From Muribaculaceae bacterium (GTDB taxonomy: Bacteria; Bacteroidota; Bacteroidia; Bacteroidales; Muribaculaceae): a DNA stretch of 64,000 bases. The stretch lies in assembly GCA_022510385.1 (NCBI GenBank), contig JAFLTQ010000014.1:1-64000 (forward strand), written 5' to 3'. Positions within the stretch are counted from its first letter, which is position 1. Every line of letters begins with the position of its first letter. A program made the position numbers and the translations under genes. Below are positions 1 to 64,000 of this stretch, piece after piece. The notes beneath the pieces were generated by a model. The model did no database searches and was not told the DNA's origin. It saw only the letters and a list, made by a program, of their open reading frames with translations.

Positions 1-1578
1 ATCCTGTTTTTCTTTCAGAAGAAAACTATTTTCAGGAACGTATGGAAACAACTTAAATCTAAACCGGGAATGACGATTTTATTTATTCTATCCGGTATAT
101 GTCCTTCTTTAGGCGCACCTTCCACTATTCCCAAAGAGGTTGCAGAAGAATTTGGAAGACTTTATATTTATTATAATGGCAGAATCGCACCGATTAATAC
201 TTTCGCTCATGATTTTGCAATGAAGATTTATGGGAAAGATAGTTATAAGGGTCTCTCATCGGAACAAATAGTTGCAGGATGGTTTTTCTTTTATGATGAA
301 TGGAAGCAGGAACCTTTCATAAAAATTAAAGGTGATGAAGTAAAAGAAGCTTTAGGACTGGAGGAGTCTTATGCCCGACTTACTGATTTCGTCGGACCGG
401 AAGGATTTATACTTGACAAACTATTAAAAAAACCGGGTCCGGACTCTAAAAATATATTCGCGGCAAATGAAAAATTTAATCTGATCAGCACTCTTGTCAC
501 TGGTTCAGCTCTTCAAATTTATCCTTTCAAAGATAAGGAGACAGGATCTTTGAAATGGTTTGCTGTTAAAGACAAACCCACAGAGGAAATGCCTTTTGAA
601 CAATGGCTTTTTATCCGGAGCAGTATGGATTTGGTGGCTGAAAAAATTGCCTTGAAAGACTGGGAAGGAGTAAGTGGACTAATAGAAAAGATAAACAAAT
701 ACCAAATAAAGGAAGGGAAAGACCTTCTACCATCACAAAATAAAATCAAGATAGAAATATTCTACAACCGGTTCAATTATGACAAACCCTTGGCTATGAT
801 TTTTCTGACCTTAGGGTTAGTTTTATTTCTGATTTTCTTATCACGTTTTATTTCCGGGGAAAATATATCTAAAAGTATTATTTATAGCAGTCTTATAATC
901 TTAATATTGCTTTTTATTTATCTCAGTTTCCGGTTGGGAATAAGATGGTATATTAGTGGGCATCTTCCACTGTCTAACGGATTTGAAACAATGCAGTTCA
1001 TGGCATGGTTAACCATCATTGCTGTTTTCTTCATTTTCCCTTTTTTTCGATTGTCTCTTCCTTTTGGCTACCTAATTTGTGGCTTTACCTTGCTTGTGGC
1101 TATGATGGGTGAATCATCGCCACAAATCACTAATCTAATGCCGGTTTTGCAGTCACCCCTCTTAAGTATTCATGTGATGGTGATCATGTTGGCTTATACA
1201 CTTTTATTTCTGATAATGTTGAATGGCTTGACAGGACTTTTGATAGGGTTATCTAATAGAAGTATTGAAAAAACAGTTTTTCTTCAGAACATAAGTCATA
1301 TGATGTTATATCCGGCTGTTTTCTTATTGGTAATAGGAATTTTTATTGGAGCGGTCTGGGCCAACGTGTCTTGGGGAAGATATTGGGGATGGGATCCTAA
1401 AGAAGTCTGGGCGTTGATAACATTTCTTATCTATACTCTTCCTCTTCATTCTATCTCATTATCAAGGTTTAGAAAACCGATTTTCTTTCATTCCTATATG
1501 GTTTTCGCATTTCTTTCTGTTGTTATAACTTATTTCGGAGTCAACTTCTTTTTAGGAGGCATGCATTCCTATGCCTGA
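1..1578 (+). CDS. ccsA: Cytochrome c biogenesis protein CcsA-like, 5' end outside window
   Basis: Reading frame open from base 1; C-terminal WGRYWGWDPKEVWALITFLIY motif of CcsA/CcmC-type heme handling proteins; multiple TM segments. Confidence 0.85.
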   Translation: MLFFFQKKTIFRNVWKQLKSKPGMTILFILSGICPSLGAPSTIPKEVAEEFGRLYIYYNGRIAPINTFAHDFAMKIYGKDSYKGLSSEQIVAGWFFFYDEWKQEPFIKIKGDEVKEALGLEESYARLTDFVGPEGFILDKLLKKPGPDSKNIFAANEKFNLISTLVTGSALQIYPFKDKETGSLKWFAVKDKPTEEMPFEQWLFIRSSMDLVAEKIALKDWEGVSGLIEKINKYQIKEGKDLLPSQNKIKIEIFYNRFNYDKPLAMIFLTLGLVLFLIFLSRFISGENISKSIIYSSLIILILLFIYLSFRLGIRWYISGHLPLSNGFETMQFMAWLTIIAVFFIFPFFRLSLPFGYLICGFTLLVAMMGESSPQITNLMPVLQSPLLSIHVMVIMLAYTLLFLIMLNGLTGLLIGLSNRSIEKTVFLQNISHMMLYPAVFLLVIGIFIGAVWANVSWGRYWGWDPKEVWALITFLIYTLPLHSISLSRFRKPIFFHSYMVFAFLSVVITYFGVNFFLGGMHSYA

Positions 1579-1588
1579 ATAAAAAATA

Positions 1589-1638
1589 AGTGACATCGGG
1601 AATTCCGGTGCCACCCTTCACTATGCTTTTGCCGCGAC
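1589..1638. repeat. REP-like dispersed palindromic repeat, copy a
   Basis: aGTGACATCGGgaattCCGGTGCCACccttcactatgcttttgccgcgac. Confidence 0.7.
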
Positions 1639-1740
1639 CAATCTGATCTATTCCATAAACCTTTAAATTATTTAAATATTCAATTTTAATTTTTAAAATT
1701 TGGGGTTTGTTTCTTCTTTTATAAATCTTTATCAAATATT

Positions 1741-3237
1741 TTACCTTTTCCAAAATGCAGGCGTAACAAGCATAATTAGAGCAAATATTTCAAGACGTCC
1801 CGCAAGCATTAAAAAAGACATGACCCATTTCCCGATGTTGGGGAGGAAATCGTATGAACCCGTAACTCCTGTTACCCCCGACCCTAAGCCGTTGTTGGAA
1901 ACACAGGAAATCGAAGAAAAGAAAGCATCAACTATTGGAAAATCAAGAGCGGAAAGCAATATGCCTCCAAATAATATGAGGCCTGTGTAAATAAGAATGA
2001 ATGCTATTATCTCATTTGTGTTCTCAGGAGTTATAATCTGATCATTCACCCTTATTGCTTTCAAGCTTCGAGGCGAAACGGATCTTTTCATCTCAACTTT
2101 AAAATTCTTAAAAAGATATACCAGTCGATCAAGTTTTGCTCCCCCTGTTGTAGATCCGGCACAAGCACCAAAATACATCATTATGATGGTAAGAACCAGG
2201 CTTAGTTCTCCCCAACTTTCAAAATTACCTGCTCCAAATCCGGTTGATGTCATGGCTGACACAATATGAAAAATCGGATCAATGGTAAAACTTTGCCATC
2301 CTTTATAATTTCCGGAATGAAGAATAGAGATGATTGTTAAAATATAGTTTAATAATATCAGGAGTAAAAATGCCCTAAAAACATCATTTTTCCATAATTG
2401 CTTTAAATATCCTCTTATAGCTGCTATTATCAGACCGAAATTAACACCTCCTATAAACATGAAGACTGTCAGGACTAATTTGATATAAAAAGAATCAAAT
2501 GCAGCAATACTTTCATTTCTGGTGGCATACCCTCCTGTTGATATGGCAGCAAAAGCATGGCAGACACTTTCAAAAAATGTCATAGGACCAATCCATAAAA
2601 GAAGTATTAATAGAATTGTTAAGGCTCCGTATAACAACCACAAGATTTTTGCTGTGTTTGCTATTCTTGCGCCTATCTTATCATGGGTAATTCCTGAAAC
2701 TTCAGCATGAAACATGAAAACCCCTTTACTATTGTTTAGGGAAGGAAAAATGGCGAGGGTAAACAAGACAATTCCAAGTCCCCCTATCCATTGTGTCATG
2801 GCTCTCCATAATACAAGCCCTTTGCTACATTCCTCAATATTTCGAATTACTGTGGCCCCGGTGGTGGTGAATCCTGACATAGTTTCAAAAAAACCTTCAC
2901 TGATATTTAAATGGGAGGAGCCGAAGATGAAAGGTAACATTCCGTACAATGAAAATAGTATCCACACCATACAGGTAATCATACATCCGTCTCTTCTTCC
3001 GAGGTTGTCACTTGAGGGTTTTATAGCGTACTTTAAAATAACGCCCGATAACCCGGTAATACCAATTGTGCATAGGAATGGAATCCAATCTCTTTCATCG
3101 CTACATAGACAAACCCCAAAAGGCACAACCATAAAAAGAGCTTCGAAAAGAAGTAATTGGCCCAGCACTGTTAGCTGCTTCTCGAAGTTGATTATCTTGA
3201 TTCCGGAGTTCCTTTCTATGGTCTGAATTTTTCTCAT
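1741..3237 (-). CDS. trkH: TrkH family potassium uptake protein
   Basis: 498 aa, multi-TM, TTGATV/STGGY/STGFGAGNF selectivity-filter-like repeats; overlaps trkA by 4 bp. Confidence 0.93.
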   Translation of the reverse strand: MRKIQTIERNSGIKIINFEKQLTVLGQLLLFEALFMVVPFGVCLCSDERDWIPFLCTIGITGLSGVILKYAIKPSSDNLGRRDGCMITCMVWILFSLYGMLPFIFGSSHLNISEGFFETMSGFTTTGATVIRNIEECSKGLVLWRAMTQWIGGLGIVLFTLAIFPSLNNSKGVFMFHAEVSGITHDKIGARIANTAKILWLLYGALTILLILLLWIGPMTFFESVCHAFAAISTGGYATRNESIAAFDSFYIKLVLTVFMFIGGVNFGLIIAAIRGYLKQLWKNDVFRAFLLLILLNYILTIISILHSGNYKGWQSFTIDPIFHIVSAMTSTGFGAGNFESWGELSLVLTIIMMYFGACAGSTTGGAKLDRLVYLFKNFKVEMKRSVSPRSLKAIRVNDQIITPENTNEIIAFILIYTGLILFGGILLSALDFPIVDAFFSSISCVSNNGLGSGVTGVTGSYDFLPNIGKWVMSFLMLAGRLEIFALIMLVTPAFWKR

Positions 3238-4571
3238 TTTCTGAAAAATTTTTCCATCTTATTTAAAGATCCGTTAAGACAGAAAACTATCACGTTGTCA
3301 CCGGCTTGAAAAACAGTGTTTCCGGTAACAATTTCTCCCTTCCCATCTCGTATAAGTCCGGCAAATGAGAGCTCTTTAGGCAATCGAAGATCTTTTACAG
3401 GCATCTTTGTCAATGAAGAGCCTTCCTTGATTTCCATGCGTGCCACCTCTGCATCTTTCATAGCAAAGCATTTCGATGAAGAATAATCTGAATCAAGGAT
3501 AATCTGAAAAATTGAATTGGCAGTGATAATTGGCTTGTTGATGATCGCACCTATATTAAAAGACTCTGCTTTCGGAATGAACTGTTCTTTTTCTACCTCA
3601 GCCACAGTTCTTTTAACACCTTTGTCATTGGCAGTTAAACAGCCCAGAATATTGCTTTCGGAACTATCGGAAAGAGCTACAAAAGCATCACAATTATTTA
3701 TTCCGGCTTCTTCAAGCACATCCTCATCACTCCCATCTCCAAAGATTATTTCAGCTTCAGGACAGCTCTCAGTCAACTCCCGGCATCTTTCAATATTTTT
3801 TTCTACTATAACGAAAGAATATCTTTTCCCCGCGATTCTTGTTGTCAATTCAGCTACTTTGCTTCCACCCATTAGAATCACTTTTTTTATTACACTGTCA
3901 TTCTTCCCTGTTACTGTCTTCACCTTTTCTATACCTTGCTGAACGGTTGTAATATACAGTACATCTCCGGCTACTATATAATCTTCACCATGGGGAATTA
4001 TGGTTTTAGATCCTCTTCTTAATGCCGAAATATGCATATTACGACTCTCTTTATACATGTCTTTCAGCTTAAATCCAACTATTGGAGAGTCTTCGTCTAC
4101 AGTGACAGCAACCATGACTATTAATCCGTCATTAAAGTCATTCCATCCATAACTCCAAGAATGTTCCAAAGCACTGATAACAGATAATGCAGAAAGATAG
4201 TCGGGATATACAACATGATCAACTCCCATATTTTTTATTACAGGGGAATTTATCTTTTCGATGAAATCATATTTATCAACCCTTGCTATGGTCTTTTTTG
4301 CCCCCATTGATTTTGCCAAGGCGCAGGTTACGAGATTCGTAGCGGTATCGGCCGTAACTGCCACAAATATGTCGGCATTTTCTGTATTGGCTTCCCTTAG
4401 AGTCCTGAAATCAATCGGTTGTCCCTGAAATGTTTTCAGATTGAAATCAGATTCAAGAACTGAAAGATGATTTCGGTCGCTATCTACAAGAAATACATCC
4501 TGGTGCTCATCTGAAAAATATTTTGCCAGATGAACCCCTACCCTTCCGGCTCCGACTATTGTGATATTCAT
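3234..4571 (-). CDS. trkA: Trk system potassium transporter TrkA (two RCK/TrkA-N domains)
   Basis: 445 aa, N-terminal MNITIVGAGRVGVHLAKYF Rossmann motif, second RCK half. Confidence 0.93.
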   Translation of the reverse strand: MNITIVGAGRVGVHLAKYFSDEHQDVFLVDSDRNHLSVLESDFNLKTFQGQPIDFRTLREANTENADIFVAVTADTATNLVTCALAKSMGAKKTIARVDKYDFIEKINSPVIKNMGVDHVVYPDYLSALSVISALEHSWSYGWNDFNDGLIVMVAVTVDEDSPIVGFKLKDMYKESRNMHISALRRGSKTIIPHGEDYIVAGDVLYITTVQQGIEKVKTVTGKNDSVIKKVILMGGSKVAELTTRIAGKRYSFVIVEKNIERCRELTESCPEAEIIFGDGSDEDVLEEAGINNCDAFVALSDSSESNILGCLTANDKGVKRTVAEVEKEQFIPKAESFNIGAIINKPIITANSIFQIILDSDYSSSKCFAMKDAEVARMEIKEGSSLTKMPVKDLRLPKELSFAGLIRDGKGEIVTGNTVFQAGDNVIVFCLNGSLNKMEKFFRK

Positions 4572-4880
4572 GTAAAGTTTAATTAATTAAAACATTTAAT
4601 TTTTTCTGTCTTTCCCGGAGTTTCCTAATTATTTATTTACTCCCATCGTAACTTTACCGGAAATAAGATCAAACAACTTGTTTAAGTAAGCCAAAATCCA
4701 CATCCATCGGGCGATCCCAAAAAGTTTGACACTAAATTAATAATTTTTATTGGATTAGGCGGCATTGATATTTTACGGGAAATGCAAAGTTTCAAAAGTT
4801 AATATTCAAAATATAATCTCCACCTATATTTAATAAAGCCGGCAAATTCGACATAATCTTTTATAATTTTATGTAAAAAA

Positions 4881-4906
4881 ACTCCGGACAAAAAAATTGC
4901 CGGAGT
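4881..4906 (-). terminator. Rho-independent terminator downstream of NTF2-like gene
   Basis: ACTCCGG/CCGGAGT stem followed on minus strand by TTTTTTT. Confidence 0.7.
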
Positions 4907-4933
4907 CAACTTAGATAATTCTTTATTTTTAAG

Positions 4934-5422
4934 TTATTTTACATGAAAGATTTTGCTTACAATCTTCCAGTCTTTCCCATCTTTTACCATTGAAAACATA
5001 TCGTCAAATTTTGTTCCTCCAAAATCTGAATCAATTGCAACTATGGCCACATCGTCCGAGACATTGCATGCTGTTATTTTATATGATGCAGGCTGGGGAC
5101 AAACTTCACTATTATAATAGTCATAAAGAGCTTGGATGGGTAATGATATAAGAGAGTCATTCTCAATATGTGATATTGTGGCGTTATCGGTAAATACTTT
5201 CTCAGCAATCTTGCTGTCTCCTTTTACGGCTGCATTTATATAGGCATCAAGAGCTTTGTTTATTCCTTCTAATTGTTCAGGAGTGGCATTGTTAAATTTA
5301 CTGTTTCCCATGTTTTCTTCTTTTATTTCCTGCTTAGAGTTATCTGATTTAACGTTTTCACAAGCTGATGTCAAAAATAAGATACCTATGGTAAGAAAAA
5401 TTCCACTTATAATCTTTTTCAT
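4934..5422 (-). CDS. NTF2/SnoaL-like lipoprotein
   Basis: 162 aa, lipobox LTSAC, nuclear transport factor 2-like fold pattern; overlaps next gene by 4 bp. Confidence 0.75.
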   Translation of the reverse strand: MKKIISGIFLTIGILFLTSACENVKSDNSKQEIKEENMGNSKFNNATPEQLEGINKALDAYINAAVKGDSKIAEKVFTDNATISHIENDSLISLPIQALYDYYNSEVCPQPASYKITACNVSDDVAIVAIDSDFGGTKFDDMFSMVKDGKDWKIVSKIFHVK

Positions 5423-5802
5423 TTCTTTATGGTGTTGGAATTTTGGTTATAGGCTTTAGCCACACATTTCCATTCTCCATTGAGTTTGAGCAATAACAGA
5501 AAATCCGTGAAGTCAATACGGTTTCCCCAATTTTCTTCAAGAACTCTCACCACCGCAACTGTTTCTTCAACTGCAATTACATCTATTCTTGCTTTGAAAT
5601 TCGGATCCCCACCAATTGTGTCGCAATTCTTGTAGAACTGTTCGATAGAGCCATGTTCCAGTTCACCATCCAAAATACCGAAAAGCACGGCATCATCTGT
5701 GAAAAGTTTTCTTGCATGTTCGCTGTTGCCTTCTGCAACTGTCCTCACGAAATTTTCGGCGGCCTTGGCAACTTCATCATATTCCTTAATCTTGTCTCTC
5801 AT
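5419..5802 (-). CDS. Nuclear transport factor 2 family protein
   Basis: 127 aa, NTF2-like pattern (AAENFVRTVAEGNSEHARKLFTDDAVLFG). Confidence 0.75.
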   Translation of the reverse strand: MRDKIKEYDEVAKAAENFVRTVAEGNSEHARKLFTDDAVLFGILDGELEHGSIEQFYKNCDTIGGDPNFKARIDVIAVEETVAVVRVLEENWGNRIDFTDFLLLLKLNGEWKCVAKAYNQNSNTIKK

Positions 5803-5940
5803 ATCTTATATAAGTTTTGTTTGCAAAATTAAGGATGTAATAGATTCTCGTCAAGTACCGAAAAATTTTTCGGTATAGGAATAATTTTTCGGTATAGACT
5901 GAATGGACAGTAATCTTTATATTTGCAATAAAATTTAAAT

Positions 5941-6303
5941 ATGGCATACGAAAAGAAAATACCTGTTGACCTTGACTGTCCGCTTAGGCTGACAATGAGT
6001 CTTATAGAATCAAAATGGAAATCATGTATCCTTGACGAACTGCGCGATGGAACTCCAAAGCGACCAAGCGATATCCATAAACTATTGCCTGAATCTGCTC
6101 CCCGTGTCCTGGATATTTCATTAAAGGAAATGGTGACTGACGGACTTGTCGATAAGAAGATTTATCCGGAACTACCACCCAGGTCAGAATATAGGATAAC
6201 GGATCTGGGAAAATCTTTACTTCCGATTATTGACTCCATGATGGAATGGGGAAAGGAACATATGGATCTTTTTGAAAAGAAATTTAAAAACCAAAAGCAA
6301 TGA
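5941..6303 (+). CDS. HxlR family winged-helix transcriptional regulator
   Basis: 120 aa, DCPLRLTMSLIESKWKSCILDELRDGTPKRPSDIHKLLPESAPRVL typical of HxlR. Confidence 0.92.
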   Translation: MAYEKKIPVDLDCPLRLTMSLIESKWKSCILDELRDGTPKRPSDIHKLLPESAPRVLDISLKEMVTDGLVDKKIYPELPPRSEYRITDLGKSLLPIIDSMMEWGKEHMDLFEKKFKNQKQ

Positions 6304-6962
6304 AGAAAAAGATTGTTAACTTGTTTTTATTATCGTTAGTAGGTTTGATGGCTGCATGTTCATCAAATTCGCAAACCGGAGAGACCAAAGAACAAGAAAT
6401 TTTCGGTAAAACTCAACTTGCTCCTATCGGAGAATTCGAAGAATTCAATGTGGTTGACGAGTGGAATGAAAATCCTTTTGACTGGTTTAAAGGTCAAGGC
6501 CTGTTATTAGCTGTAGGAACTCCGGAACATAATAATGCAATGACCATTGGATGGGGATCTTTAGGGAATGTATGGAGTAAAATTGGTCCAGCCACTGTTA
6601 CTGTATATGTAGCGGAAGCCAGATATACCTATGAATTTATGGAGAAATATGATTACTTCACCGTAATGGCATTTGACAAGGAGGATGCCAGGATACTCGG
6701 ATATATGGGCACTCACTCCGGAAGAGACGGTGATAAAGCTGCTCATCTTGGTCTACATACTCTTTATACAGAAAATGGAACTCCATATTACGCTGAGGCT
6801 ACTTTAGTCTTGGAATGTAAGACTATTTATAAAGCTCCCTTCTTGAAAGAAGGAATGTGTGAGGAAGTAAAGAAATTCTATGAAAACTTTGAAGCAGGAG
6901 TTCATCACATGTATATTGGCAATGTTGTAAAAGCTCTTAAGAGGAAAACTATAGAAGATTAA
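6300..6962 (+). CDS. Flavin reductase family domain with lipoprotein signal
   Basis: Lipobox LMAACSS then flavin reductase-like core (NNAMTIGWGSLGNVWSKIGPATVTVYV, GRDGDK); 4-bp overlap with HxlR gene. Confidence 0.8.
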   Translation: MKKKIVNLFLLSLVGLMAACSSNSQTGETKEQEIFGKTQLAPIGEFEEFNVVDEWNENPFDWFKGQGLLLAVGTPEHNNAMTIGWGSLGNVWSKIGPATVTVYVAEARYTYEFMEKYDYFTVMAFDKEDARILGYMGTHSGRDGDKAAHLGLHTLYTENGTPYYAEATLVLECKTIYKAPFLKEGMCEEVKKFYENFEAGVHHMYIGNVVKALKRKTIED

Positions 6963-6963
6963 T

Positions 6964-7002
6964 AATTTAAGTTTCGCAAGTTAAACTTGCGAAACTTAAA
7001 TT
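6964..7002. terminator. 39-nt perfect inverted repeat (19-bp arms, 1-nt centre)
   Basis: aatttaagtttcgcaagtt-a-aacttgcgaaacttaaatt just 3' of the flavin reductase gene. Confidence 0.5.
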
Positions 7003-7106
7003 ACAAGATAAAATCAGGTCCAAAAAATCGGGGGTTTTATTACAGGAAAATATCTGCGCGATTAAGGATAAGACTTTATTTTTTTAACTATAACTTATTC
7101 ATAAAC

Positions 7107-7137
7107 TTTTATTAATTAGGATTATTTAGTATTTTTG
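7107..7137 (+). promoter_or_regulatory. Bacteroidetes-type promoter of the surface protein gene
   Basis: TTTT (7107-7110) - N19 - TATTTTTG (7130-7137), matches TTTG-N19-21-TAnnTTTG; overlapped by inverted repeats. Confidence 0.6.
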
Positions 7138-7184
7138 TGGAAATAAATCCTAATTTGTTTTTTAATTCCACAAAAATAAATAGT

Positions 7185-8936
7185 ATGATAAAAACATTTA
7201 CTAAGAAATTGTATGCAGGGGCAATTTTGGCAGCTTGCACTCTCAGTGCAAATGCTGTGGAATATATCACTGTACCTCCGGTTGTCACACCAAAAGATGG
7301 TTATATAGGAGGACCGCAAGGCACTATTACTGTAGCATGGCCCGGTGTAAGCCTTGAAATGGACAATCAGGACAAAGACCATAAAACCCCAGTAGATCTA
7401 TCCTATGTTAATATCACAGTGAATGACAATCCTGTTAGCATTAATCCAAATGAAAAGTATCAGGGTAAAATTTATGTAGGAGCACAAGAAACAGAAGAGG
7501 AAGGACGAATAGACGACATGTTGGCTATAGTGTTGCCTGATGAGTTTTTCAATTGGAAAGGTAACGTCAAAATAGATATTTTGGAAGGTGCCGTGACTTC
7601 TACTTCCGGGGCCATTAATGAAGCTATCTCTTTGAATTATACTTTCATTGATTTGAATTACGATGCAATATGGGATCCTGCCAGACCGGACGATGGGACA
7701 GATGTTATCTTAGTAAAAGGAGAAGCATACCTTTACGTTTCTTGGGAAGGATACTCAAACCTTTCAATAACTTCCGATGCAGATCCTTTCTACCAGAAGG
7801 CTACTGCCGATGACAATGGGATCCAAGTTTCAGCAAGACAATATATGTCAATTGAGGATGACAGAGTGAAATTTGATTTAACAAGCTTCGACACCGGGAT
7901 TTACATCCTTGATCTCACAGAGGGGTCAATAGATCTTGGAGACGGAACTCCAAATGGCGAAACAGTATATAATTTCAGAATATTAGAAACTCTGGTTCCT
8001 CAATCTTATGTTTCTCCAATGCCAAGTTCCTATGATGAGTTTGATTCTTTCAATGTCATCTGGGCCGAAAATATCAATCAACCCTATGAACTCTCTTCGC
8101 AATATGCCGCATTAAATGATGATTCAGGTAAACTTGAGTTTAATGCAGAAGGAATTTCTCAATTTAAGGTTTCCTTAAACAATGCAGAAGAGGTTGAAAT
8201 CCGGTCAATCACTATTGAAGAATTTCAAGCAGATGAGTCCGGTGATAGTTATCCTGACGCTCAATTATTGATTACACTTGCAGATATGCAAACAGAGATC
8301 GACGGGGAATATTCACTCTTAATCCCGGCCGGAATAATAAATATCACTACTCCTTATGGCATTGTGGTGAATGACGAGGTAACTTTCACATTCATTTTAA
8401 ATGCACAAGAAGTGTTTGAATTGCCTGATCCTACAGTAATTCCTACCGAAGGTGCAGTTAAAGATCTTAAAGAGGTAATAATATCATGGCAGTCCGTTTT
8501 GGGAGGATGGGATCTTCTTACCAAAAATGAAGAAAACTCAGGTGAAATAACCGTTACATTAAATGACGAAGAATTCACTGATTTCGAAACTTCATTTACA
8601 TGGAGTTCAATTGATGCTCAGACTGAAGGAACAGATGGTAATCAACTCGTTATAACATTTGGAGATAATCTTGACCCCGGAACTTATTCTATAATGATAC
8701 CGGAGGGTTATATTAATGTTACTGATATTGATAATGGAACTTATCCAAGTCAACTAATAAATCTTACCTATACTTTGGAAGAGACAACAGGCATTGATAA
8801 CATTTCAAGCGATGATAATGTTACCATCTATAATCTTAATGGTGTGAAAGTTGATAGTGGTGTAAAAAAATCCTCGGTTAATAATCTTCCCAAAGGAATT
8901 TATATTGTAAACGGTAAGAAAGTTGTGGTTTTTTAG
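7185..8936 (+). CDS. Secreted surface protein with T9SS-like C-terminal sorting tail
   Basis: Signal peptide MIKTFTKKLYAGAILAACTLSANA; C-terminus VTIYNLNGVKVDSGVKKSSVNNLPKGIYIVNGKKVVVF. ORF track start 7137 is probably too far upstream. Confidence 0.75.
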   Translation: MIKTFTKKLYAGAILAACTLSANAVEYITVPPVVTPKDGYIGGPQGTITVAWPGVSLEMDNQDKDHKTPVDLSYVNITVNDNPVSINPNEKYQGKIYVGAQETEEEGRIDDMLAIVLPDEFFNWKGNVKIDILEGAVTSTSGAINEAISLNYTFIDLNYDAIWDPARPDDGTDVILVKGEAYLYVSWEGYSNLSITSDADPFYQKATADDNGIQVSARQYMSIEDDRVKFDLTSFDTGIYILDLTEGSIDLGDGTPNGETVYNFRILETLVPQSYVSPMPSSYDEFDSFNVIWAENINQPYELSSQYAALNDDSGKLEFNAEGISQFKVSLNNAEEVEIRSITIEEFQADESGDSYPDAQLLITLADMQTEIDGEYSLLIPAGIINITTPYGIVVNDEVTFTFILNAQEVFELPDPTVIPTEGAVKDLKEVIISWQSVLGGWDLLTKNEENSGEITVTLNDEEFTDFETSFTWSSIDAQTEGTDGNQLVITFGDNLDPGTYSIMIPEGYINVTDIDNGTYPSQLINLTYTLEETTGIDNISSDDNVTIYNLNGVKVDSGVKKSSVNNLPKGIYIVNGKKVVVF

Positions 8937-9099
8937 TTAATAGAATATTTGGAGAGGACTAATTTTAATAGTATAAAAAAATGGGAGTACGAAATACTTT
9001 TTAATAAAATAGTATATTTCGTTCAGGATAATTAACTAAATCCAATAAACAATGCTTAGGGATTATCCGTTTTTATACTGACTAAAAATTATGTGAAAT

Positions 9100-9537
9100 A
9101 TGAGAAAATTATTTTCAGCAATAGGATTATTTGCAATCCTCTCCGTGGCTTTTATTTCCTGTGACACTAATACAAAAGATGTTACAGTTCTACCGGCCGC
9201 AGCTCAATCTACTATTAAGAATGATTTTAAGTCTGAAGTCAGCAATATCGAAATCGATAAAAAGGATGGAGTTATTAAAGAGTATGAGGTGAAGTTGGCA
9301 AACGGAATGAAAATCGAGTTTGACACTCTCGGAGTATGGAAAGAAATAAAAGCTCCTTCAGATGGCGAGGTGCCTCGAGCACTCGTTCCTGACACTATTA
9401 TGAATTATGTCAATGAGAAGTATCCTGAAATCAAGGTTCGCAAGATCCAAAAAGAGTCTTACGGATATGAAGTTGACCTTTCAAACAAAACAGAACTCCA
9501 ATTTGACCATAACGGAGGATTCATAAAGGTGGATTAA
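9100..9537 (+). CDS. PepSY-like domain lipoprotein
   Basis: Lipobox AFISC; PepSY-like pattern (LPAAAQSTIKNDF, IEFDTLGVWKEI, LPDTIMNYVNEKYP). Confidence 0.8.
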   Translation: MRKLFSAIGLFAILSVAFISCDTNTKDVTVLPAAAQSTIKNDFKSEVSNIEIDKKDGVIKEYEVKLANGMKIEFDTLGVWKEIKAPSDGEVPRALVPDTIMNYVNEKYPEIKVRKIQKESYGYEVDLSNKTELQFDHNGGFIKVD

Positions 9538-9551
9538 GATTTTAATTTTAC

Positions 9552-9581
9552 AAAGTCCCGGCTCAAATAAGTCGGGACTTT
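9552..9581 (+). terminator. Rho-independent terminator
   Basis: AAAGTCCCG/CGGGACTTT stem followed by T-run. Confidence 0.75.
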
Positions 9582-9666
9582 TTGTCACTTATAATATCAG
9601 TTAATTTCGCTTACGGTAATGTCACTATCACGTTGCTTGCCTATTTATTGATGAACAAAGTGGCAT

Positions 9667-10203
9667 TCACTTTTCCTTTTTCACCCAACAATTTATTATC
9701 TCGCCGAAATAAACTGTATGAGGTATTACTCCATGAAATTTCTTTTGGTTGTAGTTTCCGATTAATGATTCTGAAAATTTGCTTCTATCAAGATCATGGG
9801 CATATACTTTCCGGCACTCTATAATTAATCTTGATTCCGGAAAAATGGGAGTATTGTTTTCTGTGAAATCAACTTTAAGACCTGTGGCAACCACCTTGTC
9901 TTCATCCCTTCCTGAATGAGAGCCGATATAAGCCGTGACTTTCCTATATTGCGGCGGGAAAATATTTATTGAAAATGTATCATTAGCCTCAAGATATTGC
10001 TGCGTGTACCTTGTGGCACTCACAAAAATAATTGCAATCGGCATATTATCCCACCATGCGTCACCCAAGGCTCCCCAAGAGACAGTGAGTTCATTGAAAT
10101 TTTCGGGTGTTCCGGCTGCCACTACCGCCCAGTCGTCACCAAACAGTTTAATCGGATTCTCTTTAATATCCTTTGGATTGATAGAAACGAATGAATTATC
10201 CAT
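9667..10203 (-). CDS. Flavin reductase family protein
   Basis: 178 aa, same family pattern as 6300-6962 (FNELTVSWGALGDAWWDNMPIAIIFVSATRYTQQ, GRDEDK). Confidence 0.85.
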   Translation of the reverse strand: MDNSFVSINPKDIKENPIKLFGDDWAVVAAGTPENFNELTVSWGALGDAWWDNMPIAIIFVSATRYTQQYLEANDTFSINIFPPQYRKVTAYIGSHSGRDEDKVVATGLKVDFTENNTPIFPESRLIIECRKVYAHDLDRSKFSESLIGNYNQKKFHGVIPHTVYFGEIINCWVKKEK

Positions 10204-10393
10204 ATCTTAATATTTTTTATTGTTCTTACTATTTACATAACAAGAATATTAATTAATGGTTTATAATCAACCCTTTATCATCATGAATTAGGGATATGAT
10301 TCCAATTATATCCGTCAGTGATAAGGTAGTGCAATATGAGTAGAGTTCTATATCATTGCCTTTATTTAAGTAATTTTGCAGAAAAATATAGCC

Positions 10394-10855
10394 ATGAAAG
10401 ATAATACTGAAGATTACCTGAAACAAAATCTTTTTATCCATAAATACGTCATAGCTCTAAATCATGCTTTTCTTTGGATAGCGGCTCTTAGTCTTGCAGG
10501 TTTCTTTCATGTAAGTCCCTGGTTTGAGCATAAGCAAGCTTTACTATTTTCCACTCTTGTGGCTTACTCGGCCTATCTTTGTGAAAGTGGACTGGGAACA
10601 TGGCGTGTTGCTACAAGTCAAACCCAATATTTCATAAATTTTAGAAAGGCTGCCCTGTGGAAATATATTTGGATGAACTTCTTTTTGAATGTAGGCTGGG
10701 CTATACTATTTTTGATTTTCCTCTCTTGGTATCTGATTCTTGCAGTGATTTTCACTGCGGGATGGCAAAAATATATGGATGGCCGTATACCTCCCCGACT
10801 TGAAACGACTATGATTCCTGTCACTAATAATACTTTTACAGCTATCCAGGTATGA
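10394..10855 (+). CDS. Hypothetical membrane protein
   Basis: ORF with several TM segments; internal ATG at 10394 preferred to track start 10376. Confidence 0.5.
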   Translation: MKDNTEDYLKQNLFIHKYVIALNHAFLWIAALSLAGFFHVSPWFEHKQALLFSTLVAYSAYLCESGLGTWRVATSQTQYFINFRKAALWKYIWMNFFLNVGWAILFLIFLSWYLILAVIFTAGWQKYMDGRIPPRLETTMIPVTNNTFTAIQV

Positions 10856-11235
10856 ATATTTCCCCCATAATCCTCTTATCCATAGGTGCCACTTTTGCTC
10901 TTTTATACGGACTCATAATTACTATCGGATGGGCAATTACAAGAAAAAACCGGAAAAGATATCATGAAGCAGTAGGGTTAAATGAAATTGAATTATATGA
11001 TCTTCGTGCCGGACAGCCCCTCCATAAGTATGTGAATGCCATTTCCTTATCAAATAATCATTTCAAAGATGAAAAGGGTCAAGAAATTAATCCAAATAAA
11101 TTTAGTTGCTATATAGTGGGAAACGGATCTAAGGAATTTCCCAATATAAAAAAGGGATATTTAATCTTTATGAACAGGGAAAATAATAAAATTGAATATG
11201 CCTTCAATATTCCTGATCTTGTAAATTACCGTTAA
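10852..11235 (+). CDS. Hypothetical protein with N-terminal membrane anchor
   Basis: 127 aa, 4-bp overlap with upstream ORF. Confidence 0.5.
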   Translation: MNISPIILLSIGATFALLYGLIITIGWAITRKNRKRYHEAVGLNEIELYDLRAGQPLHKYVNAISLSNNHFKDEKGQEINPNKFSCYIVGNGSKEFPNIKKGYLIFMNRENNKIEYAFNIPDLVNYR

Positions 11236-11285
11236 GGACTAAAAAAAGAATCTGAAACATCATCACTAAATAATTTTTTTAAATT

Positions 11286-11358
11286 ATTATAACTAATTCG
11301 GTCTTGGATCTATCTTGCATTGAAAGATCCAATCAAATTCTTCCGTATTAGTTATAAT
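11286..11358. other. Imperfect long hairpin (12-bp outer stem)
   Basis: ATTATAACTAAT ... TTGGATCT/AGATCCAA ... ATTAGTTATAAT in the convergent intergenic region. Confidence 0.45.
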
Positions 11359-11421
11359 TTAGGATAATGATTGTGAAATAGCAATTTAATTGAGAAAGAT
11401 TTAAAAAATCTTATCTTTCCC

Positions 11422-11449
11422 TCTTCCCAAGCCTGATTGCTTGGGAAGA
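11422..11449 (-). terminator. Terminator-like hairpin downstream of small ORF
   Basis: TCTTCCCAAGC-CTGATT-GCTTGGGAAGA, 11-bp perfect stem starting 18 nt past the sORF stop; U-rich tract on minus strand ~12 nt further. Confidence 0.55.
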
Positions 11450-11466
11450 ATAACAAAAACCTAAAG

Positions 11467-11580
11467 TTATTTAATCCTATTCATTGGAATACAACCTGTA
11501 GGGATCCATGAATAGTTTTCAGCCGCTTTCCTAAAATACCATTTTGCGGCTCTTTTGAAAAACTTAGTTCCTGTCTTCAT
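11467..11580 (-). CDS. Small cationic protein, 37 aa (MKTGTKFFKRAAKWYFRKAAENYSWIPTGCIPMNRIK)
   Basis: ATG...TAA read on minus strand; consensus promoter upstream and hairpin downstream; below the ORF-track length cutoff. Confidence 0.6.
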   Translation of the reverse strand: MKTGTKFFKRAAKWYFRKAAENYSWIPTGCIPMNRIK

Positions 11581-11692
11581 TTTTTTAAGTTTTAGTTAAT
11601 ATTAAAGTTAATAAACTCTATATCCTTAAAAAACAATACAATAACTGTAGTTTTTCATGATACAATCTTTTTACCTAAGATTTTTTACGCTG

Positions 11693-11723
11693 CAAAAATA
11701 TATCTTTTTATTAAAACAACAAA
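11693..11723 (-). promoter_or_regulatory. Consensus Bacteroidetes promoter for the 37-aa sORF
   Basis: Minus strand TTTG (11720-11723) - N19 - TATTTTTG (11693-11700). Confidence 0.65.
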
Positions 11724-11790
11724 ATTTTTTACTGTTAAATAACATGTTTATTTAACATATTTCTTGACTCCTCATGTGGAATTAATAAAA

Positions 11791-11860
11791 GCCTGAACGT
11801 GAAAAGGTAACATCGGATTAAAACCCGTTGTCACCTTTCTTTGCTTTTGTCTCAAGGCAT
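11791..11860. repeat. REP-like dispersed palindromic repeat, copy b
   Basis: cctgaacgtgaaaaGGTAACATCGGattaaaaCCCGTTGTCACCtttctttgcttttg; family with 1589, 17033, 39566. Confidence 0.7.
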
Positions 11861-11922
11861 CTAATGATGGGGTTATACTTTATAATGATTGTATAGAAAT
11901 TTAACTGTTAAATATTAATCAA

Positions 11923-13353
11923 TTAATTTTCAATGGCAGGATTTAACCAATCAGAAGCAGAGGGAAGGTGATCTGTTGATGAATGATCATATTCTTCTCC
12001 ATGTTGTGAAACATCAAGACCCATCTTTTCATTCCATTTGGAAACTCTCATAGGAATTACCTTGTTCGTGAGCCAGTAAAGTCCATAACTCATAAAGAAT
12101 GTATAAGCAAACACTCCACCCATAACCAATACATGGTTAAAGAAGAATTCAGACCTTGAAATCATTTCTCCTTCTTCTATACCTGCAAAGAAATCATAAG
12201 CAAAAATTCCGGTTAAAAGAGTGCCAAGAATTCCACCTAACCCATGTGTGGGAAAAACATCCAGAGCATCATCGAGCATACGGGAATAACCTTTCCATGC
12301 CACTGCGGCGTTGCAACATATCGTTATAAAAAAGGAAATGAAGATACTTTGTCCGACAGAGACCCATCCTGCCATAGGGGTAATTGCCACTAATCCCACC
12401 ACAGCACCGATAGCCGCTCCCATAGCCGAAGGCTTGTGACCCCTGACGGCATCAAGAGCACACCATGTTATCATCGCTGTCGCAGCCGCTGTATTGGTGT
12501 TTAAAAAAGCTGAAATCGCAACTCCATCAGCTGCCAAAGAACTTCCGCCATTGAAACCGAACCACCCAAGCCATAAAAGAGCAGCTCCTAAAAGTACGAA
12601 TGGTACATTTGCAGGTTTTCTATCTCCCTCGGTGCGCTTACCCAGATAAATTGCACCTGCCAATGCTGCTATGCCGGATGCTGCATGAACTACAATCCCT
12701 CCGGCATAATCATGCACATGAAGCATCCCGAAAAGTCCTTCCGGGTGCCAGGTGCAATGAGCCAAAGGACAATACACGAAAATGGTCCATAAAAGCATAA
12801 ATAGCAGATAGCCCGTGAAATGAATACGTTCGGCAAAGGCTCCTGTGATCAATGATGGTGTAATTATCGCAAATTTCATTTGGAACAAGGCAAATAATGC
12901 CAAAGGAATGGTTGTAGTTACCAAGCCTATCTGTGAAAGCTCCATTTCCGGTGCCGTTACATTTGTGTCACCGACATTCCGGAACATAAAGAAATCCAAT
13001 GGATTGCCAATTATATGGCCAATATCGTTTCCAAATGCTAAACCGAATCCAAAAAGAACCCATAAAACACTAACAAAACCCATCACAATGAAACTTTGCA
13101 GCATTGTGGAAATCACATTCTTGCGATTAACCATTCCGCCATAGAAAAATGAAAGGCCAGGTGTCATCATAAGTACAAAAATTGTTGCTGTAATCAGCCA
13201 TGCTACATTTGCCCATAGATGAGAACCTTCAAGAGTGAATAAATTCTGGTATCCGTTATTGTTCAGACCCAATAAACTGAAAAAGATCAATGCTACAAGA
13301 ACCACCAGCCATCCCCATTTCACAGGGTTGCCATTCATATAAAATTTTTTCAT
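11923..13353 (-). CDS. amtB: Ammonium transporter
   Basis: 476 aa, TPGLSFFYGGMVNRKN, DYAGGIVVHAASG, WLGWFGFNGGSS, DDALDVFPTHGLGG. Confidence 0.95.
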   Translation of the reverse strand: MKKFYMNGNPVKWGWLVVLVALIFFSLLGLNNNGYQNLFTLEGSHLWANVAWLITATIFVLMMTPGLSFFYGGMVNRKNVISTMLQSFIVMGFVSVLWVLFGFGLAFGNDIGHIIGNPLDFFMFRNVGDTNVTAPEMELSQIGLVTTTIPLALFALFQMKFAIITPSLITGAFAERIHFTGYLLFMLLWTIFVYCPLAHCTWHPEGLFGMLHVHDYAGGIVVHAASGIAALAGAIYLGKRTEGDRKPANVPFVLLGAALLWLGWFGFNGGSSLAADGVAISAFLNTNTAAATAMITWCALDAVRGHKPSAMGAAIGAVVGLVAITPMAGWVSVGQSIFISFFITICCNAAVAWKGYSRMLDDALDVFPTHGLGGILGTLLTGIFAYDFFAGIEEGEMISRSEFFFNHVLVMGGVFAYTFFMSYGLYWLTNKVIPMRVSKWNEKMGLDVSQHGEEYDHSSTDHLPSASDWLNPAIEN

Positions 13354-13448
13354 AACCGATTTGAATTAAATAAAAAACAGGATAACGGAGAGGGAACGGA
13401 CTCCGTTATCCATTCCTAAAGACATCTTTTAATTTACCTAAGATATAA

Positions 13449-14132
13449 TTACCCAGCCACACTTCTGACATCCGCCATTGCGTACACTTCCTGTTTAATC
13501 ACCTTCATACGGTCAGCCATTGTGGCAATCGACACAAGATCAGCTGATACGCTGACCTTTCCCAAAGTGTTCAAGGCACGCAATAAGGGTGTCTTGTAAT
13601 CAAGGCTCTCGCTTGTGTAAGAAATAAAGATGGTGGGAATACAAAGTGTCTCTCCCAAAATAAATGGCGGGGAAGAAATGTCCCATGCGGAATAGCCTCT
13701 TGCTTCAAAAGTGTTTCTGATTCCACCGCTTGGGAAACTTGAGGCATCCGGTTCCTGCTGAACCAACATTTTGCTGGTGAATTTTTCGATCACTCCACCT
13801 TTGCCATCATGTTCTAAGAAAGAGTCGTGTTTTTCGGCTTTTCCGTCGGATAGATGTTGAAACCAGTGAGTGTAATGTCGGGCTCCGTTTTCAAGAACCC
13901 ATTGTTTCATGCCTTGCACCACATTATCGGCATATTCCCGTGGCAAAAATTTCCTATTGTCGATTATATCGACCAAAGCGTCGAAGTTCTGTTTGGGAAG
14001 ATACTCAAACATCTTCTGACGGTTGAACACTTGTTTGACATAATAGACTTCCGGTCGTTCTTCCGGAATCGCCACTGACACAGCTTTGCGTCCCATGGCT
14101 TGCTCCACTGCTTTGAATCTGAGTGTTGACAT
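13449..14132 (-). CDS. Type III glutamine synthetase-like N-terminal fragment (227 aa)
   Basis: GSIII-type N-terminus (GARHYTHWFQHLSDGKAEKHDSFLE, VQQEPDASSFPSGGIRNTFEARGYSAWDISSPPFI) but ends after ~220 aa; no in-frame continuation. Confidence 0.75.
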   Translation of the reverse strand: MSTLRFKAVEQAMGRKAVSVAIPEERPEVYYVKQVFNRQKMFEYLPKQNFDALVDIIDNRKFLPREYADNVVQGMKQWVLENGARHYTHWFQHLSDGKAEKHDSFLEHDGKGGVIEKFTSKMLVQQEPDASSFPSGGIRNTFEARGYSAWDISSPPFILGETLCIPTIFISYTSESLDYKTPLLRALNTLGKVSVSADLVSIATMADRMKVIKQEVYAMADVRSVAG

Positions 14133-14340
14133 TTTACGTTAGCTTTAACGGTTTATGATTGTATAATGAAATTTTCGATCTCTCTAATTGTTTCCAATCA
14201 TCGGGGTGAAAATGTTCTGTTCAGATTAAATTTATATGTTTAGTTTTACAATATGTCAGGTTCTTTGGTTTGATTAATGAATTCTGTCGCAAAGTTAAAC
14301 ATATTTTTAGAATTATGCTATAAAACAGAAATTAAATTTT

Positions 14341-14460
14341 ATTTTTTGTTTTCTACTTCAAAAACATTTCCTGAAAATATAATTTTATTCCCACTTTATT
14401 GTGACTATGATGTGGATAGATATTTTATATTAATGTAATTCCAAAAGATAGTTGCCCAGC
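14341..14460. repeat. 120-nt dispersed intergenic repeat, copy a
   Basis: About 100/120 identical, ungapped, to 42061-42180. Confidence 0.8.
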
Positions 14461-14633
14461 TATATTTCAAGATTTAGAAGAGCTCTACTCTTTCCCAGGT
14501 TCAACACTTTATCTTTCTGGCTCCACATAATAAATTTTTCGGGAAAATAAGATCTTAAACCTCTATACAGTTATATTTCATATCAATGATGGTTGTTTTA
14601 CGGCTCAAAAATAAAAGGAGACAAAAGGTGACA

Positions 14634-14782
14634 AAAGAAAATCCGTTGAAGTGATTCAACGGATTTTCTTTAACATTTACCCAGATTATTTCCATCACAG
14701 AAATAACGATTCCCGAACGCTTCACAGCGTAATGTAAATGTTTGGTTGAATAATTTGTTATTTTATGAGAAATCTACTATTT
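14634..14782 (-). ncRNA. Candidate structured RNA with terminal terminator hairpin, copy 1
   Basis: Minus-strand P1 AACATTTAC/GTAAATGTT enclosing ACGCU-GUGA-AGCGU and UUAUUUC/GAAAUAA, then 17-bp AAAGAAAATCCGTTGAA hairpin and T-rich tail; second copy at 39751-39895. Confidence 0.5.
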
Positions 14783-14854
14783 TTTCTTGGATAGAATAAA
14801 TAGAATTGTTTTTCATGATATTAGATTTTATGACTAAAGCTCAGTTATACAACT

Positions 14855-15949
14855 TCAATTGATAATTTGCTTTTTACCATTCACAATATAAACTCCTTTC
14901 TCCAAGCCTGCAAGGCTTTTTCCCTTATCAAGCACCTTGACCCCGTTAATATCGTAAACATTATAAACATTAGTTGTGATATTTCTCTCAACCCCTTCTA
15001 TTCCATTTTCACCGCTTTCATCAAGATTAATGAGATTGTATGACTGAGTCCCAAGCCCGATTTCTTCCGCGTATTCAACTGTATGTGTACCATGCAAACT
15101 TTCTATCCTGTTGATAAGAGGTGTTGCATTGTCTCCAGTAACTGACTCATGACTGAAAACTAAGTCAAGACATGCACGGTCAAGTGCCACGGGATCTGTT
15201 GAAGCCAAGATACCCATATCTTTTAGTTCCGGAGCATGCGGATTGCCGTCACAGTCGCAGTCAACAGACATGTTGTTCATAACATTTATATAGACTATAT
15301 CCTTCCCCTCCTGTTTGAAATAATTGTGAACAGCCTGAGCTGCGGCTGCCATCGATTCAAGGAATGAATCTTGATAAGCACCTGAACCCGATGTTTTATT
15401 GCCGGCACTATGTATATAACTTTTCCCTCTTGATGAAGCTACTCCAATACTTGCATTTTTAAGAACACCTCCGAAACCTCCCATTGCATGACCTTTGAAG
15501 TGTGCAAGGTTTATCATGAAATCATAGTTGCTGATATGAGAACCGACGATGTCATTGTCAAGCCATTTAGTATCTGAAACGGGAATTGTAATTTCCCCTT
15601 CAGAATCCATGATGTCTACGTTGGCGATGGCATTGTACCCTCTTTCCTCTATTGCTCTCAAATGTGATGCTGTATTGTTTCGATTACCCCAATATGCAGT
15701 GTTGCATTCAACCAAAGTGCCGTCAACGGATTGTACCAGATCCTTGATCAATTCCGGACTTAAGTGGTTGCTTCTGCTTGATTCACCTGTAGATATTTTT
15801 ACAGCAACATTTCCTTTTGGCTCTACACCCAATGCTTTGAATATATTCACAAGAGATTCAGGGGTAATCTCTGACGTAAAATATACATCCGATTGGGCCG
15901 AGACTTTTAATGACAATATCAATAAACTCAGAAAAATCAGTTTTTTCAT
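14855..15949 (-). CDS. DUF362 domain protein with signal peptide and T9SS-like C-terminal tail
   Basis: Signal peptide MKKLIFLSLLILSLKVSAQ; NLAHFKGHAMGGFGGVLKNASIG; C-terminal YDINGVKVLDKGKSLAGLEKGVYIVNGKKQIIN. Confidence 0.8.
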   Translation of the reverse strand: MKKLIFLSLLILSLKVSAQSDVYFTSEITPESLVNIFKALGVEPKGNVAVKISTGESSRSNHLSPELIKDLVQSVDGTLVECNTAYWGNRNNTASHLRAIEERGYNAIANVDIMDSEGEITIPVSDTKWLDNDIVGSHISNYDFMINLAHFKGHAMGGFGGVLKNASIGVASSRGKSYIHSAGNKTSGSGAYQDSFLESMAAAAQAVHNYFKQEGKDIVYINVMNNMSVDCDCDGNPHAPELKDMGILASTDPVALDRACLDLVFSHESVTGDNATPLINRIESLHGTHTVEYAEEIGLGTQSYNLINLDESGENGIEGVERNITTNVYNVYDINGVKVLDKGKSLAGLEKGVYIVNGKKQIIN

Positions 15950-16005
15950 TTTATAATTAATTTTTTAGGATAAGTAATATCTTTTGTTTTAAAATTATCA
16001 ATCAA

Positions 16006-16899
16006 TCAATTAATTTGGGTACGGAAGTCTTTGGGAGACATCCCCACGATTCTTTTGAAAGAACGTGAAAAATGTGCAGGATATTCAAATCCCAGTTTAT
16101 AGGCTATTGTATTGATATCATCTGTGGATTGGATTAGTCTACGTTTGGCTTCCGAAATCATGTGGAAAGAAATCATGTCTTTTGCGTTCATCCCGGTTTC
16201 TTTCTTTACCAGGTCACTGAAATAACCTACGGATAGACCTGCCTTTTCTGCAAAATAGTTTACTTTCGGAACTTCCAGTAAGTTTTCTTCTGAATAAAAC
16301 TGCTTTAACGCTTTCTCGAAATCCCGGACTATTTCGGAATTGACTTTATGACGTGTTGTGAACTGACGCTCATAGAATCTTTCTAAGTGTTCCAGTAGCA
16401 TCAATATGTTCATTGAAATTAAAGTTGCTGTGTGGTCGTCAACAGGATTTTTTACTTCTTCTTTAATGGAGTTATAGTAGAACATGAATTTCTCTCTTTC
16501 CTTCAAAGAGAGATGCAAAGATTCCGTCTCTGAATAGTTGAAGAAACCGAATTCAAGGATTTTATCTGCCAGTGGGGTTCCGTAAATAAGATCGGGGTGA
16601 AATACTATACCGAAAACATCCAAAGAAATTTCTTCAGGTTGAACAGAAATACTTACTGTCTGACCCGGTGCCACCGTGATTACAGAGCCTTCCTGAAAGT
16701 CATAGGACTGACGGCCGTATTTCATTGTGCAGTATGAGGCTCTTTTGAGGAATAGACCATAAATTTCAAACTTAAACTCGTAATCGTTGGCGTATTTCTT
16801 TGCCTTGTGAAGATCTATGACCGAAACCAAGGGATGAGTGGTTTTAAGGTCATAAAGGCGATTATATTTATCTACAGAATCTATAGTATATTTTTTCAT
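16006..16899 (-). CDS. AraC family transcriptional regulator
   Basis: C-terminal HTH (LSVGYFSDLVKKETGMNAKDMISFH...YKLGFEYPAHFSRSFKRIVGMSPKDFR). Confidence 0.93.
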   Translation of the reverse strand: MKKYTIDSVDKYNRLYDLKTTHPLVSVIDLHKAKKYANDYEFKFEIYGLFLKRASYCTMKYGRQSYDFQEGSVITVAPGQTVSISVQPEEISLDVFGIVFHPDLIYGTPLADKILEFGFFNYSETESLHLSLKEREKFMFYYNSIKEEVKNPVDDHTATLISMNILMLLEHLERFYERQFTTRHKVNSEIVRDFEKALKQFYSEENLLEVPKVNYFAEKAGLSVGYFSDLVKKETGMNAKDMISFHMISEAKRRLIQSTDDINTIAYKLGFEYPAHFSRSFKRIVGMSPKDFRTQIN

Positions 16900-17032
16900 A
16901 TCACAAATATAACCATTTCGTAATTAATAATTTAATCGATATGAATTATTGGTATAAAAATCCGTGATTTTGGTATGAATTTATCTATTAAAAGGTTTGA
17001 ATTAGGAATAATATAAAGTCATTATATATTAT

Positions 17033-17100
17033 GAAAGGTGACATCGTGAATTAATCCGGTGCCACCTCTCTTTGCTTTTGCCGCGACGCTGCTGTCGCTG
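17033..17100. repeat. REP-like dispersed palindromic repeat, copy c
   Basis: GGTGACATCGtgaattaatCCGGTGCCACCtctctttgcttttgccgcgacg. Confidence 0.7.
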
Positions 17101-17163
17101 CGGCTAACCCTTTTTATCTCAAATTATTTTCTCCTTTTATATAAGAGCGTTGCTAAAGACAAA

Positions 17164-17925
17164 TCAAATAAACCATTCAGGTTCCAGCCTTCTTGTATTG
17201 TCTTTCACAAATTTCCATCCTGCTATCTTATACAAAAGGCCGTGGAAAGAACGTGCATTCGAAGGACAGATATTAATGCACCGACAACAAGAAATACAAA
17301 TTGTACTGTCTGTCAACAAAGGATTGGTTTTATCTATTGCCCTGGTAGGACATTCTTCTATACAAGTTCCACATTCATTACATTTCTTCTTATCAGCTAC
17401 AGGATGAATGGGAACAGCACCCTCTTTTTTATAGGGTCTATTACCTTTTATTTTTTCAAGGGGTAATGTTTTCCCGGCTTTTATGGAATTTTTAACCTGA
17501 TTGGCAAACTGTTTAATTTTTGAAATATCTTCCTCATCGGGCCGATTGGATGCAACTTTGGGAAATATACAATGCTGGGCTACAAAAGCTGCGGCACCCA
17601 CAATTTCAAATCCTTGGTCTTTTACAATATCTGCCAGTTCCAATAATGCATCATCATAATCCCGATTTCCATACACCACTACTGCAATGGCCTTCTGTCC
17701 ATTTCCTTTAACGCTACTGATTCTTTCTTTTGCTAACTTTGGGATTCTTCCACCATATACAGGTGACAGAAATAAAAATACATCTTTGGCAGGGAAATTC
17801 TCTGTTTCCTTTGAATCTGCAAGAGTTATGTCATACAACTTAACGTCGTTGTCTATTTCCGCAGATAGAAATTCGGCAACTTTCTTAGTTGTACCGGAAG
17901 GGCTGAAATAGAATGTTCTGATCAT
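17164..17925 (-). CDS. EFR1 family flavodoxin-ferredoxin protein
   Basis: N-terminal flavodoxin-like FYFSPSGTTKKVAEF; C-terminal CNECGTCIEECPTRA and CISCCRCINICP 2x[4Fe-4S]. Confidence 0.9.
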   Translation of the reverse strand: MIRTFYFSPSGTTKKVAEFLSAEIDNDVKLYDITLADSKETENFPAKDVFLFLSPVYGGRIPKLAKERISSVKGNGQKAIAVVVYGNRDYDDALLELADIVKDQGFEIVGAAAFVAQHCIFPKVASNRPDEEDISKIKQFANQVKNSIKAGKTLPLEKIKGNRPYKKEGAVPIHPVADKKKCNECGTCIEECPTRAIDKTNPLLTDSTICISCCRCINICPSNARSFHGLLYKIAGWKFVKDNTRRLEPEWFI

Positions 17926-18064
17926 AGTTTTAACTTTATATTGCAAAGATAATAAATTAGATTATAGATATTTATTTGTCTTAAAAGAATTAGATAAATC
18001 AAACCTTTTCTGGCAAATACTTGTTTTTAGTTTAAACTTAAAACTCAAATAGATTCTTATAGTT

Positions 18065-18466
18065 ATGGATTCACTAAGAGATTTTATTAAAAATAATGTC
18101 AATGTTGCATTTGCAACATCAATTGACAATCAACCCGAACTTCGCATTCTACAGGTAATGTTGGTCAGAGATAATGAATTCTATTTTGCCACTAATGCCG
18201 GTAAAGACGTCTATAAACAGATACAATCAAATCCTAAAGTTGCTTTTATGGCTTCTTCCGAGATGATATTTGCAAGAATCGATGGCATCTGCTTATTTGA
18301 TATAGATGATAATACTAAACGTGAGGTTTATGAAAAGAATCCAATCTTGCAGGCAATTTATAAAAATTATCAGGATATCGCTTATTTCAAAGTTCAAGCC
18401 AAACAGGCAACTTATTATGACTTAGGGACTCAGCCAATAACTGATAAAAAATATACTTTCGATTAA
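18065..18466 (+). CDS. Pyridoxamine 5'-phosphate oxidase family protein
   Basis: 133 aa, VNVAFATSIDNQPELRILQVMLVRDNEFYFATNAGKDVYKQIQSNPKVAF. Confidence 0.88.
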   Translation: MDSLRDFIKNNVNVAFATSIDNQPELRILQVMLVRDNEFYFATNAGKDVYKQIQSNPKVAFMASSEMIFARIDGICLFDIDDNTKREVYEKNPILQAIYKNYQDIAYFKVQAKQATYYDLGTQPITDKKYTFD

Positions 18467-18493
18467 TTATATAATTCTATTAAATCAAAAGTT

Positions 18494-18521
18494 AATGGTG
18501 AAGAATTATTTCCTCACCATT
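18494..18521 (+). terminator. Rho-independent terminator
   Basis: AATGGTGA/TCACCATT followed by T7. Confidence 0.7.
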
Positions 18522-18609
18522 TTTTTATAAAAGTATAATACTACATTGTATTATTAGCCCTCTTTGTAATATATCCATCAGTCAGATAATGTTCTGAAAT
18601 AATCATTTA

Positions 18610-19473
18610 TTAGAATAAGGGTAATTCGGATAACATTCTTTTCAGGCGGATGGCTATTCGAGGCATCGGTTCTGCAACCGTCAAGGCTATCAATTCAAAT
18701 TCATTGGCTATATCGTTTATAATTCTTACAGCCTCTTTTAATTTAAGACCTCCTTCCGGTCCGTCTGCAACCGCAGCCAAAATATCTGCCGGATCAAGAA
18801 CATCCATATCAAAGTGAATCATTACCTTCTTTTTCCCGGTTCTTCGAATCCAATCCAACAGGACTTTTGAATCTGTGGAAAGAATTTCAGGAGAAAAATG
18901 AGTCAATCCCAGTTCTTTTACCCTTTCCTTGATATAAGGATATTCATATTCCCTCAATCCTGCCAAGCAGACATTATTTGGTAAAATCTTTGACGGCAGC
19001 TTTGAGATAATCTCTTTATCACCCATTCCCATACAGGCAGACAAGGCCATGGCATGATAGCCGTTATAATCATCTGATGGCAACGTCACATCAGGATGGG
19101 CATCCATCCATATTACGGCAACATCTCCTTCTAACTTGGCATTAATCCATGTAAATACCGGTACACTCACCGAGCATTCTCCACCCAAGGTCACAACTTT
19201 ATCCGGATTGGCTATATCGAGTATATCTAAAGCAGCTTTAGTCTGTTTGATTAAGATTTCCTTATCAAATATTCCGTCTGTTACTAACCTTTCACTGTAA
19301 TCAGTTGAAACGGGCACAGTAAAAGTTTCACAATCTGTTTTAGGAGTAAGCCAATTCAATAACATTGCTCCCAGATAATAACCCCTGGAAGAATCTTCTT
19401 CCGGAATATTCGGAATCCATCTTGCAATATCAGCCCCCTGCCATTGAGGATAAACCAATCTTATCTTCTTCAT
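18610..19473 (-). CDS. Arginase/agmatinase family protein
   Basis: GGECSVSVPVF, WMDAHPDVTLP, HFDMDVLDP metal-binding motifs. Confidence 0.9.
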   Translation of the reverse strand: MKKIRLVYPQWQGADIARWIPNIPEEDSSRGYYLGAMLLNWLTPKTDCETFTVPVSTDYSERLVTDGIFDKEILIKQTKAALDILDIANPDKVVTLGGECSVSVPVFTWINAKLEGDVAVIWMDAHPDVTLPSDDYNGYHAMALSACMGMGDKEIISKLPSKILPNNVCLAGLREYEYPYIKERVKELGLTHFSPEILSTDSKVLLDWIRRTGKKKVMIHFDMDVLDPADILAAVADGPEGGLKLKEAVRIINDIANEFELIALTVAEPMPRIAIRLKRMLSELPLF

Positions 19474-19588
19474 CTTATCTCATCTTTCTGCAAAAATACC
19501 TTTAATTTCAAAAATTAAAAATTTAAAACATTTATATTTTTGAGTTTGTTTATCTTATATAATACATCAAATTGAAATTCACTACACT

Positions 19589-20593
19589 ATGAAAATTATC
19601 GGACTTGAAGAACACATTGTGAGTCGTGACATCGAAAGTGCAAATAATGAAACAATAAATTCCGCTTTCCCATATTACAAAGCATTTCAAAACCCGGCAG
19701 CTGCTGCAGCCTATGGTCTTTCATTTAAAGATTTATTTGAACTTGGCGAAAGAAGAATCAAGGATTTAGATGAAGCCGGGATAGATATGGAGATCATTTC
19801 TTATACCAATGTAACACAATGGCTAACCGGTGAGGAAGCCCTTAAACTTTCAAAAGAAGCAAATGATTATGTCGCTTCAAATGTCAAGGCGTTTCCGGAC
19901 AGATTCAGAGGATTTGCTACTTTACCATGGTATGATCCCAAAGTTGCTTCCGATGAACTAAAACGCACTATTGAGGAACTTGGATTCGTCGGCACTTTGT
20001 TGTCCGGTCGACCACAGACAGGAAATATTTATATAGATGATAAGATCTATTATCCTATCTGGGAAATTTTAACCAAATATGATTTTCCTATCTATATACA
20101 TCCGCATTTTACATCGGCTGATGTTTGTAAAGCCTATTACTCAAATCTTAGTCTTGAAATTAATGCCATATTCAGTACAATGGGATATGGTTGGCATTTT
20201 GAAGCCGGCATACAGGTAATCCGTATGATTCTTGCAGGCGTATTTGAAAAATTCCCGACATTGAAAGTAATTTCAGGTCATTGGGGAGAGATGGTTCCTT
20301 TCTATCTTCCACGACTCGATATGATGTTCCCACCGGAACTGACGGGATTGTCGGAAAAATTTTCATTTTATTATAAACGGAATGTTTGGGTTACTCCCGG
20401 AGGAATATATGATTATGATGATATGGAATACTGCATAAGGAAAATGGGAATAGATCATCTACTTTTTGCAACTGATTTCCCCTATGTACCTCTAAAGGGG
20501 GCAAGACCATTTATTGAGAATGCACCTCTCTCCGAAGAGGATAAAGAGAAATTTGCCCATCTTAACGCTGAGAAATTAATCCATTTGTCATAA
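19589..20593 (+). CDS. Amidohydrolase family protein (Amidohydro_2 type)
   Basis: 334 aa, IGLEEHIV, PIYIHPHF, ISGHWGE, LLFATDFPY. Confidence 0.88.
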   Translation: MKIIGLEEHIVSRDIESANNETINSAFPYYKAFQNPAAAAAYGLSFKDLFELGERRIKDLDEAGIDMEIISYTNVTQWLTGEEALKLSKEANDYVASNVKAFPDRFRGFATLPWYDPKVASDELKRTIEELGFVGTLLSGRPQTGNIYIDDKIYYPIWEILTKYDFPIYIHPHFTSADVCKAYYSNLSLEINAIFSTMGYGWHFEAGIQVIRMILAGVFEKFPTLKVISGHWGEMVPFYLPRLDMMFPPELTGLSEKFSFYYKRNVWVTPGGIYDYDDMEYCIRKMGIDHLLFATDFPYVPLKGARPFIENAPLSEEDKEKFAHLNAEKLIHLS

Positions 20594-20921
20594 CAAATAG
20601 CGTTAAAAATTGATATATTAACCATATGCCATAAGGAAGTGCTAATTTATTATGTACAGGAACATCTTGGTATGACACCATCTGAGTAATGCTCTACTCA
20701 TTCTCCCATGAAAAAGAGATTTCAATAAGATTTATGAATCTACATGTTTAACATTAAATTCATATGAAATTAGCTTAATATTTATGACGCGGTTAAAAAA
20801 AAGATTAATTGAAAATAAATTTTGGGCCCCTCTGATACCCTTGAAAAAATAAGCTTTAAATATCACAAAGTTAAGGAGTTTTTATAGGGATGTTGGCGTT
20901 ATTTAATCCTTAAAAATTTAG

Positions 20922-20929
20922 TATCTTTG
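20922..20929 (+). promoter_or_regulatory. -7 box TATCTTTG upstream of 45-nt tandem units
   Basis: Matches TAnnTTTG; -33 half is poor; predicted start ~20937 lies at the beginning of the repeat array. Confidence 0.5.
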
Positions 20930-20941
20930 CCATAAATAACA

Positions 20942-21031
20942 AAACCCGATAGCTTGATTGCTCAGGGGCTACCGGGATTCAAAACTAAACCCGACAGCTT
21001 GACGTATCAGGGGCTGCCGGGAATCAACGAT
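20942..21031 (+). ncRNA. Two tandem 45-nt structured units, candidate RNA antitoxin of an AbiF-like system
   Basis: 35/45 identical; each CCCG-A-YAGC-UUGA-NNNN-UCAG-GG-GCUR-C-CGGG; U-A to C-G compensatory change; variable tetraloop. Confidence 0.6.
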
Positions 21032-21080
21032 GCAAATATAATAAATTTTGTTAGTTCAACAAATTTAAGAAATAAATCAC

Positions 21081-21770
21081 GTAAAATATAACGACCTTCA
21101 AAACATACTCTCGAAAGATAGATTATCTCAGTATTTATTGGCCTGTAATAACGATAAACGTTAAACCCTTATTTTCTATCGTCTGAACTTGCGTCTTTCA
21201 CAAGAAATCTATGCTGTTTTACATTTTTTTGAAATTGCGATTAGAAATTCTATTGATGATAAACTCAGAATAAATCTTGGTTCTAATTGGCTTAGAGATT
21301 CTATTTCGCAAGGTGGAATTTTTGATATACAGTCATGTAGGGACAGCGCTAAAATTATATCGACGGCATATTTCAGATTAAATAGAAATGGAACATATTC
21401 TCATTCCAAATTAATTGCTGAAATGGAATTTGGGATATGGAAATACATGTTTGCTAACCCTCAATATAGAGTTACAGGCAGAGTTTTATTAAATGTTTTT
21501 CCCAATACACCTAAATCCACAGCTCATAAACAATATAATAATACATATTTCTTTAATGCTCTTGATGGTGTCAATATTTTAAGGAATCGGATTGCTCATC
21601 ATGAACCTATCTGTTTTGGTCTTAGACAAAATACCATAGATACCTTCTATATAAGAAATGCCTATTCTGATATCATGACTTTATTTTCATGGATGGGAAT
21701 AGATGGTAAAAGCTTATTATATGGATTAGACCATGTCAATGAAATATGTGATAAGATTGACCAATTATAG
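21081..21770 (+). pseudogene. Abi_2/AbiF-like HEPN protein with in-frame TAA at 21162-21164
   Basis: Translation VKYNDLQNILSKDRLSQYLLACNNDKR*TLIFYRLNLRLSQEIYAVLHFFEIAIRNSIDDKL...NILRNRIAHHEPI; HEPN Rx4H motif; track start TTG 21189 excludes conserved-looking N-terminus. Confidence 0.65.
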
Positions 21771-21847
21771 AAACTAAATTTGTATTAGTAAAAATAATGA
21801 GTTTTGTTAAAGATATAGTTACCCATTTTGACACAGTCTATATGTTA

Positions 21848-22642
21848 CTACCGATCCTGAACTGAGGCTTTCAATCCTGATATAACAGCATTTGTGAACC
21901 CGGCCTTTTCCATAGCATTCAGGCCCTTTATGGTTATGCCTCCGGGAGTTGCTACCTTATCTATTTCAAGTTCGGGATGCGAACCGGGTTGCTCAAGTAA
22001 AGCCACCGCACCGGTCAATGTCTGAGTGACTATCTCTTGAGCAGCCGATGCTTTGAAACCCAGTTCTACTCCACCCTCGCAAGCTGCCCTAACATAACGC
22101 ATTGCATAGGCCATTCCACATGAAGCCAACGCCGTGGCACCGGGTAGCAGTCGCTCATCTATTTCCATCACCTTACCCACCTTCCCGAAAATATCTAATG
22201 CTTTCACAGGATTTCCGTTGACCCTGACCAAGAATGACATTGATTTCCCTAACGACATAGCAGTGTTGGGGATAACAATAGACATTACCAAAGAATTATC
22301 ATAGCCCGACCATTGATAAATTTCAGAACCCGAAACTCCTGCCACTATAAAGCATATTTCAGTTCTTTCGGGGTCTAACTTATCTTTAATTTCCTCTATT
22401 ACTTCTTTGACCAACCAAGGTTTCACTGCGACCACCAGGAAATTGACATTGGATGCTACCTCTTTATTATGATCAATAACGGAGATTTTGAGATCTCTTA
22501 GGCCAACCAGTTTATTCGACAAAGGATCTGAAACTATAATATCGGAAGGTGAAACTCCTCCTTTACCTACAAGTCCTTCTGCCAACGATCCTCCCATGGA
22601 ACCTCCTCCTATTATACCTATTTTATATTTTGCCTTTTCCAT
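21848..22642 (-). CDS. proC: Pyrroline-5-carboxylate reductase
   Basis: IGIIGGGSMGGSLAEGL and C-terminal TPGGITIKGLNAMEKAGF. Confidence 0.95.
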   Translation of the reverse strand: MEKAKYKIGIIGGGSMGGSLAEGLVGKGGVSPSDIIVSDPLSNKLVGLRDLKISVIDHNKEVASNVNFLVVAVKPWLVKEVIEEIKDKLDPERTEICFIVAGVSGSEIYQWSGYDNSLVMSIVIPNTAMSLGKSMSFLVRVNGNPVKALDIFGKVGKVMEIDERLLPGATALASCGMAYAMRYVRAACEGGVELGFKASAAQEIVTQTLTGAVALLEQPGSHPELEIDKVATPGGITIKGLNAMEKAGFTNAVISGLKASVQDR

Positions 22643-22915
22643 CTCTGTCCGTTATTTGCAATTAAATTTCCCTCATTGGTTTAGTCCTTTATTGTGACAA
22701 ATTTAATGAAAACTTGAAATAATTCAGTATCATAGGTCGATTTTCGAAAAGATGAAAATTTCATAAAAGAGTCAAAAAAATAATTTCATCTTGATAAGCA
22801 GACTAATATCGTTGGATTAAATATTGATTACATTGGAAAACTTTCCTGACTACTTGAATAAATTATATTAATTTTTTACTTTTGTGATAATCTCAAACAA
22901 AGTTAGAATCGAAAT

Positions 22916-25900
22916 ATGATCCAAGAAAAACTTCCCACAATAGAAGAGGTTTTCACCTGGATGCGCAAACTCTATGATGAAAGCTATTCAGGACTGACAA
23001 AAACCGAAAAGGGAGAACAACACATGTACGGCACAATGGTTACTACTCCCAACGATAAGAAATTTATGGTGAGAATGCTTGATGAAACGAGTCAGGTTCG
23101 CGATAACAAGAAATTGGCCGGGCGCGTTAAGGATCTGATAGATCAATATGGCATTCCTAAATTTTTAGGCACAGGCGATAGGATTCTTTTCAAGATGTAT
23201 CAGCATTTTGCCTATCTGCCTCCATTCCACACCATCTCCGTGCCTATCATCAAATGGCGTCTTCATCGTGACACTTCACGGGTTATTATAGATGCCGCCC
23301 GACCAAAACTAACAAGACACTTAGCCACCCGTTTCGACCAGAACATTGGTCAGAATGTCAACCTTCTGGGCGAAGTGGTGCTGGGTGATGGTGAGGCGGA
23401 TAAAAGATATTATTCATATCTTGAAGCACTCAAAGAACCCGACATCAATTATATATCAGTCAAGATTTCCGGAATATATGCACAGACACACGCACTCAAT
23501 TACAAAGAAAACTTTCCCGAACTTGTGCGTCGTATGTCGGAGCTTTATCAAGCAGCCATTGACAATCCCTATGTAGGTCCCGATGGAGTTAAAAGGCCGA
23601 AGTTCATAAATCTGGACATGGAGGAATACAAGGATGCACATCTTACAATGAAACTTTTCAAGGAAGTGCTTTCACTGCCACAGTTTAAGAATTATGAAGC
23701 CGGAATCGTTGTTCAGTCATATTTGCCTGACGCTTGGGATTTCCAGACCGAACTTCTGGAATTTGCAAAGAAACGTGTTGCAGAAGGAGGTTCGCCAATA
23801 AAGATGCGTATTGTGAAGGGATGTAATCTTGACATGGAGAATATAGTTAGTGATATGAGAGGATGGCCGAATCCCGTTTTACCTGATAAGACTTTGGTAG
23901 ATGCAAACTATCTGAAGATTATCGAACGAGGATTGAAACCGGAAAATTCCAGAGTCTTGCATATTGGAATGGCGTCACACAATCTATTCACCATATCTTA
24001 TGCCTATCTTCTCACCGAACAATATGGCACTCCGAAAGACACTTTCTGTTTCGAAATGCTCGAAGGTATGGCCAATCATATCTGGCGCGCACAGAAGAAA
24101 TTGGGTAACCATGTGATTCTCTATACCCCCGTTGTAAAACGTGAACACTTCCTTAATGCCATTTCATATTTAGTGAGGCGAATGGATGAGAACACTGCGC
24201 CCGACAACTTCCTTACCCACTCTTTCTCTCTGAAACCAAACACAAAAGAATGGAAACTTCTTGAGAAACAGTTTATTGATGCTTACAATCTTAAGGACAA
24301 GGTTCCCACCACACCTACGCGTACCCAAGACCGCAACCGGAAGTATTATGAGCAAGACCCGGCAGATGAAATGATCAACGAACCTGACACTGATTTCGAC
24401 AGATTCTGCAATCAGGAATGGGTTGAAAAGATTTTCAAAAAATGGAAAAGCGATGGCAAGCTTACAGGAGAAAAATCTGAATGGGGATACTGGAAACCCG
24501 GAAATGTGCTTCCCACTCAGATTGGGGATAAACTCGTCTATAATGAAGACAGAGTGAAATATTTCGACAGATCTCAACCGGGAGATGTGCTTGTATGTGA
24601 GATGTCTCGTGCCGACAAGAACCAGACTAAAGAGATTATCGAAATCGCAGAGAAAGATCCTCAAGGATGGCGTGACACAACAATTGAAGAGCGTCATAAG
24701 ATAATGTATAAAGCGGCAAATATTCTTGGGGAGATGCGGGGTGACCTCAATGGCTCTATGTGCGCCATCACAGGCAAGACTGTGGAGGAGGCCGATGTGG
24801 AGGTGTCTGAAGCAATCGATTATGCCCGCTTCTATACTACAACAATGAAGAAATTTGCAGCTCTTGAAGATGTCGACCTCAAGGGAAAAGGCACTGTTCT
24901 TGTGCTTTCACCATGGAATTTCCCATGTGCCATTCCTTGTGGCGGGGTTGTGGCGGCTCTTGCATCCGGCAACACATGTATTTTGAAACCTGCCACAGTG
25001 GCTGCACCGGTGGCTTGGCTTTTTGCAAAAGCCTTCTGGGATGCAGGGGTTCCTAAAGATGCACTGCAGGTTGTTATTACAGATCGTGAAGCCACTCATC
25101 TTCTCACTTCAGATCCGGCAATCAAACATATAATTCTGACCGGTGGAACAGAAACAGCTCAAAATATCGCTCATGCCAATCCACGTAAGCCTTTGTCGGC
25201 CGAAACGGGAGGCAAGAACGTGATGATTCTTACTGCAAAGGGCGACCGCGATCATGCAATTATGAATGCATGCCGTTCTGCATTCGGAAACGCCGGGCAG
25301 AAGTGTTCCGCATGCTCTGTTCTCCTTGTAGAACGTTCTGTCTACGAAAATCCGGAATTCAAAGAGAAACTTAAGGATTGTGCAACTTCTCTCAAAGTTG
25401 GAGGGGTATGGAATGCCGGCAACATTGTGGGTCCAATGATTACCAATAAAAACGATAAACTCGAAAGGGCGTTTGAACTTGAACCGGGTGAGGCATGGCT
25501 TATCGCTCCGGAATTCCTTGATGAGAAAAAATATATTTTAAAGCCCACTGTGAAATACGGAGTAAAACCGGATTCTTATACTTTCCGTACAGAGTTATTC
25601 GCTCCTTTGCTTGCCGTGACTCCTTTCGACACTCTTGAAGAGGCTGTCGAACTTGTGAACAGTCTGGATTATGGACTGACTTCGGGACTACAGTCTCTTG
25701 ACGAAAAAGAGCAAAAATATTGGAAGAAACATATTCAAGCCGGCAATCTTTACATCAACCGAGGCATCACAGGGGCCATTGTAAATCGCCAGCCGTTTGG
25801 AGGCATGAAATTGAGTGCCTTCGGTCCGGGTCTGAAAGCAGGTGGGCCTAACTATGTGGCTCAATTTATGGAGATAATCGATAAGCCGGATTCTAAAACC

Positions 25901-26395
25901 GACTTCAGGAAGTCTTACGCTGAATGGTATGAAAAGGAATTCAAACATGCGCGTAATATCCAACCTAAGATTCGTGGCGAACAGAACGTGTTCCGTTATC
26001 TGCCACTTGAAGGAGGCATGGTGCTTCGTCTGTTCGGTGATGAGACTCCACGTCAAGTAGAAATGGTTCAACTTGCTGCCAAAACGGTTGGCACGCCCCT
26101 TACAGTTTCTGTCGATCCTTCCAATCCTATTCGAAAGGAAATTAAAGGGGATGTAAAACAGGAAACGCTTGAACAGTTCCTCAATTCCATGGGTAATTAT
26201 GAGCGTGTAAGGACAATCTCCAAAAAAGTGCCCGATTCAGTCTTTGAGAAAGCTGCCGATATTGATATGTATATCGCTCAACAGCCACCTGTAAAAAATG
26301 GTAGAATAGAACTCGCACACTATATAAAGGAACAGTCGATAGCCAATGAATACCATCGTTACGGATCACAAATCGAGATTCCGGACGTAGAATAA
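22916..26395 (+). CDS. putA: Bifunctional proline dehydrogenase / delta-1-pyrroline-5-carboxylate dehydrogenase
   Basis: 1159 aa; PRODH half and ALDH half (LSPWNFPCAIPCGGV, GNAGQKCSACSVL, QPFGGMKLS). Confidence 0.95.
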   Translation: MIQEKLPTIEEVFTWMRKLYDESYSGLTKTEKGEQHMYGTMVTTPNDKKFMVRMLDETSQVRDNKKLAGRVKDLIDQYGIPKFLGTGDRILFKMYQHFAYLPPFHTISVPIIKWRLHRDTSRVIIDAARPKLTRHLATRFDQNIGQNVNLLGEVVLGDGEADKRYYSYLEALKEPDINYISVKISGIYAQTHALNYKENFPELVRRMSELYQAAIDNPYVGPDGVKRPKFINLDMEEYKDAHLTMKLFKEVLSLPQFKNYEAGIVVQSYLPDAWDFQTELLEFAKKRVAEGGSPIKMRIVKGCNLDMENIVSDMRGWPNPVLPDKTLVDANYLKIIERGLKPENSRVLHIGMASHNLFTISYAYLLTEQYGTPKDTFCFEMLEGMANHIWRAQKKLGNHVILYTPVVKREHFLNAISYLVRRMDENTAPDNFLTHSFSLKPNTKEWKLLEKQFIDAYNLKDKVPTTPTRTQDRNRKYYEQDPADEMINEPDTDFDRFCNQEWVEKIFKKWKSDGKLTGEKSEWGYWKPGNVLPTQIGDKLVYNEDRVKYFDRSQPGDVLVCEMSRADKNQTKEIIEIAEKDPQGWRDTTIEERHKIMYKAANILGEMRGDLNGSMCAITGKTVEEADVEVSEAIDYARFYTTTMKKFAALEDVDLKGKGTVLVLSPWNFPCAIPCGGVVAALASGNTCILKPATVAAPVAWLFAKAFWDAGVPKDALQVVITDREATHLLTSDPAIKHIILTGGTETAQNIAHANPRKPLSAETGGKNVMILTAKGDRDHAIMNACRSAFGNAGQKCSACSVLLVERSVYENPEFKEKLKDCATSLKVGGVWNAGNIVGPMITNKNDKLERAFELEPGEAWLIAPEFLDEKKYILKPTVKYGVKPDSYTFRTELFAPLLAVTPFDTLEEAVELVNSLDYGLTSGLQSLDEKEQKYWKKHIQAGNLYINRGITGAIVNRQPFGGMKLSAFGPGLKAGGPNYVAQFMEIIDKPDSKTDFRKSYAEWYEKEFKHARNIQPKIRGEQNVFRYLPLEGGMVLRLFGDETPRQVEMVQLAAKTVGTPLTVSVDPSNPIRKEIKGDVKQETLEQFLNSMGNYERVRTISKKVPDSVFEKAADIDMYIAQQPPVKNGRIELAHYIKEQSIANEYHRYGSQIEIPDVE

Positions 26396-26422
26396 TATTG
26401 ATATAGATAAATTGCATAAGAA

Positions 26423-26456
26423 GAGGGTGTGTCAAAATTAGAGATGACACATCCTC
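26423..26456. terminator. Terminator hairpin between convergent putA and DsbA-family gene
   Basis: GAGGGTGTGTCA/TGACACATCCTC. Confidence 0.6.
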
Positions 26457-26524
26457 TCATATCATTGAAGGTAACTCCCTTAATAATTTATGGCAACTGA
26501 CGTCGCCAAGTCATATAGTCTAAA

Positions 26525-27226
26525 TTATATTTCGCACCCTTCCGGTCCGCATTTATGGGCTTTTTCAGAAGATTCTTCAGCAGAATTTCTTTGGGCCTTT
26601 TCAAGAGCACTAACAAATCCTTCTGTAGATAACGCACCGGGAATGGCAAACTCTTCATTAAAAATCATAAACGGAACACCTCTTACGCCTAACATTGAAG
26701 CCTCTCTTTCATCTTCTCTAACTTGGGGTGCATAACTCTCTGTTGATAAGACATCATCTATGTCTATTTCTTTAAGTCCGGATTTTAAGCCTACCTCAAT
26801 CAACACTTCGGGAATGGCTAATACTAATCCATTTGTGAAATAAGCAGAAAACAGGTTCTCATTAAGTTTAGTCACTGTATCTTTATCATACCGGTCTTCA
26901 GCCAATTTCATCAATCTATGAGCATCAAATGTGTTGGAATATTTAGAATCTGCATATCTGAAATCGATACCTAATTCTCTTCCTAACTGAGAAATTTCTT
27001 CAACTTTTTGTTCTGCCTTTTCCCTGGAAAGTCCATATTTATTCATTAGCCGTTCGGCAGATGTCAATTTCCCATCTCCCGAAGCATTGGGATCTAATTC
27101 AAAAGCCTTGTATTCTATCTCAACTTGGTCCTTTAATCCAAGTTGGTTGATGGCATCCATAAGCCTTCTTTCTCCAATATAACAATAAGGGCACGCGAAG
27201 TCGCTCCAAATCTTAATTCGTATCAT
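26525..27226 (-). CDS. DsbA family oxidoreductase (FrnE-like)
   Basis: IRIKIWSDFACPYCYIGERRLMDAI; GVRGVPFMIFNEEFAIPGA. Confidence 0.92.
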   Translation of the reverse strand: MIRIKIWSDFACPYCYIGERRLMDAINQLGLKDQVEIEYKAFELDPNASGDGKLTSAERLMNKYGLSREKAEQKVEEISQLGRELGIDFRYADSKYSNTFDAHRLMKLAEDRYDKDTVTKLNENLFSAYFTNGLVLAIPEVLIEVGLKSGLKEIDIDDVLSTESYAPQVREDEREASMLGVRGVPFMIFNEEFAIPGALSTEGFVSALEKAQRNSAEESSEKAHKCGPEGCEI

Positions 27227-27975
27227 AGTATTTAAATATTAAGTTTGTATTAAAACAAATTGGTAATACAAAGGGTTTTCGGACGGTCGGCTTTGTTTTG
27301 AAATTGCCAAGGATGAGCAGAAGTGATTACTTAATGGTATCCTCTTTTTTTATTCTCCGATATGCACACATAACTTAAATTGTTTTGGTCTTAATTTTTG
27401 AGGCAAATATATTGACGATCGGGATGTAATCAAAATGGGCGTTTACAGCTCTTAACATTTATCCCTATATATATGCTAATTGACACAAAATGATATATTT
27501 TTAAATAAATTAATCTATTTTAACATATTGTTAATGCATTTCCCTATAATCGATAGTTATTTTAATAATTCTATTGAGGATTCCTAATCTTTTAAAGTAC
27601 AGCCTTCTTCGGCAGGATGTTTCATTGTGCGAAATTGGTGCGGACAGTAGAGTCGCCAAGTGACGCTATGGCTTGCGGTCGGAGGTTTTGCCAGAAGCCT
27701 TCCATAATTTTTTAACCACACAATCAAGAAAAAATAGTTAAATATTTCTACCAAGTATATTATATCTGTTATAAACAAAAGACAAACCATTTCTAACTGT
27801 AATTGTTAAGTCGATGAAAAGGACTGAGGGTTTCTTTATGTCTTATAATAATGTAAAGAAGGTGAATGAATTGAATTATGCAATTATAACTTCAATTTAT
27901 CATTCTTCATATAAATTATATAACTTTGGTAATTAAAGGCGTAAAGTAACGTTTATAAGTAAAACTGAGGATCAG

Positions 27976-28452
27976 ATGGAATCGAAAGTAAAATTAAGCA
28001 CTTTCTCATTATTGCTGACTCTCCTTATAACAGGAGTGTTAATCGTCGCTGTCTCTTACTTTTTATGGAATCATGAAGATAAAGGTATCATAGGTGCTGT
28101 AATTCTTTTCTTTATGTTGATTTCAGGATGGCTTTATGGTCCGGTTACAATTGCTGCAGATGAAAAAAGTGTAACAATCAAATCAGTTTTAAGAAAACAA
28201 CGGTTGGATATTTCCAATATCGAAAGTGTGGAGTTGTTTCAACCTACTATGGCCTCTATTCGTATATTCGGTTCAGGAGGATATATGGGATATTGGGGAG
28301 TTTACAGAGGATATATAGGAAGATATATTGCTTATTATGGAAAGGCTTCCGATTGCTTCCTGATCAATATGAAAAATGGGGGTAAATACGTTCTTGGATG
28401 TGAAAACCCGGAAGAAATGGTTAATTTCATCAATTCAAAAATCCAATCATAA
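27976..28452 (+). CDS. Hypothetical membrane protein, possible PH-like domain
   Basis: 158 aa ORF, 2 TM then beta-rich segment with YMGYWGVYRGYIGRY. Confidence 0.55.
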   Translation: MESKVKLSTFSLLLTLLITGVLIVAVSYFLWNHEDKGIIGAVILFFMLISGWLYGPVTIAADEKSVTIKSVLRKQRLDISNIESVELFQPTMASIRIFGSGGYMGYWGVYRGYIGRYIAYYGKASDCFLINMKNGGKYVLGCENPEEMVNFINSKIQS

Positions 28453-28454
28453 GA

Positions 28455-28832
28455 ATGGGAAAAGACAAAATAGAAAATAGAAGATTATACGCTTTTCTTA
28501 GAAGCCAAACATTAACTATACTTATGCTAATGGCGTTTTCCTGTCTTTTCTTGATGCAATATTTGAATGATTTAATCATACCGAGTTTCATAGGAGGCGT
28601 AATATTTTGTATGGCAATAGGATATTCTTTGTTGTTTTGGATAAAAAAGCCAAACAAGATTGTAATAAATAACTGGTTATCAAACATAAGTTCGGTATTT
28701 CTTCTATATTGGTTCATAGTTAATGCTATGGAATGTCCTAATAAAATCTTATATATTATCCCTATAATCTGCTTGGTGGCATTATTTGTGGTTGTTTTGA
28801 TGAACCAAAGAGGCTTTGAATTTAAAATATAA
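28455..28832 (+). CDS. Hypothetical membrane protein
   Basis: 125 aa, four TM segments, 3 nt after upstream ORF. Confidence 0.5.
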   Translation: MGKDKIENRRLYAFLRSQTLTILMLMAFSCLFLMQYLNDLIIPSFIGGVIFCMAIGYSLLFWIKKPNKIVINNWLSNISSVFLLYWFIVNAMECPNKILYIIPIICLVALFVVVLMNQRGFEFKI

Positions 28833-28884
28833 AAATTTAATTCCTTACCGATTATTAAGTCTTTTCTAACCTTATATTCAGTTA

Positions 28885-29064
28885 ATGATGAATACGAATT
28901 TAAGATTGATATTAAGCGTTATCCTGTTTGTAGCAATGATTCGTTTTCTAACGGATTTTTGTAACTTGCAATGGATTTACGCCTTAATTATTGCCACCGC
29001 TTTATTTATACTCATTAATATAGTCATAAAATATTTTCTGAAGAAAATCGGAAAAATATCTTAA
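28885..29064 (+). CDS. Small two-TM membrane protein, 59 aa
   Basis: MMNTNLRLILSVILFVAMIRFLTDFCNLQWIYALIIATALFILINIVIKYFLKKIGKIS; below ORF-track cutoff; fills the gap in a same-strand cluster. Confidence 0.5.
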   Translation: MMNTNLRLILSVILFVAMIRFLTDFCNLQWIYALIIATALFILINIVIKYFLKKIGKIS

Positions 29065-29079
29065 ATTAATGACAAAGAT

Positions 29080-30393
29080 TTGAAATTTTATTTAAGACAT
29101 AGATTACTATTACTGTTTTTAATCGGCTTTGTCTCAGATATTTTGGGACAAAGCAATCATTTTGTTGTTGCCGATTCCATAAGTCGATTACCGTTGCCTT
29201 ATGCTTCTTTATTCGACAATAAGGGTAATCTGTTGGGAATTTGTAATAGTAAGGGTACAACCCCTTATGTCTCTTCTGCAAATCTTCCTCTTACAATAAG
29301 GTATATGGGATTTAAGGAAAAAGAGATAGAGAATTTAAACCAAGATACCGTTTTTCTGCAGGAAAATTACTTTGAATTGCCGGAAGTGGTTGTAGCTACA
29401 CGTCAGAAAAGTATTTTACACATGTTGGCATACGTCAGAGAATATTCTTATCTCACTACATATACCGACACGATTTTTCTCTTTAGAGAAAAGATGGTGG
29501 ATTTTATGGTGCCACAGGATAAAAAAATGAAATATAAAGGATGGACCAAACCAAGGATTTTAAGTTCAAAGTCCTATTATAATTTCAGAAATTCAGATGG
29601 TTTGGATAGCGTGAGTGATGAATGTGACCATCATTTTTCTTGGTCTGATTGGATTGGGGTGAATCCTCAAATACCAATAAAAAGAACGCTGCAAGGAACT
29701 GCAATTGGTACCGATACATTAAAAGGGAAATACAGTCTCTCGGAAATTTGGAATAAAAACAAAGATAAGATCACAATTGATATCAATGTACTGGCTGACA
29801 CTACGGGCCGAAGATGGGTCCCGGATATCGGATGCCATTTCAAAGACAACATAGACTTCGAAAATTTTAAAGTTCATCTTGGCTATGATAATGTTACAGG
29901 GGATTTACTTTTGCCAAATGATCTCACTAATTATTCTTTCAATATAGAATCTGTGGGAAGAGGCCATTCCCTTTTTAGGTTTAATCGTCCTGACGAAGAT
30001 TATTTTGTGAGCACTTATGCTGAAGTATATTTTCTTGACAAAGAATTTATTTCTCTAAAGGAAGCAAAAAAATGGGAGAAACATGATTTCTATTCTGATG
30101 AACTCGAAATTTATGAGGCATACGAAGCACCTGAACTTCAGCCACATATTCTATCTTTAATGGAAAGGGTTGAAAATATAGATAAGCAACAGATTATTCT
30201 TTCCTGGAAAGATGACCCACGCTTTAGATATGAGCGAAGGAAGAATAATAATTTTTCATTGGGAAACAGATTTCTAAATGTAATCAAAGATATTACTGGT
30301 ATTTCCTCATTATTGGCCCGAAAGAAACGAAATAAGGACTGGAAAGAATTCCGGGATAAATGGCATGAGAAACGAAATTCCAAAAAGAAATAA
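29080..30393 (+). CDS. Carboxypeptidase-like regulatory domain protein, secreted
   Basis: 437 aa, VADSISRLPLPYASLFDNKGNLLGICNSKG...LPEVVVATRQK pattern; TTG start. Confidence 0.65.
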   Translation: MKFYLRHRLLLLFLIGFVSDILGQSNHFVVADSISRLPLPYASLFDNKGNLLGICNSKGTTPYVSSANLPLTIRYMGFKEKEIENLNQDTVFLQENYFELPEVVVATRQKSILHMLAYVREYSYLTTYTDTIFLFREKMVDFMVPQDKKMKYKGWTKPRILSSKSYYNFRNSDGLDSVSDECDHHFSWSDWIGVNPQIPIKRTLQGTAIGTDTLKGKYSLSEIWNKNKDKITIDINVLADTTGRRWVPDIGCHFKDNIDFENFKVHLGYDNVTGDLLLPNDLTNYSFNIESVGRGHSLFRFNRPDEDYFVSTYAEVYFLDKEFISLKEAKKWEKHDFYSDELEIYEAYEAPELQPHILSLMERVENIDKQQIILSWKDDPRFRYERRKNNNFSLGNRFLNVIKDITGISSLLARKKRNKDWKEFRDKWHEKRNSKKK

Positions 30394-30425
30394 AACAATG
30401 TTTTTATTAGATAGTATAAAAAATT

Positions 30426-30944
30426 ATGAAAAAGATTAAATATTTGGTTTTGTGCTTATTTGGATTATCATTGGGGCTTACTTCATGTAATAAGAATAAT
30501 GCTACTCCTATTTATATACCTTTGCCGGTAATTGAAACTTTTAATCCTGTGATGAAAGAATTTTATTATTCTGAATCTCAGGGATTGCCTATTATAAATG
30601 AAAATGTATATGTTGTAAACTCAATTTCTGAATTACCTGATGATGATATTTTCGGAAACGAAGAGTTCATGAATCAAGAAATTGATTTTTCACAATATTC
30701 TTTGATTATATTTTATAATCTTCAGTTAGGTAAAATATTATCAACAAAATTTAGATGGGGTTATAACAATGATTTAGAAAAATATCAAGTATCTATTAGT
30801 TATGAAGTAGAAAAGGGATCAGACATTATAGATGGAGAAGTCGAGCTGGTCAATTATGTTAGAGGAGCAATGCTCGTAGACCATATCCCACCTCAGCCAT
30901 TTGTGAGTCAAAGGAAAGGAGTGCACTGGGTAGACCCTGAATAA
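30426..30944 (+). CDS. Hypothetical lipoprotein
   Basis: Lipobox LTSC; paralogous to next ORF. Confidence 0.65.
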   Translation: MKKIKYLVLCLFGLSLGLTSCNKNNATPIYIPLPVIETFNPVMKEFYYSESQGLPIINENVYVVNSISELPDDDIFGNEEFMNQEIDFSQYSLIIFYNLQLGKILSTKFRWGYNNDLEKYQVSISYEVEKGSDIIDGEVELVNYVRGAMLVDHIPPQPFVSQRKGVHWVDPE

Positions 30945-30961
30945 ATTTTTCATTAATAAGA

Positions 30962-31465
30962 ATGTTTTCAATGAAACGCCTCAATCTTATATTTCTCTTT
31001 TTATGTTTGATTCTATTTTCTTGTAGTCATGAAAGTGAGATGATTTATCATACTTTGCCAATAGAGAAAGAGTATGAAGCATTAAAATATGTTTTTGACA
31101 GAAATGAAATTTCGGAAGAGAAGCTTAAAGAAATGCCAAACTTAAAACTGGTGATTAATTCTGAAAGTGAATTCCCACAAGAGGATCTAATAGGTTTGGA
31201 AGAATTAAAAGAGAGCGGTATAGATTTCAAAAAATATACAATGCTTCTTGTGTATTATAAAATACAAGGCGTAGTTGAGGGTTATTCCTATAACTATGCC
31301 AAAGATTTTGAAAATGATATAGTAATTTTATCAATTAATTACAACTTGGCACCTAATTCCGGAGAGGAAGCTGAATCAGAAGATCTTTTTACCTATTGCA
31401 GGAGTGCAATCTTGGTTTCAAAAATTTCAGAAGATACTGAAGTTGAATTCCGGTTGTCCTATTGA
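30962..31465 (+). CDS. Hypothetical lipoprotein (paralog of 30426-30944)
   Basis: Lipobox LFSC; shares NSxSExPxxDxxGxEExxxxxIDFxxYxxxxxY with upstream ORF. Confidence 0.65.
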   Translation: MFSMKRLNLIFLFLCLILFSCSHESEMIYHTLPIEKEYEALKYVFDRNEISEEKLKEMPNLKLVINSESEFPQEDLIGLEELKESGIDFKKYTMLLVYYKIQGVVEGYSYNYAKDFENDIVILSINYNLAPNSGEEAESEDLFTYCRSAILVSKISEDTEVEFRLSY

Positions 31466-31474
31466 TACCTTTGG

Positions 31475-31843
31475 ATGGAGACAAAATATTATAGATCAAA
31501 GATTGATTGGTGGTTTTGGATTCTGCTATTAATAATAGCATCTTTATTTTGCTTAATAGGAAGCATTCTTGAAGGGAAATGGATTCCGGGCACATTAGAA
31601 CTCTGTTTAGTTCTATTTATCGTAACCTTTTTAGGGTATTTATTTTCCACGGTTAAATATGCTATAAGAGGCAGTGAAATCTGAATAAGAGGCCTAACCT
31701 ATAAATGGGAATGGTTCCCAATAGACAAAATCGAATCAATAAAACCAATCAAAAGCATTCTCGCTTCATCAGCCCTTTCCTACGATAGAATAGCAATAAA
31801 TTTTTCAGACCGGAAGGAGAGATATTCTTTATTGTTGGATTAA
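31475..31843 (+). pseudogene. Small PH-domain-like membrane protein interrupted by TGA (31682-31684)
   Basis: METKYYRSKIDWWFWILLL...AIRGSEI*IRGLTYKWEWFPIDKIESIKPIKSILASSALSYDRIAINFSDRK; the frame continues after the stop with PH-like sequence. Confidence 0.65.
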
Positions 31844-32001
31844 CAGTCTTTTTCTCCCTTTTTCTATCAAAGCTTTGGGATTTCAGCCCATTGAGTTTTG
31901 GGTTAGTGATTGGCACACTCGTCTTTGGTATTACATTCACCCTTACTTTCTATGTGCCAAAACTCACGAAAATCTTCAACGAAATGGAGGCTATAAAATA
32001 A
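31789..32001 (+). pseudogene. 5'-truncated membrane protein fragment
   Basis: Open frame NSNKFFRPEGEIFFIVGLTVFFSLFLSKLWDFSPLSFGLVIGTLVFGITFTLTFYVPKLTKIFNEMEAIK*, no plausible start. Confidence 0.4.
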
Positions 32002-32040
32002 ACAGTTTTCTCGATACTAAAGGTTTCATCACTCTAATCC

Positions 32041-32067
32041 AAAACTGCGACACGCTGTCGCAGTTTT
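32041..32067 (+). terminator. Terminator hairpin
   Basis: AAAACTGCGAC-ACGCT-GTCGCAGTTTT. Confidence 0.65.
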
Positions 32068-32089
32068 ACCATGGTGGAATATTAATAAA

Positions 32090-32782
32090 TTGATTTCTAA
32101 ATATAAAGAGGATGATGAGGCTATCTTATATTATGCAGAAAATATCATAGCGAAAAACTGGAATAGAGAAATCTTTACTAATGCTATGAAATTGGAAATG
32201 CATCTTCATCAGCCGGAAGTCAATGTATCCAATAATTTCTCGTTAACCGTACCAAAAGAACAGTCAGGTTATGCAAACACAGTATTTAAAGATACCTATA
32301 ATTTAGGTTTTTTGGGAATTACTAAGCCGGTTCTTGAACTCGAACTTGAAAACAAGATAGTAGAAAAAATAAAACAATTTCTTTTGGAATTAGGTGCCGG
32401 ATTTACTTTTATAGGAAATCAACATGTCCTATCTTATAATGATAAAGATTATAAGGTTGATTTATTATTTTTCAATAGGAAACTGCGCTCTTTAATCGCA
32501 ATAGATTTGAAAATATCCTCATTTAAACCCGAATACATTGGGAAGATGAACTTCTATCTTTCATTGCTTGATCGTCAAGAAAAAGATCCTGATGAAAATC
32601 CTTCAATTGGAATTATCCTTTGTGCCAACAAGGATAATGGTGAAGTAGAGTTAGCTTTAGATGGATTTAATAAACCAATTGGTGTGGCACAATATGAATT
32701 GTTAATTCCACAAAGAGAGCTAAAACAGTTAATTAATAATGAAATAAAATCCTTCACCAAGCGACTTCCTGATGAATGCTAA
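32090..32782 (+). pseudogene. 5'-truncated DUF1016/YhcG PDDEXK nuclease domain
   Basis: LPWWNINKLISKYKEDDEAILYYAENIIAKNWNREIF...LGAGFTFIGNQHVL...VDLLFFNRKLRSLIAIDLKISSFKPEYIGKMNFYLSLLD; N-terminal DUF1016_N missing. Confidence 0.7.
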
Positions 32783-32879
32783 AAAAGTTTGAATAAACTC
32801 AATCAAATAGCCATTCATCAAATGTCAGTGCTTGAAGCAAATAACAAAGATAGAAAATTATTGAAATAAAATTAGGGGA

Positions 32880-33097
32880 TGTTTAGATCCATAGAAGACA
32901 TTTATAAAGAAAAAAAAGAAAAGATAGCTCAACATTCTTGACAACCGTAAGAGGGAACAGACCAAATTACTTGAAATGCTTTTAAGGAAGAAGAGCAGAT
33001 TCAGGAGGAACTGAAGGAACTTGACCGTAGCGTTAAAAATCTTCCGGCTCTGACAGCCGAATTGGAACGCAGTCAAAGCCGGGGTTTTAGAAGATGA
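32880..33097 (+). pseudogene. Frameshifted coiled-coil protein remnant
   Basis: Peptide runs in different frames: MFRSIEDIYKEKKEKIAQ / LNILDNRKREQTKLLEMLL / KEEEQIQEELKELDRSVKNLPALTAELERSQSRGFRR. Confidence 0.4.
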
Positions 33098-33114
33098 TTT
33101 TATGTTTAATAAAC

Positions 33115-33345
33115 TTAGGTGAAATTAGTGTTTCCAAAAAGAAAACCTCGTTTTATCCTTTTCTTAAATACAAGATAATAGGCGAAGGCAATGAATGTAA
33201 AGCCTAAAGCAGCACAAAGTTTCATCCAATCATTAATTGAACTTCCTTCCAGGATTATATTCAGAATATAACCTATACAATTTAAAACACCTATTATCAT
33301 TAATATTAAAAAGATATTTCTTTTTACTTTATTACTTGTTTTCAT
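33115..33345 (-). CDS. Hypothetical small membrane protein
   Basis: 76 aa, two TM segments. Confidence 0.4.
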   Translation of the reverse strand: MKTSNKVKRNIFLILMIIGVLNCIGYILNIILEGSSINDWMKLCAALGFTFIAFAYYLVFKKRIKRGFLFGNTNFT

Positions 33346-33478
33346 TCTCTTTCTTATTTAATGAACTGATCCCTTATTATATATAAGTAGGGTGTTAATT
33401 GGCATTGTAAAACACTGATTGAAAAGTTATTATTTTTGAGAACAGACTAAACTTGACCTTAGCTTCCATTGTCACCTT

Positions 33479-33748
33479 TTATTTGGCAATTAATATTATA
33501 GGTTCACCCAAAGCAGATGAAATTCCTGCTATAGTATTGGTGGTAAAATTATGTCTGCCTGTTAGCCATTTTGAAATTTCAGATTCTCGTTTACCCATTT
33601 TAGCAGCTAATTCCTTTTGAGTCATTCCTTTTCTTTTAAGTATGCTGTCAATACGGTCTGCAATTTCAAATGAGAGATTGAATTCCTCCTTCGCCTTATC
33701 AGTTACCCGAGAAAGACAATCTCTGAATAGAGGATTTGTTTTCTTAAT
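33479..33748 (-). pseudogene. XRE/HigA-like HTH antitoxin lacking a standard start codon
   Basis: IKKTNPLFRDCLSRVTDKAKEEFNLSFEIADRIDSILKRKGMTQKELAAKMGKRESEISKWLTGRHNFTTNTIAGISSALGEPIILIAK*; first codon ATT after a stop. Confidence 0.6.
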
Positions 33749-33963
33749 TCAAAAGTTTTATTATCAATCCCAACTATCATATTTTTCTCTATCGTAATAG
33801 TCCCATTTTTTTGAGCCTGTTTTAGAAGCTCATCAAACCTTTGTAGATCCATAACGTACCCACTTAATTCTTCATCTTCTTGATACGTTCTGGTAGTCTT
33901 GACACCTCCGTTACCCAATATCATAATCTGATCTGAAATCCTGAGGCAATATAGCCTTAATTT
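33703..33963 (-). pseudogene. 5'-truncated RelE/HigB-like toxin fragment
   Basis: KLRLYCLRISDQIMILGNGGVKTTRTYQEDEELSGYVMDLQRFDELLKQAQ..., stop immediately upstream; overlaps the HTH remnant. Confidence 0.5.
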
Positions 33964-33967
33964 TCAC

Positions 33968-34396
33968 TCATCTCAAATTATCATTATAAAATTTTGTGAA
34001 TTGTTCTTTTATTTCATCCCTTGTCTTACGGAATTCATGTAGCACCGTTTCTTCCTCTCCTTGGATTTCCGAAGGATCATCAAAACCTATGTGAATTCGT
34101 TTACCTACTTTCCCATTAAAAACGGGACAGGTTTCTTTGGCACCCCCACAAACGGTTATGACATAATCCCAGGATTCATCCGTATAATCGGCAACATTAT
34201 CAGGGAAATGACTGCTTATATCAATCCCTATTTCATTCATTACTTTTACAGCCTTTGGATTAACCTTTTCGGCAGGTTTTGTTCCTGCCGAAAAGACTTC
34301 CAAATTCGGATCAAGTGATTGAAGGATACCATGTGCCATCTGGCTTCTGCAACTGTTGCCGGTGCAGAGTATCAGAATTCTCATTTTTCTTTCCAT
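33968..34396 (-). CDS. arsC: Arsenate reductase (low-MW phosphatase type)
   Basis: ILILCTGNSCRSQMAHGIL P-loop; CGGAKETCPVF; overlaps arsA by 16 bp. Confidence 0.92.
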   Translation of the reverse strand: MERKMRILILCTGNSCRSQMAHGILQSLDPNLEVFSAGTKPAEKVNPKAVKVMNEIGIDISSHFPDNVADYTDESWDYVITVCGGAKETCPVFNGKVGKRIHIGFDDPSEIQGEEETVLHEFRKTRDEIKEQFTKFYNDNLR

Positions 34397-36093
34397 TCAA
34401 TAATAGCCATATTACCATCGGAAAGTTCCCTGACTTTCTCTATCCATTTCCCTTCACCGTTGGCACGGGCTTTCAGGAAAGGATTGGTGGTTTCATTCAA
34501 TGCTAAAGACTGATTTACCAACCACCACTTGTTGTTGATACCGGCACGCTTAAGGTCTTTCTGCAAACGTTCTGCCTCGAATACGGGAGTAGCTTCAGGC
34601 AAGGTTACAATCACTACCTCAGTTTCCTTTTTGTCTCTAAGTCTTGGCAGAAGTTTCTTCACAGATTCCGGAATATCACCATGGGTTCTTTCAACTTCAC
34701 GGTGATAGCTTTGTGTGGCATCCAAAAGGAGGAGCGTGTGGCCGGTAGGAGCAGTGTCTATAACCACAATTTCATCATCTGCCTTATCTACGATATCAGC
34801 GAAAGCACGGAAAACTGCTATCTCCTGGGTACATGGAGAACGAAGGTCTTCCTCGATATAAGCCATATCTTCCTCTGTCATGGTTGTCTTCGCTTTTGCC
34901 CTTACCTCATTCTTATAGTTTTCCAACACCTCGGCCTCATCAATCTTGCTCATTGTGATTCCAAGATCTTTCATTGCCGAGTAATCAAGATGATTTGCTG
35001 GATCAGTTGTGGTCAGATGAACCTTCTTGCCTGAGGCTGCAAGCTGTTTTGCAATTTCGGTGGCTATGGTGGTTTTACCCACACCTCCTTTACCCATGGT
35101 GAAGATTACTCTCTTACCGGATTTATTCAGATCATCTACAAGTTGTTCCATTGTAGAGTAATTTTTTGGTGCTGAATATTCTTCCTCCGAATTTACTTTA
35201 TCACCTACAAGCATTTCTCTTATATTGGAGATATCTGACATATTGTAGGACCGTAGAGGGACATAGTAAGTCGGGATTTCCTTCAAGGTTTCCGGCATAT
35301 CCTTGAGGGCATTCTGCTGCCTCTCGTACATTTCATGTGTAACCTTGTCAGACGGGTCATCTTTCTCCAGCAATGCATTTATTACAAGAATTTGGTTGTT
35401 AACTCCCAATAGTCTTAATTCGTGAGATGAACGTGCAGCCTCCTTCAAGGGAGAAACATCCGGGCGACTAACCAATACCAGTCTCGTAAGTTTAGAATCA
35501 GACAGGGTTGAAACAGCCTGCTTATAAACCTCTTTACGTGCTTCAAGACCGGAAAGCTGACCGAGACAAGAAGCACCGTGAGTGCTTTCACTGATGAATG
35601 TGCTCCATGCAGAAGGCAACTGAAGCATTCTTAAAGTATGTCCTGTGGGTGCAGTGTCAAAAATGATGTGGTCATATTCTTTAGCTTTATCAGCAGCGGT
35701 TATGAAATCTGAAAATTCATTGAAAGCGGCTATCTCAACAGTACAGGATCCGGACAATTGTTCTTCCATATTGTTTATCACACTTTCAGGTAGTTTACCT
35801 CTGAAAGGTACTATCACGCTTTCCCTGTATTCAGCAGCTGCTTCTTCAGGATCAAGATTGACAACTGTTAGTCCCGGGACCTCTTTTATTTCCTTGCCAT
35901 GTCCGTCAAGTTCCTGACCGAAAACATCCTGGAGGTTTGATGCCGGATCTGTGCTTATAAGGAGAATCCTCTTCCCTTGGTCGGCAAGACCTATGGCTGT
36001 GGCACATGCAATAGAAGTCTTTCCTACACCTCCCTTGCCTGTGAAGAAAAGGTATTTGGTCAGTTCAACATCATTTATATTGAATTTTTCCAT
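34381..36093 (-). CDS. arsA: Arsenical pump-driving ATPase
   Basis: 570 aa with two GKGGVGKT P-loops and two DTAPTGHTL signatures. Confidence 0.96.
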   Translation of the reverse strand: MEKFNINDVELTKYLFFTGKGGVGKTSIACATAIGLADQGKRILLISTDPASNLQDVFGQELDGHGKEIKEVPGLTVVNLDPEEAAAEYRESVIVPFRGKLPESVINNMEEQLSGSCTVEIAAFNEFSDFITAADKAKEYDHIIFDTAPTGHTLRMLQLPSAWSTFISESTHGASCLGQLSGLEARKEVYKQAVSTLSDSKLTRLVLVSRPDVSPLKEAARSSHELRLLGVNNQILVINALLEKDDPSDKVTHEMYERQQNALKDMPETLKEIPTYYVPLRSYNMSDISNIREMLVGDKVNSEEEYSAPKNYSTMEQLVDDLNKSGKRVIFTMGKGGVGKTTIATEIAKQLAASGKKVHLTTTDPANHLDYSAMKDLGITMSKIDEAEVLENYKNEVRAKAKTTMTEEDMAYIEEDLRSPCTQEIAVFRAFADIVDKADDEIVVIDTAPTGHTLLLLDATQSYHREVERTHGDIPESVKKLLPRLRDKKETEVVIVTLPEATPVFEAERLQKDLKRAGINNKWWLVNQSLALNETTNPFLKARANGEGKWIEKVRELSDGNMAIIEWKEK

Positions 36094-36119
36094 TTTTGCC
36101 GAATTTTAAGATTTCAAGT

Positions 36120-36545
36120 TTAATCCCAATTGCTACCGCTACAACAGCAGTCAGAACCTTCACAACAATCTGTTTTTGGCTCCTCCTTGCGTTTATCTTC
36201 CTGTATTGGCATGAAATCAAGATTAACTCCGCTCCATTCAGCCATCTGTCTTGTTGACGGGTATTCCCCCGTCACAGCCACTTCACCGTCAACCAAGGTG
36301 ATAGGAAGAACTTCCACTCCTCTGGACTGGAGAAGGTCATTGATCTTGGTGTTTGTAACATAAATCATCGGTTCATCCTTAAGATTATGCCGGATTACTT
36401 TTACTCCTTTCTTTTTGAGAGTATCAACAATCACCGCTATTCTCATCAGGTTTGGGTCGATGTTTGTACCGCATAAACCGGTAGGGCAACACATCGCCGG
36501 ATCAAATATTTCAATTGTCTTCATATTTATACTTTTTGTTTGCAT
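36120..36545 (-). CDS. arsD: Arsenite efflux metallochaperone ArsD
   Basis: EIFDPAMCCPTGLCG plus C-terminal Cys cluster DCCEGSDCCCSGS; start may be 36524. Confidence 0.93.
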   Translation of the reverse strand: MQTKSINMKTIEIFDPAMCCPTGLCGTNIDPNLMRIAVIVDTLKKKGVKVIRHNLKDEPMIYVTNTKINDLLQSRGVEVLPITLVDGEVAVTGEYPSTRQMAEWSGVNLDFMPIQEDKRKEEPKTDCCEGSDCCCSGSNWD

Positions 36546-36591
36546 TAGTTATTAGACTAAAAACTATTTTTAGGGTTAAAAAATAGCTTTT

Positions 36592-36915
36592 TCAGCAACA
36601 GCTATTTTCTTTTTCAATTTGGTTCTCCTCAAAGAATGAGTGGAACAAGGCCTGAGCCTGTTTCCAGTTTTCATCATTGATGCAGTATCTAACCTTCGGA
36701 GGTTCGATCGTACCTTGAATAAGACCCGCTGCCTTTAATTCCGAAAGATGATTTGAAACAGTCGGTTTTGATACATTCAAAACTTCATGAATCTCACCGA
36801 AGAAACATTCTTTCTGTTTCGCTAAAAAACTAAGTATGGCCACCCTCGTCGGATGTCCCAATGCTTTTGCTATTCTGGCAAGCCTTTCTTGATCTGCTGT
36901 TATCTCGATTTTCAT
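36592..36915 (-). CDS. arsR: ArsR family transcriptional regulator
   Basis: ALGHPTRVAILSFLAKQKECFFGEIHEVLNVSKPTVSNHLSELKAAGLI. Confidence 0.93.
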   Translation of the reverse strand: MKIEITADQERLARIAKALGHPTRVAILSFLAKQKECFFGEIHEVLNVSKPTVSNHLSELKAAGLIQGTIEPPKVRYCINDENWKQAQALFHSFFEENQIEKENSCC

Positions 36916-37086
36916 TAAATTCCTTTTGTTAGTTGTTAGCGAAATTACTAATAATTTTTCATTTATCCAAATTTAGGAGAGTTTTAGGTAAAATTTAAAA
37001 ATGTTAAATTTCCAGACTAACAAGATTAGTCCAGTTTATATTTATGGCTTTGTTTTGATATTTTGAAGTTGATTATAGGTTACTAA

Positions 37087-37147
37087 TTGAGAAAAATTAA
37101 GACTCTTAATTTCAATGAATTAAGTGCCTTTTGGGGTACGCATGAAG
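37087..37147 (-). repeat. Degenerate copy of the tRNA-Leu 3' end and its terminator
   Basis: 50/61 identical, ungapped, to 42297-42357. Confidence 0.75.
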
Positions 37148-37296
37148 TCTACGTGATGTATGTAGTTAGCCTATTCTAATCTGCTTACTTCGAATCGACT
37201 TTTAAAATTTGACCAATCAAAGACAAAAGGCCATATTAATACTCGTTAGATGGTTGTTCCATTTAATGCATTATTTTCAAAGGTATCAAACTATTG

Positions 37297-38688
37297 TTAA
37301 CCGGCTTTTTCTTCAATACCCGAGGAATTGATTGGAGGCAAGATAGCATGCAAACAAATGAAACCAATAATCCCGGCAGTCAAAGAACCTATGACAATAC
37401 CCAGTTTAGCCTGGTTGAGTAGGGAGGCCTGAGCCGGATTATTACCGAATGAGATAGTTGCAATAAATAAGGATACGGTAAATCCGATTCCACCGAGCAT
37501 CGCTACAGCTGCCAATTCTTTCCAAGAGGAATGAGAAGGCATGGGTGCCAACCTAAGCTTTACAGTAAGCCAAGAAAATGTAAATATGCCAACAAATTTT
37601 CCTATTACAAGACCTAATATTATGGCTATCCCTATTCCTTCAAATACTGATGCAGGATTCATATCCAATAGATAAATTCCGGCATTAGCAAAAGCAAAAA
37701 TCGGCACTATAAAAAAGTTTACAAAAGGATGTAGTGAATCTTCAAGCTCTTGTAAAGGAGAGATGACTTTATCTGATGCTGATTCTATTTCTTTCAGCCA
37801 GTTCATTTGTTCTTTATTTAAAATACTCCTTTTTGCCAACATCTCGTCGTCGACATCTCTGAAGTGACTAATGGCGGTTCTTATATTTTTTATATATTTT
37901 TGGGGAGCGAAAACCGGAGTGGCCGGGACACATAACGCCACAAGTACGCCGGCAATTGTCGGATGAATACCTGAATTGAGAAATAGAAACCATACCACTC
38001 CACCTATTAGAAGATAAAAGATCTTAGATTTGATTCTCAATGCAGAGCCTAACAATAATACACATAGCAAAATAGCGGCATATAATAGCAATAAAAATTC
38101 TATATGGTTAGAATAAAATACTGCAATAACGATGATGCCTCCTATGTCATCCACTACGGCGAGTGTCGTTAGAAAAATTTTCAGGGATATAGGCACCCTG
38201 TCGCCAAGCATTGCAAGTATTCCAAGTGAAAACGCTATGTCTGTGGCCATCGGTATTGCAGCGCCTACTGAATATTCTGTTCCAATACTTAGCCAAAGGA
38301 AAATAGCTACCGGCACAATCATACCTCCTAATGCTCCGATTATAGGCAACAATGCCTGTTTAAATGACGAAAGTTCTCCTACCAATATCTCGCGTTTTAT
38401 TTCGAGTCCTATGCTAAAAAAGAATATAGCCATTAATGCATCATTAATAAAACTTAAAAGAGACATGGGATGCCCATTGTGGCTAAATAAGTTAAAATCC
38501 CCGATTTGCAATCGAATTTCCTGATTCCAAAAATCAAAATACATATGATTGATATAAGGGATATTAGCAATTACAAAAGCCAACAAAGTAGCCATTATAA
38601 GAATATTTCCGCCTGTTGCATGGCGTCGAATTGCTTGACGGGCTGCATAAAATGCAGATTGATTAGAGGATAAAAATTCTGTATTCAT
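37297..38688 (-). CDS. nhaA: Na+/H+ antiporter NhaA
   Basis: 463 aa, NDALMAIFFFSIGLEIKREILVGEL, ATDIAFSLGILAML, AMLGGIGFTVSLFI. Confidence 0.95.
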   Translation of the reverse strand: MNTEFLSSNQSAFYAARQAIRRHATGGNILIMATLLAFVIANIPYINHMYFDFWNQEIRLQIGDFNLFSHNGHPMSLLSFINDALMAIFFFSIGLEIKREILVGELSSFKQALLPIIGALGGMIVPVAIFLWLSIGTEYSVGAAIPMATDIAFSLGILAMLGDRVPISLKIFLTTLAVVDDIGGIIVIAVFYSNHIEFLLLLYAAILLCVLLLGSALRIKSKIFYLLIGGVVWFLFLNSGIHPTIAGVLVALCVPATPVFAPQKYIKNIRTAISHFRDVDDEMLAKRSILNKEQMNWLKEIESASDKVISPLQELEDSLHPFVNFFIVPIFAFANAGIYLLDMNPASVFEGIGIAIILGLVIGKFVGIFTFSWLTVKLRLAPMPSHSSWKELAAVAMLGGIGFTVSLFIATISFGNNPAQASLLNQAKLGIVIGSLTAGIIGFICLHAILPPINSSGIEEKAG

Positions 38689-39240
38689 TATTATCTATTA
38701 CTGTTAACTGCATGCCTTCTGGTGTTCCGAATGTATATTGCCCAATTATAGTCTCTGGAGCGTATGCCACACTGAATTTCTCTCTTCCTTCCGGAGTGGG
38801 ATTTTCCCAGTATTTTTCCCTGTCAGCCCATTTCTTGCCGAGACCCTCTCTATATATGTTTCCATTCTGTGATACAATAGCCGTTATCCTTTCAGGATGC
38901 CACATAGCAAGTCTGAATCCTATCGGTGCTCCATAGTCAAAGACATACATTGCGTAATGTTTGAGCCCTATTTCTTCTGTGAATTTATCAATTATCTTGC
39001 TAATATGATCAAATGAATATTCAAAATCATTTCTATCCGGAGACTTGGTCTGTCCGAAACCGGGAAAATCCGGAGCCACTACATAAAAATCTTTGGCCAA
39101 TAACGGTATTAATTCTCTGTACATGTGACTGCTGCTTTGGAAACCATGTAAAAGTAAAATCACCGGTTTTCCGGATTACCTGCTGTCCTGTAAAATATTT
39201 CTGTATTGTCAATTTGGATAGTATGATAGCTTGTTTCCAT
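38663..39240 (-). pseudogene. Alpha/beta hydrolase remnant, frameshifted and 3'-truncated
   Basis: METSYHTIQIDNTEIFYRTAGNPEN | frameshift | ILLLHGFQSSSHMYRELIPLLAKDFYVVAPDFPGFGQT...GTPEG then unrelated tail overlapping nhaA. Confidence 0.75.
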
Positions 39241-39565
39241 GACTTTTAATACAGTTGGCAAACTGTGTGTTTTTCGGTATTTTCAAATTAAGTTTAAAAA
39301 ACAAAGTTGAGAGCAAAATTAATGAAAATTCCAGCTTGAAATCTTGAAAATTCACGGATTTCATTAATTGCCTTATTATCTAAAACTTATGTAAAATACC
39401 AATTTTTCACTTTCCATTTTTAGTTCCTCAATACCTGAAGTTAGGTTGTTATTTCTTGCTTCTTTCTTTGGCGAACCTGTGGATTAATTACAGTGAGCAG
39501 GGCAGAATATAACGCCTTTAAAAGAGGAACGGAGGAAACTTTTCATGAGTCAAGTGTGATGGAAG

Positions 39566-39632
39566 TCTGAACGTGGAAAGGTGACATCGGAAATTCCCGT
39601 GCCACCCTTCACTATACTTTTGCCACGACGCA
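39566..39632. repeat. REP-like dispersed palindromic repeat, copy d
   Basis: tctgaacgtggaaaGGTGACATCGGaaattCCCGTGCCACCcttcactatacttttgccacgac. Confidence 0.75.
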
Positions 39633-39750
39633 GCTGACGCTGGGGATGCCTTTTATAATAATTACTATCATCAATTTCTTTTATGAGAGATAAAAGGATA
39701 TTATTAAATATGATTTTTAACTATATCTTTTTTCAATTCTCTAAAATCCA

Positions 39751-39895
39751 TTAAAAAATCCGTTTAATCGTTTCAACGGATTTCTACAAACATTCTTTCA
39801 GAAGGATTATTCCCTCGCGGAAAAACCAAATCTGATCCACTTCACAGTGGATAAAATGTTTGATTGAATCAATTAAATTTCTAAGTAGAAATCTG
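39751..39895 (-). ncRNA. Candidate structured RNA with terminal terminator hairpin, copy 2
   Basis: Minus-strand P1 CAAACATT/AATGTTTG, P2 AUCCACU-GUGA-AGUGGAU, P3 UUUCC-GCGA-GGGAA, then AAATCCGTT...AACGGATTTTTT terminator. Confidence 0.5.
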
Positions 39896-39904
39896 CTATA
39901 TCTC

Positions 39905-40771
39905 TCAGACTTTCATGCTTTTCAATATATGATATAAGCCCAAAAGCTGTTCTATGTCTGTGAAATCAGCAGCTATCCCGTGACCGGTGTCAAGTTTGGA
40001 TATTTTTTCCATCTCCTCATTCGATAATGTGAAATCAAGAATTTCAAGATTCTCTTTCATTCTTTCAATCCTTACCGATTTCGGAATAACTATAATTCCT
40101 GACTGGACAAGGAAACGAAGTGCAACCTGAGCCGCTGTCTTTCCGTATTTGGTTCCGATACCTTCAAGAACAGGATTGGTGAAAATGCCGTTTTCTCCAT
40201 GAACCAACGGACCCCATGCCATCAGATGGGTGCCATATGCAGAACAAATTTCCTGCATTCTTTTCTGCTGTGAGAAAACATTGACCTCAAGTTGATTCAC
40301 AGCAGGTTTTATTTCCATATTATCCGCAAGATCCTCAAAACGGTCATAATAGAAATTGCTCACACCGATAGCACGTATCTTACCGTCCTTCAAGGCTCTT
40401 TCCATGGCTCTGTAAGTGCCATAATAATCCCCGAATGGCTGGTGAATGAGAAGTAGGTCTATATAATCGGTTTGTAATTTCTTTAAAGAGTTATCAATTG
40501 AATCTGCTGCTTTTTTATCACCAGAATTAGTAATCCAAACTTTTGTGGTTAGAAACAGATCCTCTCTTTTCAGTCCGCTTTTCTTCCAGGCCTTACCGAC
40601 CCCTTCTTCATTAAGATATGCTTGGGCTGTATCAATGGATCGGTAGCCAACGGCCAAGGCATCGCTTACACATTTTTCACATTCTTCCGGAGTAACTAAA
40701 TAAACTCCGTAGCCAATCAATGGCATTTCGACTCCATTGTTCAACTTAATCTTTTCCATAAAACTCTTCAC
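39905..40771 (-). CDS. Aldo/keto reductase
   Basis: 288 aa, YRSIDTAQAYLNEEGVGKAW, IRAIGVSNFYYDRFEDL, VIPKSVRIERMKENLEILDF. Confidence 0.93.
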   Translation of the reverse strand: MKSFMEKIKLNNGVEMPLIGYGVYLVTPEECEKCVSDALAVGYRSIDTAQAYLNEEGVGKAWKKSGLKREDLFLTTKVWITNSGDKKAADSIDNSLKKLQTDYIDLLLIHQPFGDYYGTYRAMERALKDGKIRAIGVSNFYYDRFEDLADNMEIKPAVNQLEVNVFSQQKRMQEICSAYGTHLMAWGPLVHGENGIFTNPVLEGIGTKYGKTAAQVALRFLVQSGIIVIPKSVRIERMKENLEILDFTLSNEEMEKISKLDTGHGIAADFTDIEQLLGLYHILKSMKV

Positions 40772-40903
40772 TTGACATTTAACCGGACTAACAACATAGT
40801 TCCTGTTAGTCTTTAAATTAATATAATAATCCCAAAAGGCATTATTGCCTGTCTAAATTAGTAACAATCTTATAATTAATAAGTTCAAAACAAGCCCTGT
40901 TTT

Positions 40904-41293
40904 TCATTCTCTTTTCAAATCAATCAATACTATCTGAGGATAAGCTCCAAATCGGAAGGCTACGTTCTCTCCAATTCCTGTGCTTACATATAATCGTTGA
41001 GGCCCTTCTGAATAAAGTCCACCCCATTCAGGATAAGAATATTTTGAAGGTGACCAATTACCGAGCTTAAATTGCATAGCATGGGTGTGACCCGCAAGCA
41101 TCAAATCAATATCAGATTTTGGGAGCACTTCCCGTCTCCAGTGGGAAGGGTCATGAGACAACAGTATTTTAAATTCATTCTCGGGAATACCCGACAAAGC
41201 TTTCTTCAAATCAGCCCTGTCAGTAAAAGACTCACCTCCGGCATTCTCAACACCTATTATAGCAATACTGTCATTGCCTCTTTTTATTTTCTA
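40904..41293 (-). pseudogene. 5'-truncated metallophosphoesterase
   Basis: KIKRGNDSIAIIGVENAGGESFTDRADLKKALSGIPENEFKILLSHDPSHW...LAGHTHAMQFK; N-terminal half absent, stop at the 5' edge. Confidence 0.7.
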
Positions 41294-41488
41294 AAACCAT
41301 ATAGGGTCCCATTCAATAAAGGATTTATATTTTATCTATCACTGTCTTTAAGGGTTTTTATTAAGGGCATAAACTGTATTTTACATAGGAAATTTTGGTT
41401 ATGTATCAATTAGCATATGAAGACAATTTTAAACTTCTTTCTTTCTATCTTGTTATATAATAAAACATTATCTAAAAATTTTCAGGAT

Positions 41489-42001
41489 ATGAAGTCACTC
41501 AAAGCAAATACAGGAACTATTGCACCATCACCGGCCCTGATAGTTTCATGTCGCAGCAAAGAAGGAAAAAACAACGCTCTTGCGGTCGGTTTTGCATCAA
41601 ACGTTTCTATTAATCCCCAAATCATAATGATAGGGATTGTACCCTCACATTATTCCTATAAACTCATTGAAGAGTCCGGAGAATTCGTTGTCAACTTCCC
41701 CACAGAGGATTATATGAAGGAATATCTTTTCCTTGGAACCAAATCCGGAAAAGACATGGATAAATTTGAGGCAATGGATATAAAATGGAAAGATGGCGAT
41801 GTGGTGAATGCTCCTATTCTTACTGATTGTGCTATTGCTCTTGAATGTAAGGTGCTTTCGTCAGAACAACCAAATGGAAGTGACCATGTAATCTTCTATG
41901 CTTCAATAGAAGCTGTGCATTGTGATGAAAAATATGTAAAAGACAATGGAAGGATAGACTGGAAGAATATACCTCTTCTAAACAATTTCCAATTGATGTG
42001 A
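41489..42001 (+). CDS. Flavin reductase family protein
   Basis: SPALIVSCRSKEGKNNALAVGFASNVSINPQIIMIGIVPSHYSYKLI; ATG 41489 preferred over 41417. Confidence 0.85.
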   Translation: MKSLKANTGTIAPSPALIVSCRSKEGKNNALAVGFASNVSINPQIIMIGIVPSHYSYKLIEESGEFVVNFPTEDYMKEYLFLGTKSGKDMDKFEAMDIKWKDGDVVNAPILTDCAIALECKVLSSEQPNGSDHVIFYASIEAVHCDEKYVKDNGRIDWKNIPLLNNFQLM

Positions 42002-42060
42002 TTTAAAGTTTTCTAAATAAATCTTTTCATAAAATTAAGGAATAGTAAAACTATTCCTTA

Positions 42061-42180
42061 ATTATTTGTTTTCTGCTTCAAAAACATTTCCTGAAAATAT
42101 AATTTTATTCTCACGTTATAGTGGCTATGATGTGTCTGGCTGATTTGTATTTACGGAATTACAAAAGATAGTTGCATTGC
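42061..42180. repeat. 120-nt dispersed intergenic repeat, copy b
   Basis: About 100/120 identical to 14341-14460. Confidence 0.8.
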
Positions 42181-42308
42181 AGGTCTGTTTCTTAGACATT
42201 ATCTTAATATTCTTTCTCATCCTTTGTAATAGCTTTTAACGTGTTTCTTTTATATCATGTCTTTATGCTTTTTGAAAGTTGCTTATTGGTTGCTTATTGA
42301 AAAAATTT

Positions 42309-42340
42309 AAGGCTCTTAATCACAGAGGATTAAGAGCCTT
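42309..42340 (-). terminator. tRNA-Leu terminator
   Basis: AAGGCTCTTAAT/ATTAAGAGCCTT, 12-bp stem downstream of tRNA on minus strand. Confidence 0.75.
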
Positions 42341-42346
42341 TTGGGG

Positions 42347-42427
42347 TGCGCACGAAGGGACTCGAACCCCCACGTCTCTCGACACCAGATCCTAAGTCTG
42401 GCGCGGCTACCATTACGCCACGTGCGC
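42347..42427 (-). tRNA. tRNA-Leu (anticodon TAG)
   Basis: GCGCACGTGGCGTAATGGTAGCCGCGCCAGACTTAGGATCTGG...GGGGGTTCGAGTCCCTTCGTGCGCA; acceptor pairing and anticodon stem CCAGA-CTTAGGA-TCTGG. Confidence 0.93.
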
Positions 42428-42739
42428 TTTCTTTGGTATGCAAAGTTAATGATTATTTTTTGTTCTGACAATTTTACATCTTTCAATTCTATAGAATATT
42501 GAAATTTTTACTCCTATCCTACCTGCTCTACCCATAAATTGAAACTCTTTATATCTCGTCTCCGGACCCTTAATTTTATAGAGAGATTAATAATACCCCC
42601 TTTCCCCAACTGGATGATTGTAAAGAAATCAGTACTTACCTCTTTGTTTATTGTTTCTTCCTTAGAATCTCCTAATTCCTCTTTTTTCGGAAAGTTTTAG
42701 TAAATTTGTAGTTCCTAAATTAAAACATAAAAAAAAGAA

Positions 42740-43960
42740 ATGCAGACTATAAGGCCTATCCTATTTTTTTTATTAACCCTCCTGTTTTTCGGAGAGTCAC
42801 ATGCCTATATTGGCGACGAAGCTCTTTCGGAATTCCTAAGGGGTAGCGGTATTCCAAAAAATTCCGTATCAGTGAAAATCATAGATTTAGCTGATGGATC
42901 CACTATTGCTACTCACAACGAAGACAGTTCGCTCGTGCCTGCCTCTATAATGAAATCTGTCACTACTGCTGCCCTGCTTGAATCTGCCGGACCTGATTGG
43001 AGGTACCACACCAGAATTTATTTCGACGGTCCGAATGATCTTGGATATCTCAGAGGAAATTTAATTATCGAAGGTGCATGTGATCCTACAATTAATTCTG
43101 AAAAAGAACCCTTCTCAGAAAATATTATTGATGAAATATATAATATTTTGAGTATTCATAAAATCAACCGAATAGAAGGGTCGATAATAATTGATGAAAA
43201 TAATTTTTCCGGAGCTCCTCATCCCGAAAGCTGGGCAAAAGAAGATCGGATGAAATATTACGGCACCGGAAGCCATGCTTTTAATTTCAGCGACAATGCA
43301 AGGGGTGACTTTGCAGTGAAAAATCCTTCTGTAAATTTCGTTTCTGCTTTGAAAAATCATCTTTCTGCCAATGGGATCGAACTGGAAGACAAGGAGCTGA
43401 CGGAAGGGAAAAGAATCCAGGTTCACGACCACCTTTCCGCCCCCCTTGATGAAATAATGAGAAGTTGCATGATGCGTAGCGACAACCTTTTTGCTGAATC
43501 GATGCTTCGCACCTATGGTAAACTTGCGGGCGAAGATGGTTCTACAAATGCTGCTGCCTTAAGGGAAATGAGTCTTTGGGAAGAAAAAGAGCTGCCATTA
43601 GCCGGTGTAAATATTGTAGATGGTTCCGGACTTTCTCGTTCAAACCGAGTGACTGCAAACTTTATGACCGAGCTCCTGAAGAATATGAGTGTCAATCCAA
43701 ATTATGCATCTTTCTTTCCGCTTGCAGGACAGGAGGGAACCCTGAAGAAATTTCTTGCAGGAACAAAGCTTGACAGCTATATAGCCATGAAAACAGGCAG
43801 TATGAAAGGAATTCAATGCTATGCAGGCTATAAACTCGACGACGATTATATGCCTACCCACGTGATTGTAATTATCATGAACGAGATAACAAAAAGCAGA
43901 GAAACGGCTAAAAAGGCTGCTGAAAAAATGTTACTATCAATTTTTGATGATGGAAACTAA
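42740..43960 (+). CDS. dacB: D-alanyl-D-alanine carboxypeptidase/endopeptidase (PBP4 type)
   Basis: SLVPASIMKSVTTAALLE (SxxK), SDNLFAESMLR, MKTGSMKGIQCYAGY (KTG). Confidence 0.92.
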   Translation: MQTIRPILFFLLTLLFFGESHAYIGDEALSEFLRGSGIPKNSVSVKIIDLADGSTIATHNEDSSLVPASIMKSVTTAALLESAGPDWRYHTRIYFDGPNDLGYLRGNLIIEGACDPTINSEKEPFSENIIDEIYNILSIHKINRIEGSIIIDENNFSGAPHPESWAKEDRMKYYGTGSHAFNFSDNARGDFAVKNPSVNFVSALKNHLSANGIELEDKELTEGKRIQVHDHLSAPLDEIMRSCMMRSDNLFAESMLRTYGKLAGEDGSTNAAALREMSLWEEKELPLAGVNIVDGSGLSRSNRVTANFMTELLKNMSVNPNYASFFPLAGQEGTLKKFLAGTKLDSYIAMKTGSMKGIQCYAGYKLDDDYMPTHVIVIIMNEITKSRETAKKAAEKMLLSIFDDGN

Positions 43961-44558
43961 ATTAAAAAAGCTATTAGATAAAATATATGAACTTGAAGGA
44001 CTTGTGGCTCTTTCAATTAGCCGGAGCCACATTCCTGACAATCTCCTGAACCTTATCTCAGAAAAAGGAGTGGAGGTAGGAAACCTTTGCTCTTCCCTAA
44101 ATGTCAAGGATAATGTCTTAAATGAAAGGCCCAGGGAAGAAACATCTTTTATCAAGGAGGATGAGAATCACGACATTTCAGATAACCAAAAGGCAGCAGC
44201 TATTTCTGTAGCCGTAGCTAATGCTCCTGATTTCAACCTCGATGAATATTTTATTGAAGAAGAATCGGAATCATCCCACGAAAATGTAGAGCCTGAGGAG
44301 GATTCTTTTAACGATAATTTTGAAAACAAGGTTGAAGAAAAAAAGGGGAGACTTGTATTCTCAATCAATAATCGTTTCCGTTTTAAAAAAGAGCTTTTTA
44401 ACAATTCCGATGTAGATTTCAACAATACTCTTGCATTGGTTGCCTCTATGGAAAATTATGAGGAGGCTGAAGATTATTTCCTCAATGAAGTGGGATTCAA
44501 CCGTGATGACAGTGTTGTGACAGATTTTTTGGAGATTATAAAAAGATATTTCAAATAA
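43944..44558 (+). CDS. Hypothetical protein
   Basis: 204 aa ORF overlapping dacB 3' end and abutting rsmI. Confidence 0.65.
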   Translation: MMMETKLKKLLDKIYELEGLVALSISRSHIPDNLLNLISEKGVEVGNLCSSLNVKDNVLNERPREETSFIKEDENHDISDNQKAAAISVAVANAPDFNLDEYFIEEESESSHENVEPEEDSFNDNFENKVEEKKGRLVFSINNRFRFKKELFNNSDVDFNNTLALVASMENYEEAEDYFLNEVGFNRDDSVVTDFLEIIKRYFK

Positions 44559-45254
44559 ATGAAGAATAAAGAGGGATGCCTTTATATTGTGCCTACTCCT
44601 GTGGGCAACCTTGAAGACATGACTTTTAGAGCTATTTCAGTTCTCAAAGAAGCAGATTTGATCCTGGCGGAAGACACCCGTACTTCCGGAGTGCTTTTGA
44701 AACATTTCGGAATCACCACTCCTATGAAAAGCCATCATAAATTTAATGAACATGCCACAAGCGAGATGATGGCTTCCAAAATTGCCGACGGTGAAACAAT
44801 AGCATTGATATCTGATGCGGGCACTCCCGGAATTTCCGACCCCGGTTTTATGATAGTCAGGGAATGTCGCAAACTTGGAGTAAGGGTAGAATGTCTCCCC
44901 GGTGCCACAGCTTTTGTCCCCGCTCTCGTCGGGAGCGGCCTCCCTTGCGACAGATTTGTATTTGAAGGTTTTCTGCCTCCCAAAAAAGGGAGAGCTACCC
45001 GACTTTCTCTCCTTGCCGAGGATCCTCGCACTATTATAATTTATGAAAGCCCCAAAAAGCTCCTCAAAACCTTAAAAGACCTTAAAGAGTTTTTCGGTGC
45101 AGATCGTCCCGCAGCCGTTGTAAGAGAAATCTCCAAAATACACGAAACTTACAACATTTCAACTTTCGGAGAGCTGGTAAAATTTTATTCTGAGAACCAA
45201 GCCAAGGGAGAAATTGTTATAATTGTCGGAGGAAAACTTCAAAAATCAAAATAG
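44559..45254 (+). CDS. rsmI: 16S rRNA (cytidine(1402)-2'-O)-methyltransferase
   Basis: LYIVPTPVGNLEDMTFRAISVLKEADLILAEDTRTS; ISDAGTPGISDPG. Confidence 0.95.
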   Translation: MKNKEGCLYIVPTPVGNLEDMTFRAISVLKEADLILAEDTRTSGVLLKHFGITTPMKSHHKFNEHATSEMMASKIADGETIALISDAGTPGISDPGFMIVRECRKLGVRVECLPGATAFVPALVGSGLPCDRFVFEGFLPPKKGRATRLSLLAEDPRTIIIYESPKKLLKTLKDLKEFFGADRPAAVVREISKIHETYNISTFGELVKFYSENQAKGEIVIIVGGKLQKSK

Positions 45255-45289
45255 AATACTTTAAACAATTAAATAACAAAATTAAAATC

Positions 45290-46156
45290 ATGAAAAAATT
45301 CTTAATCTCATTATGTGGCGGTTTATTGTTATTGACAACTGCCTGCAACAGCGGCTACAAAGAGAAGGCTTTACAAGACTCTCTAAGAATTGCTGAACTT
45401 ACAAGCGATTATGAAGAAGCTGCCACTTTTAATGATTCCTTGATGCTCTTGATGGCTGATATCTATAATGGACTTGACTCTATCAATATGCAAGAGGGAT
45501 TGCTTTACAATATGGGCAACGGTGAGACAAACAGAAGAGCTGAAGTGAGACGTAACCTCTCAGCCATAAAAGAAAGGTTGGCCACAAATCAACAGTTGCT
45601 CCAACAAATGGAGAGAAGAATGAATGAAACCGGCTCTCAAAATGCTGTCTTGTCTCGTATGATCGAGCAAATGAAATCGAAACTTGAATCTCAAGAGTCT
45701 CACATCGCTATGCTTGAGAATAAGCTTTCATCGGCTAATGATTCTATTTCTAATCTGAATACCCAACTGGCAGAAAAAGAGATACAGGTGCAGGTGCAGA
45801 CAGAGGCTAAAGATGCTGCCTTCAATGCTCTCAATGAAGCTGATCAGCAACTAAACACTGTTTATTATGCAATGGGCAACAACAAGGAGTTGAAACAAAA
45901 CGGCCTCTTGTCTAAAAAATTCCTCGGTGCAACTAAGGTGCTCGAAGGTGATGTTAATCTTAACTATTTTACCAAAGCTGACAAACGTACACTGACTTCT
46001 ATTCCTACCGGTGCAAAGAAAATAAAGATTTGGACAAATATGCCTGACGGCAGCTATCAAGAAATTAAAAATGATGATAAGACTATCACGCTTAAAATCA
46101 CAAATCCGGAAGAATTCTGGACTTACAGCCAATACCTTATCATTCAGCTCGATTAA
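45290..46156 (+). CDS. Coiled-coil lipoprotein (possibly Cbp1-like adhesin family)
   Basis: Lipobox LTTAC, central coiled coil, C-terminal beta-rich domain. Confidence 0.6.
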   Translation: MKKFLISLCGGLLLLTTACNSGYKEKALQDSLRIAELTSDYEEAATFNDSLMLLMADIYNGLDSINMQEGLLYNMGNGETNRRAEVRRNLSAIKERLATNQQLLQQMERRMNETGSQNAVLSRMIEQMKSKLESQESHIAMLENKLSSANDSISNLNTQLAEKEIQVQVQTEAKDAAFNALNEADQQLNTVYYAMGNNKELKQNGLLSKKFLGATKVLEGDVNLNYFTKADKRTLTSIPTGAKKIKIWTNMPDGSYQEIKNDDKTITLKITNPEEFWTYSQYLIIQLD

Positions 46157-46182
46157 TCAGATTACTAATTAAACTTCATAAT

Positions 46183-46209
46183 AAAGGCTTCCAAAAAATG
46201 GAAGCCTTT
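46183..46209. terminator. Bidirectional terminator
   Basis: AAAGGCTTCCA-AAAAA-TGGAAGCCTTT between convergent genes. Confidence 0.75.
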
Positions 46210-46245
46210 TATTATTGCCATTTACAAGCAATCACTTCACGATAA

Positions 46246-48246
46246 TTATTTGAGTTTTGCTCTCCTGGAATCCCAGATAAAATATGCTATTAATAATACA
46301 TAGGCTGCACATCCCAGGATCTGAGTCACTTCCAAGGAACCCGGAGTTTCATATTCAAACCCGCAAAATCTTGTTATAGCTGCAAAGACTCCAAAAAGTG
46401 CACCTCCGGCTATCAATCCCGAAGCAATCAAAGTACCCCGGTCTCTTCTCGCATCATTAAGCTGCTTATCCTTAGAAGAGTTACTAACAAAATATGCTAT
46501 GGCACCTCCCACAAGCATCGGGCTATTGAGAGATAATGGTATGAACATACCTAAACAGAAAGCCAAAGCCGGAACTCCAAGCCAATTAAGGATACAGGCA
46601 AGAATCGCCCCTATCATATAGAGCACCCAGGGGGTGTCTCCTCCCATCATCAGTGGTTCTATAACCTTTGCCATGGCATTAGCCTGTGGTGCCACAAGGG
46701 CATCATCACCAGTAAAACCATACACTTGATTTAAAACCATAATTACTCCACCAACAGTGGCTGCTGAAACCAGAGTACCGAGGAATTTCCAACTCTCCTG
46801 TTTCTTGGGAGTAGAGCCTAACCAATACCCTATTTTCAAGTCAGTCACAAAGCCACCTGCCATTGAAAGTGCGGTACAGACCACTCCTCCTATCACCATG
46901 GAAGCAACTATGCCTGAAGTGCCGCTCAATCCTATTGCCACAAAGATGGCTGAAGCTATAATAAGAGTCATCAACGTCATCCCGGAAACCGGATTGGAAC
47001 CTACTATCGCTATAGCATTCGCAGCTACTGTAGTAAACAAAAACGCTATGATGGTCACAACTCCCCACGCCACGGCTGCCTGCCAGAAAGTATGGATAAC
47101 TCCAAACCAGAAGAAGAGTAAAACTGCAATCAGACCTAAAACTGTAAACAAAACTATATGCTTCATTGAGATATCCATCTGCCATCTCTGCTCCTTGACA
47201 GCTGAGGATTTGCCTCTTAATTCACGTCCGGCAAGCCCTACTGCCTGAGCTATAATCGGCCATGATTTTATTATACCTATGACTCCTGCCATCGCTATGC
47301 CGCCTATTCCTATAAGTCTTGCATAATTACGGAAAAGAGCGTCAGGATCCATCATTGCAAATTCCTCGCTTCCATAGGTCCCCATTAACGGGATTATAAT
47401 CCACCATACAAAGATTGATCCTGCAAAAATCACAAATGCATATTTAAGGCCTACGATATAGCCCAAACCTAATAGAGCGGCACCGGTGTTACAACTTAAG
47501 ACCAATTTAACCTTTTCAGCCATTACCTGACCCCATGTGGCTGCTGTTGATTCAATTGTTTCTGCCCACCAGCCGAAAGTCGCTACTATATAATCATAAA
47601 CTCCCCCAATAAGAGAGGCTATTATAAGGGTCTTTGCCTGACTCCCGTTTTCTTCACTGCTACCCTCTCCGGATACAAGCACCTGTGTAGTGGCTGTAGC
47701 CTCAGGAAATGGGTATTTGCCATGCATATCTTTTACAAAATATTTCCTGAACGGAATGAAGAAGAGGATACCCAGAATCCCTCCCAATAACGATGAAAGG
47801 AAAATCTGATAGAATTCCACCACAATATCAGGATAGGTGGCTTGAAGGATAAAGAGCGCGGGGAGAGTGAAGATTGCCCCTGCAACTATAACTCCGGAAC
47901 AAGCCCCTATGCTCTGAATGATAACATTCTGTCCCAAAGAATTCTTCTTTTTCAGCGCATTGCTGAGACCTACAGCGATAATGGCTATCGGGATAGCAGC
48001 TTCAAATACTTGGCCCACTTTCAATCCCAGATAGGCTGCAGCTGCTGAAAAGATTATTGCCATCACCAAGCCGGTGAATACTGAATAGAAGGTCACCTCC
48101 TTCTGGTCGTGAGCCGGATGCATCACCGGTTGATACTTCTCATCAGCTCCAAGCTCACGAAAAGCATTCTCCGGCAAGCCGGTCGACGTATTCAAATTCA
48201 TTGTTTCTTCGCTCATAATGTTTGATTTATTATGCGAAATTAACAA
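46246..48246 (-). CDS. OPT family oligopeptide transporter
   Basis: 666 aa, many TM, KYPFPEATATTQVLVSGE, QSIGACSGVIVAGAIFTLPALFIL. Confidence 0.93.
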   Translation of the reverse strand: MLISHNKSNIMSEETMNLNTSTGLPENAFRELGADEKYQPVMHPAHDQKEVTFYSVFTGLVMAIIFSAAAAYLGLKVGQVFEAAIPIAIIAVGLSNALKKKNSLGQNVIIQSIGACSGVIVAGAIFTLPALFILQATYPDIVVEFYQIFLSSLLGGILGILFFIPFRKYFVKDMHGKYPFPEATATTQVLVSGEGSSEENGSQAKTLIIASLIGGVYDYIVATFGWWAETIESTAATWGQVMAEKVKLVLSCNTGAALLGLGYIVGLKYAFVIFAGSIFVWWIIIPLMGTYGSEEFAMMDPDALFRNYARLIGIGGIAMAGVIGIIKSWPIIAQAVGLAGRELRGKSSAVKEQRWQMDISMKHIVLFTVLGLIAVLLFFWFGVIHTFWQAAVAWGVVTIIAFLFTTVAANAIAIVGSNPVSGMTLMTLIIASAIFVAIGLSGTSGIVASMVIGGVVCTALSMAGGFVTDLKIGYWLGSTPKKQESWKFLGTLVSAATVGGVIMVLNQVYGFTGDDALVAPQANAMAKVIEPLMMGGDTPWVLYMIGAILACILNWLGVPALAFCLGMFIPLSLNSPMLVGGAIAYFVSNSSKDKQLNDARRDRGTLIASGLIAGGALFGVFAAITRFCGFEYETPGSLEVTQILGCAAYVLLIAYFIWDSRRAKLK

Positions 48247-48310
48247 TTATCATCTTGATTATAAAATTTTAACTAAATTTGCACTTAAATTTCAATAAAA
48301 TATAAAGCAG

Positions 48311-48880
48311 ATGAATGAAAATGTAATGATGATGAGGCGGGCTAAGGAGCAGCTTGCCGGTAAATGGGTGAATATCGCAATCGGAACCCTTATATATGTG
48401 GTTATAACGGCTGCAGCAAGCTATACATATGTCCTTTCTTTGCTTATATATGGACCCCTCACTTTCGGCTATTATCTCTATCTTGCCTGCAATATCGACA
48501 CAGGAGTAAATAATTTCAATCTTCTCTTCAAAGGATTTGAAAGGTTCACAGATACTTTAGTGGCAGGATTGCTATATTTCTTAGCTGTATCTATCGGCAC
48601 TTGTCTTTTGATTGTGCCCGGTATTATAGCCGCTTTAGGACTTTCAATGACATTCTTTATCATGGTAGACGATCCTAATATATCCGGTATTGACGCACTT
48701 CAGAGAAGCTGGAATATGATGCAAGGTCAAAAATGGAATCTTTTCTGTCTTTGGTTAAGATTTATCGGATGGTTGCTGCTTTGTATTTTGACCTGTGGAA
48801 TAGGCACTCTCTTCCTTGAACCTTATATAGTGGCCGCTACTCAGAATTTCTATAGAAAACTGAGATATGGCACATTCTAA
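48311..48880 (+). CDS. DUF975-like integral membrane protein
   Basis: 189 aa, ARRAKEQLAGKW-type start, GPLTFGYYLYL, LIVPGIIAALGLSMTFFIMVDDPN. Confidence 0.65.
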   Translation: MNENVMMMRRAKEQLAGKWVNIAIGTLIYVVITAAASYTYVLSLLIYGPLTFGYYLYLACNIDTGVNNFNLLFKGFERFTDTLVAGLLYFLAVSIGTCLLIVPGIIAALGLSMTFFIMVDDPNISGIDALQRSWNMMQGQKWNLFCLWLRFIGWLLLCILTCGIGTLFLEPYIVAATQNFYRKLRYGTF

Positions 48881-48910
48881 TCCTTTTTGAATAATAAACT
48901 TTAATATAGA

Positions 48911-48953
48911 AAATGTTAAGTTGGAATTCTATTAAGATTCCAATTTAACATTT
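48911..48953 (+). terminator. Terminator
   Basis: AAATGTTAAgTTGGAAT/ATTCCAAtTTAACATTT followed by T-run. Confidence 0.7.
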
Positions 48954-49056
48954 TTTATAAATTATAAAAATAAACTTTTCTGATTTTCATTTATCAAATT
49001 AAAAGCTAAAATGATGTAACCTTCGCGTAAGGTTTTTTCAATACAGGTAAAAATTC

Positions 49057-51579
49057 ATGAATTTAAGAGTTCTTACGGGTTCCATTATTGTGTCCCTTCC
49101 ATGCTTATTATTCGCTAAAGGCAATATCAGCGGTAAAGTATTTAATAAATCCACCGGAGAACCGATGGATTTTGTTACGGTTCAACTATTGGATGCAAAA
49201 GGGAAACCTCTTGCAATAGGCACCGCCACCGACCTCGACGGCAGTTTTGTGCTCCAAAATGTCAATGATGGCAATTACATCGTCAAATTCTCCAATATTG
49301 GTAGTGTCGAACAGGAACGGCCTGTTCAAGTTTCCGGAGCTAATATTGTGCTTGATGATGTTCGTCTGGCAGATGATGCCAAAGTGTTGCAGGAAGTTGT
49401 GGTCGAAGGAATCAAAAGCCAAATGCGTTTTGAACTTGATAAAAAAGTGTTTCAAGTTGATGCAAATCTCACGGTAGCCGGAACTTCTGCATCCGAGCTC
49501 CTCGAATCCATACCCTCTGTAGAAGTAGACCAAGATGGTGAGGTTTCCTTAAGAGGAAATTCTTCTGTCACAATTTGGATAAATGGTAAAGAATCAGGTC
49601 TCACTGCCGACAATCGGGCTCAAATACTTGAACAAATTCCGGCAGAGACAATCGACAGGGTTGAAGTAATCACAAATCCATCAGCGAAGTATAGCCCTGA
49701 AGGGACAGCAGGAATTATAAATATTATTCTGAAAAAAGATCGCAGAGCCGGCTATTTCGGAAGCGCTGAAATCAGTGGAAACTCTCGTGGAGGAGGAAAT
49801 GTAGGCTTCAACATCAACTATAATCATTCCAAAGTGGATGCCTTCGCCGGAGTGGGGTTCCGTATGAGAAGGAACAAAGGAGGATCTCTGATGGACAGAA
49901 CTTATGATAAAGGCTATGAATTTGCTCCGGGCCAATTCTATGATGAGGAATATTACACCAATTCTAACGGCCAAAGCCCCAGCCAAGGGAACAATGTCTT
50001 TCTACGCTTGGGAGCCTCCTATCATATCACCGACTTTGACGACATAAGTCTCAGTGGGTTCGGAATGATAGGACATAATAAAAGCAGATCTATCACCGAT
50101 TATACATCTAATCTACCAGAAAATTGGATTTCTAACCTTAATACTTCAAGAAGAAAAGGGGATATGAGAGGCACTCATGTCGAACTTGGATACACTCATA
50201 AATGGACTGATACAAATATTCTTGATATAAACGGATCTTTTAATTATTGGGGAGGTCCCAACAATAATTCATATTTCCAGGAACAGGTCTACGATTATCC
50301 GTACCCCGATTATACCTATTATGACCCTGCTGACGATTTATACTATAACGATGTCTATCAGGAACAGAGCATGAATATGGGTATGAAAAGCTGGGAAGTG
50401 AAAGTGGATTACACTAATCAACTGTCAAAATGGCTCAAATTGGAAACCGGTTATAAAGGGAATTTCGCCAAAGAGAACTCCCCTACCGACACTTATACCG
50501 GCACTTCCAAAGAGGATTTGAAGCAGAATGAATTGCTTTATAATCGTTTCATCTATCGCAATGACATTAATGCCGTATATGCCACTTTAGGAGGAACTGT
50601 TAAAAGTTTCAGCTTTTCTGCAGGCCTTAGAGGCGAACAATGGACGGTGCATACAAAATCATTAGGATTTGGACAAAAAGAGGAAGATACAAAATGGTAT
50701 AAAAAGAATAATTTTGCGCTTTTCCCTTCCCTCTTCCTTTCTCTCTCTCTTCCATACGAAAATGAATTGCAAGTTAACTATACACGTCGTTTGAGAAGAC
50801 CTTGGGGAGGCCAGCTGAACTCTTTCCATGATATCTCCGACCCGGCTAATATATCTTATGGTAATCCGGAATTGCAACCTCAATATTCCAATTCCTATGA
50901 GCTGAATTATCTTAAAAGTTGGACCTGGCATATGATAAGCCTTTCTGCTTATTTACGCACAACTTCAAATATGACCAACAGGGTTAGTTTCCTTGATGGA
51001 GATGTGATGTATTCAACTTGGGCTAATGTTGCCGACGAAACTAATTCCGGCTGTGAAATTGTAGTTAAAAATAATTTCTTCAGGGTTTTAGACCTAACTA
51101 CGACAGTTAACCTCTACAACAACCATATCAGCGCATGGAAATATAATTTTGAAGCTGAATCCGGCAATATCATACCTCTTTCAGGCGATAAGCAAGACAG
51201 TTTTGCCTGGAGTATTCGTGCAATGGCCGGCGTTAAGCTCCCATGGACTCTATCATTCCAAGCCAATGGAGGTTATAATTCCAGAATGTTGACGGCTCAA
51301 GGTTCACGCGAAGGAGGATGGAGTGTTGATGTTGGTTTAAGAAAGAATCTCGGAAACTGGTCATTCTCTGTGAATTGTCGTGACCTGTTTGATTCAAGAA
51401 GATTTAAAAGCACTACTAATGGTCCCGGTTATTCTCAATATTCCGAACGCTGGAGAGGTGGCCGCACCGTCAGGCTTACTGTTAAGTTTTCTTTCGGAAA
51501 TATGGGTAATAAGAAAGGGAATCGTGATGAAGGAGAACCCATGGATGGTTCCGGATATGGTTCAGACATGGATATGTAA
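49057..51579 (+). CDS. TonB-dependent receptor (outer membrane beta-barrel family)
   Basis: Carboxypeptidase-like N-domain, plug (LLESIPSVEVDQDGEVSLRGNSSVTIWINGK), C-terminal barrel. Confidence 0.92.
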   Translation: MNLRVLTGSIIVSLPCLLFAKGNISGKVFNKSTGEPMDFVTVQLLDAKGKPLAIGTATDLDGSFVLQNVNDGNYIVKFSNIGSVEQERPVQVSGANIVLDDVRLADDAKVLQEVVVEGIKSQMRFELDKKVFQVDANLTVAGTSASELLESIPSVEVDQDGEVSLRGNSSVTIWINGKESGLTADNRAQILEQIPAETIDRVEVITNPSAKYSPEGTAGIINIILKKDRRAGYFGSAEISGNSRGGGNVGFNINYNHSKVDAFAGVGFRMRRNKGGSLMDRTYDKGYEFAPGQFYDEEYYTNSNGQSPSQGNNVFLRLGASYHITDFDDISLSGFGMIGHNKSRSITDYTSNLPENWISNLNTSRRKGDMRGTHVELGYTHKWTDTNILDINGSFNYWGGPNNNSYFQEQVYDYPYPDYTYYDPADDLYYNDVYQEQSMNMGMKSWEVKVDYTNQLSKWLKLETGYKGNFAKENSPTDTYTGTSKEDLKQNELLYNRFIYRNDINAVYATLGGTVKSFSFSAGLRGEQWTVHTKSLGFGQKEEDTKWYKKNNFALFPSLFLSLSLPYENELQVNYTRRLRRPWGGQLNSFHDISDPANISYGNPELQPQYSNSYELNYLKSWTWHMISLSAYLRTTSNMTNRVSFLDGDVMYSTWANVADETNSGCEIVVKNNFFRVLDLTTTVNLYNNHISAWKYNFEAESGNIIPLSGDKQDSFAWSIRAMAGVKLPWTLSFQANGGYNSRMLTAQGSREGGWSVDVGLRKNLGNWSFSVNCRDLFDSRRFKSTTNGPGYSQYSERWRGGRTVRLTVKFSFGNMGNKKGNRDEGEPMDGSGYGSDMDM

Positions 51580-51591
51580 GACCTCAATAAT

Positions 51592-53364
51592 TTAACAAGC
51601 ACAGACACCCATTTCGCATTTCTTGCAATCAAACTCGAGGAGGAATCTTCCTCCGGAGTAGTCTAAATAGAGAGGGAATCTCAGGTTTCGGGAATTCCCT
51701 TTTTCTTTTTTACACATTCCCAATTCCCGAAGAATGCAATGGCGTGTAGTCATAACTCTTTTCCCCTTTCCAACTTCCCTTGTTGTTTCCAAGGCGGGTT
51801 CTATCTTTTCCACACCATGATCCTTATAGAACTTCATTGCAAGCTTATTAGCCACATTGTCCCTATAATCCAATTCTTTACTAAAATATAAGACTTCATG
51901 ATTCTCCCTCTTTCTATATTCAAAAGGATAGGTGGCTTTATTAGTTTTGTCGAGCAAATTTATCAACTTTCGCCTCAACGCCGTCAACTCTGAAATTCTA
52001 TAAAATCTTGTTGAGTCGATATTATTGCTGAATCCTGTGAGAAAATAGGAAGTATTGCCTAATCTTTCGAATACATCTTTATAGTCCATCTTTTTCCGGG
52101 ATTCCTCGAAAGGCAAATCCAACGGCAATATCACCTCGACCTCTCTCTCATCTTTAGCACTGATTCTGTTATTTTCCAGCTCTATGGCCAATCCGATTTT
52201 TCTTTCTCCCCTTTCTGCTGCCATCAGTTTTTCCCACTTCACATCAAAAGTACGAAAGAGCTTGCTATTTGAAGGGATATCTATTTTACGAGCCGGTATT
52301 ATTTTATTTCCAACTATACCATTTATATTAACTCCCTGAAAATTTCCATCCCTGTCAAAAAAACTGATACCATCACCGTTATTTAATTGACTCACGGATT
52401 TTATTTCTTCTCCTAGGCTTTTGGGAGTATCCATAGAAGTGATTTTTCGTGGTTTGCGATCTTCAAGAAAATAAGGTGTGAAACCACGGTTAAAACTTTT
52501 ATCCGCTTGAGGTTCAAAATTTTTCCTCACTTCTCCAAAGGAACTTCTCTTAAATTGTTGTGGATTCTTACTAATAATCGAATTAAGACGAAGATTATAA
52601 AGGGATGTTATATTCTTTACATAGGCTAAGTCTTTCAAACGTCCTTCAATCTTAAAAGAAGAAACCCCGGCATCGATAAGGGCTTCAAGATTATGAGATG
52701 CATTGAAGTCCTTTAATGAAAGAAGATGTTTGTTTTTGCAAATCAGATTGCCATCGGCGTCTCTAAGATCGAAAGGTAGCCTGCAAATTTGAGCACACTC
52801 CCCACGGTTGGCACTCCTTTTAGTGACAGCATAACTTGCATGACATCTGCCTGAATAACAGACACACAAGGCACCATGCACAAAAGTTTCAACCGGAATT
52901 GTAACCTCCGAAGTTATTCTCTTTATTTCTTCAAGAGTCAGTTCTCTGGCTAAAACTAATTGCGAGAATCCAACCTCCTGCAGAAATCTCGCCTTTTCGG
53001 GAGTCCGTATGTCACATTGAGTGCTTGCATGAAGAGCGATTGGTGGTATTTTCATTCTTAAGATACCCATATCCTGCACGATCAACGCATCAACCCCGGC
53101 ATGATAAAGATCACGACATAAGGTCTCCACCTCCCTTATTTCATTATCATAAATGATAGTATTGACAGTTGCATAGACTTTTGCACGGTACCTATGGGCA
53201 AAATCCACCACCCTCTCTATATCTTCTATGGAATTGGAAGCAGATTTTCGTGCTCCATGACTCGGAGGTCCGATATAGACGGCATCTGCTCCATGCAAAA
53301 TAGCATCTATCGCAATCTCTGCATTAGCCGCCGGCGAAAGCAACTCAAGCGTTCTAACTTTCAT
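51592..53364 (-). CDS. Peptidase U32 family protein
   Basis: [48 protein letters not shown]. Confidence 0.92.
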
Positions 53365-53813
53365 CGCTTCAAAAATCTATCCATGTTGCGCTTATCTTCT
53401 CGCTCTTTGATGGTTTGCCGCTTATCATACTGTTTCTTACCCTTACCTATTCCTATGACGAGCTTGGCATAACCTTTATCATTTATAAAGATTCGGATAG
53501 GTACTATGGTAAATCCCGGTTCATCAGCTGCCTTGGCTATCTTTGCTATCTCTTTTCGATGCAATAAAAGCTTCCTGTCTCTTCTCACGACATGGTTATT
53601 ATAGCTCCCATAAAAATATTCCGAGATATGCATTCCTTTTACCCACACTTCGCCGTTTTCCACTATACAATAACTGTCAGTCAGACTTGCCTTTCCATCA
53701 CGGATTGATTTAATCTCAGTACCCGTCAAGACAATTCCGGCTGTGTAGGTGTCACCTATCTCATAATTAAAATAGGCTTTCTTATTTTTTATGTTAACTT
53801 GCTGAGCTTTCAT
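53361..53813 (-). CDS. smpB: SsrA-binding protein
   Basis: [40 protein letters not shown]. Confidence 0.96.
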
Positions 53814-53830
53814 TCCATCTATTCATTTAA

Positions 53831-54529
53831 TCACAAGGGCATCAAGGCATTTAAAACCCATTCTATAATCAATGGCATCCCTATAACACCGGCAACAGCG
53901 TATAGATAAAATTTCCATTCCCTATGCTCCTCAAATTTGAAAAATCTAACTCCCTTAAACATTAAATACATTGTCCAAATCGGCAGAAAAAACAATATCG
54001 GCCATAACATTGGCAATAAATCTTTTAGAACGGAAAAGAGGGTTATTGTAGTCAGTGCTACTATAAAATATGATTTTCCATAATCACAATCGAACTTCTT
54101 CGTCATCTCTGCAGGCAATAGCAATTCCATCATCTTTATGATGCAAAAATAACCGAAGAAAAAAGCCACAAAAGCTATCACCGCCTCTGTTATCACTTGA
54201 GTAAGATTGACGTCTACTGCATATATATAATCGGCAAACTTGCTCAATGCCAACAATGCCAACAATGGATAGAAGGCATTAGCTTGAAGGGTTTCGGGCT
54301 TTATTCCGCTTCTCCGAAGCATTTTCCACCCCTCTACAGGACTAAACATTATTCTGACCACCAAGAGGAATGGAATAATTTTCTTGGCGGGCATCTCCTC
54401 TTGTTCATCATTCTCTTCTTGCGAATCTTCTTCGTCGTAGACAGCAAAATTTCTCGGAGATGAATCTTCCGGCCCCTCATCTCCGGGAGTTTCATAGAGG
54501 TATAAATTATCTTTTTCTTCTAAATTCAT
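53831..54529 (-). CDS. YIP1 family / hypothetical membrane protein
   Basis: 232 aa, acidic N-terminus, several TM segments. Confidence 0.6.
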   Translation of the reverse strand: MNLEEKDNLYLYETPGDEGPEDSSPRNFAVYDEEDSQEENDEQEEMPAKKIIPFLLVVRIMFSPVEGWKMLRRSGIKPETLQANAFYPLLALLALSKFADYIYAVDVNLTQVITEAVIAFVAFFFGYFCIIKMMELLLPAEMTKKFDCDYGKSYFIVALTTITLFSVLKDLLPMLWPILFFLPIWTMYLMFKGVRFFKFEEHREWKFYLYAVAGVIGMPLIIEWVLNALMPL

Positions 54530-55085
54530 TATAGGATCAGGATTGTTTATTGTTCTTAATTTATTTATGTGTTTTTAATTTCTTTGAATAATAATATATG
54601 ATATCAGTCCATTTGTAATTTTTAGAGCGAAATATTTTGCCAATAATATAATTCAAAATTATTAAAAATAAGATAATACAGCAATACCCTGATACATATA
54701 AAAAAAAATTGGGTGTCGTCGCGACAACCAATCTTTAATTAACCTTAAAATCTAATACCATGAAAAACTCAATGCAAAAGTACAAAAATATTTTTAAAAC
54801 TATGCTATATAACATATAAAAATGCGCCATCTTAATATTATTTAACTTTTATAATTCATATGTCGCAGTGATTTATGTTTATTTAACATTCCTTTGGTTT
54901 GTTCTTTTTTTGTAATTTTGCATTTATACTCTATGAATTTTTCCTTTTGAATAGAGGGTAAGAAATGTGATTATCAGTTAACAGAAAATGGGAGAAACTT
55001 TCCCGAAGTTTTCATATAAAAATCGGGGATTGGGTATTTCTTTTAATGATAATCATTTATAATTTAGCTTTCAAGAAAAAAATAT

Positions 55086-56042
55086 ATGAACGGCAAGCTT
55101 AAAGGGAATTTGATGATGTTTGTGGCCAAAACATTTTCCGGCCTCAATCAGAATGCCCTACGCTATTTGCTTCCGAACTGGATGAGTGCGCCGACCGGAG
55201 TGTTGCTCCGTCTTGGGTTTGGCTCTATATTCTTTGCAATTTTTGAATTGTTTGTAAGAAAGAAATATCCGTTGCCAACGTGGAAGGAGGCTACTATCCT
55301 GCTTTTTGCCGGTCTTATTTTAGTTTTCGGTTACATGTGGGCACTCCTTGAGGGTTTATCATTCACCACTCCCATTTCTTCTTCCATTTTTATAAGCCTG
55401 CAACCGGTTTTTGTCTTTATTATCTGCTTGATCATCAAGACAGAAAAATCCACGTGGAAGAAAATCATAGGGATGCTTCTCGGGTTTGGAGGGGCCCTTC
55501 TCTGCGTATTGACTCAACATTCCAGCGAAGTGGCATCCGATCCTTTTAAGGGTAACATGTTTTGTCTGCTTGGTGCTTTACTATTTTCATGCTACCTGGT
55601 TACTGAGAAACGTTATATCCCCAAATATGGCAGCGCAATGGTATCTTTCCTCACATTCTTCGGAGGTGCAGTCGGCGCGGCAATACTTTTAATTTTTTAC
55701 GGCTGGGATGCGGAAGTGTTTCACAAATCTTTTTTTAGCACTCCATTCCTGGTGCTTCTTTTCGTCTTGATATTTCCGACATCAATAAGCTATCTCCTTC
55801 AAGATTTTTCCTTGAAACTTTTGAGTGCAACAGTAGTGGCGCTCTATAGCGACCTCATATTGATTGTATCTGCAATTGCAAGTTATATTATCGGTCAAGA
55901 TAAATTTTCATGGTGGCAGATTTTAGCTATTCTCCTTATGCTTGTATCCGTTTATCTTGTGGAATCTTCAGAATCCGCTAATTCGCCGGTAATCAATAAA
56001 GCATCAGACGTCAATAATGCATCCGGGGACAATAAAGAGTAA
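55086..56042 (+). CDS. EamA/DMT family transporter
   Basis: 318 aa, ten TM-like segments, two EamA repeats. Confidence 0.9.
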   Translation: MNGKLKGNLMMFVAKTFSGLNQNALRYLLPNWMSAPTGVLLRLGFGSIFFAIFELFVRKKYPLPTWKEATILLFAGLILVFGYMWALLEGLSFTTPISSSIFISLQPVFVFIICLIIKTEKSTWKKIIGMLLGFGGALLCVLTQHSSEVASDPFKGNMFCLLGALLFSCYLVTEKRYIPKYGSAMVSFLTFFGGAVGAAILLIFYGWDAEVFHKSFFSTPFLVLLFVLIFPTSISYLLQDFSLKLLSATVVALYSDLILIVSAIASYIIGQDKFSWWQILAILLMLVSVYLVESSESANSPVINKASDVNNASGDNKE

Positions 56043-56083
56043 GGGTGTCTTTAAGAATTTTATTATGAAATAAGGGGAAACTT

Positions 56084-56758
56084 CTAATTTATAGATTTCT
56101 TGGTTTTATCCCTTTTACCTTTCTTCTGAGATTTGAAAGTTTTGCAAAACTCGGCTATTCCACAATTTACACAATCCGGATTGCGTGACTTACATACGTA
56201 TCTTCCATGGAGAATCAGCCAGTGATGGGCAGTCGAAACAATATGCTCCGGTATATATTTCACTAATGTTTTTTCAGTGGCATAAGGCGTCTTTGAATTA
56301 TCTGTGAGGCCTAATCTATTGCTCACTCTGAAAACATGGGTATCTACTGCCATTGCCGATTTATTCCATACGACGGCCAACATCACATTAGCAGTTTTCC
56401 TTCCCACTCCGGGCAGTTTCATCAGATTGTCAATATCCGATGGCATCTCTCCTCCGAATTCATCTACTAAAATTTTGGCAGCTTTGATCAGATGACGTGT
56501 TTTGTTGTTCGGGAAGGTGACACTTTTAATAAAAGAATAGACATCTTCCTCCGATGCAACAGCCAGGGATGCAGGATCCGGAAAGGCCTCAAATAATGCC
56601 GGAGAAACCATATTGACACGTTTGTCGGTGCACTGAGCCGACAATATCACTGCCAAAAGCAGATGGAAAGGAGAATCATACTCAAGCTCTGTTTTGGGAG
56701 ATGGCATTGTCTCCGAAAACCACTTGATGATATTGTCATATCTTTCCTTTCGTGTCAT
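56084..56758 (-). CDS. nth: Endonuclease III
   Basis: HhH-GPD (LPGVGRKTANVMLAVVWNKSAMAVDTHVFRVSNRLGL), C-x6-C-x2-C-x5-C cluster. Confidence 0.96.
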   Translation of the reverse strand: MTRKERYDNIIKWFSETMPSPKTELEYDSPFHLLLAVILSAQCTDKRVNMVSPALFEAFPDPASLAVASEEDVYSFIKSVTFPNNKTRHLIKAAKILVDEFGGEMPSDIDNLMKLPGVGRKTANVMLAVVWNKSAMAVDTHVFRVSNRLGLTDNSKTPYATEKTLVKYIPEHIVSTAHHWLILHGRYVCKSRNPDCVNCGIAEFCKTFKSQKKGKRDKTKKSIN

Positions 56759-56802
56759 GATTAACGTGTCATTTTATTTTGGTATGATTTAAGCTTCACG
56801 AT

Positions 56803-57828
56803 TTATCGTGCTGACTCAAATTCTGCAAGAAACCTTACATCATTCTCACTGAACATTCTGAGGTCTTTTACTTTATATTTAAGATTAGTGATGCGTTCGA
56901 TACCTAATCCGAAGGCATACCCTGAATAGATTTCAGGATCGATACCACACGACTTCAATACATTCGGATCGACCATACCGCACCCTAAAATTTCAACCCA
57001 GCCGGTTTCCTTACAGAAAGCACAACCTTTCCCACCGCAAATATCACAGCTGATATCCATTTCTGCAGAGGGTTCTGTAAATGGGAAATAAGATGGCCTT
57101 AGACGTATTTTTGTTTCGGGACCAAACATTTGACGCGCAAAATTGAGCAACACCTGCTTCAAATCAGCGAATGAAACATTTTTATCGATATATAATCCCT
57201 CTATCTGATGGAAGAAGCAATGGGCCCTTGCTGAAATAGCCTCATTTCTATAGACCCTCCCCGGACATACAATACGGATAGGGGGCTCAGTTTTTTCCAT
57301 AGTTCTGGTTTGAACCGAAGATGTGTGAGTGCGCAGCAAGACATCCACCGGATTTCTTGCTATAAAAAATGTATCTTGCATATCACGTGCAGGATGATCT
57401 GCTGCAAAATTTAAAGATGAGAATACGTGCCAGTCGTCTTCTATTTCCGGACCCTCGGCCACTGAAAAGCCCATGTCTGAGAAAATCCTGATAATATCGT
57501 TTCTGACTATTGATATAGGATGACGACTCCCTGTAGCGATAGGGGTTGCACTCCGAGTCAGATCTATTGACTTTAGTTCAGGATTCGATGCATTCCCTAC
57601 ATTATCTTTCAAAGAGTTGTATCTCTCAGTGACGTAAATTTTCAATTGATTGAGTTTCTGTCCTAATTCCCTCTTCTGTTCGGCCGGAACGTTCCGGAAC
57701 TCCTCCATTAAGGAAGAGAGGACACCTTTCTTGCTCAAATATTTAAGACGGAAATCCTCGACTTGTGCCAAAGAATCTGCTATAGCTGACTCCACCTCTT
57801 TATAGGCTGCTTCAATTCTATCTAACAT
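56803..57828 (-). CDS. pheS: Phenylalanine--tRNA ligase alpha subunit
   Basis: RHPISIVRNDIIRIFSDMGF, LLRTHTSSVQTRTM, FPFTEPSAEMD; start 57828 preferred. Confidence 0.95.
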   Translation of the reverse strand: MLDRIEAAYKEVESAIADSLAQVEDFRLKYLSKKGVLSSLMEEFRNVPAEQKRELGQKLNQLKIYVTERYNSLKDNVGNASNPELKSIDLTRSATPIATGSRHPISIVRNDIIRIFSDMGFSVAEGPEIEDDWHVFSSLNFAADHPARDMQDTFFIARNPVDVLLRTHTSSVQTRTMEKTEPPIRIVCPGRVYRNEAISARAHCFFHQIEGLYIDKNVSFADLKQVLLNFARQMFGPETKIRLRPSYFPFTEPSAEMDISCDICGGKGCAFCKETGWVEILGCGMVDPNVLKSCGIDPEIYSGYAFGLGIERITNLKYKVKDLRMFSENDVRFLAEFESAR

Positions 57829-57884
57829 CACTTTTTTATCTTTATAAGAAACAATAAGCAAATTTACTGATTTTTTTATAAAAA

Positions 57885-57917
57885 AAGAGAGCCAAGGAAT
57901 AATTCCGGGCTCTCTCT
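57885..57917 (-). terminator. rpoC terminator
   Basis: AGAGAGCC/GGCTCTCT stem with T-run on minus strand. Confidence 0.75.
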
Positions 57918-57935
57918 TATAATATTAGGGGTTAA

Positions 57936-60900
57936 TTATGATTCAACCACTTCTTCATCTATGATGACTTCTTCCGGATTTTCAAGAAGCTGAAGCGCAG
58001 CATATTCATCTTTATTTGCAACAACAAGACGATTATACTCTCTCAAGCCTGTACCTGCAGGAATCAGATGTCCGCAGATCACATTTTCTTTCATACCTTC
58101 AAGATTGTCGGTCTTGCCCTGAATTGCGGCTTCATTAAGAACTTTAGTTGTTTCCTGGAAAGAAGCTGCAGACATAAAGCTTGAAGTCTGAAGAGCGGCT
58201 CTCGTGATTCCCTGAAGAATCTGTTCAGAAGTTGCCGGAACTGCATCTCTAACCTCCATCAGCTGCAAGTCTTTGCGTTTCAAAGCTGAATTCTCATCAC
58301 GAAGCTTTCTCACGGTAATTATCTGGCCATTTTCATAGATAGATGAATCACCTTTATTTGTGATCACCTTCTTGCCCCAGATATTATCATTCTCTTCCAT
58401 GAATTCAACCTTATCAACAACCTGTTGTTCAAGGAATTTCGTATCACCCGGATCAAGAATATTAACTTTTCTCATCATCTGGCGAACTATCACCTCAAAG
58501 TGTTTGTCGTTGATTTTCACACCCTGCATACGATACACATCCTGCACTTCATTTACGATGTAATCTTGCACGGCTGTCGGACCCTTGATATTAAGGATGT
58601 CGGCAGGAGTGATAAGACCATCAGACAATGGTGTACCGGCCCGAACAAAGTCATTTTCCTGTACAAGAATCTGTTTTGACAGAGGTACAAGATAAGTCTT
58701 TACTTCTCCAAGTTTAGATGTTACCGTGATTTCGCGGTTACCTCTCTTAATCTTACCAAACTTAACCTCGCCATCGATTTCACTTACCACAGCAGGATTG
58801 CTCGGATTACGTGCTTCGAATAGCTCTGTTACTCGTGGCAGACCACCGGTGATGTCACCGGCACTTCCGGCTGAACGCGGGATCTTCACAAAGACCTCAC
58901 CCGGGGTCAACACATCGCCCTCATTAATCAGGAGATGGGCTCCCACCGGCAACGAATAGGTTCTCAATAAATTCCCGGCCTCATCAAAGAATTGAGCCGA
59001 CGGCACTTTTGCTCTATCTTTCGACTCTATGATTATCTTCTCGCTAAGGTTGGTTCCTTCATCGCTTTCTGTATGGAAAGTGATACCCTCTTCCATATTC
59101 TCGAAATGAACCTTACCGCCCTCTTCAGCTACAATCACTGCATTGAAGGGGTCCCATTCGCATATCATCTCTCCTACTTTCACCATATCTCCATCCTTGA
59201 AGTATAGTTTGGATCCATACGGTATATTAGCAGTAGTCAAAACGATACCTGATTTCGGTTCGATAATTCTCATTTCAGCAAGTCGACCGACAACAACATC
59301 CACATTATCTTTATTCTTGACAGTGCGGAGTTCATCGATTTCAAGTTTACCATCATAGCGTGAGGTTACATCCTTCACAGCAGCAACGTTGCTTGCAACA
59401 CCACCGACGTGGAATGTACGAAGGGTCAGCTGTGTACCGGGCTCTCCGATTGACTGGGCTGCGATAACGCCCACTGCCTCTCCCTTCTGAACCATCCTAT
59501 GGTTAGAAAGGTTACGTCCATAACACTTGGCACAAACACCTCTCTTTGACTCACATGTCAAGACTGAACGGATCTCAACAGATTCAATCGGTGATTTCTC
59601 TATCCTTTCTGCAAGAGCCTCAGTGATCTCTTCGCCGGCATGAACGATTACATCTTCCGGATTAAAAGGATCAACTATATCATGCACAGAAACCCTTCCG
59701 AGGATTCTTTCGCTTAAAGAAGCGACAACCTCTTCGTTATTCTTAATTTCTCTACATTCGAGACCACGCAATGTTCCGCAGTCTTCTTCAGTAATGATTA
59801 CGTCGTGTGCAACGTCAACAAGACGTCTTGTCAAATATCCGGCATCCGCTGTCTTCAATGCAGTGTCGGCAAGACCTTTACGTGCTCCGTGGGTTGAGAT
59901 AAAATACTCAAGCACCGAAAGACCCTCCTTAAAGTTTGCAAGAATCGGGTTTTCGATAATCTGACCACCTTCCGCTCCGGCTTTCTGAGGTTTCGCCATC
60001 AATCCACGCATACCTGAAAGCTGTCTGATCTGGTCTTTTGAACCACGGGCTCCTGAGTCAAGCATCATATAGACTGAATTGAAGCCTTGTTGGTCTTCTT
60101 CCATCTCTTTCATCAGGGTGTCGGCCACACGCTTATTTACATGTGTCCAGATATCAATCACCTGATTGTAACGGTCTTTATCACCGATGAGACCCATCTG
60201 ATAGTTGGCCAAAACTTCTTCAACCTGGGCATTTCCCTCTGCTACATATTCCTCTTTCTTATCCGGAATAATAACATCTCCAAGGTTGAACGACAATCCT
60301 CCACGGAACGCCATCTTGTATCCAAGATTCTTGATATCGTCAAGGAATTGTGCCGAACGGGTCACACCACAAGTTTTGATTACCTTACCGATGATGTTTC
60401 TTAAAGATTTCTTGGATATGATTTCATTTACATATCCTATTTCGTGGGGCACATACTGATTGAACAACACCCGACCCACTGATGTATCCTTAAGAAGTTT
60501 CTTATATGGTTTCCCCTCTTCATCAACATCGTCAACCAAAACGGTCACGGGCGCATGAAGAGTTACCTTTCCTTCGTTATAAGCTATTTCTGCCTCTTCG
60601 GGGCCGTAGAATACACTGCCTTCACCTTTATCTCCTTTACGAAGCTTAGTGATATAATAGAGACCTAAAACCATGTCTTGTGATGGCACAGTGATAGGTG
60701 CACCATTAGCGGGGTTAAGTATATTGTGGGCTCCAAGCATCAACATCTGGGCCTCAAGAATAGCCTCGTTGCCCAATGGCAAATGCACTGCCATCTGGTC
60801 ACCGTCGAAGTCAGCATTGAAAGCCGTACATGCCAAGGGATGCAACTGGATTGCCTTACCCTCTATCATCTTTGGTTGGAAAGCCTGAATACCAAGACGG

Positions 60901-62216
60901 TGAAGTGTCGGAGCACGGTTGAGCAATACAGGATGTCCTTTCATCACATGTTCAAGAATATCCCATACCACCGGTTCCTTCCTGTCTACTATCTTTTTAG
61001 CACTCTTAACTGTCTTGACAATTCCTCTCTCTATGAGTTTACGAATGATAAACGGCTTATAGAGCTCTGCTGCCATAAGTTTCGGAATGCCACATTCATG
61101 CATCTTAAGCTCCGGACCTACAACAATTACGGAACGTGCTGAATAATCCACACGTTTTCCAAGCAGATTCTGACGGAAACGACCCTGCTTCCCTTTCAAG
61201 CTGTCTGAAAGTGATTTGAGCGGACGGTTTACCTCGCTCTTCACTGCTGATGCCTTGCGACTGTTGTCGAGCAGAGAATCAACTGCCTCCTGAAGAAGCC
61301 TCTTCTCGTTCCTGAGAATCACTTCGGGAGCCTTTATCTCAATAAGACGTTTCAGACGATTATTACGTATGATAACTCTTCTGTAGAGATCATTTAAATC
61401 GGAAGTTGCGAAGCGTCCGCCATCAAGTGGCACCAAAGGACGAAGTTCCGGCGGTATAACCGGCACTGCCTTTAGGATCATCCATTCGGGACGGTTACGA
61501 TCCATGCTCGCTATGAACGAATTGACAACCTGAAGACGTTTCAATGAGTCTGTTTTCTTTTGTTGGGAGCCACCTTTGCTGGCTTCGTCTCTCAACTTGT
61601 TGGCGAGACTCTCAAGCTTGATCTCTTTCAAAAGATCATACACTGCTTCTGCTCCCATCTTGGCCACAAATTTATTCGGGTCGTCGTCGGGCAGCAAACG
61701 CTGATCTTCGGGCAAGTTATCGATGATTTCAAGATACTCTTCCTCTGTGAGCAAATCAAGCTTTTCTCTTCCGGTTGTTCCGGGATTGATCACTACATAT
61801 CTTTCATAATATATGATAGAATCAAGTTTCTTTGAAGGAAGACCTAAAAGATACCCGATCTTGTTGGGCAATGAACGGAAATACCAGATATGAGCCACCG
61901 GCACTACGAGCTCGATATGCCCCATCCTCTCTCTTCTCACTTTCTTTTCGGTCACTTCAACGCCACAATGATTACATACTATTCCCTTGTAGCGAATTCT
62001 CTTATATTTACCGCAGTGGCATTCATAGTCTTTTACAGGACCGAAAATCTTCTCGCAGAACAAACCATCTCTTTCCGGCTTGTAGGTACGATAGTTGATT
62101 GTTTCCGGTTTGAGCACTTCCCCGCTGCTCTTGGCCTTGATTTCTTCAGGTGAGGCCAAGCCGATAGTTATCTTAGAGAAATTGCTTTTCAGTTTGTTAT
62201 CTCTTTTTAATGCCAT
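57936..62216 (-). CDS. rpoC: DNA-directed RNA polymerase subunit beta'
   Basis: 1426 aa, [15 protein letters not shown], Zn-binding [24 protein letters not shown]. Confidence 0.98.
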
Positions 62217-62306
62217 ATATTTATTCTCCTATTATCAGCTTTATAAGGATTTTTCCCTAATTGAAGGCGAGAGTTTAAACTTTTATTATTTAAACCCTCA
62301 AGCCTT

Positions 62307-64000
62307 TTATTCAAGTGTGATGCTCAAGCCTAATCCCCTCAATTCGTGGAGCAAGACATTTAAGGACTCAGGAATACCCGGATTTGGCATCGGGTCGCCC
62401 TTCACAATGGCCTCATAGGCTTTGCTACGTCCCATCACGTCGTCGCTCTTGATTGTCAGGATTTCCTGAAGGATATGGGCTGCTCCGAATGCTTCAAGAG
62501 CCCAAACCTCCATCTCTCCGAATCTTTGTCCACCAAATTGTGCCTTACCTCCGAGAGGTTGCTGGGTGATCAATGAATACGGACCAATTGAGCGGGCATG
62601 CATCTTATCTTCAACCATGTGGCCCAATTTAAGCATGTAAATGACGCCCACTGTGGCCGGTTGGTCGAATCTGTCGCCGGTGCCTCCGTCATATAGATAA
62701 GTCTTTCCATAACGCGGAAGGCCTGCTTTATCTGTCCATTCATTAAGATCCTCAAGACTTGCGCCATCAAAAATAGGTGTTGCAAATTTCTCGCCAAGTT
62801 CCTTTCCGGCCCAGCCCAAAACTGTCTCGAAAATCTGACCAAGGTTCATACGTGAGGGCACACCCAAGGGGTTAAGAACGATATCCACGGGAGTACCATC
62901 CTCAAGGAATGGCATGTCTTCCTGACGTACCACTCTTGAAACAATACCCTTGTTTCCGTGACGTCCCGCCATCTTGTCGCCCACTCCTATCTTACGCTTC
63001 TTAGCGATATAAACCTTGGCAAGCTGCATGATGCCTGAAGGAAGCTCATCACCGATGGTGATATCAAATTTCTTTCTCCTTAATTCGCTGTCAATCTGCT
63101 TTGACTTCTTGAGATAATTAGTCACAAGGTCAGTCACCATCTGATTGATACGCTCATCGTCAGTCCAATCTGCAAGATTGATTGTTTCATAATCGATATT
63201 GCCAAATGTCTGGTCGTCAAACCTTGCTCCCTTCGGGATAATATCGGCTCCAATGAAGTCTTTGACGCCGGCTGAAACTTTACCTTTCAGGAGTTTCTGG
63301 AGCTTGCCTACGAGAATTCCTCTCAATTCTTCCTGCTTGTCTTCATATTCTTCGTCAAGCTTTGGCAATTGAGCATTTGCACTCTTCTTATTATTCTTAT
63401 TCTTTACAGCTCTGGAGAAGAGATTGGTGCCTATAACAACGCCCTTAAGTGACGGAGTAGCTTTTAGAGATGCATCCTTCACATCTCCGGCCTTATCTCC
63501 AAAGATTGCACGAAGCAATTTCTCTTCAGGAGTCGGATCGCTCTCACCTTTCGGAGTGATCTTACCGATCATAATATCACCGGGCACCACATGTGCTCCA
63601 ACTCTGATTATACCTCTCTCATCAAGATCCTTGGTGGCCTCTTCGCTGACGTTAGGAATGTCGCTTGTGAGCTCTTCCATTCCTCGTTTAGTCTCCCTGA
63701 CTTCAAGAGAATATTCATCAACATGCACTGATGTCAGGATATCTTCCATCACCATTCTCTCATTGAGCACGATAGCATCCTCATAGTTATATCCTTTCCA
63801 TGGCATGAAAGCCACTTTCAGGTTTCTTCCGAGTGCCAACTCTCCATTTTCCGTTGAATAACCCTCGGTCAGGATATCACCCTCCTTGACTCTTTGTCCC
63901 ACTTCACAAATAGGACGAAGGTCAATAGTAGTGCTCTGGTTTGTACGACGGAATTTCGGAATATGATACTCCTTCACTGCAGGCTCGAATGAAACGAATT
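62307..64000 (-). CDS. rpoB: DNA-directed RNA polymerase subunit beta, C-terminal part
   Basis: [46 protein letters not shown]; frame open to the window edge. Confidence 0.98.

What the first reader, a model, noticed from the sequence alone, without database searches (positions are those of the whole stretch)
14634..14782. Two-copy structured RNA family, copy 1: three-way junction with GUGA hairpin and long terminator
On the minus strand copy 1 shows P1 AACAUUUAC/GUAAAUGUU enclosing P2 ACGCU-GUGA-AGCGU and P3 UUAUUUC/GAAAUAA, followed by a 17-bp perfect hairpin (AAAGAAAATCCGTTGAA) and a T-rich tail. Copy 2 (39751-39895) keeps the same layout with different stem sequences: P2 becomes AUCCACU-GUGA-AGUGGAU, a compensatory pattern with an identical GNRA loop. 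Both follow minus-strand genes (DUF362 and aldo/keto reductase) and lie about 500 nt before the next minus-strand gene start.
Basis: partly seen in the sequence, partly recalled or inferred. Interest (0 to 1): 0.75.

Follow-up and report, generated by a model that had tools for sequence, protein, structure and literature searches.

The report
Structured RNA ending stress-type gene operons
A roughly 145-base structured RNA with its own transcription terminator ends certain oxidoreductase-type gene clusters in a few related uncultured gut Bacteroidales; it is a real, undescribed RNA family, probably a small RNA or mRNA tail, but of a familiar kind and with no known function.

Summary
Both copies are there, fold as drawn, and belong to one RNA family that no Rfam 15 model matches. 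The conserved unit is about 145 nt (14634-14778 and 39751-39897, minus strand): a 5' block AGTAGATTTCTCATAAAA, a single-stranded stretch TTATTCAACC, a P1/P2/P3 three-way junction, and an intrinsic terminator. A model built from only these two copies finds a third copy in the same genome and eight more in five same-genus genomes. No full copy turned up in the rest of about 400 family and 394 order genomes, or in phages or plasmids. The unit is 71-73% identical between copies, against 54% for shuffled sequence, and similarity stops at both edges. Covariation is real but modest. All copies end operons from one redox/stress-type neighbourhood (AraC, aldo/keto reductases, DUF362). Two persist where the adjoining DUF362 gene is gone or displaced. 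Neither window copy leads the next gene, which has its own promoter-like site after the terminator, and no sigma-ABfr promoter precedes the unit. The likeliest reading is an operon-terminal 3'UTR RNA, probably accumulating as a small RNA. That last step is inference; no expression data were available.

The parts
14634..14778 (-). Copy 1, whole conserved unit (5' block, junction, terminator)
   Evidence: Edges set by conservation: 73% identity inside against flanks near shuffled background; R2 match 149.7 bits
14761..14778 (-). 5' block AGTAGATTTCTCATAAAA
   Evidence: Alignment A6; pattern search finds it only at family members plus one junction-less relative, 0 control matches
14744..14753 (-). 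Conserved unpaired stretch TTATTCAACC, candidate pairing region
   Evidence: Alignment A6; unpaired in most folds
14734..14742 (-). P1 5' strand AACATTTAC (3' strand 14672-14680)
14717..14730 (-). P2 hairpin ACGCU-GUGA-AGCGU
14686..14706 (-). P3 hairpin UUAUUUC/GAAAUAA
14672..14680 (-). P1 3' strand GTAAATGTT
14634..14671 (-). 17-bp intrinsic terminator hairpin and T-rich tail
   Evidence: C-G to U-A double change in 4 of 11 family members
14855..15949 (-). DUF362 gene whose 3'UTR holds copy 1
   Evidence: PF04015, E 1.1e-46
39751..39897 (-). Copy 2, whole conserved unit
   Evidence: R2 match 146.9 bits
39853..39862 (-). Copy 2 P1 5' strand (3' strand 39787-39796)
39835..39852 (-). Copy 2 P2 hairpin AUCCACU-GUGA-AGUGGAU
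39799..39834 (-). Copy 2 P3 (CAGA/UCUG plus distal stem, GCGAG loop)
39751..39785 (-). Copy 2 terminator hairpin and T-rich tail
39905..40771 (-). Aldo/keto reductase gene; its stop codon lies 7 nt before copy 2
   Evidence: PF00248, E 2.8e-51

Best explanation
The unit is the conserved 3' end of a family of related operons (AraC-linked aldo/keto reductase, DUF362 and M6-peptidase/DUF1893 genes). The operon transcript runs into it, folds the three-way junction, and ends at the built-in intrinsic terminator. The folded 3' end is then most likely kept as a stable RNA of about 125-150 nt, cut from the mRNA near the 5' block, with the conserved unpaired TTATTCAACC stretch as the likely pairing site for other mRNAs. 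Shown by sequence: the unit, its edges, its homologs, its position, the terminator, and modest covariation. Inferred: transcription from the operon promoter, processing, accumulation, and action on other RNAs.
For: The discrete unit is conserved at 71-73% against about 54% shuffled, with flanks near background, in both the DUF362 and the AKR setting. The terminator is kept in all copies, the junction in nearly all. No sigma-ABfr -7 site (TAnnTTTG) lies near the 5' edge of any of the 9 copies scanned; the only one upstream is 212 nt away. The unit follows a gene end on the same strand in all copies. The downstream genes in the window have their own TAnnTTTG sites 337 and 430 nt past the terminator, and in G047 the next gene is convergent. 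The RNA persists where DUF362 has been reduced to a 3' remnant (G046:C51, L156) or displaced by a peptidase gene (G047:C56). UTR-derived sRNAs are documented in Bacteroides (21 candidates, PMC7366714).
Against: No expression data. No conserved target found: off-family matches to the unpaired stretch are near the control count. Core folding energy alone is unremarkable in many members (z between 0 and -0.6 in 4 of 11). Very narrow distribution (6 of 111 genomes of the genus). Junction-less relatives keep only the 5' block and terminator, so the junction can be dispensed with at some operon ends.
Confidence: 0.5

Rival explanations
1. Only a terminator with a stabilising mRNA tail: the junction protects the operon mRNA from 3' exonucleases and nothing acts in trans.
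For: Always at operon 3' ends directly joined to a terminator; related operon ends keep 5' block and terminator without the junction (L171, L167); no target found.
Against: The 5' block and the unpaired TTATTCAACC are conserved in sequence (72% against 51%), which a mere clamp does not need; P3 loop G-N-G-A also kept.
Confidence: 0.3
2. Free-standing small RNA gene with its own non-canonical promoter, parked behind operons and duplicated with them.
For: RNA intact where the upstream gene is deleted or displaced; the 5' block contains TAGATTTC, one letter from the TAnnTTTG consensus; a second promoter type (PM2) exists in Bacteroides (PMC7366714).
Against: No TAnnTTTG at the unit and no conserved TTTG at -33 by eye (and alignment); AKR-type copies have CAGATTTC, further from the consensus; copy 2 starts 7 nt after a stop codon.
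Confidence: 0.13
3. A mobile or recombining DNA element (palindrome-type repeat or cassette end) rather than an RNA.
For: Several copies per genome next to different genes; a duplicated DUF362 tail beside the G047 copy.
Against: No terminal inverted repeats seen; positions explained by duplication and decay of one operon neighbourhood; compensatory changes; absent from phage and plasmid records.
Confidence: 0.05
4. Leader or riboswitch that controls the downstream gene through its terminator.
For: Junction followed by a terminator is the usual layout of such leaders; the 5' ATTCAAC can in principle pair with the terminator arm GTTGAAT.
Against: Downstream genes differ between contexts and have own promoter-like sites in the window, one is convergent; the 7-bp alternative cannot plausibly compete with the 14-17-bp terminator, and its bases are not kept in G039a.
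Confidence: 0.02

Closest known systems
UTR-derived and intergenic small RNAs of Bacteroides (e.g. GibS, 145 nt; PMC7366714)
   Same: Similar length, 5' single-stranded part, intrinsic terminator at the 3' end, gut Bacteroidales host
   Different: No Rfam match reaching threshold; GibS has its own promoter (PM2), ours has no recognised promoter and sits at operon ends
FopS family of paralogous sRNAs (RF04319; PMC11697453)
   Same: Paralogous RNA family with several copies per genome, single-stranded 5' stretch and terminator; one FopS member lies in this window at 54699-54770
   Different: FopS is about 71 nt, has no junction and has canonical sigma-ABfr promoters; the FopS model matches neither copy
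Operon-end structured 3'UTRs with intrinsic terminators
   Same: Position and terminator
   Different: Here a conserved 5' block, an unpaired stretch and a three-way junction are shared between unlinked operons

Membership tests
Any Rfam 15 family | Score at or above a family's gathering cut-off | tested here: not met
   No match at either copy or in 8 homologous loci
FopS (RF04319) | Match to RF04319 and canonical sigma-ABfr promoter | tested here: not met
   No FopS match on the element's strand; no TAnnTTTG at the unit
One homologous RNA family (the present claim) | Further homologs found by a model of the two copies, beyond the terminator | tested here: met
   Nine more full copies; core alone conserved
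One homologous RNA family (the present claim) | Covariation supporting the junction | tested here: inconclusive
   Core: 3 pairs with both sides changed, 11 of 500 shuffles reach this; 94.5% cells paired against 39-55% slid. R-scape was not available and 11 related sequences give little power
3'UTR-derived small RNA | Located between stop codon and shared terminator of an mRNA | tested here: met
   All full copies follow a same-strand gene end or its remnant and end in a terminator-like hairpin; one copy (G039b) is cut at the contig end
3'UTR-derived small RNA | Discrete accumulating RNA with processed 5' end | not testable with these tools
   Needs RNA-seq, Term-seq or Northern blot
Riboswitch/leader | In the 5' leader of the gene it controls | tested here: not met
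   Own promoter-like sites downstream in the window; convergent neighbour in G047

The most novel reading that the evidence does not exclude
A new trans-acting small RNA released from the 3' ends of several redox/electrophile-type operons at once, so that any of them, when switched on, sends the same post-transcriptional signal through the TTATTCAACC region.
Probability: 0.2. Interest if true: 0.55.

Novelty: new member of a known kind. Interest (0 to 1): 0.33.

Why it matters
It adds an undescribed structured RNA family to a group of gut bacteria whose RNA biology is known mainly from one species. Shared 3' ends on separate stress-type operons would be a simple way to couple them to one small RNA, which is directly testable. 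Its narrow range limits its general weight.

Tried and rejected
Rfam at gathering and relaxed thresholds: only chance matches such as plastid 3'UTR hairpins to the terminator. Short conserved peptide from the ATGAAAAACAC motif upstream of DUF362-type copies: reading frames differ between copies, so rejected (sequences). Anti-terminator pairing of ATTCAAC with the terminator: too weak and not conserved. Targets of the unpaired stretch: matches near control level and mostly inside genes. Weak model matches in G053, G105, G025 and G378 are terminator-only or chance. Pattern scan of viral contigs failed twice for machine reasons. R2 family search scored only the top candidates per genome, so R1 was used to confirm the range.

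Full report
What is there. On the minus strand, 14634-14778 and 39751-39897 carry two copies of one unit of about 145 nt: a 5' block (AGTAGATTTCTCATAAAA in copy 1, AGCAGATTTCTACTTAGAAA in copy 2), a stretch (TTATTCAACC / TGATTCAATC) that stays unpaired in most folds, a three-way junction P1/P2/P3, and an intrinsic terminator. Both copies fold better than all of 200 dinucleotide shuffles (z -5.2, -4.3); for copy 1 most of this is the terminator (core z -1.8). The junction cores of the two copies align far above shuffled sequence.

A family. A covariance model from the two copies alone finds a third copy in the same genome (G000:C42, behind the 3' end of a second AKR locus) and copies in five further genomes of the genus, down to E 1e-23. 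In all there are 11 full copies: G000 three, G046 three, G039 two, G042, G043 and G047 one each. About 400 family genomes and 394 order genomes hold no other full copy, nor do phage or plasmid records. No Rfam family matches.

Edges and selection. Between DUF362-type copies the unit is 73% identical and between DUF362- and AKR-type copies 71%, against 54% for shuffled sequence; the 60 nt before it are 63% and 54% (shuffled 58% and 55%), and the sequence after it is at background. By part: 5' block 72%, junction 67%, terminator 79%, all against about 51%.

Structure. Across 11 sequences 96.5% of cells pair, against 34-55% when the partner is slid, and five pairs have changes on both sides (shuffled mean 2.0); for the junction alone 94.5% and three pairs (shuffled mean 0.7, reached in 11 of 500). 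The minimum-energy fold of 8 of 11 cores shows the three-way junction. This supports the structure but, with few and related sequences, does not prove it. The P2 loop is GUGA in 7 of 11 members only; the P3 loop G-N-G-A is kept in 10 of 11.

Setting. Eight copies follow a DUF362 gene, or its remnant, whose product ends ..LEKGVYIVNGKKQIVN; three follow an aldo/keto reductase. These belong to one kind of neighbourhood: an AraC regulator near the DUF362 gene in several loci, tandem DUF362 genes, aldo/keto reductases, short-chain dehydrogenase, M6 peptidase and DUF1893. In G046:C51 the DUF362 gene is deleted down to its last codons and AraC is cut, yet the RNA is intact; in G047:C56 a peptidase gene lies between DUF362 and the RNA, with a decayed copy of the DUF362 tail beside the RNA. 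AKR orthologs without the unit exist. DUF362 relatives below about 75-80% identity lack it, with one exception at 76% in G046:C65. Two operon ends (L171, L167) keep only the 5' block and the terminator, and one locus in G042 keeps only P1 and a terminator-like hairpin next to the same flavin-reductase gene that neighbours a full copy in G046.

Mechanism. Every copy follows a same-strand gene end and ends in a terminator (one is cut at a contig end). In the window the next genes have their own TAnnTTTG sites 337 and 430 nt beyond the terminator, and in one genome the neighbour is convergent, so it is not a leader. No sigma-ABfr promoter is seen at the unit. The most economical reading is an operon-terminal 3'UTR RNA that folds, terminates, and is probably retained as a small RNA; UTR-derived small RNAs are documented in Bacteroides (PMC7366714). 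A simple stabilising tail is the main rival. Processing, accumulation and targets are inference.

Comparison. It resembles GibS and FopS in length class or layout but is not a member of FopS or of any Rfam family tested. It is best called a new, narrowly distributed family of a known kind.

Noticed in passing
window 54699-54770 (-): A FopS small RNA (RF04319, 76 bits) with a TAnnTTTG promoter-like site just upstream, in a genome outside the genus Bacteroides.
   Followed up: no
window 13449-14132 (-): Only the N-terminal 227 aa of a type III glutamine synthetase (PF12437), directly followed by an ammonium transporter; looks truncated or frameshifted.
   Followed up: no
window 38663-39240 (-): Alpha/beta hydrolase gene appears frameshifted near its start and short; pseudogene or assembly error.
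   Followed up: no
window 40904-41209 (-): C-terminal remnant of a metallophosphoesterase that is longer upstream of the AKR gene in G042 (L004).
   Followed up: partly
L156 2665-2727; L207 around 2170-2223: Relatives of the unit that keep only the 5' block and terminator, without the three-way junction, behind a DUF1893 gene.
   Followed up: partly
between DUF362 stop and unit, e.g. window 14779-14854 (-): A second conserved motif, roughly TCTGATACCATGAAAAACAC, in DUF362-type copies only; not a conserved peptide; meaning unknown.
   Followed up: partly
L163 / L047 (G047:C56): Duplicated, decayed DUF362 3' tail next to the RNA, with an M6 peptidase gene between it and the intact DUF362 gene.
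   Followed up: partly
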